The position numbers and the translations under genes were made by a program. Positions 1-42,910 of a stretch of 42,910 bases of DNA are shown piece after piece. The notes under the pieces are model-generated. The model saw only the letters and a list, made by a program, of their open reading frames with translations, was not told where the DNA came from and made no database searches. The DNA is from Prochlorococcus sp. AG-311-J23 (GTDB lineage Bacteria; Cyanobacteriota; Cyanobacteriia; PCC-6307; Cyanobiaceae), in the NCBI GenBank assembly GCA_003284375.1, contig QBVL01000011.1, forward strand, positions 1 to 42,910. The letters run 5' to 3'. Every line of letters starts with the position of its first letter. The stretch's first letter is position 1.

Positions 1-143
1 AGAAATTTTTATACAGGCAAACTTATTATTATCATTATTTCTTTTTATTGAAGTATACCGAAAGGCAATTACCCCTATCGGTCTTCACGGTCTCTGATGG
101 TGATTAGGAGTGGTTAAATTTGCATCTGATTTTATTTTTTTCG

Positions 144-284
144 ATGTCTAAAGAAACTTACCAAGAAATTAAAAGAATCAGCGGAGAAGAATTAAAAGAT
201 TTGCTATCTAACCTTGATAATGTTTTTGACCTAGGTACTGGTACCTTGTTGGGTGATAGTTATTTAGCTTCGACAGATCATTAA
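144..284 (+). CDS. Small hypothetical protein (46 aa)
   Basis: The ORF encodes a 46-residue soluble protein with an amphipathic, acidic first half (EELKDLLSNLDNVFDL) and a Gly/Thr-rich middle. No family is recognised. The ATG at 144 lacks an obvious ribosome binding site. An in-frame TTG at 120 sits 9 bases after TAGGAG (105-110) and would add eight hydrophobic residues, so the true start may be upstream. Composition and length match the other tiny genes around it. Confidence 0.5.
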   Translation: MSKETYQEIKRISGEELKDLLSNLDNVFDLGTGTLLGDSYLASTDH

Positions 285-362
285 GTTACTGTTTATTGCT
301 TTTGTGTTGTTGAATTTGTTATTTGATTTTTTTCCTCTACATTTGAAAAAATCAAGTTCCCA

Positions 363-515
363 ATGACTCATTTTTTGGCAATCTATATAGATTTTGTTCA
401 AAGTGTTGGCTTTATATTTTTAACGACCATGGCAGTTTTAATCACAAGGAAATTATTTTTAGATAATAAAAAAGATAATTACATTGAAGCAGTGAAGATT
501 AAAGTTGATGAATGA
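363..515 (+). CDS. Small single-pass membrane protein (50 aa)
   Basis: Residues 3-28 form one hydrophobic membrane segment. It is followed by a charged tail (RKLFLDNKKDN...EAVKIKVDE) that probably stays in the cytoplasm. The family is not recognised. It lies between two other short plus-strand ORFs, with 31 bases to the next ATG, so co-transcription is possible. Function is unknown. Confidence 0.5.
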   Translation: MTHFLAIYIDFVQSVGFIFLTTMAVLITRKLFLDNKKDNYIEAVKIKVDE

Positions 516-546
516 ATTTTTTGCTAGAACTTAAAAAAATAGGAAA

Positions 547-717
547 ATGCCAAAAGCTTTTGAGGATTTTAAATTCTCTGATGATCAAAAAACTGGAGCA
601 GTGTCAGTATTTTGGGAGAACGTTCATCTTGCAGCTAAGGCCTTAAAGGAAGATACTAATTGCCCCAACGAAATCATTGCTAGTGGTTTAAGAGCCGTTG
701 CGGCTGAATGGGATTGA
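547..717 (+). CDS. Small 'CPNE-type' protein, copy 1 (56 aa)
   Basis: This 56-residue soluble protein carries LKEDTNCPNEIIASGL followed by an Ala/Trp-rich end. The same arrangement (LK-x-(D/N)-T-x-C-(P)-N-E plus a C-terminal helix) recurs at 8091-8267 and 25253-25423. These three therefore form a small family within the window. The recurrence supports it being a real gene. Function is unknown. It looks all-helical, with one Cys at residue 39. Confidence 0.6.
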   Translation: MPKAFEDFKFSDDQKTGAVSVFWENVHLAAKALKEDTNCPNEIIASGLRAVAAEWD

Positions 718-753
718 TTCTTGGTTGGCTATATAACTAGGAGTCTTTAACAG

Positions 754-891
754 CTAATTTTGTTTGGGCTCATCATTTGATTCGGAATTCTTCTTTTTTC
801 CTTCTTCTTCTTCCTTAAATTGCTTCATGGCTTTACTGCCTATCGCATCTTCGATTAATTCAAAAAACCAAGTTTTAATAGGGTTAGCCAT
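754..891 (-). CDS. Small charged protein downstream of an hli gene (45 aa)
   Basis: It encodes 45 residues. The N-terminal half is amphipathic (MANPIKTWFFELIEDAIGSK) and the C-terminal half is a low-complexity run of Glu, Lys and Asn. It begins 2 bases after the stop of the minus-strand hli gene (894-995), so the two probably form a transcriptional unit with hli first. No family is recognised. A helper or partner of the Hli protein is only a guess from position. Confidence 0.55.
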   Translation of the reverse strand: MANPIKTWFFELIEDAIGSKAMKQFKEEEEGKKKNSESNDEPKQN

Positions 892-893
892 TC

Positions 894-995
894 TTAACGA
901 ATTAAATAGTTTGTGAATAACCAGATAGCAACGATAAACATAGCCACTCTTCCGTGAATAACTTCTGATCTGCTTAGACGAGCAAAGATAGTCAT
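894..995 (-). CDS. hli: High-light-inducible protein (short Hli/Scp, 33 aa)
   Basis: The 33-residue protein is essentially one chlorophyll a/b-binding-type transmembrane helix. The core SEVIHGRVAMF matches the Hli/LHC motif (E-x-x-N/H-G-R-x-A-M), in which Glu and Arg form the interhelix ion pair and a neighbouring residue ligates chlorophyll. His replaces the usual Asn, which is still a plausible ligand. Hli proteins act in thylakoids in photoprotection and pigment handling. A TAA lies two codons upstream in frame, which fixes the ATG at 995. It is shorter than the typical 40-70 residues, with almost no N-terminal extension. It is probably co-transcribed with 754-891. Confidence 0.8.
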   Translation of the reverse strand: MTIFARLSRSEVIHGRVAMFIVAIWLFTNYLIR

Positions 996-1116
996 TAATT
1001 ACTGTGCTTGTATTTCTTTTATATCAGTACTTCTATGAGTATGCATGGGTAAATGTTGGGATCTTTCTTTTGTTTTAGGGTTTTAAACTTTTTCTTAATG
1101 CTTTTAAATTCTTTTG

Positions 1117-1410
1117 CTATGAGCCTCTTACACTTTCCACTTTTTCTTTAAATAATTGCTTCTTATCTGTACGTGTATTTACTTTTAATGTTGTATAAAC
1201 ACGTGGAGCACCTTTGCTATGAACTGCCTCATGGCATTTCTTTACGCATTCAAAAACTTGATCCCACTCCCCTTCAATTGCAGTTCCATTTGGACCCAGT
1301 TCATACTCAAGCTTATGTTCCTCAATAATTGATAAGCACGCCTTAATGTATGGAGATAATGAGACACCTACCCCTATTGGTACTAAGCAAAGATCTATGC
1401 TTACCCACAT
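1117..1410 (-). CDS. MTH1187/YkoF-like thiamine-binding family protein
   Basis: The 97-residue length and pattern fit the MTH1187 (DUF77) family. These are ferredoxin-like alpha/beta domains that bind thiamine or related ligands and assemble into tetramers. Visible family features are the N-terminal strand VSIDLCLVPIGVGVSLSPYI, the central LEYELGPNGTAIEGEWDQVF and a late VYTTLKVNTRTDK strand. The protein has no signal peptide or membrane segment, so it should be cytoplasmic. It stands alone, with no thiamine gene nearby, so a role in thiamine homeostasis is family-level inference. Confidence 0.82.
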   Translation of the reverse strand: MWVSIDLCLVPIGVGVSLSPYIKACLSIIEEHKLEYELGPNGTAIEGEWDQVFECVKKCHEAVHSKGAPRVYTTLKVNTRTDKKQLFKEKVESVRGS

Positions 1411-1591
1411 ATCAACTTAAGATTGAAAGCGTTCTTAAATTCTAGCTAATAACTTTTATACTTAAAGTCTTATTAAATAATTGCTTTTTACAAAAAAAAT
1501 TATGTTAGGCCGGTTATTACTAATTTTATTGCGTAGTTATTCCTCTCGTCCTCTTAGTGATTTAATTACTGTGTGTTAAAAATTAAGTTCT

Positions 1592-1678
1592 ATGGACGAC
1601 AATAAAATCAAGGTTCTGCCTTTTTTCATTATTACCTTTGCGTTACTTATCAGTGGCGTTACTGTTGTATTTACTTAA
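1592..1678 (+). CDS. Tiny single-pass membrane protein (28 aa)
   Basis: The 28-residue ORF has a charged start (MDDNKIKV) followed by one hydrophobic helix (LPFFIITFALLISGVTVVF). It resembles the layout of tiny photosystem subunits, but no known Psb, Psa or Pet peptide is matched. It precedes another membrane miniprotein at 1738. The chance of a spurious ORF is real at this length. Confidence 0.4.
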   Translation: MDDNKIKVLPFFIITFALLISGVTVVFT

Positions 1679-1737
1679 GTGGTTGTATTGATACTTCCTG
1701 TTAGATTTAGAGGACAAATTAAATCAATATTTTTTTA

Positions 1738-1878
1738 ATGAATTTTGCCACGATAGCAATCATTACGATTATTTCTACTTTATTTTTTTATATGATTTTC
1801 TTGGTGCTTGGGGTTGGGGGTATTGCCAAAAACCGCAGAGCTCAAGGTCTTGATCAAAGTAAAGGAAGTGACAATTAA
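1738..1878 (+). CDS. Small single-pass membrane protein (46 aa)
   Basis: Residues 3-29 form one hydrophobic helix ending in LGVGGIA. A short polar tail follows (KNRRAQGLDQSKGSDN) with the positive charge next to the membrane, so the C-terminus is probably cytoplasmic. The family is not recognised. It sits 59 bases after the 28-residue membrane ORF on the same strand. Confidence 0.5.
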   Translation: MNFATIAIITIISTLFFYMIFLVLGVGGIAKNRRAQGLDQSKGSDN

Positions 1879-1928
1879 TTTATTTAGAAAATAATTGAAG
1901 TGGTATTTTATATTTTAAATCAATCTTC

Positions 1929-2366
1929 TTAACCTCTTCCTTTTTGACAAGTACCTATCAAAGTTCTATACCTTTGTGGTGATTCAACTGAGTAGGTACC
2001 ATACTTTTCATTGATTTTGTAGATATTCCTAACGCTGTTTCTATTATCTCTTTGCGTTATTGTGTATGAATTACGTCTAATCAAAGTCCTTCCTTCTTTT
2101 TTTATTCCTTTATCGACTATTGTAGATATTAATCCATCTAAATTAATTGTTAGATAGCTTGTTTCCCAATCTGGTTTGATTAAAGCACCTCTATTTATTT
2201 CATATTTACCAACACATTTTAGAAATAGTTCTTCCGATCTATTTTGTTGCAATGGTACCAAGAGTAATCCTGATAGCAATACCAAATTGAAATGAAATTT
2301 CTTAGGATGTATATACTTAAATAAGTAGTTGATAATATGATTTAGAATTTTAATATCTTTACTCAT
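1929..2366 (-). CDS. Probable exported or membrane-anchored hypothetical protein
   Basis: The protein has 145 residues. A basic N-terminus is followed by a hydrophobic stretch (about residues 26-39, FNLVLLSGLLLVPLQ), consistent with a signal anchor or late signal peptide. The rest is polar and beta-rich, with two cysteines (KCVGKYEI and IGTCQKG) that could pair outside the membrane. If the signal starts at an internal residue the mature domain is about 100 residues. No family is recognised. The gene is isolated from its neighbours by AT-rich gaps. Confidence 0.6.
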   Translation of the reverse strand: MSKDIKILNHIINYLFKYIHPKKFHFNLVLLSGLLLVPLQQNRSEELFLKCVGKYEINRGALIKPDWETSYLTINLDGLISTIVDKGIKKEGRTLIRRNSYTITQRDNRNSVRNIYKINEKYGTYSVESPQRYRTLIGTCQKGRG

Positions 2367-2479
2367 ATCTTTCTTGTTTTGAATTTGCTCTTTACGAGTT
2401 TAATCTAAATCCTTTTTTTGTAGTCGTTTGTTTACTTACTCACAATTTTATTCTCCATAAAATCGTCAGTGAAAATAAC

Positions 2480-2626
2480 TTAATCTTTCTTTCCTCTTAA
2501 AATCATTATTAGTGGTACACCTACAGTAAAAAGTATCCCTATGGTTAGGATGGTTAATCCCATTGGGGAAAGGATCTCTACTCCTCCCATTACTTGTGAT
2601 GCTTTTTGAGTTGTAGCAATAATCAT
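2480..2626 (-). CDS. Small single-pass membrane protein coupled to the ligase-like gene (48 aa)
   Basis: The 48 residues consist of a polar N-terminus, one long hydrophobic segment (about 17-43, PMGLTILTIGILFTVGVPLI) and a basic end (RGKKD). Its ATG overlaps the stop of the upstream ligase-like gene by one base (TAATG on the minus strand). This suggests translational coupling and one operon. No family is recognised. A membrane partner for the upstream protein is inferred from the overlap only. Confidence 0.55.
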   Translation of the reverse strand: MIIATTQKASQVMGGVEILSPMGLTILTIGILFTVGVPLIMILRGKKD

Positions 2627-3312
2627 TAATTTATGGCGTATGCCCAAGGTATTGATAGGTTATTTTCTCTAAGACACTTTTGCAATTTTCTTGAATTGAT
2701 TTTCAGTACTAGTCCATTTGTTGGATAGCTTGTAAATAACTTACCCTCTCTCCAACATTGAAGATAGATTTCGATATCAGAAATGAAGTTTGTAAATTGA
2801 GTTTGAGGAATTTCAAAATTTAGATGTTTTAATTCCTGAAGTGATTGAAAATGATTAATATTGCATTGACATATTTGAAAAGCGCAGAATTTAAGTCTTT
2901 TAGACTGTGATATGAAATTTTGAATATCTATGAATTCAGTTTCATTTTTTCTAGTTGATAAATTTTTATCGTCGTAAAGAACTCCTTGTATTTCTAGTCT
3001 GTTTTTAATCGGTAGGCTTTTAGGAATAATTTTTAGAGACCTTACACTTTCTGTAATGTCTTGACTATTTTTATTTATGACCTTGTTTAATTCTCCATTG
3101 ATATATTGAATGCCAATGATTGATCCAATGATTTTTGGTTCTAAAATTATTCTTGTATTCGGAAGAAATATCTCCAACCATTCACTAATATTTCCTTGTC
3201 CTAATGATAAGAAGGCTTTTCTTCCAGATTTGTAATTAAAGATAGAATTGTCTGGAGATATTCTCTCAAGATTCCTTTCAAGGTGATTTGATACCTTAAT
3301 CTTTTCTCTCAT
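2626..3312 (-). CDS. LigA adenylation-domain-like protein, stand-alone (paralog A)
   Basis: The 228 residues follow the nucleotidyltransferase domain of NAD-dependent DNA ligase in order. AFLSLGQGN (33-41) matches the PMLSLxN region and EPKIIG (58-63) is motif I with the AMP-accepting Lys60. LEIQGVLY (106-113) lies at motif III, PTNGLVLK (197-204) at motif IV with Lys204, and IPWAYAIN (221-228) at the start of motif V. There is no Ia, OB-fold, zinc, HhH or BRCT domain. The Asp of KxDG, the Glu of RGE and the motif V Lys are replaced, so normal ligase activity is doubtful. A second copy lies at 7342-7950. The function is unknown: it could be a diverged NMP transferase or a nucleotide or nucleic-acid binder. 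Confidence 0.7.
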   Translation of the reverse strand: MREKIKVSNHLERNLERISPDNSIFNYKSGRKAFLSLGQGNISEWLEIFLPNTRIILEPKIIGSIIGIQYINGELNKVINKNSQDITESVRSLKIIPKSLPIKNRLEIQGVLYDDKNLSTRKNETEFIDIQNFISQSKRLKFCAFQICQCNINHFQSLQELKHLNFEIPQTQFTNFISDIEIYLQCWREGKLFTSYPTNGLVLKINSRKLQKCLRENNLSIPWAYAIN

Positions 3313-3403
3313 CTTTAAGTCCTACATTTTATCAAATTAGTTTGCTTTTTATAATGGTAGGCATATTTAATATAGATAAATTTTGCTTTTTGTAAGATCA
3401 GAA

Positions 3404-3679
3404 ATGAGCCGATATTATTGCCCATTCTGCTCTTCTCGTTATCAATTTCATAAAACTAGTAGCGATGGTGTTTTGATTTGTGGTCTATGCGGTGACCCAT
3501 TAGTTAAAAAGCCCTTATTAAATTCAAGACGGATTATTGGAGCAGTTGCCGCATCCGCATTTCTAGCTCCTTTACTAATAATGATTATTTTTGTTATTAA
3601 AGATTTTTCTAAGGAAAAACTCCCAAACAATTCTGATTCCTTAGTCCTATTAACTATTGATAAATCATGGTTAATATAA
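3404..3679 (+). CDS. Zinc-ribbon plus transmembrane protein
   Basis: From the ATG at 3404 this is a 91-residue protein. The N-terminal zinc ribbon has two CxxC knuckles (YYCPFCSS and LICGLCGD). After a basic linker there is one strong membrane helix (AAVASAFLAPLLIMIIFVI region) and a short tail. A TTG at 3383 would add seven residues; the ATG immediately before the ribbon (MSRYYC) is preferred. It overlaps the next gene by 13 bases, so the two are likely co-transcribed. Proteins of this layout occur widely in picocyanobacteria, but no function is established to my knowledge. Confidence 0.65.
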   Translation: MSRYYCPFCSSRYQFHKTSSDGVLICGLCGDPLVKKPLLNSRRIIGAVAASAFLAPLLIMIIFVIKDFSKEKLPNNSDSLVLLTIDKSWLI

Positions 3680-4299
3680 ATCCCGACTATCGCCTAAATT
3701 TTCCGGCTACGACAAGGAATCGTGATCCCATCGCCGAAGTTTTAAGCAATTATATTTCTCCTAATTGCTGTCTTTTAGAAATCGCTAGTGGTAGTGGACA
3801 ACACGGAGTCTTCTTTCAAAAAAAATTCCCATCAATTACTTGGCAAACTAGTGATCCCGAATTTGAACATAGACAAAGTATTAATTCATGGATTAAGCAT
3901 GAGGGGCTTTATTCAAAAATGCCTGAACCTCTTAATCTTGATGTAGATATGCGTCCTTGGTCAATTACCAATCGACTTGGAGCTTTAATTAAGGGAATTG
4001 TGTGCATAAATATGATTCATATCTCACCATGGAGTTGTACAAGATCTTTGTTTGAAGAATCAAAGAAATATCTAGATCAAAGTAATTTTTTGATGCTCTA
4101 TGGACCTTTCCTAAGAAAAGAGAAACAAACCTCAGAAAGTAATTTGAATTTTGATCAATCCTTAAAAATGCAAAACCCGCTCTGGGGGCTTCGCAACTTA
4201 GAAGCCGTTAACGATATTGCTTATGAAAATGGATTTAATCTTCATAACGTCATCGATATGCCAGCCAATAATCTTTCAGTTATTTATCGCATAAAGTAA
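3667..4299 (+). CDS. DUF938 family SAM-methyltransferase-like protein
   Basis: The 210-residue length and pattern match DUF938, a Rossmann-fold methyltransferase-like family. The N-terminal NFPATTRNRDPIAEVL is the family hallmark. LLEIASGSGQHGVFF (about residues 36-50) is the glycine-rich SAM-binding motif I, WQTSDPE is motif II, and CINMIHISPWS corresponds to motif IV. The substrate is not known. It starts inside the preceding zinc-ribbon gene (13-base overlap), which suggests coupling. The protein is soluble, with no signal peptide. Confidence 0.85.
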   Translation: MVNINPDYRLNFPATTRNRDPIAEVLSNYISPNCCLLEIASGSGQHGVFFQKKFPSITWQTSDPEFEHRQSINSWIKHEGLYSKMPEPLNLDVDMRPWSITNRLGALIKGIVCINMIHISPWSCTRSLFEESKKYLDQSNFLMLYGPFLRKEKQTSESNLNFDQSLKMQNPLWGLRNLEAVNDIAYENGFNLHNVIDMPANNLSVIYRIK

Positions 4300-4384
4300 A
4301 ATTTACATAATTTTTTCTTTCTACTAAGAATTCCAGAAATTCGGTAGATGCGATAGGAGAATAAATCCATTACGCTTATTTCTT

Positions 4385-4657
4385 GTGAAGTTCTCTGGCC
4401 CAGATGCAATTGATAACGCTATCCAAGCTGGCTTAGATCTAGATGGAAGTCCTATTCCATCAGAAATGCTGACCCTCTACAGGGATGTCATGGACAAAGA
4501 AAATGCGCGTAAAAGAAGTGGAGTTAAGAAATCAATGCGAAACCGTATTGTTAAAACTGGGTCCAAACATTTTGACAAAGACACTCTAAATACACGATTA
4601 ATCAAAGCTGGTTGGGATGGATTAAAAGCTAAAGAAATTGATTTCTTTTATAACTGA
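4385..4657 (+). CDS. Conserved cyanobacterial hypothetical protein (90 aa)
   Basis: This 90-residue soluble protein starts with DAIDNAIQAGLDLDGSPIPS and continues with a basic central helix (ENARKRSGVKKSMRNRIVK) and a C-terminal KAGWDGLKAKEIDFFYN. It has the feel of a conserved cyanobacterial family, but I cannot name one. The start is uncertain. GTG at 4385 is used, and the nearest AGGAG (4355-4359) is about 25 bases upstream, with no in-frame ATG there. The basic helix may bind nucleic acid (inference). Confidence 0.65.
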   Translation: MKFSGPDAIDNAIQAGLDLDGSPIPSEMLTLYRDVMDKENARKRSGVKKSMRNRIVKTGSKHFDKDTLNTRLIKAGWDGLKAKEIDFFYN

Positions 4658-4691
4658 GATCTGATAAGAGAACATATATCTAATATTCTAA

Positions 4692-4707
4692 GTGACACTA
4701 GTGTCAC
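4692..4707. repeat. Perfect 16-bp palindrome upstream of the hli cassette
   Basis: GTGACACTAGTGTCAC reads identically on both strands. It lies 35 bases after the stop at 4657 and 86 bases before the first ORF of the hli cassette. It could be an operator for a dimeric regulator. As RNA it is a 6-bp stem with a CTAG loop followed by a short T run, so it could instead be a weak terminator for the upstream gene. Confidence 0.5.
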
Positions 4708-4752
4708 ACTTTTCGTTAATCATTTCTTCTTGTGAGAGAAAATCGCCTTGGT

Positions 4753-4792
4753 TTGACTCTTAACTTATGTAGTTAAATTTACTGTATTAACT
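4753..4792 (+). promoter_or_regulatory. Candidate promoter/operator of the hli cassette
   Basis: TTGACT at 4753-4758 is a good -35 match, and TAAATT at 4774-4779 is a possible -10 with a short 15-base spacer. Between and over them is an inverted repeat, TTAACT-TATGT-AGTTAA (4760-4776). TTAA(C/A)T recurs again at 4787-4792, giving three copies spaced 13-14 bases. The classical HLR1 direct repeat (TTACAWW) bound by RpaB was looked for but not found in clean form. The position just before the cassette makes regulation plausible. Confidence 0.35.
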
Positions 4793-4915
4793 ATGGTTTT
4801 TGTATCCGTTGCGCCTGAATTCCACATTCATGAGGCAAGCCGTACTTTTAGGGCTTTACGTGGTTTAACAATTGGTTTACATTCGTTCACATACACATTT
4901 CGGATTTCATCATGA
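4793..4915 (+). CDS. Leader ORF translationally coupled to the hli cassette (40 aa)
   Basis: The 40-residue basic, His-rich ORF starts MVFVSVAPEFHIHEASRTF. It ends in ATGA overlap with the first hli gene (its TGA shares bases with the next ATG). It has no Hli motif. The overlap and its place directly after the candidate promoter suggest it is the first cistron or a translated leader controlling the cassette. No homology is recognised. It could be a regulatory uORF whose peptide is unimportant. Confidence 0.5.
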   Translation: MVFVSVAPEFHIHEASRTFRALRGLTIGLHSFTYTFRISS

Positions 4916-5019
4916 CTCCAGAAGCAGAAAAGTTTAACGGTTGGGCAGCAATGCTTGGTTTCGTAGCAGCCTTCGGCGCATACGCAACAACAGGTCAAAT
5001 CATTCCTGGAATTTTCTAA
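4912..5019 (+). CDS. hli: High-light-inducible protein (35 aa), cassette gene 1
   Basis: The 35-residue single-helix Hli protein has the core EKFNGWAAMLGF, with Trp in place of the usual motif Arg, and ends in ATTGQIIPGIF. That C-terminal TGQIIPG signature is typical of the multicopy, phage-shared class of picocyanobacterial Hli proteins. It should sit in the thylakoid and act in photoprotection or chlorophyll handling. Replacement of Arg in ExxNGR removes half of the usual ion pair, so pigment binding may differ or require hetero-oligomers. It is translationally coupled to the preceding ORF. The end is nearly identical at DNA level to the third hli gene. Confidence 0.85.
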   Translation: MTPEAEKFNGWAAMLGFVAAFGAYATTGQIIPGIF

Positions 5020-5052
5020 ACCGATAATTACTAACAAGTAATTACTAAAACA

Positions 5053-5172
5053 ATGCAACCATCTAACAAAACAATCCTAGAAAGAAGCATCGGCAGACCA
5101 GCCATGATGGCATTCGTTCTACTAACAGGTATTTACCTAACAACCGGTCAACTTATTCCAGGTGTTGTTTAA
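5053..5172 (+). CDS. hli: High-light-inducible protein (39 aa), cassette gene 2
   Basis: The 39-residue single-helix protein contains ERSIGRPAMMAFVL, an Hli core with Ile in place of the Asn ligand (E-R-S-I-G-R) and the Arg intact, and ends in TTGQLIPGVV. Loss of the Asn while gene 1 has lost the Arg suggests complementary partners, for example a heterodimer (inference). It begins 33 bases after gene 1, and its stop overlaps the next ATG by one base (TAATG). Confidence 0.85.
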   Translation: MQPSNKTILERSIGRPAMMAFVLLTGIYLTTGQLIPGVV

Positions 5173-5324
5173 TGACTACTCAAAAAGGCAACGACAACAG
5201 CAGAAATATCGACCCTGAAAAGGTAACTGCAGAACGACTTAACGGCTATGCAGCGTTGTTTGGATGCATTGCTTTAGTTGGAGCTTATGCAACAACAGGC
5301 CAAATCATTCCAGGTTTTGTTTAA
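5172..5324 (+). CDS. hli: High-light-inducible protein (50 aa), cassette gene 3
   Basis: The 50-residue protein has a 20-residue polar N-terminal extension. The helix then starts ERLNGYAALFG and ends YATTGQIIPGFV. Tyr replaces the motif Arg in the same position as Trp in gene 1, and the C-terminal 13 residues are almost those of gene 1, so the two are recent paralogs. It overlaps both neighbours by a single base, giving tight translational coupling. Confidence 0.85.
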   Translation: MTTQKGNDNSRNIDPEKVTAERLNGYAALFGCIALVGAYATTGQIIPGFV

Positions 5325-5443
5325 TGGAAAACAATCACTGGAAGACTGCTGAAATAATGAATGGTCGTCTCGCGATGATGGGCCTTCTTTCAGCTGTAGT
5401 CAATTACGGATTCACTGGTTGGATTATTCCAGGTTTCGTTTAA
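5324..5443 (+). CDS. hli: High-light-inducible protein (39 aa), cassette gene 4
   Basis: The 39-residue protein carries the canonical Hli core AEIMNGRLAMMGLL, with Glu, Asn and Arg all present, and ends FTGWIIPGFV. It is the only cassette member with the complete E-x-x-N-G-R-x-A-M motif. It is probably the chlorophyll-binding partner in hetero-oligomers with genes 1-3 (inference). It starts on the last base of gene 3's stop. Confidence 0.88.
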   Translation: MENNHWKTAEIMNGRLAMMGLLSAVVNYGFTGWIIPGFV

Positions 5444-5463
5444 CACCTCATTTCTTTATTAAA

Positions 5464-5574
5464 ATGTCTTTAAGTTATTGGATGCGAGCAGAAGTAGATG
5501 ATCTACTCAACGAAGATACTTTCTTTGATTGCTCAGATTATTCTTGTCTATTAGAAGACACTGAGTGGGCATAA
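5464..5574 (+). CDS. Tiny acidic protein following the hli cassette (36 aa)
   Basis: It encodes 36 residues rich in Asp and Glu with one Cys pair (FFDCSDYSCLLEDTEWA). The start is 21 bases after the last hli gene, so it is probably in the same transcript. The LLEDT(E/D)W end is also seen in the 83-residue protein at 15428-15679, which supports a real coding sequence. No family is recognised. Confidence 0.55.
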   Translation: MSLSYWMRAEVDDLLNEDTFFDCSDYSCLLEDTEWA

Positions 5575-5593
5575 GTCTTGATAAAATCCCACA

Positions 5594-5710
5594 ATGACGA
5601 CAAGATTATTTCATTGTCAATTATGCAAAAAAAATTTAGATGATTCTTTATGGCGAAGAAAAGGATTGATTTTGTGTGAAAAATGTTTCGATAAACTCCA
5701 ACATAAGTAA
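5594..5710 (+). CDS. Small zinc-ribbon-like protein (38 aa)
   Basis: The 38-residue basic protein has two CxxC knuckles (HCQLCKKN and ILCEKCFDK) about 18 residues apart. This spacing suits binding of a single zinc ion, and the whole protein is essentially one zinc ribbon. It begins 20 bases after the preceding tiny ORF and may be the last gene of the hli transcript. Its role is unknown; nucleic-acid or protein contacts are typical of such ribbons. Confidence 0.6.
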   Translation: MTTRLFHCQLCKKNLDDSLWRRKGLILCEKCFDKLQHK

Positions 5711-5942
5711 TATTGAGTGTCAAATCTTTTGACTTATAGTCTATGCTTTAAAAAAACTTGAATTGCCTTCAATATTTTATGTTTGAAATATTTTTTATTT
5801 ATTTTAATTGATATTAATACTAACTGAAGTTTTGTCTGATTCTACCCGTTTTTAATAAAAATATTTTCTAATTCCCTCCTCAGCTACCTTTCTAATCAGG
5901 TTTGAGTTAAGTTATTGTTATTGTTATTGTATATTTATAAGC

Positions 5943-6089
5943 ATGGAACGTAATACAAGCTGTTTAAAGTTTCTTTCACCTTTTTTTGGCATCTTATTTT
6001 GTCCTGTAACGATTCTGACCTTATGGTCTATTTGGTCTGATCCAGTAGTTGAATCTAAGCATGAGATTACTGAGAAAATACAGCCTTAA
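5943..6089 (+). CDS. Small single-pass membrane protein (48 aa)
   Basis: The 48-residue ORF starts MERNTSCLKF and has one hydrophobic helix (about 10-31, containing PFFGILFCPVTILTLWSIW), then an acidic tail (SDPVVESKHEITEKIQP). No family is recognised. It stands alone between a 230-base AT-rich gap and convergent minus-strand genes. Confidence 0.5.
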   Translation: MERNTSCLKFLSPFFGILFCPVTILTLWSIWSDPVVESKHEITEKIQP

Positions 6090-6164
6090 AATATTGTCAA
6101 CTTTATAAATATTCTAATTAATCCTTAATAATTTATGAGAGTTTATATTTCTATTAAATTTAAA

Positions 6165-6353
6165 TTATGATAAAGCTAAAAGTTTAACGTCCATTGTTAG
6201 TAGTTTAATAGCATTTTCCAATTCTTCTTCTGTTTGAAACCCTAGAATATCTGCAGGTTCTATACCTAGAGAACTGAAGTCTGGTTCTATTCCGAATGGC
6301 TCAATGCTTTCTAAATTTCCGACAATGTCTTCTAGTTCTTCTAATTCAGTCAT
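6165..6353 (-). CDS. Acidic hypothetical protein (62 aa)
   Basis: The 62-residue strongly acidic soluble protein is rich in Glu and Leu, with the repeated unit (S/L)(I)EP-F or GIEP (EPFGIEPDFSSLGIEPADIL). No family is recognised. It follows 6378-6629 on the same strand with a 24-base gap, so the two and perhaps 6697-6951 may be one transcript. Confidence 0.55.
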   Translation of the reverse strand: MTELEELEDIVGNLESIEPFGIEPDFSSLGIEPADILGFQTEEELENAIKLLTMDVKLLALS

Positions 6354-6377
6354 GATATTTTTCTAATGATAAATTTA

Positions 6378-6629
6378 TCAAACTTCAAGTTTGAAACCTT
6401 TATCTAAAAGTTGTTGATATGTAAGTCTTGCTTGAAATGCGAGGATCTCTATAGGCTCTTTATCGTCTCTTTGCATGATGAAAAAGTGATTGTCTTCACC
6501 TTTTCTAGCAAAAATGACAATTTCAGATCCTCTTACTAGCCTCCAGTTCTCTTGAGACTTATGCTCAGATAATGGTCCTAAATCCCATGGGGCCTTTTCT
6601 GGATACTTCTCTCTTTTTACCCTTGGCAT
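6378..6629 (-). CDS. Small 'YPE-PWDL' protein, paralog 1 (83 aa)
   Basis: The 83-residue soluble protein starts MPRVKREKYPEKAPWDLG. It shares with the upstream neighbour (6697-6951) the frame YPE-x-x-PWDL, a strand-rich middle (SEIVIFARKGEDNHFFI), and an end ARLTYQQLLDKGF. The two are diverged tandem paralogs. The fold is unknown; alternating hydrophobic strands suggest a small beta domain. There is no signal peptide. Confidence 0.62.
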   Translation of the reverse strand: MPRVKREKYPEKAPWDLGPLSEHKSQENWRLVRGSEIVIFARKGEDNHFFIMQRDDKEPIEILAFQARLTYQQLLDKGFKLEV

Positions 6630-6696
6630 GTATTAAAAGTAAATATATCTTTAAGCCTACACTTATGCTCTTCAACGTCAAGAATTAGTTTTTTAA

Positions 6697-6951
6697 TCAG
6701 GAAAAGGCGGCCAATGAATACCCCTCGTCAAACAATCTTTGGTAAGTAAACCTAGCTTCGTATTCTTTATATGCCTTTCTAATACCATCATTCTTTTGGA
6801 TGTAGACATAATTATTATCTATACGACTCCTAGTGAATACATAAACAATATCTGACTTAGATAACATCCATTGAATTGATTTTTGCTTCGTTCGATCGAT
6901 ACTTGTTAAATCCCATGGAATATTCTCCGGATATTTTTCTGGTATGGTCAT
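6697..6951 (-). CDS. Small 'YPE-PWDL' protein, paralog 2 (84 aa)
   Basis: The 84-residue protein is a tandem paralog of 6378-6629. It shares KYPENIPWDL, then SDIVYVFTRSRIDNNYVYIQ, and ARFTYQRLFDEGYSL near the C-terminus. By eye roughly a third of aligned positions are identical, so the duplication is old. Conservation of the DN dipeptide and the ARxTYQ end marks likely functional positions. No named family is recognised. Confidence 0.62.
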   Translation of the reverse strand: MTIPEKYPENIPWDLTSIDRTKQKSIQWMLSKSDIVYVFTRSRIDNNYVYIQKNDGIRKAYKEYEARFTYQRLFDEGYSLAAFS

Positions 6952-7341
6952 TGTAAACGATATCTTACTTTAAGTTATGGCATGTAATTAGTTCAGGCAT
7001 GAGAATAAATACTATTTTTGCTTAAATAATATCTATTTTGTGAGGGTATATTCAATTTATATCTGAAATTTTTACTCAAAATTCAATGATTTATCTATTA
7101 ATGCAATATAAATCTTCTGTCCAACTCTTTGGAATTAGAATAATCAGGCTATTAAATTTATTTTGTTTTAACTTTATCTCTTCTTAGGAAGATATCAATA
7201 ATATTGGTACTTTATATTTATTTGTTCATTTCCCTTTATTCGTATCTCATCTTGGTATTCGACCACCCCCTTTTTGTTTCCTTGATTTCTTAAGAAAAGA
7301 AGTTAATGAAGCGACTTGGCTCTACATGTTCCTATTGATAT
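6952..7341. other. AT-rich intergenic region (390 bases)
   Basis: This separates the divergent gene at 6951 (minus) from the ligase-like paralog at 7342 (plus) and must contain both promoters. The only ORF of note is a 33-residue plus-strand frame at 7086-7187, which is hydrophobic and basic and probably not coding. A C-run and T-run (around 7261-7277) lies 65 bases before the ligase-like start. No strong hairpin was seen. Confidence 0.5.
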
Positions 7342-7950
7342 ATGTATATGAGATTACTTGGACTAGATAAGGATTGTTTCTCTAGCTGGTGGGCAAAGTT
7401 ACCAGAGGGATCAACGATGGTTGTGCAGCCCAAAATCGAAGGTTGCGCAATAGGACTTAGATATAAATATGGCCAATTAGTAGATGCCTATTCTCGTGTG
7501 GATAGTGAGATTATTGAAAACATTAGGAATATTAATGCTATTCCTTTGAGTATTGATGACTCACTGAAAGTCGAAGTTGAGTTGGAGGGCGTATTGTACT
7601 CACCTTCCTCTAATTCCAAGATTTCATTAGAGCAATTGCTATCGAACTCATTTTCGAAAATAGATAATAATACCTCTCTTTTATTTAAAGCATTCCAAAT
7701 CTTTTGCTCAAATAGTGATGAATTGTCAGATTTGACCCAACTCCAAAACTGGGGATTTGAGGTCCCCATAACTCTAAGAACTGATGATCCTAGGCAGGTA
7801 AAGAGATGGCATTCTCAATGGATCAAGAATGAGTTATTTTCAAATCTTCCTACCAATGGGATCGTAGCTAAATGCAATTCATCTTTGACTAAGAATATTT
7901 TGGGTGTTAGTCCTTCCTCTCCTAATTGGGCTTTGGCTTTAACTAGATAA
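7342..7950 (+). CDS. LigA adenylation-domain-like protein, stand-alone (paralog B)
   Basis: The 202-residue protein carries the same block order as 2626-3312. LLGLDKDCFSSWW (5-17) lies at the LigA MLSLxN region. QPKIEG (29-34) is motif I with Lys31, and VELEGVLY (79-86) is at motif III. Then come FKAFQIF, NWGFEVP, LPTNGIVAK (169-177, motif IV with Lys177) and SPNWALALTR (193-202, start of motif V). The sequence ends there: no OB-fold, zinc, HhH or BRCT. KxDG has become KIEG, RGE has become EGV, and the motif V Lys is missing. The N-terminus is about 30 residues shorter than paralog A; an in-frame TGA at 7336 blocks extension. Activity is unproven, but the preserved motif I Lys suggests nucleotide chemistry or binding. 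Confidence 0.7.
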   Translation: MYMRLLGLDKDCFSSWWAKLPEGSTMVVQPKIEGCAIGLRYKYGQLVDAYSRVDSEIIENIRNINAIPLSIDDSLKVEVELEGVLYSPSSNSKISLEQLLSNSFSKIDNNTSLLFKAFQIFCSNSDELSDLTQLQNWGFEVPITLRTDDPRQVKRWHSQWIKNELFSNLPTNGIVAKCNSSLTKNILGVSPSSPNWALALTR

Positions 7951-8090
7951 ATGTTTGTGTTTCATTTCTGAGGATCGATTTAAAAATGTTCTTGTTGTTT
8001 CTTACCAGTTTGGATTCAGTTACCCTCATAAAGAGATTGCAAAAAAAACTCAAAGAAAATATTCTTTATTAAACTCTTATACATCTTGAT

Positions 8091-8267
8091 ATGAGCTTTA
8101 CTGATAAGCAAATGTTTGAAGCAATAGAGGCAAATGCTGATGTGAAACTTTGTTTTGAAAAAATTTCTGACGCCTGTCAGGAATTAAAAAGTAATACCGG
8201 CTGTCCTAATGAGGATGTTGATCGATTTCTTGAATTTGCTATTGGTAAGTGGTCTGATACATATTGA
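8091..8267 (+). CDS. Small 'CPNE-type' protein, copy 2 (58 aa)
   Basis: The 58-residue helical protein contains ACQELKSNTGCPNEDVDRFL followed by an aromatic end (KWSDTY). It aligns with 547-717 (ALKEDTNCPNEIIASGL) and less closely with 25253-25423. The shared Cys-Pro-Asn-Glu and the following helix are the family mark. It carries three Cys (residues 21, 29, 38). Function is unknown. It sits 140 bases after the ligase-like paralog B on the same strand. Confidence 0.6.
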   Translation: MSFTDKQMFEAIEANADVKLCFEKISDACQELKSNTGCPNEDVDRFLEFAIGKWSDTY

Positions 8268-9317
8268 ACGCCCTTATTTATTTGTTCATAGCAATATGTT
8301 CAATTCTCAATAGGCTCAATCTTTATTTTTATTTTTTATCACTTAATCTGACAAAATTCTTTTTATTTGTAAATAGTAATAAGAGGCATTCCCTTCCCTG
8401 TCTGATCGATTAGTTTTATAGCTAACTAATTAATGAGTTCATCTCTAAAATTTATTTGGGATTTCTGGCTTTAGGTTTTACCACACTATCTATTCAATTA
8501 TTATCTATCTACAAGCTACCTCAAGCTGAATAGATGGCTATGAAAAGCATCAGAGACATTGAATCAGGTCAAAGCTGTTATGAAAATAAATGATGAGAGT
8601 AAGGATGTTCTTTTAGTGATGATATGCAATGGTGCTGTATTTCAACCCAAATTTAAGTCGAATATCCGATAATCTATTGTCATTATTTCTAGAATTTTGG
8701 ATTTTACCTCCTATTTTATGTAATTACGTTGTATGGTCATTAGTTTGATTTTTAGAAGGGTAATAAATCTATAGGAAAGGTTCAAAGTAATTATTTCATT
8801 TTGATACTCGGAATTTTTTATAGAGTTCCAAATTATCCAGGAAATACTAAGGAATTTATATAGATACAATACAAATCAGAGAATTTTTAGAGAGATTCAT
8901 TTTTTGTTGTAATAAGTAATTTCTTTCTGATTCATGCTTTTACAAATATTCAAAAAGTAATGCTTTATATATTGAACGTTTTGATTCTATGAACTTAGCA
9001 ATTTTTTCGTGGCTGTCGATAAGCATGCGTACATTTTTTCTTAATTTAATAAATTTATCCTGCTATTGCTGGCGATTGACCGTTTTCTAATAGATAAATG
9101 ATCTTTCAAATCATACATTTTACTACTTTTCAAAAAGGACTTTTCCTATAAATCTATGACGTAAACCATGAACAATTATCCATATAACCTTGATTTCCTG
9201 TGTTTAATCTAGTAGCTTCTGTTCCCATAACTTTTCGCTTTAATGTCTAGGACTAATGTAAATATTGTAAGTTTGTTAATTATAAGTTAGTATTATAAGT
9301 ACAACCATTTATTTATC
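8268..9317. other. Gene-poor region (1,050 bases) with possible decayed small ORF
   Basis: No convincing gene fills this stretch. At about 8430-8530 an open frame without a good start encodes a signal-peptide-like segment (LGFLALGFTTLSIQLLS), then stops. Immediately after it are a 19-residue ORF at 8534 and an overlapping 30-residue ORF at 8580-8672 (MKINDESKDVLLVMICNG...). Together these look like one small exported protein broken by a stop and a frameshift. Another weak 33-residue ORF lies at 8989-9090. The final 300 bases probably hold the promoter of the cyAbrB gene. Confidence 0.4.
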
Positions 9318-9674
9318 ATGCTCACTGGTAAGGATTTATTAGCCAAGGTCAAAGACTTGGGAGATGTCTCAAAATCTGATCTTGTTAAAGCTTGTGGATA
9401 TGTTTCCACAAAGAAAGGAGGCGGAGAACGTCTTAACTACACTGCTTTTTACGAAGCACTTCTCGAGGCTAAAGGTGTAAACCTAGCTGCTGAAAGTGCT
9501 GGTGGTATTGGTAAAGGTGGAAGAAAGCTTAGTTACGTGGCTACCGTTCAAGGAAATGGAAACCTCTTGATAGGAAAGGCCTATACAGCTCTTTTAGATC
9601 TCAAGCCTGGCGATAATTTTGAGATTAAGATGGGACGTAAAGGATTCCGTTTGGTTCCAGAAGGCGAAGGTTAA
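9318..9674 (+). CDS. Cyanobacterial AbrB-like transcription regulator (cyAbrB)
   Basis: The 118-residue protein matches the cyanobacterium-specific AbrB family, which has a dimeric DNA-binding beta-barrel at the C-terminus rather than the N-terminus. The N-terminal helical part (LTGKDLLAKVKDLGDVSKSD) includes the family segment VKACGYV and GERLNYTAFYEALLEAKG. The C-terminal part, KLSYVATVQGNGNLLIGKAY to PGDNFEIKMGRKGFRLVP (about 69-115), is the AbrB-like strand swap. Family members regulate nitrogen, carbon and redox genes. Whether it is cyAbrB1 or cyAbrB2 is not decided here. It is monocistronic, with its own strong terminator. Confidence 0.88.
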   Translation: MLTGKDLLAKVKDLGDVSKSDLVKACGYVSTKKGGGERLNYTAFYEALLEAKGVNLAAESAGGIGKGGRKLSYVATVQGNGNLLIGKAYTALLDLKPGDNFEIKMGRKGFRLVPEGEG

Positions 9675-9705
9675 TTCCTATAAAACTAAATCAAAACAAA
9701 TAAAT

Positions 9706-9740
9706 AAAGCCGAGAAGCATATCTGCCTCTCGGCTTTTTT
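9706..9740 (+). terminator. Rho-independent terminator of the cyAbrB gene
   Basis: A 10-bp stem (AAAGCCGAGA at 9706-9715 paired with TCTCGGCTTT at 9728-9737) encloses a 12-base loop and runs into T6. It lies 32 bases after the stop at 9674. It is the clearest intrinsic terminator in the window. Confidence 0.9.
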
Positions 9741-9884
9741 ATTTGGTAAATTTTCCTAGTTAAAGTTGATTGATTACTCGTCTATATTTTATTTACCTAG
9801 CTAGATCTTCTTTCTTTTTTTCACTGTGTTTTCCGATTTTTTCTTATAGGATTCTTTGTTTTTACTCGTGTATTTTTTTTAGTT

Positions 9885-10058
9885 TTAAGAAAAATCTGTT
9901 TTTATAACTCTAAAACAATTACATATACCTTTTGATATTTGTCGAATTTTTTTAATTTCATGATTCTTACTCCTGAATTTTTTAGGTATAATTTTTGTCT
10001 TTAGTCGTTTTTGGTCTTCATAATTTCTAACGTATTTATTTCTCACGATAGTATTCAT
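9885..10058 (-). CDS. Possible very basic small protein (57 aa)
   Basis: An ATG-started minus-strand frame encodes 57 residues dominated by Lys and Arg (YEDQKRLKTKIIPKKFRSK), with a CNC motif near the end. No family is recognised. An adjacent open frame without a start (10036-10144) overlaps its beginning in another frame. The pair could be one frameshifted gene, or this could be a chance ORF in AT-rich DNA. Confidence 0.3.
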   Translation of the reverse strand: MNTIVRNKYVRNYEDQKRLKTKIIPKKFRSKNHEIKKIRQISKGICNCFRVIKTDFS

Positions 10059-10144
10059 AAAAGATAAATCCTTGTCCAGTCTTCTCTTTTATGCCATATG
10101 CACCTTTTATCTGATCAGCTATATAGCCATTTTTATCTTGTCTC
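10036..10144 (-). pseudogene. Startless ORF fragment, possible gene remnant
   Basis: On the minus strand an open frame of about 35 codons runs between two stops and reads like real protein (DKNGYIADQIKGAYGIKEKT, then GFIFYEYYREK). It has no ATG, GTG or TTG start. It overlaps the 57-residue ORF at 9885-10058 in a different frame. It may be the surviving part of a decayed gene or a sequencing/assembly frameshift. Confidence 0.25.
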
Positions 10145-10212
10145 TAATTATTTATATTCACATTCTGGTATCTAAATTCGTTATCTTTAATGAATATATG
10201 TATTTTTGATTC

Positions 10213-10428
10213 TTGTTTGATCCTCTTTATGAAGAAATTGTTACTAATACTTCGGACGTAATGGTTTATATGGTTAGACATCTTTTTATTGAGCTTGTTT
10301 TGCCATTGTCTATTTTTCTTTCTGTAATGCTTACTCTGTTTCTTGATTGGAGTTGGATACCTATTTCAAGTATTGAGCGTGATAGAGGCAATAGTCTTGA
10401 GGAAGTTAAAAAGCATCTATTTGAATAA
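10213..10428 (+). CDS. Small single-pass membrane protein (71 aa)
   Basis: From TTG at 10213 the protein has 71 residues. It consists of an acidic N-terminus, one long hydrophobic segment (about 24-47, HLFIELVLPLSIFLSVMLTL) and a polar tail (IERDRGNSLEEVKKHLFE). The start is uncertain: an ATG at 10261 gives 55 residues and keeps the helix. No clear Shine-Dalgarno is seen before either. No family is recognised. Confidence 0.45.
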   Translation: MFDPLYEEIVTNTSDVMVYMVRHLFIELVLPLSIFLSVMLTLFLDWSWIPISSIERDRGNSLEEVKKHLFE

Positions 10429-10504
10429 ATTAACTTTTAATTATTTTTTTTATCAACCATACTTGTTGATTAGCTTCTTTCGTAATTAACCCAATAACTA
10501 GGAA

Positions 10505-10609
10505 TTATTTTATTTTATTTGTTTTAGCCTGGATTCCGAAATATATGGAAAAACCAATTAAAAGAATAACTAGTAACGAACTGCTATTACCTAGGATTTC
10601 TATAAGCAT
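10505..10609 (-). CDS. Tiny single-pass membrane protein (34 aa)
   Basis: The 34-residue ORF has a short N-terminus (MLIEILGNSS), one hydrophobic helix (SLLVILLIGFSIYFGIQ) and a basic end (AKTNKIK). The charge pattern is consistent with a one-pass protein. No known photosystem miniprotein is matched. It converges on the 71-residue membrane ORF at 10213-10428. Confidence 0.42.
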   Translation of the reverse strand: MLIEILGNSSSLLVILLIGFSIYFGIQAKTNKIK

Positions 10610-10951
10610 ATTTAGTTTAGATATCTAAAATCTTATTTTACATAACTAAACTCTTCCTAGGTATTGGATCTATTCTCTCATCAACTGATGTTACAAATAT
10701 AATCTAATGTGTACATTGATTAAAAAATCACCAACCCTTTTTAAATATTTCGTGAAAAATGGTGAATTAATTATTAGGAATCATTGAGAGAGCTGATAAT
10801 TCTTTAATTCATCACTAATTTTTTTTCTAAAAGTTCTTATTGGTGATGGTTTAATAATTAAGCTTAGGTTGGTCTTGAATTCAATATCTAATCATTTATG
10901 TTTTAAATATCTCAAAAATCAAAATTTATGAATTCAGTTTGTCAGATAAAT
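10610..10951. other. Intergenic region with terminator-like hairpins (342 bases)
   Basis: No gene is visible. Two hairpins stand out. On the plus strand TGAATTAA (10763-10770) can pair with TTAATTCA (10804-10811), with inner TTAT/ATAA pairing, followed by T8 (10819-10826). On the minus strand TGGTG (about 10760) and CACCA (about 10729) enclose an A/T-rich loop before a T run. The latter may end the DCC gene at 10952; the former would need an unannotated plus-strand transcript. Confidence 0.35.
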
Positions 10952-11353
10952 TTAGTAAAATTGTCTAGTTTCATTAACAGGTTGCCATACCTTTCCTTTT
11001 AATGTCAGAGATAATCTTCTACCAAATAAAAGTAATGGGAATAAAAACCTGGTTCTCTTGTTAGAGCTGAAGATAATCCTTAGTACTTCTAAAAGTGAGT
11101 CGCTTGGTTCATTGATCTCAGAGCAAATCCAATTAATAGCATTAGCACCATGCATGATATCTCCATTACTTATAAGAATAGCTCCATTATTCAGATCATA
11201 GCCTTTCTTATAAAGTTGAGATAAAAGGGGAAGATCTTTCCTACCATCAATTACTTGAAAATCGGGAAGACTGCTTCTTAATTCAAGTAATTGTGCAAAG
11301 TGATTGCAAAATGGGCATTCACCGTCGTATATAAATAAACTTTTATCAGACAT
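10952..11353 (-). CDS. DCC-family thiol-disulfide oxidoreductase-like protein (DUF393)
   Basis: The 133-residue protein begins with LFIYDGECPFCNHFAQLL. This contains the DGxCxxC signature of the DCC/DUF393 family (YuxK-like, thioredoxin-fold). The C-x-x-C pair at residues 14 and 17 would be the redox-active site. A later hydrophobic basic stretch (about 99-115, RTRFLFPLLLFGRRLS) is usual for this family, and there is no signal peptide. A role in disulfide exchange is inferred from the motif; substrates are unknown. Confidence 0.85.
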   Translation of the reverse strand: MSDKSLFIYDGECPFCNHFAQLLELRSSLPDFQVIDGRKDLPLLSQLYKKGYDLNNGAILISNGDIMHGANAINWICSEINEPSDSLLEVLRIIFSSNKRTRFLFPLLLFGRRLSLTLKGKVWQPVNETRQFY

Positions 11354-11620
11354 GATTATTTAAAAGTTAAGTTATTCTACATATTTTTCGTCTTAAAACG
11401 TGTCAAAAAAACAAAGATCTACAGGTAGCGTTAAAAATAGGTAAACATAATTTTTTTATAAGATCTTAGGCTGTGTCTCCATTTTAACTTAATGATCTTA
11501 ATAGATGTAGATGTAATTAAATTTCAAACCTGTGGATTAGATTATACATGAGTATATTTATATTACCTTTTACTTTAAGTAGATATCTTATTCACTCTTA
11601 TTAACTATATGATTATTAGA

Positions 11621-11788
11621 TTAGGATTTGAAAACGTTGCTCTTTACCTTCTCTTCTTGTATCTGTGGTCGTAATAATGACATAGGAAGTGCTGTTACTA
11701 TTGCAAATGAAAGAACAAGAATTAAATCTGTCGTAAAGTGGTTTATGCCCAGCTCTGAGTGTGCAAGAGCAAAATTCAGTAATGACAT
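11621..11788 (-). CDS. Small membrane protein (55 aa)
   Basis: On the minus strand 55 residues run from MSLLNFALAHSELGINHFTT through a hydrophobic helix (DLILVLSFAIVTALPMSLL) to a polar tail (RPQIQEEKVKSNVFKS). The ordered polar-helix-charged layout is more protein-like than the overlapping plus-strand frame, so this strand is preferred. No family is recognised. Confidence 0.5.
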   Translation of the reverse strand: MSLLNFALAHSELGINHFTTDLILVLSFAIVTALPMSLLRPQIQEEKVKSNVFKS

Positions 11789-12016
11789 TTTGTTTTATTC
11801 TAAACTTTGTAATTTTATTTTATTTTGTATATAAATATATTTTATGTAGTAAAAATTATTGCTCAAATAAAAAATGACTAATAGTTGATAGCTATTTAAT
11901 TACTCATATATACATTACATTTAACCAAGTTTAGGTAAAAACACACTTGTCCCGAAAGTTCTTTAGTATTTAATTGTGCATTTATTTATGCGGATTAGTT
12001 CATAAGAGACTTTATT

Positions 12017-12247
12017 ATGCAAATTGTCGCCTACGCTCGTTATTCAAATGCATCAATAATGCTTGATTGGCATACCTTTTTGGGTGCCCTCATCTTTTTC
12101 ATACTTTGTGGAATCTTGATATTCCAAAATCAGATTTGGGAAGAGGAAGACTATTCAAGAAATAAAAAATGGTACAAATGGAAAGATTCGGCCATTAAAG
12201 CAAATAAAGGAGATTTGACTGGAATTTACCCAAGATCTAAAAAATAA
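12017..12247 (+). CDS. Single-pass membrane hypothetical protein (76 aa)
   Basis: The 76-residue protein has one transmembrane helix (about 21-40, TFLGALIFFILCGILIFQNQ). It is followed by a Trp- and Lys-rich cytoplasmic tail (WEEEDYSRNKKWYKWKDSAI) ending in IYPRSKK. No family is recognised. The tail's aromatic/basic mixture suggests an interfacial or protein-binding role (inference). It is followed by a 145-base gap with a probable promoter for the DUF2130 gene. Confidence 0.6.
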   Translation: MQIVAYARYSNASIMLDWHTFLGALIFFILCGILIFQNQIWEEEDYSRNKKWYKWKDSAIKANKGDLTGIYPRSKK

Positions 12248-12392
12248 TAAAATAAGATTTCTGTTTTCCCTAAATTCCTTGTCTTAACATCATTATTTTT
12301 ATAACTGCTTTTTGTATTTAACATAAATCTTGCTTGTGGGAGCGAAAACGGATAAAAAGAGGAGATAGTTGGTTTGTCTCTTTAATTTAGAT

Positions 12393-13685
12393 ATGAATGA
12401 AATCAAATGTCCTAAATGTAGTAATACGATCAGCATTGATGAAGATAATTACTCAAACATTATTAAGCAGGTAAGAGATCAGGAGTTTGAGGTTGAAATG
12501 AACAAAAGACTTGAACTTCTTGAAAAGGATAAACAGAAATGCGTTGATCTTGCTATTCAAAATATTCGTTTACAAATGCAAGAAGCCGCATTTGTAAACG
12601 AAAAAAAACTGCAAGGCCTTCAGTCTCAGTTGATTGCTGCTCAGGCTGAGAAAGCATTGACTGTGAATAAAATTAAGCATACCTTCGAAAAAGAGAGAGA
12701 CTCACTTGAGTTTTTATTGGAGAAAACAAGAGAAAAGAATGAATTTGATAAAAAAATTGCAGTTTCTGAAGCAATTACTGAATTAAAAGAAGGGTATGAA
12801 AAAATCAAAAATAAATTAGATAAAGTTGAACTACAAAATGAATTATCTGAAAAATCTTTAAAAATTAGGTACGAGATTCAGTTGAATGAACGAGATGATT
12901 TAATTGAGAGACTTCGCGATATGAAAATAAAATTATCCACAAAAATGGTTGGAGAGTCTCTTGAGCAACATTGTGAGAATGAATTTAATCGATTAAGGGC
13001 TACAGCGTTTCCTAATGCATATTTTGACAAAGATAATGATGCTAGTTTTGGTAGCAAAGGTGATTATATCTTCCGTGACTGTGATAGTGAAGGAAACGAA
13101 ATCGTGTCTATTATGTTTGAAATGAAAAACGAATGTGATAGCACTTCTAGTAAGAGGAAGAATGAGGATTTTCTTAAAGAATTAAACAAAGATCGCATAG
13201 AAAAAAATTGCGAATATGCTGTTTTAGTTTCTTTATTAGAATCAGAAAATGATTTATTTAATTCCGGTATTGTTGACTTTTCATATCGATATCCAAAAAT
13301 GTATGTTGTTCGTCCTCAATGCTTTCTACCAATAATTTCTTTATTGAGGAATGCTTCACTTAAGTCGCTTGAGTATAAATCAGAACTAGCTGCTATTAAA
13401 GAGCAGAATATTGATATTACAAATTTTGAAAATAGCCTTGAATTATTTAAGGATTCTTTTGGAAAAAATTATGCGCTTGCTTCAAAACGTTTTGAAACAG
13501 CAATTCTAGAGATTGATAAATCTATTAATCACTTGCAGAAGACCAAAGATGCTTTACTAGGTGCTGATAGAAATCTTAGATTAGCTAATGATAAAGCTCA
13601 AGATGTTTCGGTTAAACGATTGACCAGAAATAATCCTACGATGAGAGATAAATTTAATTCAATTAGAAAAAATGAGGCGGCATAA
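12393..13685 (+). CDS. DUF2130 protein: coiled coil plus PD-(D/E)xK-like nuclease domain
   Basis: From the ATG at 12393 this is a 430-residue protein (TTG at 12369 would add eight). The N-terminus has a single zinc-knuckle half (IKCPKC). About residues 25-185 are a long Glu/Lys/Gln-rich coiled coil. The C-terminal half is the DUF2130 domain: [12 protein letters not shown] (Glu near 188), [10 protein letters not shown] (Asp224) and MFEMKNE (Glu243-x-Lys245). Together these fit a restriction-endonuclease-like active site. Homologs are widespread but poorly characterised. The next gene, a GIY-YIG-like membrane protein, starts 39 bases downstream, so the two may work together on DNA. Confidence 0.82.
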
Positions 13686-13724
13686 TTTACTTATTAATGT
13701 TGAATACGTAAAAGTTAAATTAAT

Positions 13725-14267
13725 ATGAGTGGTTGGCTTTACTTAATACGAAATAGAGATTTATATAAGATTGGAATAACAAAAAACTTTGTTAATAGAA
13801 TGCGACAACTAAAGCCAGATAATGTTGTTGCAAAATTGTATACCAGTGATTTTGTGAAATTAGAAAGAGAGTTACATTATCGGTATAAAAAATTCAGAAT
13901 CCCTCAAACAGAATATTTTCGTTTAAAAAGTCATCATCTTAAAGAGATAAAACAAAGAATTTCAAACCTTAATTATCCTATGAGTATAACTTTATGGATT
14001 TTTATAAACGCAGTATTATTATTATTATTATTTTTTTTTCTAATATTAGTATTTATATCTTTAAATATTAATGACTTAAATGTAGCTTTATTTAAGTCAA
14101 TTTTATGGATTGAGAGAATTTCATTTGGAATCTCATTTATTTCTTTATTCTATCATTCAGGCAAATATTTAAGTTTTTGGAATGAATTAAAATATAGATC
14201 CACAAAATTCATTATTTTTATTTTATTTTCAATCTTATTTCGCCTTGCTGCTCTAATTTTCTATTAA
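13725..14267 (+). CDS. GIY-YIG-like (T5orf172/MUG113-type) membrane protein
   Basis: The 180-residue protein is in two parts. Residues 4-67 look like a compact GIY-YIG domain: WLYLIRN (first motif), YKIGITKNFVNRMRQL with Arg25 as the usual catalytic Arg, LERELHYRYKKFRIP, and TEYFRL with candidate Glu63. The rest contains about three hydrophobic segments (near 86-113, 128-143, 160-178), so the nuclease-like domain would be tethered to the cytoplasmic face of a membrane. That fusion is unusual. It is preceded by the DUF2130 gene with a 39-base gap. The T-rich tract at 14024-14040 inside the gene is a slippage risk. Confidence 0.7.
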   Translation: MSGWLYLIRNRDLYKIGITKNFVNRMRQLKPDNVVAKLYTSDFVKLERELHYRYKKFRIPQTEYFRLKSHHLKEIKQRISNLNYPMSITLWIFINAVLLLLLFFFLILVFISLNINDLNVALFKSILWIERISFGISFISLFYHSGKYLSFWNELKYRSTKFIIFILFSILFRLAALIFY

Positions 14268-14323
14268 ATATAATTAAAGTCAGTGATTTATATTCTTCTT
14301 ATAAAGCTTTTATGATTTTTTTC

Positions 14324-14677
14324 CTACCACATGTCTTTGCTAGACTCTTCATCTTGTTGTTGTTTTAGAAGACCGAGTCTTCTGTCAAATTCAATTTCCT
14401 CTTGACTTTTTTGTTCTACTTTAGGATTTTTATTGCACTTTTCTTTTACTTCAAGAATCTTTTTACTTAAGTCGTCTGAGAAATGCTCTTTTATTTCTTC
14501 CCATGCTTCCTTCTCTTCAGCATTACCTACAGTTCCTTTAATTTGATCAACAATTATCTCCTTAACAAATTTCCTTAGATCACTTTCGGTCATATCGTTA
14601 ACTCTACTTGATATATACATATCTTTAAGTGAGTCTAATTCGTTTTCACTTAGATCCTTATAGTTAAGTTCTTCCAT
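14324..14677 (-). CDS. Acidic helical hypothetical protein (117 aa)
   Basis: The 117-residue, highly charged soluble protein starts MEELNYKDLSENELDSLKDM and ends with a Gln/Glu-rich helix (EIEFDRRLGLLKQQQDEES). It looks all-helical, with coiled-coil potential near the C-terminus. No family is recognised with confidence. The gene upstream (14682-14828) ends 4 bases before its start, so the pair is probably an operon. Confidence 0.65.
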   Translation of the reverse strand: MEELNYKDLSENELDSLKDMYISSRVNDMTESDLRKFVKEIIVDQIKGTVGNAEEKEAWEEIKEHFSDDLSKKILEVKEKCNKNPKVEQKSQEEIEFDRRLGLLKQQQDEESSKDMW

Positions 14678-14681
14678 TTTT

Positions 14682-14828
14682 TTATTTATAGACCCATTTA
14701 GTTTCTAAAACTGTTGAATTGGGATTAAATCCCAACACATTAATTTCGGCCTCCTCTTCATTATTGGCAATAACAGTCTCTTCATGGTGATTACCTAGAT
14801 CATTAATCATGGAAACTTTAAATCTCAT
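14682..14828 (-). CDS. Small beta-rich hypothetical protein (48 aa)
   Basis: The 48 residues read MRFKVSMINDLGNHHEETVI, then ANNEEEAEINVLGFNPNSTV and a WVYK end. This is the layout (strand-helix-strand, 'A-x-N/S-EEA' helix, 'NP-x-(S/C)-x-V') seen in small conserved picocyanobacterial proteins. That recollection is not verified here. It ends 4 bases before the next gene's start on the same strand. Confidence 0.65.
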   Translation of the reverse strand: MRFKVSMINDLGNHHEETVIANNEEEAEINVLGFNPNSTVLETKWVYK

Positions 14829-14915
14829 TTGACTTTAATTTTCTACATTTTATGTCAATTATTTTTAAAAACAATTGATTAGTCTTAAATGTTGAAAGCT
14901 TAACCTTGCATTGAT

Positions 14916-15170
14916 TTATTTATTTTTTTTATTCCATAGAGAATTCATTACAGCTTCAACCGATATCGCTGTAAAGAATAAACTTAAAGATGGAATAAAA
15001 ATAGGAAACCAGAGCTTTTGAAATATCATATAAAAATAAGAATTTCCATTTACACTTAATACAAAACTAATGAATAGAAACAACGATCCTAATATTAAAA
15101 TATAAAGATTATAAATTAATATATTATCTAAGGTTTGTTTCCAATTAGCCTCGTTTTCTTTTCCCATCAT
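14916..15170 (-). CDS. Two-pass membrane hypothetical protein (84 aa)
   Basis: The 84-residue protein has two hydrophobic segments (about 18-41, LIYNLYILILGSLFLFISFV, and about 53-72, WFPIFIPSLSLFFTAISVEA). The N-terminus is polar (MMGKENEANWKQ) and the tail basic (WNKKNK), consistent with both ends in the cytoplasm. No family is recognised. Confidence 0.6.
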   Translation of the reverse strand: MMGKENEANWKQTLDNILIYNLYILILGSLFLFISFVLSVNGNSYFYMIFQKLWFPIFIPSLSLFFTAISVEAVMNSLWNKKNK

Positions 15171-15221
15171 ATTTCAATTAGTAATCATTTTATTAGTATG
15201 TTGTATGCACTTTTTTCAATG

Positions 15222-15350
15222 TTAGGAAGTACCTCTGAACGCATAAAGATCGACTCCAATTGATTTAAGGTAGAAAGCTCCTCCTATGGCAACAATGTTG
15301 AGGCAAAAAACAAAAACCCATAACTTCCATGATTGATTTTCAGAACCCAT
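15222..15350 (-). CDS. Small single-pass membrane protein (42 aa)
   Basis: The 42-residue ORF has a polar start (MGSENQSWK), one helix (LWVFVFCLNIVAIGGAFYL) and a short exposed end (KSIGVDLYAFRGTS). The Gly-rich helix exit and YAFRG motif look ordered rather than random. No family is recognised. It is flanked by minus-strand genes on both sides, though gaps of 51 and 77 bases leave operon membership open. Confidence 0.52.
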   Translation of the reverse strand: MGSENQSWKLWVFVFCLNIVAIGGAFYLKSIGVDLYAFRGTS

Positions 15351-15427
15351 CTCTTTTGATAAAATTATGAATACATCTCATGTTGAGACACTTTATAAAT
15401 TTTAGCTTTATCACCATACTAAAAGTA

Positions 15428-15679
15428 TCAACTCAAAGCATCAAGATCTCTTCTGTAATGTTTTGAGGAACTTATATCAATAATATTTGATTTCCAATCT
15501 GTATCTTCTAGCAAATCGGAATATTTATCACTGTTTGAAGGAAGTTTTTTTTCTAATCTCCAGCCGGCCTCGCTCAAGAAATCTACGTAGTCTTTAGAAA
15601 ATATGTTGCCATAAATTTTTGATGACTTAGTACTTAATCCAATTTCAGCTGATAAGTCCTCTTTTGTTTGTAGTGACAT
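15428..15679 (-). CDS. Hypothetical soluble protein (83 aa)
   Basis: The 83-residue acidic protein includes SKDYVDFLSEAGWRLEKKLP and DLLEDTDWKSN. The LLEDT-(D/E)-W element also ends the 36-residue protein at 5464-5574, suggesting a shared short motif. It has no Cys or membrane segment, and no family is recognised. It lies 95 bases before the end of the K+ channel gene on the same strand. Confidence 0.6.
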   Translation of the reverse strand: MSLQTKEDLSAEIGLSTKSSKIYGNIFSKDYVDFLSEAGWRLEKKLPSNSDKYSDLLEDTDWKSNIIDISSSKHYRRDLDALS

Positions 15680-15774
15680 CTACTATTAATCAATTCATTT
15701 TGTTATAATCATTATTTTTTTAAGGTGTTAAGTTTTTCTTGTAGTGTTAACCCTCGGTTGAGTATTTTCAAACA

Positions 15775-16818
15775 TTAACTAATGGTTTTTACCAAAACTT
15801 CTTTGAGATGAACTCTAATCCTGTTTAATTGTTCTTGACTTCCAAGGAATATCAAAATCATACCAGGAAAAATAGATACCTTATTTTTTGGATTACCGAT
15901 TAATTGACCCGCTACTTTAGTTGCCAGCAGTAATGCATCACCACGTTTTGAGAAGTCAATAACTTTTTCGTTTTGATTTTTAAAAATATCAATTTTATCA
16001 ATATCATCACTGAGCTTGAATTCTTCTATTTCGCAATCTGAACCTGCAAGTAAATCAATAAAGTCTACAGCTATAGGTCTTAATGCAGAGGCGGCCATGG
16101 TTCTTCCTGCTGCAACATATGGACTAACTACCGCATCAGCTCCTGCTAGTTTCAATTTACTAGCAGCCTCCTCGTTCGCTGCCCTGGCGATCAATCTGCA
16201 AGCATTATTTAGCGCCTTTGCACTGAGAACAACATATAAATTTGCTGCGTCATTTGGAAGGGTAACCACTAAACTTCTACAATTTTTTACTCCTGCCAGT
16301 AACAATGTTTCGTCCATTGTTGCATCTGCTAATAGGACGTTGAATCCCTTTTCCTCCGCTTCGGCTTTTCTTGTAGAGTCGTTTTCAATTATTAGTGTAG
16401 ATATTTTTTCAGAATTTAGTTGGTCAGCAATTTCTCTACCTGTACGACCATACCCACATATAATTACATGATTTTTCATTCTTCTAATTAATCTCCTTAA
16501 TCGGAGCTCCTCTAATTTTATGAAATATCCTAGTTCAGATAATTGTATAAATCTTTGAAGAGTTAATTGAACTACAAATAATCCCCCTCCGATAATTAAA
16601 AAAGTTATTATTCGACCTGCTGAACTCAAAACTTCAACTTCACCAAAACCAATTGTTGTAATGGTTATCAGTACCATCCATAAACAATCTCCCCAATCCC
16701 AACCTTCTGTAAAACGATAACCTAAGGCACCGAATAAAAATAAGAATATGAGTAATAATATTGGAGCTGTCCAAACTTTTAAATAGCTTTTAATTTTATT
16801 TGTTTTTATCTGATTCAA
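15775..16818 (-). CDS. Two-TM potassium channel with RCK (TrkA-N/TrkA-C) domains
   Basis: The 347-residue protein begins with two hydrophobic helices (about 15-34 and 66-88) around a pore loop, WMVLITITTIGFGEV. Residues TTIGFGE (54-60) are a K+ selectivity filter variant of TVGYG. Next comes an RCK/TrkA-N Rossmann domain with CGYGRTGREI (121-130) and a typical acidic end of strand 2 (IIENDS), then a TrkA-C-like C-terminus. This is the MthK/Kch-like gated K+ channel layout in the plasma membrane. TIGFG instead of TVGYG occurs in some prokaryotic channels. It is divergent from 16979, with 160 bases of shared upstream DNA. Confidence 0.9.
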   Translation of the reverse strand: MNQIKTNKIKSYLKVWTAPILLLIFLFLFGALGYRFTEGWDWGDCLWMVLITITTIGFGEVEVLSSAGRIITFLIIGGGLFVVQLTLQRFIQLSELGYFIKLEELRLRRLIRRMKNHVIICGYGRTGREIADQLNSEKISTLIIENDSTRKAEAEEKGFNVLLADATMDETLLLAGVKNCRSLVVTLPNDAANLYVVLSAKALNNACRLIARAANEEAASKLKLAGADAVVSPYVAAGRTMAASALRPIAVDFIDLLAGSDCEIEEFKLSDDIDKIDIFKNQNEKVIDFSKRGDALLLATKVAGQLIGNPKNKVSIFPGMILIFLGSQEQLNRIRVHLKEVLVKTIS

Positions 16819-16978
16819 TTTAATTCTTTTTTCTTAATTTTTATAGAATGGTATTGATTAAATTATACATTTATTCGTTTTTATTTCTATAGGTATAAAT
16901 CTATCCAATTATATAATCTTACGTTTTCAATCATTATTCATAGTATGATTGAAAAAAATTTGTTAGTAATTACTCTAT

Positions 16979-17200
16979 ATGCAATCTCTTACAGCTGAGG
17001 ATAAAAGGGAATTATGTAAGGAAGCTTTTCAAGACATATCTTCAATTCTTGCAGGTTTACGTGATCAGGGTTTATCTGATTTGGAAATCTTTGAGTTTGG
17101 TAAGTCACTTATAGATCATTTTGATCCAATTAAAATGGAAAATCTAAAAAAAGAATCAGATTACCAAGATGCCTTGTTCAGAGAAGCTAATGATCTTTAG
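16979..17200 (+). CDS. Hypothetical helical protein (73 aa)
   Basis: The 73-residue soluble, mostly helical protein contains ILAGLRDQGLSDLEIFEFGK and DPIKMENLKKESDYQDALF. No named family is recognised. It is transcribed divergently from the K+ channel gene. The 160-base gap between them is strongly AT-rich and should hold both promoters. Confidence 0.6.
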   Translation: MQSLTAEDKRELCKEAFQDISSILAGLRDQGLSDLEIFEFGKSLIDHFDPIKMENLKKESDYQDALFREANDL

Positions 17201-17318
17201 ATTTATTCTTATTATTTCATTCTTTTAGTATTTTTATATACTTATTTAAGATAATATTCTTAATTTTGTTGAAGAAAATTAAACTTCATACTTTTGCCAT
17301 GAGAAATTATGATTGTCA

Positions 17319-17522
17319 TTATAGTTTCTCGTCAGTATTTTGCTTGGCGTTTGTTCTTTGAATATAGTCAATTATTTCTTTGCTCTGCTCAACTGTTAAT
17401 GATGAGAGAGGTGATGAAGCGGGTATTTTTAAGAGAGTGCATGTTGCAATTATTTCAGGAGAATCAACGTTTAGGGCTTTTGCAAGTTCCTTTACTCTCA
17501 ATCTAGCTACATTAAAAATCAT
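17319..17522 (-). CDS. Stand-alone IF2 N-terminal-domain-like protein (67 aa)
   Basis: Residues 8-48 match the IF2_N domain of translation initiation factor IF-2: LRVKELAKALNVDSPEIIAT, then CTLLKIPASSPLSSLTVEQS and KEIIDYI. In IF-2 this mini-domain of about 50 residues sits at the N-terminus and contacts the ribosome or RNA. Here it is the entire protein, with no G domain. It is transcribed against two overlapping plus-strand frames that have no protein-like character. It could modulate translation initiation or bind RNA (inference). Confidence 0.75.
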   Translation of the reverse strand: MIFNVARLRVKELAKALNVDSPEIIATCTLLKIPASSPLSSLTVEQSKEIIDYIQRTNAKQNTDEKL

Positions 17523-17854
17523 TTTTCATGAAGATCTTATAAAGATCTATTTATTTATCTTTTATATTAATGCTAGGTGTAGATGAAATAGTTTCTAAAC
17601 TTATAAAATGATAAATGATAGTGATTTGAAGTTGTCGCTTCACTAGGTTGTTTCTTATACTCTACATCGAATGGATTATTTATCAGATGCCAAAATATGA
17701 AGATGTATTTTTAAGAATATAAGGATTGTTGAGAACTTCTATTGATTATTGGGTTTTTGCGTTGCCTAAAGATTGGGGTAAGTCTGATGTGTAATTTTTA
17801 TTAGATTAATTTATTTTTAAGTTTATATATAGAATTGTATATATTTAAAGATGA
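17523..17854. other. AT-rich intergenic region (332 bases)
   Basis: No convincing gene. A TTG-started 21-residue plus-strand frame at 17729-17794 encodes TSIDYWVFALPKDWGKSDV, which is oddly protein-like but too short to call. No strong hairpin is seen. The region contains the upstream side of the IF2_N-like gene and the 3' side of 17855-18091. Confidence 0.45.
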
Positions 17855-18091
17855 TTAATTAAAGTTTTTTTGTGCACACTCGTAACCAGATTCTCTAACA
17901 TCTTTATTGTCATCAATAATTGATTTGAGAGCACAATCGCAATAACTGCTTATTGCGATTTTTGATATGGACTTAGTTGCAGGATTACTTAAAGCAGATG
18001 AAACGCAGTCTTGCATTTGACTTTCAGGATATGAAAACGCTGTCCCAGAGTATGTAAGAACTATAATAGATATGATTAAAATTGCCTTCAT
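17855..18091 (-). CDS. Small exported cysteine-containing protein (78 aa)
   Basis: From the ATG at 18091 the protein starts MKAILIISIIVLTYSGTAFS, a good Sec signal peptide with a likely cleavage after TAFS or FSY. The mature part of about 55 residues has four cysteines (MQDCVSS, YCDCAL, YECAQ), probably two disulfides, and is helical. An upstream ATG at 18121 would add ten residues before the signal and is less likely. No family is recognised. The location is probably periplasmic. Confidence 0.65.
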   Translation of the reverse strand: MKAILIISIIVLTYSGTAFSYPESQMQDCVSSALSNPATKSISKIAISSYCDCALKSIIDDNKDVRESGYECAQKNFN

Positions 18092-18247
18092 TTTATTTAT
18101 ATTAATTGGTAAACTATACATTTTAATTTGTTTATTGATTGTTTTTGATTTAAGTATTTATAATTTGTTGTTATTTTATTAAAATTTAATTTAAAATGTC
18201 TTTTATAATCTAATGTAATAGTTATATTAATATTTTTAAATTCTTAA

Positions 18248-18463
18248 ATGTCATTGGATCACTTAAGAAAATTCTTAAAAAAAATGCAGAATGACGACTC
18301 TTTAAAAGATGAAGTTCTTTCTTCCTCAACAGCAGATGACGTTGCACTTATTGCTTTGAGGATGGGGTATGAATTCTCAGGTGATGAATTACTTCGATTT
18401 TCAGGAAAGAAAGTTGGAAGAGTTACAGTACAAAAGAATGATGTTCCAGGAGAATATAATTAA
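18248..18463 (+). CDS. Nif11-like leader-domain protein (71 aa)
   Basis: The N-terminal 50 residues follow the Nif11 domain: MSLDHLRKFLKKMQNDDSLK, DEVLSSSTADDVALIALRMG and a YEFSGDELLRFSG end. Prochlorosin-type lanthipeptide precursors use such leaders. Here the C-terminal part (GKKVGRVTVQKNDVPGEYN) has no Cys, no Gly-Gly cleavage site and no Ser/Thr-rich core, so a lanthipeptide is unlikely. No LanM-type synthetase is in the window. It is best called a stand-alone Nif11-like protein of unknown role. Confidence 0.75.
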   Translation: MSLDHLRKFLKKMQNDDSLKDEVLSSSTADDVALIALRMGYEFSGDELLRFSGKKVGRVTVQKNDVPGEYN

Positions 18464-18467
18464 AAGT

Positions 18468-18614
18468 CTATTTTCTTCTTCTCAACTCATTAACTATTCC
18501 ATCCCACTTTTTACCGGCCTTGAGATAAGAATTTCTCTTTCGTCTATAGTTTAAATAATTTAAAACAATCATAGTTAATATCAATACAAAAACTATTACA
18601 AAAATGAATTTCAC
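18468..18614 (-). CDS. Small single-pass membrane protein (48 aa, GTG start)
   Basis: The 48 residues start MKFIFVIVFVLILTMIVLNY, a strong N-terminal helix. A very basic tail follows (RRKRNSYLKAGKKWDGIVNE...RRRK). The start is GTG at 18614; an ATG 14 codons in would destroy the helix. The tail is compatible with a cytoplasmic C-terminus. It lies tail-to-tail with the Nif11-like gene, 4 bases apart. No family is recognised. Confidence 0.45.
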   Translation of the reverse strand: MKFIFVIVFVLILTMIVLNYLNYRRKRNSYLKAGKKWDGIVNELRRRK

Positions 18615-18786
18615 TTTATTTTAATATTCATACTTTTTTATTATATAGATATTTATATAATATGTCTTCTACAAATCGAATACAAATGACATTGCTTATG
18701 CATTAAGTGATGATGCTCATTTTTATAGTTATATTCCCATTTTATTTCATTTTCAAGTAAGATCAATTGTAACTCTTACTAAATTT

Positions 18787-19122
18787 ATGGATATTACATT
18801 AATAGCTATAGCTATTTTTATCTTGGTTGCAATAGTATTTCTTGCACTATATTTGTTTAAAAGTATTAATAAAAAATCTTTTACAGCAGAAGATGGCTCT
18901 GTTTTTGATAGCGAATCTGAACTGGATATTTATCAGAAGCTATTTGACAAGACAAAACCTTTATTTAGCAGTGATATTGAGAAAGGCTCTGCATCACAAC
19001 CAATTCTAGGATTTGACAAATCATTCATATCTAATCTTAAAACTGAAGGTTTTCCTGACTTGAAAACAGTCGTCAAATATCGTAAGCAAATTAAATTATT
19101 ATCAGATTTGATTAATACTTAG
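18787..19122 (+). CDS. Membrane-anchored hypothetical protein (111 aa)
   Basis: An N-terminal hydrophobic helix (about 3-25, TLIAIAIFILVAIVFLALYL) anchors a charged cytoplasmic or exposed domain of about 85 residues. That domain contains SVFDSESELDIYQKLFDKTK and a C-terminal helix, LKTVVKYRKQIKLLSDLINT. No family is recognised. It is followed 58 bases later by another plus-strand gene. Confidence 0.62.
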   Translation: MDITLIAIAIFILVAIVFLALYLFKSINKKSFTAEDGSVFDSESELDIYQKLFDKTKPLFSSDIEKGSASQPILGFDKSFISNLKTEGFPDLKTVVKYRKQIKLLSDLINT

Positions 19123-19180
19123 TTTAACTTTGATTTTTTAACGTATCGTTGTACTAATATCAAATTATTTTTTAGTTCCA

Positions 19181-19363
19181 ATGAGTAAAGCAGAATATAC
19201 AGAAGATCAATTATCTGAAATGATAGAAGATGCCTTTGTAAATATCAAGGAAGCTTGTATGAGACTTCAAGAAAGAAGTAAATGTGGGAACGAAGTGGTC
19301 ATTAAAATGTTAAAGGATATCTCACAGTTCTATATTATTCAAGACGAGAAAATTAAATCATAG
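19181..19363 (+). CDS. Small helical hypothetical protein (60 aa)
   Basis: The 60-residue soluble protein is almost wholly helical (YTEDQLSEMIEDAFVNIKEA, then CMRLQERSKCGNEVV and LKDISQFYII). It has two cysteines. Its layout vaguely recalls the CPNE-type proteins (a helix, then Cys-Gly-Asn-Glu, then a helix), but the similarity is weak. It converges with the MBL-like gene, 15 bases apart. Confidence 0.55.
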   Translation: MSKAEYTEDQLSEMIEDAFVNIKEACMRLQERSKCGNEVVIKMLKDISQFYIIQDEKIKS

Positions 19364-19378
19364 CAGACTTATCCTTGT

Positions 19379-20119
19379 TTAGCTTTTCTCAAATTTGTAT
19401 TCTTTTAATGGTTCAGGATTTATTAAACTAGTATTAGTATCTTTAAATAAACTAGTATCATCAACTGATCCATCAACTTTGATTATATTATTTATAATTC
19501 CCGTAAAAGTAATATCTCCACCTGTTGTGCTTGCTAAAACTGTTTTTGGATTAAATAACTTTAATAATTGAGGTAGTACAGTTTTACCTTTGATAAATTT
19601 ACCCGCCAGTGGTAATGAAAAATCTATAACTGGTGTTATCAATACATCTATATTTCTTGGTTCAATTCTTTTATCGAGAAAACCATGTGGCTCGATATAA
19701 ATTGAATCTATACCTGATTCAATAATGTATCCATTTTCAATATTAGGTACGGGGGCACCTGAAGAAGCTTGTATATTTAGATTATTCTTTTTAAAGGTCT
19801 CACCAGGCTCTAGTGTTTTTATTTGGGTAAAACCAATTTCACTTACAACATTACTAGCTGCTTTGGAAGCAATTACTGGAATACTTTTATTTATTTTCTC
19901 TAGTGTTGGAGGATGAGCATGATCCGGTTGGCCTTGAGTTAGTAATAAAAAATCAATGTCTTTGGGAACCTCAATTTCTTTACCAAGTTCCCCCTTTATT
20001 AGCCAATCTCCAGGAGGGAAAGTCAAATCGCCACTTAACCAGGGGTCAATCAAAATTCTTGTTTTATCAAATTCAATAAGCCAACCATTCGCTCCGTAGT
20101 AAGTAGCTATTATAGTCAT
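19379..20119 (-). CDS. Metallo-beta-lactamase-fold protein with altered metal motif
   Basis: The 246-residue protein has the MBL-fold start (YYGANGWLIEFDKTRILIDP). The signature region is TQGQPDHAH (61-69). Compared with the canonical T-H-x-H-x-D-H, both first His residues are Gln, while Asp66 and His67 remain. Later pieces IYIEPHGFLD and DVLITPVIDF correspond to the usual strands. It has no signal peptide. The reduced metal site means it may bind one metal or none. Plant and cyanobacterial relatives of this subtype probably exist, but I could not check. Function unknown. Confidence 0.78.
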   Translation of the reverse strand: MTIIATYYGANGWLIEFDKTRILIDPWLSGDLTFPPGDWLIKGELGKEIEVPKDIDFLLLTQGQPDHAHPPTLEKINKSIPVIASKAASNVVSEIGFTQIKTLEPGETFKKNNLNIQASSGAPVPNIENGYIIESGIDSIYIEPHGFLDKRIEPRNIDVLITPVIDFSLPLAGKFIKGKTVLPQLLKLFNPKTVLASTTGGDITFTGIINNIIKVDGSVDDTSLFKDTNTSLINPEPLKEYKFEKS

Positions 20120-20198
20120 AGATTTTTTTCTTTAAATATAACTGTCGTAATTTAATATGGTGGATTATTTAAATGATTTTCTTTGTTTTATGATGTAT

Positions 20199-20324
20199 TT
20201 ATAACAGTGATACTATTAAAAATATAGTCAAAATCAATATTATTAGAAGTACAAATTTCTTTAAATATTTTTGAAATTCATATAACCAGTCATTTTCCAT
20301 AATATCAGTATAATTTATTTTCAT
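20199..20324 (-). CDS. Tiny tail-anchored membrane protein (41 aa)
   Basis: The 41 residues start polar (MKINYTDIMENDWLYEFQKY) and end in one hydrophobic helix (FVLLIILILTIFLIVSLL) at the extreme C-terminus, a tail-anchor layout. No family is recognised. It lies in the 300-base gap between the divergent MBL-like and SDR genes. Confidence 0.45.
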   Translation of the reverse strand: MKINYTDIMENDWLYEFQKYLKKFVLLIILILTIFLIVSLL

Positions 20325-20421
20325 TATATACTTTTAATTATTATACTAGATAAATGTAGTTTGTTTATACCTCTCGTTTATAAAAATATTTCTCTAGTAT
20401 TCAATTTAATCTCTTAATATC

Positions 20422-21141
20422 ATGACAATCCGAGATTGGGAAGGAATTGCTCTAATTATTGGCGTTGGAGATATTGGTAAATGTATGTCTGATTATTTGA
20501 AGACTGTATCTCCAAAGATGGATGTTATTTTATGTGGTAGAAATCTTAAAAGTCAAAATGGGATATATTTAGACTTAGAGGATGATCATTCATTTAAAAC
20601 TTTTGAAGACAAAATTTCACTACTTAAGAAGCCGCTTCGTCTAGTCATAAATACAAGTGGTTTTCTTCACTCAAGTCATTTAAAACCTGAGAAGAGACTT
20701 GCACATGTGAATCGTCCAAATATTATCAAGAATTTTTCTATTAATTCTATTGCCCCCATTTTGATTGCTAAAAGTATAGAAAAATTTATTAGACCAGAAC
20801 TCCCATTCTCCTTTGCAAGTTTGAGTGCTCGGGTAGGTAGTATTGGTGATAATAGACTTGGCGGTTGGTATTCATATAGGGCTTCTAAAGCTGCTCAGAA
20901 CCAATTTTTAAAAACACTCAGTATTGAGTGGCGTCGTAAATTTCCTTTATCAATTGTATCTATATTGCATCCAGGTACTTGTGATACAAAATTATCAAAA
21001 CCTTTTCAATCTGCCGTTCCTAAAGATAAACTTTTCACTCCTTATCAATCAACTGAATATTTGATTAATATTATTTCTGCGCAAAAAACATCAGATTCTG
21101 GTAATTTTTTAGCCTGGGATACGAGTGTTATTCCATGGTAA
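20422..21141 (+). CDS. Short-chain dehydrogenase/reductase (SDR)
   Basis: The 239-residue protein has the Rossmann start LIIGVGDIGKCM (11-22, GxGxxG), NTSG (77-80) in place of the usual NAG, and the active-site pair Y152-x3-K156 (YSYRASK), with Ser133/135 as the likely catalytic Ser. The C-terminal HPGTCDTKLS matches C-factor/sniffer-type SDRs. It should be a cytoplasmic NAD(P)H-dependent oxidoreductase; the substrate cannot be told from sequence. A plus-strand S51 peptidase gene follows after about 100 bases. Confidence 0.85.
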   Translation: MTIRDWEGIALIIGVGDIGKCMSDYLKTVSPKMDVILCGRNLKSQNGIYLDLEDDHSFKTFEDKISLLKKPLRLVINTSGFLHSSHLKPEKRLAHVNRPNIIKNFSINSIAPILIAKSIEKFIRPELPFSFASLSARVGSIGDNRLGGWYSYRASKAAQNQFLKTLSIEWRRKFPLSIVSILHPGTCDTKLSKPFQSAVPKDKLFTPYQSTEYLINIISAQKTSDSGNFLAWDTSVIPW

Positions 21142-21238
21142 TTCTTAGATTTTATTAATTTAAAATTCTGTATTTTAATATTTAGAAACTTTTTTGTTTT
21201 ATCTATTTTCTCGTTGTACTATATAAAAAGTAATATTT

Positions 21239-21937
21239 TTGCTTTTGAAAAAACATATTATCGCAATAGGTGGTGGTGGTTTTGGGAGGAATAATTCATC
21301 TCAGTTAATTGAAGAATATTTACTTAATACTTCAGATAAAAAAACTCCAAAGATTTGCTTCTTACCAACAGCAACTGGTGATAATGATAGTTATATAGTT
21401 CGTTTTTATTCGATTTTTACTCATCTAAAGTGTATACCTAGTCACATTGAATTTTTCAAAAGAACTACCGATATAAAAAATCATATTATGGAACAAGATA
21501 TTGTATTTGTTGGCGGTGGCAATACAAAAAGCATGCTTGCGATTTGGAATGATTGGGGGATGAGTGAATTACTTAATGATGCGTACAATAATGGAGTGAT
21601 CATGAGCGGTGTAAGTGCAGGAGCAATTTGTTGGTTTACAAGTGGTATTACTGACTCATGGGATAATGAATTAAGAATCTTACCTTGTTTAAACTTTATT
21701 AATGGGACTTGTTGCCCTCATTATGACGAGGAACCTGCACGTATTCCTTATGTAAAAAAAATACTACTTGAAGAAAAAGTAACTAATTGCATATCTATTG
21801 AAGGCGGATCAGCTATGCACTTTATTGACGGCAAACCATTTAAAAATGTTAGTTTCAAAAATAACAAAAATACATATAACGTATTTCTGGATAACAAGGA
21901 TATTGTTGAGATTCCCTATGGTAAAATACAATTATAA
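21239..21937 (+). CDS. Peptidase S51 family protein (dipeptidase E-like)
   Basis: The 232-residue protein starts IIAIGGGGFGRNN and has FVGGGNTKSML (90-100) and the nucleophile elbow SGVSAGAICW (123-132) with Ser126. It also has the downstream CCPHYDEE-PARI motif with a candidate catalytic His. This is the aspartyl dipeptidase (PepE)/cyanophycinase superfamily. The length suits the PepE-like side, and there is no cyanophycin synthetase in the window. The start is TTG at 21239 (a second TTG two codons later is possible). It is cytoplasmic. Confidence 0.85.
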   Translation: MLLKKHIIAIGGGGFGRNNSSQLIEEYLLNTSDKKTPKICFLPTATGDNDSYIVRFYSIFTHLKCIPSHIEFFKRTTDIKNHIMEQDIVFVGGGNTKSMLAIWNDWGMSELLNDAYNNGVIMSGVSAGAICWFTSGITDSWDNELRILPCLNFINGTCCPHYDEEPARIPYVKKILLEEKVTNCISIEGGSAMHFIDGKPFKNVSFKNNKNTYNVFLDNKDIVEIPYGKIQL

Positions 21938-22018
21938 ATAAATTCTTTCATTTACTTTTTTTCTTTTTATGAAATCGTTTAATATTAGAACTAATATACT
22001 TATTTAGTTCTGCCTAGA

Positions 22019-22225
22019 ATGTATTTCTTCTTATTATCATTTTCAGAAATGGGCCTTAGTTTGCCCCTTGTAATTATATTAGTTTTGTTTGGTGGTTTCT
22101 TTCTTATAAGCTTTTTTATAACTAGTCCTAATATGGATACGAAAGGATTATTAAGAGTGCTATATTCAAAACCCGTTCGAAAGGATAATGGATCGGTAGA
22201 GTATCCAGAAAGTAGGAATAGCTAA
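22019..22225 (+). CDS. Small single-pass membrane protein (68 aa)
   Basis: The 68-residue protein has one helix (about 14-36, SLPLVIILVLFGGFFLISFF) and a polar tail (SPNMDTKGLLRVLYSKPVRK). An internal ATG at 22049 (MGLSLP) directly before the helix is an equally good start, giving 58 residues. No family is recognised. It precedes the desaturase gene by 190 bases. Confidence 0.5.
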   Translation: MYFFLLSFSEMGLSLPLVIILVLFGGFFLISFFITSPNMDTKGLLRVLYSKPVRKDNGSVEYPESRNS

Positions 22226-22418
22226 ATTTTGTTCGTATTAGTATTTTTTATGAATTAATAGTTTCTTTTATCTTTAGATATTAAAGCGACTGATATGGAT
22301 TTTAATTTGATATTGTGCTGCATTCAAGAACAATTTTCATGAAAATTAGAAATTCCTATAGTCTCATAGCAATCTTTAAGATTAACGTCTAATGTGAAGC
22401 TTAATCATGTTATAAAAA

Positions 22419-23636
22419 TTGGAAAAAAGTTTGTTTACTGGATTCGAGAGGGTCAATAACGAAAATAACAATAGGACTTTTCTTCCTTCTGGTCTAAACG
22501 GGAAAGCGTTAGAAATTTCACTGGATGATATACCCTCTAGGAAAGAAGTTAGAGAAGCCATACCAAGGCATTGTTTTACTCGCCAGACGAATAGATCTCT
22601 TTTTTATCTTTCTAGGACAGTAGTCATTCAGATTTTTGTTGTTTTGCTAGGTCTCTGTATTCCTCTTACTAAAGAGATGATTCCTATTTGGATTTTATAT
22701 GCAATTTTATCTGGGACAACTTCAATGGGGTTATGGGTTCTAGCTCATGAATGTGGACATGGTGCATTTTCTGATAATCGTAAATTAGAAACACTTGTTG
22801 GATATTGTCTTCATTCTTTTTTATTAGTTCCATACTTTTCATGGCAAAGATCACATGCTGTTCATCATGCTTTTACTAATCACATAACTAATGGAGAGAC
22901 TCATGTTCCTGTCGTGATCTCAGGAGATGGCAAATCTGAAAAAATGGGTGGAGAGACTGAAATGGAGTCATCTTTATTTTTAGGTAAAATTCTGTATGGA
23001 TTTAATCAACTATTTCTTCACTTGATTCTTGGATGGCCAGCATACTTACTATTTGGCAAGACAGGTGGACCTAGCTATGGGACCAGTAATCATTTCTGGC
23101 CAACAGCTCCATTCTCAAAAAAACTTTGGCCATCCATATGGGCAAAAAAGGTATGGATATCAGACTGGGGAATTGTTTTTATGCTGCTTTTATTGAGCTC
23201 TTGGTCTTTAATTTTTGGACTTAATTCTATGGTTAGTCTATATTTAGGCCCTCTAATTGTTGTTAATATTTGGCTAGTTATATATACATGGCTACACCAT
23301 ACAGATACTGATGTTCCGCATCTTGGTGCTAGCCAATTTTCCTACATGAGAGGAGCCTTCTTATCAATAGATAGACCCTATGGAAGAATATTTGATTTTC
23401 TTCATCACTCAATAGGATCTACTCATGCTATTCATCATATTGAACCAACAGTACCTCACTATCATGCAAGACTTGCAACGAGAGTATTGAAAAATAGATT
23501 TCCTAAAGTATACCTATATAATCCCACTCCGATTCATAAGTCTCTTTGGCATATAGCTACTAATTGTATTGCAGTAAAGAAAGACTATAGTATTGATAGA
23601 TATGTTTGGAAACAACCCAACCACTCTCAATCTTAA
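22419..23636 (+). CDS. Membrane fatty-acid desaturase, DesA-like (omega-6/delta-12 type)
   Basis: The 405-residue protein carries the three His boxes of acyl-lipid desaturases: HECGH (110-114), HAVHH (146-150) and HAIHH (336-340), the last followed by IEPTVPHYHA. Hydrophobic segments surround boxes 1-2 and lie before box 3. The diiron site introduces double bonds into membrane lipids, and the box spacing fits delta-12/omega-6 (DesA) enzymes. The family uses ferredoxin in cyanobacteria. The start is TTG at 22419 with no strong ribosome site. The substrate is not proven; other desaturase classes have different third boxes. Confidence 0.88.
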   Translation: MEKSLFTGFERVNNENNNRTFLPSGLNGKALEISLDDIPSRKEVREAIPRHCFTRQTNRSLFYLSRTVVIQIFVVLLGLCIPLTKEMIPIWILYAILSGTTSMGLWVLAHECGHGAFSDNRKLETLVGYCLHSFLLVPYFSWQRSHAVHHAFTNHITNGETHVPVVISGDGKSEKMGGETEMESSLFLGKILYGFNQLFLHLILGWPAYLLFGKTGGPSYGTSNHFWPTAPFSKKLWPSIWAKKVWISDWGIVFMLLLLSSWSLIFGLNSMVSLYLGPLIVVNIWLVIYTWLHHTDTDVPHLGASQFSYMRGAFLSIDRPYGRIFDFLHHSIGSTHAIHHIEPTVPHYHARLATRVLKNRFPKVYLYNPTPIHKSLWHIATNCIAVKKDYSIDRYVWKQPNHSQS

Positions 23637-23670
23637 TTGTTAATTTTAGTATGTTTAATATTAAATTAAA

Positions 23671-23853
23671 ATGTCAAAAAAAGATTATGAAATGTTTCTA
23701 TTCAAAATTGATCAATTAAATCAATTGGTTGAGTTAATTAATAACTCACCTGAAAAGTACAAATTATTTATACGTTCTAAAACACATAATGAAGTTGTAA
23801 AACTTGCGAAGCAATGGGGATTTGAAATTGGAAAGAGATGGGGAGAGTCCTAA
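23671..23853 (+). CDS. Short Nif11-like protein (60 aa)
   Basis: The 60-residue protein starts MSKKDYEMFLFKIDQLNQLV and has HNEVVKLAKQWGFEIGKRWG at the end. This is the Nif11 pattern of an N-terminal helix and a 'VV-x-LAK-x-x-GFEI' helix-turn. It ends right after the domain (KRWGES), so no core peptide is left. It starts 34 bases after the desaturase stop and may be co-transcribed. The role of core-less Nif11 proteins is unknown. Confidence 0.68.
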   Translation: MSKKDYEMFLFKIDQLNQLVELINNSPEKYKLFIRSKTHNEVVKLAKQWGFEIGKRWGES

Positions 23854-23876
23854 TCCCTAGATCTAAAGCTTTAAAA

Positions 23877-24128
23877 TTACTGCCCTCCTCCATTACAACT
23901 CCAAACCTTTGAGGGCATTCCTTGAGTATTCTTCCCATCGATGCGAAATGTTTTTGTTATGCATTCATTTTGAGAGTCAGCCCAGGCCGAAATTGGTTCC
24001 AGTTCAGTTGATATCTCCTTAACAGACCTTGATACGGATGTAATTGAGATTGAAGTGAATAAGAGAGATAAAGTACTTAATCCTGCACAAATCAAGTATT
24101 TGTTATTGTCCAATAATTCCTTTAACAT
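23877..24128 (-). CDS. Membrane-anchored hypothetical protein (83 aa)
   Basis: The 83-residue protein has an N-terminal hydrophobic helix (about 11-32, YLICAGLSTLSLLFTSISIT) and a domain of about 50 residues, probably outside, with two cysteines (QNECITK and VWSCNGGGQ at the end). One disulfide is plausible. No family is recognised. It converges with the Nif11-like gene, 23 bases apart. Confidence 0.6.
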   Translation of the reverse strand: MLKELLDNNKYLICAGLSTLSLLFTSISITSVSRSVKEISTELEPISAWADSQNECITKTFRIDGKNTQGMPSKVWSCNGGGQ

Positions 24129-24272
24129 CTATAAAAAAATAATTGTTATTAACTTTACTTATGATGTAAAGGTTTATCTGATTAAGTTATCCTTTGAAAA
24201 TATTAAAAAAACTATCAATTGTATTTTTAGATAAATGTATGGAAAATATTTAGGTACTCCTTTGATAACAAA

Positions 24273-24431
24273 TTAATTCTTTTTTTCAAAAAATTCTAAG
24301 ATCTTTTTTAATCTATCTGTGTTTTCAAAGTTAGGGCTTGCTGTAAGGAAAATTACTAAAACTATCATTAGTACTCCTACACTAGATACACCTAATAAAA
24401 GTTGTTGGAATGGATCTAAGGATTCAAGCAT
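24273..24431 (-). CDS. Small single-pass membrane protein (52 aa)
   Basis: The 52-residue ORF starts MLESLDPFQQ. It has one helix (LLLGVSSVGVLMIVLVIFLT) followed by a basic amphipathic tail (NTDRLKKILEFFEKKN). The layout (short N-terminus, helix, TASP-NF turn, charged helix) is orderly. It is similar in style to 22019-22225, which also has a (T/S)SPN exit after the helix. No family is recognised. Confidence 0.55.
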   Translation of the reverse strand: MLESLDPFQQLLLGVSSVGVLMIVLVIFLTASPNFENTDRLKKILEFFEKKN

Positions 24432-24532
24432 CTTTATTTGGTTTAAGCATTATAAATATTTCATTAATGATAATTGAACAAAAGCCTTTATCACGTAATG
24501 GAAACTGTATGTTTTAGTTCGTAGATAATTAT

Positions 24533-24700
24533 TTATTTATCTTTAGATTCCTTCGGCCATCTTGCTTTTAAATTTAGAGGATTTTTTAGATTTACTTCTA
24601 CAGGTTTCCCTTCAGCTAATGAGATCAAAGCTTTAAACGCCCACCCACCAAAAATTAAGAGCGCAGAGATTAAAAATATATAACTTATGTTAGTAAGCAT
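24533..24700 (-). CDS. Small single-pass membrane protein (55 aa)
   Basis: The 55 residues consist of an N-terminal helix (ISYIFLISALLIFGGWAFKA), a short link with LAEGKPVEVN and a basic Trp-containing end (LKARWPKESKDK). No family is recognised. It lies 101 bases upstream of 24273-24431 on the same strand, so a shared transcript is possible. Confidence 0.55.
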   Translation of the reverse strand: MLTNISYIFLISALLIFGGWAFKALISLAEGKPVEVNLKNPLNLKARWPKESKDK

Positions 24701-25024
24701 AATTCTTATAATAATTAAAAACTATATTAAAACGTTTTTTATGGTTTTTTCTAATGTAGATGCAAATAATAAAAATTTATCTTATAAATTAATATAGTCA
24801 AATTGCATTTATGTTTTAAAATTATTGAGTTTTTTCTATACTTTTCAGATTATTTCATTCATCAGATCCGTTCTACAGAGCCATAACTGCTAGTTATAAA
24901 TACTTAGTATTTCATTCGTTTTGAGCTCCGATTGTGTTTGTTTTGCCATTTTTTTATTATTTTTTAACTTCTATTGATTTTTATCCGATTTGGTATGAAT
25001 ATAAAAATATTATAATTTTATTGA
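24701..25024. other. AT-rich intergenic region (324 bases)
   Basis: It holds the divergent upstream sides of 24533-24700 (minus) and 25025-25231 (plus). The longest ATG frame is 18 codons (around 24740). I see no hairpin, repeat or RNA gene. Confidence 0.5.
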
Positions 25025-25231
25025 ATGATCAACAGTACTTTTTTATATCCCTTTTTTATACTTTTTGCCATTTGCTCTCTCATTTATTTAATTTTTAATG
25101 TTAGATCTGGTAAAAATCAAATAAGCAATAAAATACTTTTAAAGAATTTATTAGAAAGTTTAGATATGGACTTGCCAGATGAATTGAAAGCTTTGGATAA
25201 TTCTTCTATTGATCCTCAAAAGACTTCATAG
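25025..25231 (+). CDS. Small membrane-anchored protein (68 aa)
   Basis: The 68-residue protein has an N-terminal helix (about 5-25, TFLYPFFILFAICSLIYLIF). A basic, then acidic tail follows (RSGKNQISNKILLKNLLESL...DELKALDNSS). No family is recognised. The next plus-strand gene (25253) starts 21 bases after its stop, which suggests an operon with the CPNE-type gene. Confidence 0.55.
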   Translation: MINSTFLYPFFILFAICSLIYLIFNVRSGKNQISNKILLKNLLESLDMDLPDELKALDNSSIDPQKTS

Positions 25232-25252
25232 TGTGGTCTCAAATTTAATCTA

Positions 25253-25423
25253 ATGTCCAAGTTTAATTTTGACGATACAGAGACTTCTGGCATTTGGTGG
25301 TCTACTAATGTTTCTATTAGAGATATCTGTATCGAGCTTAAGCAGGATACTGATTGTGATCAAAGTGAAATTGTTGAACTGCTTAGATCCATAGCAGAAT
25401 CAATTGAGATGAATGGTTTGTAA
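25253..25423 (+). CDS. Small 'CPNE-type' protein, copy 3 (56 aa)
   Basis: The 56-residue protein contains DICIELKQDTDCDQSEIVEL followed by an SIAES helix. It aligns with copies at 547-717 and 8091-8267 through LK-x-(D/N)-T-x-C and the helix after it. Here Pro-Asn-Glu is replaced by Asp-Gln-Ser-Glu. It probably belongs to the same family and is its most diverged member. It lies 21 bases after the membrane protein at 25025-25231. Function unknown. Confidence 0.58.
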   Translation: MSKFNFDDTETSGIWWSTNVSIRDICIELKQDTDCDQSEIVELLRSIAESIEMNGL

Positions 25424-25453
25424 GTTTATATTTAACGTATTAGATCAATTTTA

Positions 25454-26491
25454 TTATTTATTCCATTGTAGTTTCCATTGAGATCCTTTCCAATGTCTTG
25501 CCCATGAACTTTTTGTCTTCTTCTGTTGTTCAAGTTTTGCAATGAGCCATTCATTTAGAGATGTAGGAACAATATCTAACTCTTTCTGAATTGTTTGAAG
25601 TTTATTCATATCAGCTCCATACCCTGTCCTTTCAATCCAATCTGCCATCACACCTATGTCATATTCCAACATCTTTATTGCTACTCGTGGAATCATTACA
25701 TAATTAGTTTGAATCCCTTCAGAAGCAACTATTCTCTGTAATGTCATCGCCATTTCTAGTCCAGTGAGTTCTTCTCCTGCGATATTGATAGATTGGTTTT
25801 TATATTTATTTGGTTTTGATAGAACACCTCTTACCCATTTCCCAATGTCCTCTACTGCTATTGTTTGCCACTTGAAATCTTTGCCGACTATTCCAGGGAA
25901 TATTTTCTTAGATATAGAATATCCAGGTAATTTATTCTCAAAGTTCTCAAAGTAACTAACTGGTCTTAATACAGTAGTAACTTGTTTAAGATCTAATTTT
26001 TCGACATAATCTTCAATATCCCATTTGCTCGTAAAATGTCCTGGAGCAGGATCATTTTTTAGAGGATTTTTTGCTTTACTAATTGAACTAAATATAAAAT
26101 GATTTAGTTGCCCTTTCTCGTATGCAATTTTAACTTGATTTATCAAGTTAAAACCTTGTTCCATTTCATAAGACCTTACGATACTTCCTCTAAATATTTT
26201 CCATCCCTTTGTAGGCGTTGTATTTCCAAAAATAATGTCAACTCCTTCAAAAGCTTTATTAAGGCTTTCAGGATCCATTAAATCACCCTTGACTAGTTCA
26301 ACGTTGTTTAAACTACCTATCTTTTGAGCCTTTGAACTTTTTAGATCTCTGGTTATTGCACGTATTTTGTATTTATTTGTTTGACTTAGTTCTTTGACAA
26401 CTCCCGTTCCTTGACGGCCTGTTGCCATTGTCACAGCAATAACTGGAATTTTTTTTAATTCTGACTTGTTTGTTTCTCCTTGTTCAAGCAC
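25454..26491 (-). CDS. NmrA-like NAD(P)-binding protein
   Basis: The 345-residue protein starts its Rossmann fold with VIAVTMATGRQGTGVVKELS (about 17-36), a GxxGxxG variant typical of the NmrA/atypical SDR family. It continues with the strand pattern RAITRDL, VELVKGDLMDP and FIFSSIS. It lacks the Y-x3-K catalytic pair in the usual place, so a redox sensor or NAD(P)-binding regulator is as likely as an enzyme. The C-terminal Trp-rich basic end (SSWARHWKGSQWKLQW) is unusual. Soluble, monocistronic. Confidence 0.82.
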   Translation of the reverse strand: MLEQGETNKSELKKIPVIAVTMATGRQGTGVVKELSQTNKYKIRAITRDLKSSKAQKIGSLNNVELVKGDLMDPESLNKAFEGVDIIFGNTTPTKGWKIFRGSIVRSYEMEQGFNLINQVKIAYEKGQLNHFIFSSISKAKNPLKNDPAPGHFTSKWDIEDYVEKLDLKQVTTVLRPVSYFENFENKLPGYSISKKIFPGIVGKDFKWQTIAVEDIGKWVRGVLSKPNKYKNQSINIAGEELTGLEMAMTLQRIVASEGIQTNYVMIPRVAIKMLEYDIGVMADWIERTGYGADMNKLQTIQKELDIVPTSLNEWLIAKLEQQKKTKSSWARHWKGSQWKLQWNK

Positions 26492-26713
26492 GATCTAAAG
26501 TAACTTATTCAGGAAATCAAATCATAAGTGAATTTATGTAAAGTTGTTGATTTTTTTTGGATAATGGTGCTATCAACTTTGATTTAAGTCAATTTTTTAC
26601 GTAGAACAGCTGTTGTTATTACTATTGCTTGTTTTTTTGTAAAGGAATGAATTATTTGCTTTTATAGATTTCAAATATTGGCTATGTATTAATAAGTTCT
26701 AATTTTGATCATT

Positions 26714-26914
26714 ATGGCAAATGAGGTTCTTGCAGAAATTGATCGACAAAATATTATCTTTGATGTTATCGACGGCATTCCTCTCTCAGGAGAAGTATCC
26801 GATGAAATTAGAAGCTTCCATTCCAAAATAGAATCGGATAGTTTAATGCTTGAATATTCAGCCGAAGAGTTAGGTATTAATAATGTCTCATTTGAATACC
26901 TTTATCAGGGATAA
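26714..26914 (+). CDS. Small acidic hypothetical protein (66 aa)
   Basis: From the ATG at 26714 (TTG at 26705 would add three residues) it encodes MANEVLAEIDRQNIIFDVID, then a Ser-rich acidic helix (SDEIRSFHSKIESDSLMLEY) and SAEELGINNVSFEYLYQG. No family is recognised. It is soluble and converges with 26936-27337 after 21 bases. Confidence 0.55.
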   Translation: MANEVLAEIDRQNIIFDVIDGIPLSGEVSDEIRSFHSKIESDSLMLEYSAEELGINNVSFEYLYQG

Positions 26915-26935
26915 CCATTTGCTTAAATTAGAAAT

Positions 26936-27337
26936 TTAATCTAAACCTTGGAATAATTCTTTGTGTACTGCGAATGTATGGTACAAGCAAGTGCCATTTT
27001 CTGGTGATAATCTCTCTCCATCATTACTCCATGCCAGTGTACAGACTAAGTCACCGTCCCATTTTACTTTATGCTCATTAATTTCTTTTGACCATTTTCT
27101 AACGCTACTAAAATGCTCAGGCATGTAGTTACCTATCTTCCTGCAAATTTCACATAGCACTGATAATATTGGTGGTTTCGAATCTAATTTTAGATCTTTA
27201 GTAAGTGACGGTTGATTAAATACACCAACATATCTAATATGATCAATAATCTTTTGTTCTTTATTATTTAATTCAGCTTTTATACAAGCTTGTTCAAATT
27301 CATCAACGGGTGTTACTGGACGTAAGTTAGAAATCAC
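26936..27337 (-). CDS. Hypothetical protein with a CxxC motif (133 aa)
   Basis: The 133-residue soluble protein contains ELNNKEQKIIDHIRYVGVFN, LSVLCEICRKIGNYMPEHFS and a Trp-rich strand region (KVKWDGDLVCTLAWSNDGER...NGTCLYHTF). The LCEIC pair plus two later Cys could bind a metal. No family is recognised. A 40-residue ORF lies 29 bases upstream on the same strand. Confidence 0.6.
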   Translation of the reverse strand: MISNLRPVTPVDEFEQACIKAELNNKEQKIIDHIRYVGVFNQPSLTKDLKLDSKPPILSVLCEICRKIGNYMPEHFSSVRKWSKEINEHKVKWDGDLVCTLAWSNDGERLSPENGTCLYHTFAVHKELFQGLD

Positions 27338-27366
27338 TTCAACACTTTGAAATTTATTTTATTATC

Positions 27367-27489
27367 TTATACTAGCAAAATTTTTATTTTTTTTTGTAAT
27401 TCATTAGCTATTAAATAATATTTTTCACTTTTATCATTTTTATTTTCAAAGCGATCAATCTGTTCCATAAAGAGAAGAGCGGGTATCAT
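27367..27489 (-). CDS. Possible tiny amphipathic protein (40 aa)
   Basis: The 40 residues start MIPALLFMEQIDRFENKNDK and end with a basic helix (ANELQKKIKILLV). An internal ATG (MEQIDRF) gives 33 residues. It ends 29 bases before the next minus-strand gene starts. At this length and A/T content it may be spurious. Confidence 0.35.
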   Translation of the reverse strand: MIPALLFMEQIDRFENKNDKSEKYYLIANELQKKIKILLV

Positions 27490-27640
27490 TCACTAATTTG
27501 AGATTAATCGAGATTACTTCATGATTCTCTTGCTAAACCTAGTCATAGCTTACTTTGACTTGAGCTTAATGTTACAAATTAATATATCAATGGTCATATT
27601 CCCTAATGACTGGTATTTGTATTGGGTCTTACTAAAGAAC

Positions 27641-27790
27641 ATGCTTCCTTTAACTTTCGCTGGACTACTTAGTACTCCAGCTCCTACTGCTCCAATCATA
27701 GGTATCGCGTTTATGGCTCTATTTGGAATTATGGCTGTCGTAGTTGGCCCTGATTACGATGGTTTTAATGATCCTAATACAACTAAATAA
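27641..27790 (+). CDS. Small one-pass protein, 'STPAPTA/GPDYDG' paralog 1 (49 aa)
   Basis: The ATG at 27641 gives 49 residues: LTFAGLLSTPAPTAP, a hydrophobic helix (IIGIAFMALFGIMAVVV) and GPDYDGFNDPNTTK. The paralog at 28081-28230 starts at the same alignment position. For that reason I prefer this start to the upstream in-frame ATG at 27521, which would add 40 mostly hydrophobic residues. No known photosystem subunit is matched. The conserved STPAPTA before the helix and VGPDYDG after it flank a single membrane pass. It has its own terminator. Confidence 0.62.
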   Translation: MLPLTFAGLLSTPAPTAPIIGIAFMALFGIMAVVVGPDYDGFNDPNTTK

Positions 27791-27810
27791 TTAGATTATC
27801 TAGATAAATT

Positions 27811-27850
27811 AAGTGGGTTGATATGTTTTTAATGTTTACCCACTTTTTTT
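27811..27850 (+). terminator. Rho-independent terminator after the first STPAPTA gene
   Basis: An 8-bp stem (AAGTGGGT at 27811-27818 with ACCCACTT at 27838-27845) has a 19-base loop and runs into a T tract. It lies 20 bases after the stop at 27790. Confidence 0.85.
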
Positions 27851-28080
27851 ATGTTTTAAAATAATCATATGTTATTGAAATGATTACTATCGGATTTATC
27901 TTTTAAATCTTATATGTACGATTTGCAATTAAATCTGTATATAATTTTTTACGACATTCAAACAATAGTTTCATGTGTGTGTATCAAAAAGTCTATTTTT
28001 GAGTTTTTGGTTTAAAACCAGTTACTAATTAATTAATTGATTCCTTTTTCTGCTATTTATAATTAGCTTTATTTCTATTT

Positions 28081-28230
28081 ATGGGTAATTTGTTATTTGC
28101 TGGCCTTACTAGTACTCCAGCACCAACAGCAGTTCTAGTTGGAGTTGCATCAATTGCGTTATTTGCAATTGTAGGATTAATGGTTGGACCTGACTACGAT
28201 GGTATGAATGCTCCAGAGGTTAAAAAGTAG
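28081..28230 (+). CDS. Small one-pass protein, 'STPAPTA/GPDYDG' paralog 2 (49 aa)
   Basis: The 49 residues read MGNLLFAGLTSTPAPTAVLV, then a helix and VGPDYDGMNAPEVKK. By eye more than half the positions match the gene at 27641-27790, and length and motif positions agree exactly. It is a tandem duplicate kept under selection, because both motifs are intact. It is probably a thylakoid or plasma-membrane protein. The molecular role is unknown. Confidence 0.68.
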   Translation: MGNLLFAGLTSTPAPTAVLVGVASIALFAIVGLMVGPDYDGMNAPEVKK

Positions 28231-28253
28231 GAACTATTAATTTTAATATTAAT

Positions 28254-28300
28254 AAATAACTAAGAGAAGTAAATCAATTATTTTTCCTAGTTATTTTTTT
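28254..28300. terminator. Probable bidirectional terminator
   Basis: A 9-bp stem (AAATAACTA at 28254-28262 with TAGTTATTT at 28288-28296) with a 25-base loop is followed by T's. The stem overlaps the last codons of the convergent P-loop gene (28287). It could terminate the second STPAPTA gene and, read on the other strand, the P-loop gene. Confidence 0.45.
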
Positions 28301-28898
28301 GTTTTTGTAATTTTAAAACTAATTTATTGTAGGAAATCATATCTAATGGATTTATTGACATTACCTTATAGTTATTCAGATAGCTTTGAATATTCTTATT
28401 GAATAAATCCCATGATTTATTGAATTTTTTATAAACTTCTCTACGATCTCTACCTCTCTCTTGTAAATCTCTTATTAATCTTCTTTTAAAACAAAGCTCT
28501 TTTTGCTCTTCACATACAATATTTATAGTCTCTTGATAGTTTAAATCTAATCTATGAGCGAATATTCCTTCTAATATTAGAAATTGATTACATTCATTAT
28601 AGTTAATCGATATTTTTGAGTGTAATGAATTTTTTCTCTTGAAGTCATATTTGTAATATGATATTATGCTATCTTTATTATATATAGATTTAATTGTCTT
28701 CATTATTTCGTTTTTCTTGATACTAAAAGGTCTATCATAAATATCATATAGAAATATTGATATAAATCTGATAAATAAATTATCCTTATAATATGAATCT
28801 GTTCTAATTACTATTGAATTATAAAATAATTTAGACAAAGTATTAGTTAAAAAAGACTTTCCTGAGCCAGATGGTCCTGTAATAACAATAGTTTTCAT
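28287..28898 (-). CDS. Uridine-kinase-like P-loop NTPase
   Basis: The 203-residue protein starts MKTIVITGPSGSGKSFLTNT with a clear Walker A (8-15, GPSGSGKS). It continues with TDSYYKD and LILEGIFAH (acceptor/phosphate region), and a basic lid-like RRLIRDLQERGRDR. This order matches the uridine kinase/phosphoribulokinase family. It is small for phosphoribulokinase and close to uridine kinase length. The substrate is unproven: uridine, another nucleoside or a sugar are possible. It has very AT-rich codon use and stands alone. Confidence 0.8.
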   Translation of the reverse strand: MKTIVITGPSGSGKSFLTNTLSKLFYNSIVIRTDSYYKDNLFIRFISIFLYDIYDRPFSIKKNEIMKTIKSIYNKDSIISYYKYDFKRKNSLHSKISINYNECNQFLILEGIFAHRLDLNYQETINIVCEEQKELCFKRRLIRDLQERGRDRREVYKKFNKSWDLFNKNIQSYLNNYKVMSINPLDMISYNKLVLKLQKQKNN

Positions 28899-28958
28899 TA
28901 TTTATTTTAGTACTTATTTGTATATTTAAATTATAAAATTTGTCTTAAAAATAATGTA

Positions 28959-29099
28959 CTAAATTATTTTATTGTAATTTAGTTCTTCGGTCGTCCAGTT
29001 TCTATTATTAAATTTGTTTTCAATAAATCTTAGAACTAGTATTATTATAGGGATATGGACAAGTCCACCAAGTATTACTGTTATTTGGTTATAAGGCAT
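28959..29099 (-). CDS. Small single-pass membrane protein (46 aa)
   Basis: The 46 residues have one N-terminal helix (ITVILGGLVHIPIIILVLRF) and a polar tail (IENKFNNRNWTTEELNYNKI). No family is recognised. It lies between the P-loop kinase and the PetP-like gene, all minus strand, with gaps of 60 and 106 bases. Confidence 0.52.
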   Translation of the reverse strand: MPYNQITVILGGLVHIPIIILVLRFIENKFNNRNWTTEELNYNKII

Positions 29100-29205
29100 A
29101 GTCTTTTTAGTTAGTTATGATCAATATACGTCATTAATCATTTCTTACCTTATGATGTATCTTTTGTTTATAAAAGAAATATAATATCCAAGCTACAGGT
29201 ATAAA

Positions 29206-29433
29206 TTAAGTTATTTCAGATAACTCTTTTTCGAAAAACCAGTTTATCTCGCCGTTATTAAGTTTAACCACTAGTCCAAATTCATTTCCATCTACCATTT
29301 TATATCCCACTAATTCTACAATAGGTTCCTTTCTAATTAGTTCTAGAATATTTTGAGGCAGACGATCTTTAACTTCATTTATTTCAACTCTTAAACTTTG
29401 ACCTTTTTGCAGAATTGATGAATCTCTTATCAT
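29206..29433 (-). CDS. petP: PetP-like protein (DUF2862, cytochrome b6f-associated)
   Basis: The 75-residue length and the pattern KDRLPQNILELI, VGYKMVDGNEFGLVVKLNNG and INWFFEKEL match the DUF2862/PetP family. PetP (Ssr2998 in Synechocystis) is a peripheral subunit of the cytochrome b6f complex that affects electron flow. The small SH3-like fold is suggested by the strand pattern. No signal peptide or membrane helix is seen. The symbol rests on recognition of the motif order and could be a relative rather than the orthologue. Confidence 0.75.
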   Translation of the reverse strand: MIRDSSILQKGQSLRVEINEVKDRLPQNILELIRKEPIVELVGYKMVDGNEFGLVVKLNNGEINWFFEKELSEIT

Positions 29434-29472
29434 AGTTAACTTTCTTGTTATTTATTAATATGAGTAATTATG

Positions 29473-29763
29473 CTATCCAATTATTGATAATGATAGTTGA
29501 TTTTCAATTCCACTATATTTTATGTATTCTTGGAATTCAGAAGAATTAAAGGCTTGTTGAGCTGCGGCTTTTGACTCAAATTCAACAATTACTCCTAATT
29601 GCCCACCATCCCATTCGTTTAAATCTGAATTTTGGTTTACATCTTTAGCAATAATTGTTCCGCCAACTGACCTAAGCCATGGAACGACCGTTTTAACGTA
29701 TTCTATGAATTGAGCTGTACTTTCGATTTTGGCCTGCTTAAGCCAATAGCCTTTGGATGCCAT
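29473..29763 (-). CDS. DUF1330 family protein (dimeric alpha/beta barrel)
   Basis: From the internal ATG at 29763 (MASKGYWLKQAKIESTAQFI) it is 96 residues. The pattern YWLKQAKI, a middle helix, VEFESKAAAQQAFNSSEFQE and YI is DUF1330 in the dimeric alpha-beta-barrel superfamily. The upstream ATG at 29793 adds ten very basic residues (MRESKEKIKR) and is less likely. Function is unknown. It lies 39 bases upstream of the PetP-like gene, same strand. Confidence 0.78.
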   Translation of the reverse strand: MASKGYWLKQAKIESTAQFIEYVKTVVPWLRSVGGTIIAKDVNQNSDLNEWDGGQLGVIVEFESKAAAQQAFNSSEFQEYIKYSGIENQLSLSIIG

Positions 29764-29911
29764 TCTCTTTATTTTTTCTTTAGATTCTCTCACGTCGCGT
29801 CTCTTTTCAGCTATGTGCTTGAGTTTATTTAATGTTTTTCATTTGTAAGTATATATACTATTTATTATTATCAAGTATGAATTATTTTGTTTTAATGTAA
29901 CTTTATGTACG

Positions 29912-30139
29912 TTAGTTTATTGGATCAATTACTTCGAGCTTTGATTTTAATTGCATAATAAGATGCTGGCGACCAACAGCTAGTACTTTTAGAGTGTCTT
30001 CGTGCATCCTTAATTGAGCATCTGCAACTTGCATACCTTTAATAAGTTCTTGTACCTCTTGGGGTAAGATTTTAATATCATATTTTTTATCTTCGAACGT
30101 TAAAATTGCTTCCTTTTCATTTGATGGAGTATTTGGCAT
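29912..30139 (-). CDS. DUF6447-type small protein (75 aa)
   Basis: The 75 residues read AILTFEDKKYDIKILPQEVQ, ELIKGMQVADAQLRMHEDTL and an alpha-helical end (LAVGRQHLIMQLKSKLEV). The order 'short hairpin (KKYDI) plus long helix' matches what I recall as DUF6447, a family seen in marine picocyanobacteria and phages. That name is from memory. It is soluble, 41 bases from the ABC exporter gene. Confidence 0.65.
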   Translation of the reverse strand: MPNTPSNEKEAILTFEDKKYDIKILPQEVQELIKGMQVADAQLRMHEDTLKVLAVGRQHLIMQLKSKLEVIDPIN

Positions 30140-30180
30140 TCATTTAATATTATTTAAATTAATATAGCATTAATCATATT

Positions 30181-31917
30181 TTAAAAGCTCTTAATAAATT
30201 GTTTATCGCAAAAATCCTTATATCTTCCTTGCCTGTTAAATAATTCTTCATGGTTACCTACTTCACATACTCTGCCTTTTTCAATCACCGCTATTTTATC
30301 TGCCTTTTGTATTGTTGATAATCTGTGAGCGATTACCAAGACTGTTCGCTTGTGCATTGCTTGTTGAAGACCTTTCTGAACTGACTCTTCCGATTCTGCA
30401 TCCAAAGCACTAGTAGCCTCATCTAGTAATAAAATTGTTGGATCTCCTAATAATGCTCTTGCGATTGATATTCTCTGTAACTGACCTCCAGAAAGATTAC
30501 TACCTCTTTCTTCAATAAAAGTTTCATAACCGTCGGGTAATTCTTCAATAAAATTATGAGCATTTGCAATTTTTGCAGCATTTACTATGTTTTCTTTTGT
30601 TGTGGACCTTCCAAATCTTATCGCTTCTGCAATGGTTCCTGAAAATATAAATGTTTTTTGTGGAACTATACCTATTAATCTTCTTAAGTAATTGGTATTT
30701 ACTTTGTTTAAATTATAGCCATCAATAAATACTGAGCCATTGCAGGGCTCTATAAATTTTAGAATTAAGGAAAATACTGTACTTTTACCTGCTCCTGATG
30801 GACCAACTAACGCCATTATTTTTCCATTATCTATATCTAAATTCAGATTATTAAGAACATTATTATCACTGTCATATGAAAAAAATACATTTTTAAATGA
30901 TATCTTTCCTTGAATTTTCTCAGGTTTGATACCTGTATCTGAGCTTAATAATTCTTGTGGGTTGGTTGTTATTTGATTTAATCTTCTTAGAGATGCTTGT
31001 CCTTGCTTTAATTCATTATAGTTAGTTGTAAGATGACTAATTGGATCAATTAACATTACTAATGCTGTGAAATAACTTGCAAATTCTTCGTTAGACATAC
31101 CTCCAGTTTGTATTCTATAAGTTCCAATTGTGAGGATACTTAAAATACCTATTATTTCTATTATTCCTACTATTGGATGTTGAAGAGCTATTAGCTTAAG
31201 CATTTTATATTTTGCATCTTTATGTAATTGAACTTGTTTGTCAAAATCATCTTGCAACCAAGCTTCTACTGCAAACGCCTTAACCATTGGTAGACCTTGA
31301 ATTGCCTCTGAAAGCAAACCTGCTAATGAACTTATTTTGTTTTGACTTTGTTCAGATGCTTTTAATACTTTTCCTCCAAAATCACTTACTAACAAAGCAA
31401 TTAAGGGGGCTAATATGATCGTTGCAAGAGATAAATTCCAATCAATAAATATCATATAACCAAATACTGCTAATAATTGAAATATTGATGGTGTTGTATC
31501 TTGAATAGTTTTATAAATAACTTCACCAACTCGATCAACATCCTCAGTGAGTCTGTATGCAATATCTCCAGATGAAAGTTTTTCAATAAAAAGGATATTA
31601 GTCTTTTGAAGTTTTCTAAATAATGTTGTTCGAAGATCTTGGCTTAAGGCTAGTGCTGGTTTTGCTAAAAGACTATCTTGTAGATATTGTGCAGTCTTTT
31701 GAATAATAAAAATAATTAAGGCTTGTATAATTACTGTTAGAACTTGTTTTGTATTGCCTTGTCCAATAGCCGGTATTAACTTTCCTGATAACCATGCAAG
31801 TATTGGCCAACAAATTACGTACACAAACATGCTTATGCCACCCAGTAGCAATATTGGCAAATGTCCCTTGAGTCTCCTTATTAGGTAAATAAAATTTATT
31901 TTGTTTTTTTGTTTCAT
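30181..31917 (-). CDS. ABC exporter half-transporter (MsbA/HlyB-like)
   Basis: The 578-residue protein has five to six transmembrane helices in the first half. It then has a complete nucleotide-binding domain: Walker A VGPSGAGKST (371-380), Q-loop (420), LSGGQ signature (475-479), Walker B ILLLDE (495-500) and an H-loop in IAHRLSTIQKADKI. One TMD-NBD polypeptide implies a homodimer in the inner membrane. Lipid, drug or peptide export are all possible. It is divergent from the S4 gene at 31956 with only 38 bases between. Confidence 0.9.
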   Translation of the reverse strand: MKQKNKINFIYLIRRLKGHLPILLLGGISMFVYVICWPILAWLSGKLIPAIGQGNTKQVLTVIIQALIIFIIQKTAQYLQDSLLAKPALALSQDLRTTLFRKLQKTNILFIEKLSSGDIAYRLTEDVDRVGEVIYKTIQDTTPSIFQLLAVFGYMIFIDWNLSLATIILAPLIALLVSDFGGKVLKASEQSQNKISSLAGLLSEAIQGLPMVKAFAVEAWLQDDFDKQVQLHKDAKYKMLKLIALQHPIVGIIEIIGILSILTIGTYRIQTGGMSNEEFASYFTALVMLIDPISHLTTNYNELKQGQASLRRLNQITTNPQELLSSDTGIKPEKIQGKISFKNVFFSYDSDNNVLNNLNLDIDNGKIMALVGPSGAGKSTVFSLILKFIEPCNGSVFIDGYNLNKVNTNYLRRLIGIVPQKTFIFSGTIAEAIRFGRSTTKENIVNAAKIANAHNFIEELPDGYETFIEERGSNLSGGQLQRISIARALLGDPTILLLDEATSALDAESEESVQKGLQQAMHKRTVLVIAHRLSTIQKADKIAVIEKGRVCEVGNHEELFNRQGRYKDFCDKQFIKSF

Positions 31918-31955
31918 TCCATCAAACTATCAATGTTTAATTTAAAAGCACGTAA

Positions 31956-32174
31956 ATGAAATTAGATCAATTTCTAAAATTTATTGGAGTTGTTCAGACC
32001 GGAGGTGAGGCCAAAATGATTATTAAGTCAGGAAAGATATCAGTAAATGGCATGGTGGAAAATAGACGAGGTAGGAAATTAATTGACGGTGATCAAATTA
32101 TTTTTGCAAATGAAACATACATTGTTCCGAATTCTGATCCTCTAGGCCGTAAGTTGGCAAGGAGCGAAAAATGA
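31956..32174 (+). CDS. S4-domain RNA-binding protein (YaaA/YbcJ-like)
   Basis: The 72-residue protein is a single S4 domain: MKLDQFLKFIGVVQTGGEAK, MIIKSGKISVNGMVENRRGR and KLIDGDQIIF. The Gly-rich and basic surface of this fold binds structured RNA, usually in ribosome assembly or quality control. It precedes tpiA by 9 bases and is probably co-transcribed with it. Confidence 0.88.
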   Translation: MKLDQFLKFIGVVQTGGEAKMIIKSGKISVNGMVENRRGRKLIDGDQIIFANETYIVPNSDPLGRKLARSEK

Positions 32175-32183
32175 GGAGCTAGC

Positions 32184-32924
32184 GTGCGTAAACCGGTCAT
32201 TGCAGGGAATTGGAAGATGAACATGACATGTACCGAGGCTATTGAGTACATGCGAGTATTAATCCCACTATTAAAAGATATACCCAAAAAAGATAGGGAA
32301 GTTGTTATTGCGCCCCCATTTACAGCCCTATACCCTCTTTCTGAGTTTATTAGGGACAGAAGCGAATATCTTTCCTTGTCTAGTCAAAATGTTCATTGGG
32401 AAGATAGCGGAGCCTATACGGCTGAAGTTTCTCCCCTAATGCTTAATGAGCTTTCTGTTAAGTGTGCAATCGTTGGACACAGTGAACCTCGGAAATATTT
32501 TAGTGAGAGTGATGAGCAAATTAATAAAAGGGCCCAATCAGCTCAAGATCATCAATTAATTCCAATTGTTTGTGTGGGAGAAACTTTTCAACAAAGAGAG
32601 CTTGGTGAAGCCGAAAGGGTTATCCGTAGGCAAATTGATCAAGGCCTTGAAGGGATTGATGTAAACAGTCTCATAGTGGCTTATGAGCCGATTTGGGCTA
32701 TTGGTACTGGGAAAACTTGTGAAGCCAATGAAGCTAATCGCATTTGTGGACTAATTCGTAAGTGGATTGGTTACGAAGACGTGATAATTCAATATGGTGG
32801 ATCAGTAAAATCAAATAATATTGATGAGATTATGTCTATGTCAGATATTGATGGTGTACTAGTTGGTGGAGCTTCACTAGATCCTACAAATTTTGCGAGA
32901 ATTGCTAACTACGAAACAATCTAA
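32184..32924 (+). CDS. tpiA: Triosephosphate isomerase
   Basis: The 246-residue protein has the usual length and all catalytic parts: NWKMN (Lys11), [10 protein letters not shown] (His99), [13 protein letters not shown] (Glu168 and the flexible loop) and YGGSVK. It interconverts dihydroxyacetone phosphate and glyceraldehyde-3-phosphate in glycolysis and the Calvin cycle, as a cytoplasmic dimer. The start is GTG at 32184 with GAGGAG (about 32173-32178) at good spacing. It follows the S4 gene by 9 bases and overlaps folP by 32 bases, so it sits in a small operon. Confidence 0.97.
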
Positions 32925-33744
32925 TAATTTCCTGCCAAAACATTGGGAACGAGAACCCCTTTTAATGGCAATAGTAAACATCACAGAAGATTCTTTTAGT
33001 GATGGAGGACTTTATATAGACTTAGATTCTGCAATTAATCATGCATCATTATGTATTGAACAAGGCGCACATATTCTAGATATTGGTGCACAGAGCACAC
33101 GGCCTGGAGCATCTGAATTAGGTCCTGAAATAGAGATTAAAAGATTAGTTCCATTAATAAAAGAACTAAAAATATTACATCCCGAGATTCCAATTTCTGT
33201 AGACACCTTTCATCATTCTGTTGCTGAGAAAGTATTAAATATTGGAGCCAATTTGGTTAATGATGTTAGTGGTGGTCGACATGATCCTGAGATCTATAAT
33301 GTTATTGCTGATAAAGGTTCTTCATATGTTTTGACTCACAGTCGTGGAAATAGTAAGACAATGGATTCTTTGGCCATATATTCAAATGTTGTTCAAGATG
33401 TAAAAAATGAACTATCAAATCAAATTGATTTAGCATTATCCAAAGGTATTAAAGAAGAAAAAATAATTATTGATCCTGGAATAGGTTTTGCTAAAAATGT
33501 TGATCAGAACTTAACTTTGCTGAGAAATTTAGAAGAATTCGTTTCTATGAATTATCCAGTATTAATAGGCGCTTCTAGAAAAAGATTTATTGGTTCAGTT
33601 ATTAATGAATCGGACCCTACTAAAAGAATATTTGGCACGGCTGCAGTGGCTGCTAGATGTGTGAATGCTGGTGTTGATATTTTAAGAGTTCATGACATCA
33701 AACAAATTTCCCAAATTGTAATAATGACTAAGTCGATTAATTAA
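32893..33744 (+). CDS. folP: Dihydropteroate synthase
   Basis: The protein has up to 283 residues. [17 protein letters not shown] is the pterin-binding signature, with Asn29 and Asp33. Also present are [20 protein letters not shown] and the C-terminal LRVHD. It joins 6-hydroxymethyl-7,8-dihydropterin pyrophosphate to p-aminobenzoate in folate synthesis. The TTG at 32893 gives a 32-base overlap with tpiA. An ATG at 32965 would cut the first strand, so an upstream start is needed. Glu replaces Pro in the common NVTPDSF, which also occurs in other DHPS. Confidence 0.95.
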
Positions 33745-33751
33745 CGTATTA

Positions 33752-36700
33752 TTACTCTTCTGTATTAACTCCTTCAATTCTATCTTCTACTTCTTGATAT
33801 AGTTCCTTTAATTGTTCAATATTTTCATCAGATGTTTCCCAATAGCCTCTTCCATTAACTTCTAATAAAGTACCAACTATTCTTCTAAAACTATGAGGAT
33901 TCAACTCCATTAACCTTTTCCTCATCTCTGGATCATTTATAAAAGTTTCATTTGATTCTTCATATACGAAATTGTCAACTTGTCCACTAGTTGCACTCCA
34001 TCCTAATGTGTAATTAAGTCTATTAGAAACTTCCCTGACACCCTCATATCCAGACTTAAGCATTCCTTCGTACCATTTTGGATTAAGTAATTTTGTTCGC
34101 GAATCTAATCTAATAGTTTCACTTAACGATCTGACCTGAGCGTTTGCTGTGGTTGTGTCAGCTATGTAACTACTTGGAGCTTTACCATCATCTCTAAGAT
34201 TCTTAATTAAATTTGTGGGATCGGAGTCAAAGTAATGACTTACGTCTGTTAATGATATTTCAGAAGAGTCAAGATTTTGGAACGTAACATCAGCAGTTTT
34301 CATAACTGATTCAAAAACGTCCCTGTTCTGATTCATTTCCCCTGGATTATCTGCATTGAACGCAAAGGTTTTTCTTGAAAGGTACATTTCTTGCAATTCA
34401 TTCTCTTCTTCCCACGTTGAATTCTCTACTGCCAAATTAACATTTGAGCTATAACTTCCACTTGCATTCGAGAACACTCTGCTTGCAGATTCCCTAATAC
34501 TTTTACCTTCCTTTTCTGCCTGCTCTAAGACATGTTTTCGTACGAAATTTTGATCAAGTGGTTCATCTGCCTCTGCAGCCATTTTTACAGCTTGGTCAAT
34601 TAATGCCATTTGATTGATAAACAAATCCCTAAAAACACCAGAGCAGTTAACAACAACATCAATTCTTGGTCTTCCTAGCTCCTCAAGAGAAAGGAGCTCC
34701 AATTTATTTACCCTTCCGACAGAATCTGGTTTTGGTTTTACTCCAACAAACCATAAGATTTGAGCTAATGATTCACCATATGTTTTGATGTTGTCAGTAC
34801 CCCAAAGTACGCAAGCAATAGTTTCAGGCCATGTACCTTGCTCTTCCTTCTGCCGCTCAATAAGTTTGTCAACTACACCTTTGGCTGAAGCAACGGCTGC
34901 TACGGTTGGTATCGATTGGGGATCCAATGCATGAATATTTTTACCACTTGGTAATACACCAGGGTTCCTTATGGGGTCTCCACCAGGACCGGGAATTATA
35001 TAATCCCCATCTAGGGCTTTTAAAAGGCTCTCCATTTCTTTATCCGCACATACTTGCTCTAAGCAAAATCTCAAATAGTCAAATAACTTATCTAGTTGCC
35101 CTACATTTACATTTTCAAAACCCGCTTTCTTAGCCGATGCTTGCCATGGTGATGGTATTGAGAAACCCATTCCTCTCAAGAACTCAACAATTAGTGTCCA
35201 GATATTCTTCTTCATATTTACTCTCCCATCTCTCCCCGTCAGAGACTTAACCATTGAACCAACAGCTTCTCTGGATGTTTCTGTAATTAGTTTATTAAGT
35301 TCAACATCTTCTAATCTTCCCTTGTTATTACCTTCATAGACTTCCTCGATTGTCTTTCCTTTTGATTCCGCTAGTAAACCTGGTAAAGATCTGATTCCAT
35401 CATCTTCTCTTTCTATTGATGCGATACTTACCAACGTTGCGATTGCTTCTTCAGCTGTAGCTGGTTTACCAATTGTGTGTAAGCCGCAAGGTAATAAACG
35501 ACTTTCTATTTCCATTAATTGTTTATAAACATTTCCAACTACCAAATCCCTTTCATCTATTTCTAATTCGGAGGCATCTTTTTCAGGTAGTTTTACATCT
35601 TCATCAAGATTACATTTTTTTGATGTTTCAACAATTGCGTTAACAATTTGAATCCCTCTACCACTTTCTCGTAATTGTTGATAGGAACCAACTAACTCTC
35701 CAAGTTCTTTTAGACCTTTGTATAGTCCAGCATTTTCAGCAGGGGGTGTTAAATAACTAATTGTTGAGGCATACCCTCTTCTTTTTGCAATTGTTGCTTC
35801 AGAAGGATTATTTGCTGCGTAGTAATAAAGATTAGGAAGACCTCCAATTAATGAATCGGGATAACAAGTCTCGCTCATACCCATTTGTTTCCCAGGCATG
35901 AATTCAAGGGATCCGTGGGTTCCAAAATGTAAAACTGCGTCTGCTTTCCAAATTTTTTCTAAATAGGTGTAATAAGCGGCAAAACCATGATGAGGACTTG
36001 CACTTCTGGAATAAAGCAATCTCATTGGATCACCTTCATAGCCAAAAGTTGGTTGCACGCCTACAAATACATTCCCAAATTCTTTTCCGTATATTAGAAG
36101 ATTTTGTCCGTCACTATTCAAGTTTCCTGGTGGCTTTCCCCAGTTCTCTTCTAGTCTTTCAGAATATGGAGTTAATTGTTCATATTCTTTTACACTCATT
36201 CGATGCGCTATTGATAATTCAGGAGAACCTTGTAAGGCCTCTGGATCATTTATTAATGTCTCCATTAGTTCTTTTGGATTCTTAGGTAGATCTTTTATGT
36301 CATAACCTTTTAGCTTCATTTCTTCTAAAACTCTATAAATAGAGCCAAAAACGTCTAAGTAAGCAGCTGTTCCAACATTTCCTTTATCAGGTGGAAAACT
36401 AAATACAGTAATGGCTAATTTCTTCTGGTCACGTTTTTTAATTCTCAGTGATGACCATCTAATAGCTCTTTCAGCTATTGCATCTACTCTGTCTTGGAGT
36501 GTATGAGCTTTTCCAGTTGCATCATCTCGACCAGATAAAACTATTGGCTCAATAGCACCATCTAACTCAGGAATTGCAATCTGAAGTGCAACTTGAACTG
36601 GATGAAGTCCTAGATCACTTCCTTCCCATTCCTGAGTTGTTTGGAAAACTAGTGGCAGAGCAACCATGTAAGGTCGATTGAGCTTCTTTAAGGACTCGAC

Positions 36701-37765
36701 AGCTTTTGGGTGATCTTGCCTTGCAGGACCTCCAACAAGTGCAAAACCTGTAAGAGAAACAACTCCATCTACAATTGGTTTGTCAGGATTTATAGGATCG
36801 TAATAAAATTCATTTACTGGCTTAGAAAAATCTAATCCACCACAAAAAACAGGAATTACCGTTGCGCCCCGATATTCCAATTCTTGAATTATTGCGACGT
36901 AGTGTGCGTCGTCTCCAGTAACGATATGACTTCTTTGAAGTACTAGGCCAATTACAGGACCGTTTTTAGCCTTACTTGATAGATCATCCCTAGAATCTGT
37001 CCAATTTAAATATTCTTTTTTATCCTCAAACATATTTGGAGCTAAAGGATGCCAAATCCCCAAATCAGGAAAAACTTCAGGTTCTGCAACTTCAATTTTT
37101 TCTTCTTCTTTATTTAGTTCTGGAAATACATATTTGTCTCCAAGCATAAGTAAGAAATTTCTAAGATTATCCGGAGTTCCTCCTAGCCAATATTGAAAAC
37201 TAAGCATAAAACTCCTCGCATCTTGAGCCTTGTCTACCGGCAGATACTTAAGAATTGAGGGAAGAGTGTTTAGAAGCTTCAACATTGAATCTTGGAAACC
37301 AGCGCCGCCCGCTTCTTTCCTCTTCTTCATGAAATCGCCAATGATGCTTTTACTTTGGCCTAACTGCGCCATCGAAAAAGTTCCCAGTTTATTTAATCTC
37401 ATCACTTCAGGCATTGATGGAAATACCACCGCCGCTTTAAGACTGTCCTTATGAGGTTCAACTGCTTCAACAACTTTTTGCGCCAAATCTTCAATGAAAA
37501 TCAATGAAGCTACAAATAAATCAGCATTTTCTATATCTTTTTTAAAGCTTTCATAATTAGTTGTATCTCTAAGTTCTTCAATTAAATATCCATTAAGTTC
37601 TATTCCTATAGGACCATTTTGAGAATTTAATGACTTAGCCGCCTGAGTAAGAGCATTTTGATATTGAGGTTCAAGAACTACATAAACAGCCTTCATTACA
37701 GCTTTATGCTTGTGATTCTCAACAGGCGAAACTCTGCGATTTGCTGAGCGAACCTGTGTAAACAT
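33752..37765 (-). CDS. chlH: Magnesium chelatase H subunit
   Basis: The 1,337-residue protein is the full length of ChlH. It binds protoporphyrin IX and, with ChlD and ChlI (ATPase), inserts Mg2+ at the first committed step of chlorophyll synthesis. Typical motifs include [35 protein letters not shown] and [17 protein letters not shown]. It is cytoplasmic or membrane-peripheral. The gene converges with folP, 7 bases apart, and is divergent from dapB. It is not fused or split, and no cobN-type cofactor genes are nearby. Confidence 0.98.
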
Positions 37766-37879
37766 TTTTTTATTCTTTCGTAATTCGAATAAGCCTAGTG
37801 TTCAGTGGGCCTTTAGTGTGTTATTTAGTAAATGCATGTAACAAGGAATATCAAATATGATATTGAAAAAAGAAATTCA

Positions 37880-38728
37880 ATGAGTTCAGCTAATCAATTA
37901 ATACCAGTTTTAGTGGCAGGTGCTTTGGGTCGAATGGGATCTGAGGTAATTAAAGCAATTATTTCATCCAAAGATTATCAACTTGTAGGTGCAATTGATA
38001 ATCAGAAGGATAAAGAAGGTCAGGACATAGGATCATTGCTTGGTTTAGGTCCACTGGAGGTGTTCCTTTCAAGTGATTTCGAAGGCTCTTTATGTGCTGC
38101 AAGTCAGAACGTCCCTAAAGATGGTTCAAATAATGGTGCTGTTTTAGTTGATTTCACTCATCCAAAATTTGCTTATAAACACACTCGTACTTCTATCGCT
38201 TATGGAGTTCATCCTGTTATTGGTACCACTGGCATAACCACAGATCAATTAGATGATCTTTCTAAATTTGCAGACAAGGCCTCTCTTGGTTCAGCTATTA
38301 TTCCAAACTTTTCAGTAGGTATGGTTTTGCTGCAACAAGCAGCAGCTGCTGCAGCTCGTTTTTATGAGTTTGCTGAATTGACTGAAATGCATCACAACAA
38401 AAAAGCTGATGCTCCAAGTGGAACGTGTATTAAAACTGCCGAACTTATTGAGCAGCAACGTTTAACCTTTAATAGATCTTTTGTAGAGGAAGAAGAATCA
38501 ATAAAAGGTTCTCGGGGTGGATCACGTCCTAGTGGATTGAGAGTTCATTCAATAAGGTTGCCTGGTCTCGTAGCTCATCAACAAGTCATGTTTGGGTCGA
38601 ATGGAGAGACATATGAGTTATCTCATAACACTATTGATCGATCTGCCTACATGCCTGGAGTTCTCTTAGTCGTCAAAAAAATTAGATCATTCAACAAACT
38701 GGTTTATGGACTTGAGAAAATTTTATAG
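37880..38728 (+). CDS. dapB: 4-hydroxy-tetrahydrodipicolinate reductase
   Basis: From MSSANQ (37880) it is 282 residues; an upstream ATG at 37832 would add 16. The NAD(P)-binding VLVAGALGRMGSEVIKAI, DFTHPKF, GTTGI and the active-site EMHHNKKADAPSGT (His-His plus Lys) are all present. It reduces the dihydropicolinate intermediate in lysine/diaminopimelate synthesis, as a cytoplasmic tetramer. It is divergent from chlH. The 114-base gap between them should hold both promoters. Confidence 0.96.
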   Translation: MSSANQLIPVLVAGALGRMGSEVIKAIISSKDYQLVGAIDNQKDKEGQDIGSLLGLGPLEVFLSSDFEGSLCAASQNVPKDGSNNGAVLVDFTHPKFAYKHTRTSIAYGVHPVIGTTGITTDQLDDLSKFADKASLGSAIIPNFSVGMVLLQQAAAAAARFYEFAELTEMHHNKKADAPSGTCIKTAELIEQQRLTFNRSFVEEEESIKGSRGGSRPSGLRVHSIRLPGLVAHQQVMFGSNGETYELSHNTIDRSAYMPGVLLVVKKIRSFNKLVYGLEKIL

Positions 38729-38741
38729 TTATTAATTACGA

Positions 38742-39389
38742 ATGTTATTTCCTATTAAGCAAAATGAGATTAATAAATTGATTCCTGTTGTTGCTACGGG
38801 GAAACAATTTAATTCAGCTTTAGGTAACCCACAGAAGATCTTTCAGAGGATTATGGTTTCAACTATTGGAGGTGTTATTACCTTGCTAATTAGTCAAAGT
38901 CAAGTAACAAGTCAATTTTATTCTCTATGGTTGATATCAGGCGTAGTTTTCCTTTTATATATTTTATGGGGACCAATACTTGAAGCTAGTAGAAAGAACT
39001 CTAAGTTCAAAAGCTTTTCTTTTTCAGCCTTAGTTGATGGTTTTATTTCTGATGTTTATGTAGAAGACAGAGTGGAAAATACACAGGAACAAGCTAATCA
39101 AGATGGAAGATTAGAGGTGTTAGAGAAGAAGAGAACATGGGTTATTTTGGATATTGAAGATGAAGATGGATTTATAGGTAATATCAGTTTCCCACTACAA
39201 AAGAAATTTAATATACTTACTAAAGGAATGAAAATTAACTGCGTGGTTTTTAGTAATAGAAGAGATTTTCAAACGATTCAAGCTATAAGCGATGCTTGGT
39301 GTCCAGAAATAAATTTATGGGTAGGTTCTTATCCTTTTCTTCTTCGTCCTGCATTTGAAGAATTTGTTAATATGAGAATTTCATACTAA
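38742..39389 (+). CDS. Conserved two-pass membrane protein with soluble domain (215 aa)
   Basis: The 215-residue protein has two hydrophobic helices (about 36-53, MVSTIGGVITLLISQ; about 60-80, YSLWLISGVVFLLYILWGPI). A beta-rich domain of about 110 residues follows (RTWVILDIEDEDGFIGNISF...LWVGSYPFLLRPAFEEFV). This looks like a conserved cyanobacterial membrane protein family, but I cannot name a function. It starts 13 bases after dapB, so it is probably in the same operon. Confidence 0.75.
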   Translation: MLFPIKQNEINKLIPVVATGKQFNSALGNPQKIFQRIMVSTIGGVITLLISQSQVTSQFYSLWLISGVVFLLYILWGPILEASRKNSKFKSFSFSALVDGFISDVYVEDRVENTQEQANQDGRLEVLEKKRTWVILDIEDEDGFIGNISFPLQKKFNILTKGMKINCVVFSNRRDFQTIQAISDAWCPEINLWVGSYPFLLRPAFEEFVNMRISY

Positions 39390-39422
39390 ATCTTTTTTGT
39401 AACAAATGATATAATTGTACTT

Positions 39423-40535
39423 ATGAATATAGCAATTATTGGTTCTGGATTAACTGGATCATTGGCCGCAATTTCATTAGCAAAGGCTGGCTGCAGAGTT
39501 GATCTATATGAAAGACTATCCGACGAAGAACTTATTAATCGAGATCGAACATATGCTATTACACATTCATCTCGAAAGATGTTAGAAAAAATTGGAATCT
39601 GGTCAAACTTATCAATAGATTTAGTCCCTTTTCAATATCTAAATGTAATTGATTATGAATTAAATAAAAAATTTCAATTTCTCATTGATGATTTAAGCAT
39701 ATCAGACCAAAAATATTCAGCAGTAGGTTGGATTGCTGAACACAAATATCTCATGGTTTCAATCCTTAATTTTATTTCTAATATTGAAAATATCAATAAA
39801 ATCCCAACCTCTGTTATTCCTAATACTAATAATTATGATCTAATTGTTGCTGCAGACGGATCAACCTCTAATACTAAAAAAAAGCTTAAAACACCTTCTT
39901 TTCATTTTAAATATGATCAAATGTGCATTACTGCAAAGGTTCTTCTTCGAGGGATAAAGTCTAATGAAGCATTCGAAATATTAAATAGTGAGGGACCCTT
40001 TGCTGTTTTACCTTTAGGTGGGGATTTATTTCAAATAATATGTAGTCAATCCGTAGTAAAGGGTACCTATAATATGAATTTATCTAAATCACTATTTTTA
40101 GATTATTTATCAACTATTCTTCCTTACGGCATTGAGCCTGACACTATTATCGATGAACTTAAATCTTTCCCTATAGATTTTCTTATTAACTATTCATTTT
40201 TTTCTGGTAAATATATTTATTTAGGTGAAACAGCACACAAAATACATCCTGTTGGTGGTCAAGGTCTAAATCTCTGTTGGAGAGATGTTGATGGTTTAGC
40301 AAAATTAATTTCCATTCCATTATTAAAAAATAATCATTCCTTTATTCCATTAATATATTCTTTATCTAGATTTTTCGATGTATTATCGATATCTGTTTTA
40401 ACTGATAGTTTAGTCAGATACTCTAGATGTGATTTGAATATCTTTTTTCTACCTAGATCACTTGTATTTTTTATTTTAAAAAAATCTGCTTTACTTAGAA
40501 AATATGTTCTAAATATAATGACCAATGGATTTTAA
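39423..40535 (+). CDS. UbiH/Coq6-family FAD-dependent monooxygenase
   Basis: The 370-residue protein starts IAIIGSGLTGSLAAISLA (GxGxxG FAD motif), has a DRTYAITHSS segment typical of UbiH-family hydroxylases (NxR/DG region), and GETAHKIHPVGGQGLNLCWR as the second FAD motif (GD-type). Family members hydroxylate quinone precursors, so in cyanobacteria a plastoquinone-related or other quinone hydroxylation is plausible. The substrate is not proven. It follows the dapB operon gene by 33 bases. It may be peripheral to the membrane. Confidence 0.85.
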   Translation: MNIAIIGSGLTGSLAAISLAKAGCRVDLYERLSDEELINRDRTYAITHSSRKMLEKIGIWSNLSIDLVPFQYLNVIDYELNKKFQFLIDDLSISDQKYSAVGWIAEHKYLMVSILNFISNIENINKIPTSVIPNTNNYDLIVAADGSTSNTKKKLKTPSFHFKYDQMCITAKVLLRGIKSNEAFEILNSEGPFAVLPLGGDLFQIICSQSVVKGTYNMNLSKSLFLDYLSTILPYGIEPDTIIDELKSFPIDFLINYSFFSGKYIYLGETAHKIHPVGGQGLNLCWRDVDGLAKLISIPLLKNNHSFIPLIYSLSRFFDVLSISVLTDSLVRYSRCDLNIFFLPRSLVFFILKKSALLRKYVLNIMTNGF

Positions 40536-40551
40536 CTTGAGTTATATATAA

Positions 40552-40761
40552 ATGAAAAATACTAGTAATTCCATCAATCCACCTTCAAAAGAGTTATGTA
40601 ATTTTATTATTGACAAACTTGCTATAAGCCACGGTGCGCTTGAATTAGGAATTAAAAAATCATTTTTGGAAAATTCACCACTTCCTATTGTTATGTGGAC
40701 TTATGGTTTAATTACTTTGTCACAACTAAAGATAATACTTTTATGGTTAAAGAATAATTAA
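40552..40761 (+). CDS. DUF2949 small protein (69 aa)
   Basis: The 69-residue protein contains ISHGALELGIKKSFLENSPL, PIVMWTYGLITLSQL and a final helix ending KIILLWLKNN. That order is DUF2949, a cyanobacterium-specific family of unknown function. It overlaps the end of apt (convergent) by 4 bases and follows the UbiH-like gene by 16 bases. Confidence 0.82.
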   Translation: MKNTSNSINPPSKELCNFIIDKLAISHGALELGIKKSFLENSPLPIVMWTYGLITLSQLKIILLWLKNN

Positions 40762-41276
40762 TACTTTATAAGACTTTCTACAAATAAATTTGAATCTAAA
40801 TTTTCTCTTCCTCTAAGTTCAGTTAACTCAACAAGAAAAGCGTATCCAATTAAATTAGCCCCTGTTTTTTTGATTAAGTTACCTGCTGCACCGGAAGTTC
40901 CTCCAGTAGCAAGTAAATCATCTAATAAAATAACCTTACTATCTTTCTCAATTATATTTTGCTGGATTTCTAATCTATCTTCACCGTACTCAAGCTTATA
41001 ATTAATACCCATAACTTTTCCAGGTAATTTATTAGGTTTTCTAATAGTTATAAATCCCAAACCAAGTTTAAATGCTAATGCAGAGGCAGCAATAAATCCT
41101 CTAGCTTCTATGCCAGCTATATAATCAGGTTTTTTATTAGATATTAGTTTTTGAAGAGGCAACATTAATTCATTCCATATCTTGGGCTCTTTATATATTG
41201 GATTTAAGTCTTTGAAGACAATTCCCTTTTTTGGGAAATCATTTATTTCTGATATATATTTTTTTAAGTGATCCAT
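40758..41276 (-). CDS. apt: Adenine phosphoribosyltransferase
   Basis: The 172-residue protein is the usual APT length. It has the N-terminal FPKKGIVFKDLNP, the IEARGFI loop, and the PRPP-binding motif VILLDDLLATGGTSGA (115-130). It makes AMP from adenine and PRPP, as a cytoplasmic dimer. The stop overlaps DUF2949 by 4 bases in opposite orientation. It is divergent from the DUF3038 gene, with 18 bases between. Confidence 0.97.
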   Translation of the reverse strand: MDHLKKYISEINDFPKKGIVFKDLNPIYKEPKIWNELMLPLQKLISNKKPDYIAGIEARGFIAASALAFKLGLGFITIRKPNKLPGKVMGINYKLEYGEDRLEIQQNIIEKDSKVILLDDLLATGGTSGAAGNLIKKTGANLIGYAFLVELTELRGRENLDSNLFVESLIKY

Positions 41277-41294
41277 TAAATATATATATTAGAG

Positions 41295-41957
41295 GTGTGC
41301 GATTTTATAAAACCAACATTAAACCTAGCAAATCAGCAAACTCCTGTCATTATTGAGTTTATGAATAAATCTAATTTAGTTGGTACGCATAGTGAAGAAT
41401 TAAAAAGTGATTCAAAATATTGTAAAACGAATGGTGTCAAGGGTTATTTAAATTGCGTTATTGCAGATGATGCTTCAAAAAAACTTGACTTTTTGATTTT
41501 AGTTATCGAAACACTTCAAATCAATGCAACTGATTCCCTTTTTCTGAAGGCTAAAAATATTGGATTGTCAGAGGATTACTCTAGTAGAGTTCAATTCTGG
41601 AAAATTAGATGTTCTAACCCGTTGAGGAAAAGCTACGCATTCTCATCACTCTCATCGGAGCAAATCGATTCTCTTGTTCAACTTATTTCTTCCATGGCAG
41701 AAAACCTTTATCCTCTTATTAGGCAATTACTTTCCTCAAAAGAATCTAAGACACTTAATCAAGAGAGATGGTTTTTATTTAGTTCTCGTCTTAAGTCACT
41801 TATAAACGAGAGGATGAATGTGAATCGAAGTTATATTGCCTCCTTATTAAAGGATGAAAAGCATGAATTTTTTAGAGAGTTGTTAGTCATTCTTTCTTTA
41901 TCATGTGGAAAAGGTGGTGTTTGTCGACTAAAAGCTTCTTTGTATCATCAGTCTTAG
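41295..41957 (+). CDS. DUF3038 family protein
   Basis: The 220-residue protein has the DUF3038 pattern: KKLDFLILVIETLQINATDS, LFLKAKNIGLSEDYSSRVQ and FWKIRCSNPLRKS. This is a cyanobacterium-specific helical family of unknown function that usually precedes a DUF4335 gene, as here (9-base gap). The GTG start at 41295 is near the divergent apt promoter. An ATG at 41361 would shorten it by 22 residues. Confidence 0.85.
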   Translation: MCDFIKPTLNLANQQTPVIIEFMNKSNLVGTHSEELKSDSKYCKTNGVKGYLNCVIADDASKKLDFLILVIETLQINATDSLFLKAKNIGLSEDYSSRVQFWKIRCSNPLRKSYAFSSLSSEQIDSLVQLISSMAENLYPLIRQLLSSKESKTLNQERWFLFSSRLKSLINERMNVNRSYIASLLKDEKHEFFRELLVILSLSCGKGGVCRLKASLYHQS

Positions 41958-41966
41958 TTTTTATAA

Positions 41967-42566
41967 ATGATTAAATTATCTTATCGATTTGTCCAAAACT
42001 CTTCATCTCTAGAGCTTGCTGGTATGCCTGATGTGTCAAATGGAGACACAGAAAATACTATTGGTATCTTATCTTCATGGACATTGAAAATTATTGGCTC
42101 ACCTACATTAGAGGGTGAAAAAGAACATCTTGAAAATTTGATGCAAGTAATTCTTCAATATTCACGATCGTATATCTCTGGAATTCGAAAATCATTTATA
42201 TCAAAAAAACGTATTGTGACGATATCTCCATTCGGAAGTAGTCATAAATTACTTCTTAAAAGTACAAAGAAAGATGTAAAGCCTCTCGAAATTATTTTAG
42301 ATGATTCTGAATTATCAGATATTACTCAATGTTTAGATCTCTTACGATTTGATTCCAGATTTAACATATGTTGGGATATCACTTTAGATAAACCTTTTAG
42401 CAAGAGATATATTTATTCTAGTGTTTATAACTCAAACAAAAGAATTAATTTATTCTATGCATTTATTATATTTTTATCTACTAGCTTCCTTATGTTGCTA
42501 ATCCCTACCAATAACAAATTTGATCTAAGAGAAACTACTAACTCTTCACAAATTAGAAATGAATAA
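41967..42566 (+). CDS. DUF4335 family protein with C-terminal membrane helix
   Basis: The 199-residue protein has a first part typical of DUF4335 (MIKLSYRFVQNSSSLELAGM...GILSSWTLKIIGSPTLEGEK). A C-terminal hydrophobic helix follows (about 165-184, LFYAFIIFLSTSFLMLLIP). It follows the DUF3038 gene by 9 bases. The pair is a conserved cyanobacterial module of unknown function. The tail helix suggests membrane attachment of the pair (inference). Confidence 0.85.
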   Translation: MIKLSYRFVQNSSSLELAGMPDVSNGDTENTIGILSSWTLKIIGSPTLEGEKEHLENLMQVILQYSRSYISGIRKSFISKKRIVTISPFGSSHKLLLKSTKKDVKPLEIILDDSELSDITQCLDLLRFDSRFNICWDITLDKPFSKRYIYSSVYNSNKRINLFYAFIIFLSTSFLMLLIPTNNKFDLRETTNSSQIRNE

Positions 42567-42678
42567 GATTCATATTGTCTAAATAATATTCTAAAATTGG
42601 CTTATAAAGGTATATTATATTTTTCTTTATTTTTTATTCACCAATACATATAAACTCTACTATTATAAAAAGAATATA

Positions 42679-42910
42679 ATGATTTTAATGAAACTTTCAA
42701 ATGAAGATAGGGATAAAAGTGATATTTCCGACGATGAAATCTTTTATCAACAGCCAAGATTTGTACATCACCTTAGCGATTCATTCAGATCTAGACTCAC
42801 AACCTTATACTCAGAGTATCTTCTCAATCATCACATAATTTTAGATTTAATGAGTAGTTGGGTAAGCCATTTACCTACAAATATTAAATATAAAAAAGTT
42901 ATTGGTCATG
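42679..42910 (+). CDS. Methyltransferase-like protein, 5' part (cut by window end)
   Basis: The visible 77 codons contain DDEIFYQQPRFVHHLSDSFR, LTTLYSEYLL and IILDLMSSWVSHLPTN, then the start of a Rossmann-like turn (KVIGH). This pattern, FY-x-QPR-(F/L)-V-x-H and ILD-(L/M)-MSSW, is that of a cyanobacterial/plant SAM-dependent methyltransferase-like family. The gene runs off the end of the window. It follows DUF4335 by 112 bases on the same strand. Confidence 0.75.
   Translation, partial: MILMKLSNEDRDKSDISDDEIFYQQPRFVHHLSDSFRSRLTTLYSEYLLNHHIILDLMSSWVSHLPTNIKYKKVIGH

Follow-up and report, generated by a model that had tools for sequence, protein, structure and literature searches.

NAD+-dependent DNA ligase (LigA) is usually taken as the replicative ligase of bacteria, and its adenylation half is formed of domain Ia, which binds NMN, and a nucleotidyltransferase (NTase) domain (PF01653). 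The NTase is also found on its own chain in a phage NAD-ligase fragment, subunit A of the T5-type split NAD+-dependent DNA ligase (phage phiAPCEc03 APCEc03_111; PR1, PDB 9hu3/9i5i), and marine picocyanobacteria are known to carry tycheposons and capsid-carrying satellites. For Prochlorococcus, Table 2 of PMC6102989 lists two LLI-specific 'DNA ligase' genes of NATL2A, NATL2A_955315_954713 and NATL2A_959226_959912, and that paper places such clade-specific genes under DNA repair. Likewise, a viral 'NAD-dependent DNA ligase' family is listed in PMC11357015 as one of those that low-light strains have kept. Among the literature matches listed, none was seen to describe such a stand-alone family or to report that Prochlorococcus had lost LigA, with these two papers being the nearest.

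The two NATL2A names give, within a stop codon, the coordinates in genome G002 of the genes that we here term B and A, respectively. Both genes are present in the window, which is the whole 42,910-nucleotide stretch of Prochlorococcus sp. AG-311-J23 analysed here, with the following features:

2480..2626, minus strand: protein of 48 aa with a single hydrophobic stretch, whose ATG overlaps the stop codon of A (TAATG)
2626..3312, minus strand: protein A, 228 aa, stand-alone degenerate LigA-type NTase (from the ORF, PF01653, ortholog alignment and predicted fold), with motif I EPK60IIG63, motif III E107IQGV111, motif IV TNG200LVLK204 and its end at motif V, W223AYAIN228
3383..3679, plus strand: protein that starts with a zinc-ribbon-like part and also has a hydrophobic stretch, oriented divergently from A and found in A loci as well
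3667..4299, plus strand: DUF938 protein (PF06080, E 3e-65)
7342..7950, plus strand: protein B, 202 aa, stand-alone degenerate LigA-type NTase without domain Ia (from the ORF, PF01653, alignment and fold), with motif I QPK31IEG34, motif III E80LEGV84, motif IV TNG173IVAK177 and its end at motif V, W196ALALTR202
9318..9674, plus strand: AbrB-like regulator (PF14250, E 1.1e-27) on the B side of a conserved block, with homologs near B

Fold, extent and neighbours of A and B

The ORF list of the window places both frames exactly where the first-pass annotation had drawn them, and neither runs further than motif V, as it had also claimed: the frames stop 0–4 residues past the motif V Lys position, and no OB fold, zinc finger, HhH or BRCT is found in either protein. 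The LigA-type NTase fold and motif order proposed for both are borne out by profile, sequence and structure searches. PF01653 scored 42.3 bits (E 8.6e-11) for A and 61.4 bits (E 1.3e-16) for B against a curated cut-off of 27 bits, and in a PDB sequence search every chain matched is named DNA ligase (11 chains for A and 15 for B). AlphaFold models were obtained with pLDDT values of 80.7 (A) and 86.9 (B), and the structural comparison with LigA, on which the proposal hung, went in its favour, with the best match being the LigA NTase 8jyd for the A model (E 9e-12, TMq 0.69) and the LigA NTase 7k72 for the B model (E 2.9e-15, TMq 0.79).

The coupling of A to a small gene is also real, and the 48-aa gene adjoins A in 26/27 A loci. 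The membrane helix of its product is a by-eye reading of the sequence with no tool prediction, and the protein has no Pfam match. The gene was detected in 25/201 genomes of the family, including genera with no stand-alone NTase among the matches listed. Zinc-ribbon matches of the 3383..3679 protein all fell under the Pfam cut-offs. Furthermore, the window contains no Rfam match at gathering score, no tRNA and no piece of tRNA-Pro of at least 14 bp.

Catalytic motifs, distribution and selection

Motif residues were counted over 27 A orthologs and 27 B orthologs, and compared with LigA, a further stand-alone protein (C), phage and HL rows. The RGE Glu was kept in 0/27 B and 1/27 A and the motif V Lys in 0/27 B and 2/27 A, so the replacements read from the two window copies extend across both lines (53/54 and 52/54 orthologs, respectively). 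The RGE Arg is Glu in 27/27 B and is still present in only 9/27 A, and the motif IV Asp is lost in 27/27 B and 26/27 A. Likewise, the AxGxLR loop was found in 0/27 B and 0/27 A, the lone A pattern match being another stretch upstream of motif I. A domain Ia (NMN-binding) signature, using a pattern devised for this analysis, was detected in 0/27 A and 0/27 B compared with 9/9 LigA and 10/10 phage proteins, and A retains about 40 residues ahead of the NTase. All tested motif residues were intact in LigA (9/9), C (9/9) and phage proteins (10/10), and in HL1 (7/7, except for the motif V Lys at 6/7), with the HL2 and g46 stand-alone proteins being partly degenerate. The parallel loss of catalytic residues that had been proposed for A and B thus stands.

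Two of the original statements hold only in part. Replacement of the KxDG Asp was claimed for both proteins and is not consistent among B orthologs, where this position is D in 15, E in 8, A in 2 and V in 2 of 27. Retention of the motif I and motif IV Lys was also claimed for both, and this is correct for motif IV (27/27 in each line) and for motif I in B (26/26 readable orthologs), but in A the motif I position is K in 25, R in 1 and E in 1, meaning that the nucleophile itself has been replaced in 2/27. Because of these motif losses ligase activity of A and B is argued against, and the printed 'DNA ligase' and repair label, with its LLI-specific DNA ligases among the repair genes, looks wrong and is called into question on sequence grounds.

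A and B are each carried by 27/41 genomes of the genus, and both are present in 15/17 of its high-quality genomes, while two genomes that are each at least 90% complete (G014 and G032) lack both. The two genes are under purifying selection, with dN/dS values of 0.154 for B (26 genes) and 0.398 for A (27 genes), compared with 0.046–0.349 for five neighbour genes; A is the least constrained gene in this comparison and B lies under 2/3 genes beside A. The ortholog matches, 27 for each gene, are free of internal stops, with the B of L031 running off its contig. Damaged copies do occur in the wider family, where G011 lacks motif V, G039 holds pieces with stops, and G171, of another genus, has five stops. 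The matches that were listed from 386 genomes of the phylum include no stand-alone copies outside the family, all frames there being at least 653 aa.

A separate observation concerns LigA itself. In a genus presumed to be high-light Prochlorococcus, 23/23 genomes had no LigA and carried an ATP-dependent ligase, which contrasts with the usual view of the replicative ligase.

Intact relatives, mobile elements and integrases

We built a tree of 73 rows comprising LigA, T5 subunit A, A, B, C, HL, phage, g46/g48 and g53_L120 sequences. LigA and T5 subunit A form one clade (100/99) without A or B, which rules out a truncated host LigA as their source. B groups with C, an intact stand-alone Ia+NTase protein (100/98), and the A clade (100/99) includes HL, phage L172/L262 and g53_L120, of which g53_L120, HL1 and phage L172 are intact members of the larger clade of A. 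The first-pass annotation had treated A and B as paralogs, and their position in different supported clades rules out an origin by recent duplication within a genome. The g46/g48 copies are placed with LigA at weak support (79/85), and a single clade for all stand-alone proteins is thus unsupported. A and B fit the stand-alone Ia+NTase group in that the chain ends at motif V and they lie outside the LigA clade, but do not share its intact catalytic residues, which are found in C (9/9) and the phage proteins (10/10). Because the A line and the B line each have intact relatives, convergence is the simplest reading of the catalytic loss, as opposed to inheritance from one dead ancestor. Intact and dead members are on one tree, and the switch from enzyme to pseudoenzyme is therefore testable with a few expressed proteins.

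Marine viral contigs also contain intact relatives, and the intact C of G007 is part of a 9.4-kb element that carries a capsid gene and is integrated at tRNA-Pro. Here the tRNA-Pro is intact, and its 3' half recurs in two perfect 43-bp copies at displaced positions. The element lies between the tRNA and the nearer of these and carries the integrase–NTase pair, HTH, capsid-protease and VapE-like helicase genes, with the integrase gene overlapping the NTase gene by 4 bp. The integrase family of PMC10187409 is found at tRNA-Phe or tRNA-Cys, as opposed to tRNA-Pro here. In G004 and G014 the C gene also adjoins an intact tRNA-Pro, with no displaced tRNA half within the stretches examined. LigA half-enzymes are thereby described across the picocyanobacterial family, in marine viral contigs and in a phage-satellite-like element.

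Using three integrase queries, of which two have no Pfam or PHROG match and were assigned via similarity to the third, we detected an integrase homolog within 1.5 kb at 5/9 C loci (one a remnant), 1/6 g46/g48 loci and 1/1 g53_L120 (truncated), and at 0/27 A, 0/27 B, 0/16 HL and 0/22 other loci. At L120 the intact NTase and a DUF938 homolog are 1.7 kb apart, and the integrase fragment sits between the two. The NTase gene starts inside the end of the integrase gene at two loci. This arrangement suggests a step of site-specific recombination, or of the replication of the element, that has yet to be studied.

Searches of C against the viral_contigs set gave no match. Matches to known isolate phages were all weak (one record for B, seven for A), which rules out a recent origin of A and B from these, and in records H1, H2 and H5 the matches lie within genes of about 670 codons. 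The split-ligase partner PF03120 was not detected in the seven virus records (fragments) with intact relatives; in the five cells having it, it sits within a frame of 690–711 aa, and this is the only match in G002, G004 and G007 (690–699 aa). No PADLOC model matched A or B at E 0.01, which leaves room for a new system, and weak matches were seen for HL1 (E 0.006) and phage L166 (E 0.002).

Possible roles and likeness to known systems

Judging from sequence and models, A and B are probably dead half-enzymes, in which the outline of a single ligase domain survives and most of the chemistry is gone. The reading we favour, with reasonable though not full confidence, is that they represent two independent domestications of a mobile-element NTase, now non-adenylating and acting only by binding. 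The ancestor would have been a small mobile-element protein made of LigA domain Ia and the NTase and ending at motif V, and the two chromosomal copies of the low-light I (LLI) lineage would have held the fold and shed the items needed for the adenylation step, namely domain Ia, the AxGxLR loop and the residues RGE Glu and motif V Lys. We infer that A and B form no Lys-AMP any more and act by binding, most likely of an adenylate or of whichever protein or DNA the ancestral NTase had as its partner, with A perhaps acting at the membrane via the overlapping small gene. As the most likely use, itself of low probability, we tentatively suggest interference with incoming phages or satellites that bear the active protein. 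A role as adenine-nucleotide sensors is only slightly less likely, and the binding may otherwise serve some other purpose. A more far-reaching and distinctly unlikely proposal is that marine phages and capsid-carrying satellites use the LigA half-enzyme, which in one element forms a gene pair with the integrase, as an NAD+-charged adenylate carrier in integration, excision or replication, and that LLI Prochlorococcus twice captured it as a dead competitor blocking those elements, one copy being membrane-tethered.

Two further explanations ascribe to A and B either no present function or an active site. Slow decay of functionless mobile-element relics would fit the variable motifs and dN/dS of A (0.40), the truncated and stop-bearing members in G011, G039 and G171, and the absence of both genes from G014 and G032; however, the stop-free orthologs, the dN/dS below 1 (with B under 2/3 genes beside A), the joint carriage by 15/17 high-quality genomes and the small gene retained behind A in 26/27 loci make this improbable. 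The selection, stop and carriage data (dN/dS far below 1, 27/41 for each gene) agree with the original suggestion of a changed function over decay. That this function is a different NMP-transfer reaction, as was also suggested, has become less likely given the loss of the RGE Glu, the motif V Lys and the signature of domain Ia, and given that A can do even without the motif I Lys (2/27). The motif I and motif IV Lys kept in most or all orthologs (25/27 A and 26/26 readable B; 27/27 each) could reflect residual chemistry, and together with the strong constraint on B they favour A and/or B being active nucleotidyltransferases with a rewired site, moving AMP or another NMP to protein or nucleic acid through these two residues. 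Set against this are the same losses, the missing AxGxLR loop and the Arg and Glu in place of the nucleophile in two A orthologs, and we regard such activity as, if anything, more improbable than decay.

A last explanation is that A and B act on the host LigA as extra subunits or decoys. The LLI genomes tested have a full LigA and no PF01068 ligase (absent from G002, G005 and G007), which leaves LigA as the ligase that they could target; however, relatives persist in all 23 sampled genomes of a genus without LigA, and a LigA-partner role therefore cannot explain the whole family. We regard this explanation as very improbable.

The tycheposons and capsid-carrying satellites of marine picocyanobacteria resemble the G007 element, which is likewise tRNA-integrated with a tyrosine recombinase, VapE-like helicase and capsid-protease, the likeness being by gene content only, and A and B themselves lie outside any such element. 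T5-type subunit A is likewise a phage-encoded NTase on its own chain, but it continues past motif V (an OB fold by eye) and is followed by the subunit B gene, whereas the stand-alone family ends at motif V; it also groups with LigA in the tree, unlike A and B. The adenylation half of LigA has the same predicted fold and motif order as A and B, and the intact stand-alone C and phage relatives keep every motif residue tested. However, A and B lack the OB, zinc, HhH and BRCT parts of LigA, together with the Ia signature, RGE Glu, motif V Lys and AxGxLR loop, and stand outside the clade of LigA sequences.

Family, fold and occurrence of A and B

Both open reading frames named by the first-pass annotation are present as described:

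window 2626..3312, minus strand: A, a 228-aa stand-alone degenerate LigA-type nucleotidyltransferase (NTase, the LigA adenylation domain)
window 7342..7950, plus strand: B, a 202-aa protein of the same kind

Pfam PF01653 scores 42.3 bits on A and 61.4 bits on B (curated cut-off 27), the LigA and LigB models alone match them in NCBIfam, all far under the whole-ligase cut-offs, and every match in a PDB sequence search is a DNA ligase chain (11 for A, 15 for B). AlphaFold returned good predicted models of B (pLDDT 86.9, pTM 0.85) and A (pLDDT 80.7, pTM 0.77), each from 18 rows, and in the structural comparison with LigA that the annotation had proposed, Foldseek ranked LigA NTase domains first for both, above ATP-dependent ligases. 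Taken together, the Pfam, PDB and AlphaFold/Foldseek results therefore put the match of A and B to the LigA NTase well beyond chance.

Orthologs of each gene occur in 27 of the 41 genomes of the genus, the window itself included, with identities of 75-94% for B and 48-96% for A; these counts were taken from match tables, the automatic tallies also including LigA. Completeness is 90% or higher in 17 genomes: 15 of these have both genes and two (G014 and G032) have neither. In the 17 genomes having both on one contig they lie on opposite strands, 3.7-4.6 kb apart. Two genomes speak against simple conservation, one with a B-like gene without motif V (G011) and one with nothing but stop-containing pieces (G039). 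In the low-light I (LLI) strain NATL2A (G002) the coordinates of B and A agree with those printed in PMC6102989, where the section holding the two genes names them DNA ligase, places them in an LLI-specific region and puts such genes under DNA repair.

Several fragmented assemblies (e.g. G008, G034 and G026) have A and B on separate contigs, with 1.6-2.4 kb between each gene and a contig end, and assembly may therefore be breaking at something that lies between the two genes; the window has few ORFs from about 4700 to 6150.

The TAATG coupling claimed for A is borne out as an overlap with the gene of a 48-aa protein, which accompanies A at 26 of its 27 loci, in most of them overlapping stop to start as here. 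Across 201 family genomes the protein turned up in 25, some of them in genera without any listed stand-alone NTase, and so is untied from A there; none was found in G032, which is without A, the short query weakening such absences.

Residue loss, constraint and descent

Residues were scored in a single alignment that combined 109 distinct family ORFs with phage and LigA rows. All tested positions are intact in LigA (9/9), in group C (9/9), an intact stand-alone group with NTase and its NMN-binding domain Ia, and in phage NTases (10/10), which have Phe and not Tyr at IIIa. The first-pass annotation had the same residues replaced, and the same lysines kept, in both copies. For the Asp of motif I (KxDG) this holds in A (Ile in 25, Asn in 2) and only in part in B, where 15 of 27 keep the Asp and the others have Glu (8), Ala (2) or Val (2). 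The Glu of RGE is Val or Ile in all 27 B and gone in 26 of 27 A, and the motif V Lys is Thr in all 27 B and retained in two of 27 A, so both replacements stand save in these few A sequences. As claimed, the motif IV Lys is kept in 27/27 of each; the motif I Lys is kept in all 26 readable B and in 25 of 27 A, the claim failing in one A with Arg and one with Glu. B also has Glu for the Arg of RGE and Asn for the motif IV Asp, each in 27/27.

Judged by pattern, no A or B carries the domain Ia signature, which is present in LigA (9/9), phage (10/10), HL1 (7/7), a set of NTase copies in genus g18, and C (7/9, one of the two misses being a protein cut by a contig end). The AxGxLR loop is likewise missing from all A and B, the lone A pattern match being another stretch, before motif I, and is present in LigA (9/9), C (9/9), HL1 (7/7) and phage (9/10). 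Degeneration is found beyond A and B: HL2, another g18 set, lacks the loop and has Glu for the motif V Lys in 7 of 8, and the copies of genera g46 and g48 lack the loop and have Gln for the motif IV Lys in 6/6.

Pairwise Nei-Gojobori median dN/dS, a further check proposed by the annotation, is 0.154 for B (26 genes) and 0.398 for A (27 genes), so each evolves under constraint. Of the genes compared, A is the least constrained, though near two of its neighbours. The neighbours gave 0.209 (DUF938), 0.334 (a zinc-ribbon gene) and 0.349 (the gene at 1929), and the relatives 0.243 (C), 0.204 (HL1) and 0.310 (HL2).

Two small paralogous proteins, both without a Pfam match, adjoin B and occur throughout the genus:

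window 6378-6629, minus strand: dN/dS 0.046, the lowest measured
window 6697-6951, minus strand: dN/dS 0.196

In an IQ-TREE phylogeny of 73 rows, rooted at the midpoint for drawing, LigA groups in one clade with the T5-type split-ligase subunit A (100/99), and C is the sister group of B (100/98). A falls in a different clade, shared with phage L172 and L262, g53_L120 and the g18 copies (100/99). Scored as a label on the tree, 'all five key residues intact' requires 7 changes (T5 subunit A scored as broken), with 5 changes for loss of the RGE Glu and 8 for loss of the motif V Lys; the simplest account is that A and B lost their residues in separate events. L172 and L262 cluster with HL1 (99/91), a placement suggestive of phage-host exchange. 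The g46/g48 copies sit weakly on the LigA side (79/85), so the tree does not establish a single origin for all stand-alone proteins.

Relatives in hosts, viral contigs and a tRNA-Pro element

The search for single-domain homologs that had been suggested found stand-alone copies in several other genera in a sample of 300 family genomes, and among the matches listed for a phylum sample (386 genomes) they are confined to the family. The group C chain stops at motif V, with domain Ia and every motif present. All 23 g18 genomes have at least one stand-alone copy and 19 have two or three; degenerate forms, by their motifs, occur in g11, g53, g4, g7, g17, g28 and g47. One 3.2-Mb genome (G236) has four copies (L138, L139, L140) with Gln for the motif IV Lys, and the start of two of them (L138:12188-12979 and L139) overlaps a small HTH-like gene. 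Contigs classed as viral in IMG/VR carry intact versions of 239-280 aa: in L166 the NTase adjoins a tail-like gene, downstream of a VapE-like helicase gene, and in L172:56-1224 the NTase gene and a RusA-like resolvase gene overlap by one base. L173 and L174, from the same scan, proved to be full ligases.

Genome G007 has an intact tRNA-Pro(TGG) and, 9.4 and 19.1 kb beyond it, two displaced copies of the tRNA 3' half, both perfect over 43 bp. From the displaced copy inward, the first interval holds:

tyrosine recombinase (PF00589 5.9e-6, 26.6 bits, cut-off 27.1; PHROG integrase 2e-15)
intact NTase, its gene start overlapped by 4 bp by the recombinase gene end
DUF4214 protein
HTH_17-like protein
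capsid-protease fusion (PF05065 3e-47, PF04586)
VapE-like helicase

We read this interval as a putative phage-satellite-like integrated element. Two integrated elements stand in tandem at this tRNA (G007:C1:1184828-1204062; L065, L296), one with the capsid-protease and VapE-like genes and the other with an Mrr-ParA fusion and an AAA_25 protein. The DUF4214 protein encoded after the integrase-NTase pair (gene at L065:16887-19109, and similar) is 740 aa long and has a cadherin-like stretch; as cargo of a satellite-like element it is unusual.

The 4-bp integrase-NTase overlap recurs in L068; in L065, L067 and L138 an NTase lies across a displaced tRNA-Pro half from a divergent integrase homolog. 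L066 and L069 have the NTase start at 36-37 bp from an intact tRNA-Pro (the second Met being chosen as the L066 start). Two of the three integrase queries matched nothing in Pfam or PHROG and are called integrases because they resemble the third. An integrase homolog lies within 1.5 kb at 5/9 C loci (one a remnant), 1/6 g46/g48 loci and 1/1 for g53_L120 (truncated), and at 0/27 A, 0/27 B, 0/16 HL and 0/22 other loci; the linkage is not universal. At L120 an integrase fragment lies near the intact NTase, as does a DUF938 gene, whose family also flanks A in the window; this shared neighbour hints at, without proving, A's route of arrival.

Ligase complement of g18 and a possible role for A and B

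Genus g18 (1.6-1.7 Mb), with NTase relatives named e.g. MIT 9314 and MIT 9401, is presumably high-light Prochlorococcus. PF03120 was matched in 0 of 3 g18 genomes, and in 250 of 300 genomes of the family sample (172 of 196 of high quality). A full LigA query found no full LigA in any of 23 g18 genomes, the matches being stand-alone NTases, and yielded full LigA in five control genomes; the exception is G212, where a 93-aa frame (G212:C4:29407-29604) matches LigA residues 619-684, a LigA C-terminal remnant. All 23 also carry an ATP-dependent ligase (444-452 aa; e.g. G133:C1:1595837-1597168), which was found in 0 of 10 genomes from four other genera. The NAD+-dependent enzyme is usually regarded as the replicative ligase of bacteria, a view that the g18 results do not match.

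Defence models gave no match for A or B. Interference is a conceivable role because of two facts: intact relatives are carried by viral contigs and the integrated element, and the chromosomal copies look dead yet persist. LigA requires the Glu of RGE and the Lys of motif V; A and B would not self-adenylate and may instead act by binding. In NAD+ ligases, according to PMC6698739, it is domain Ia that deals with the leaving group.
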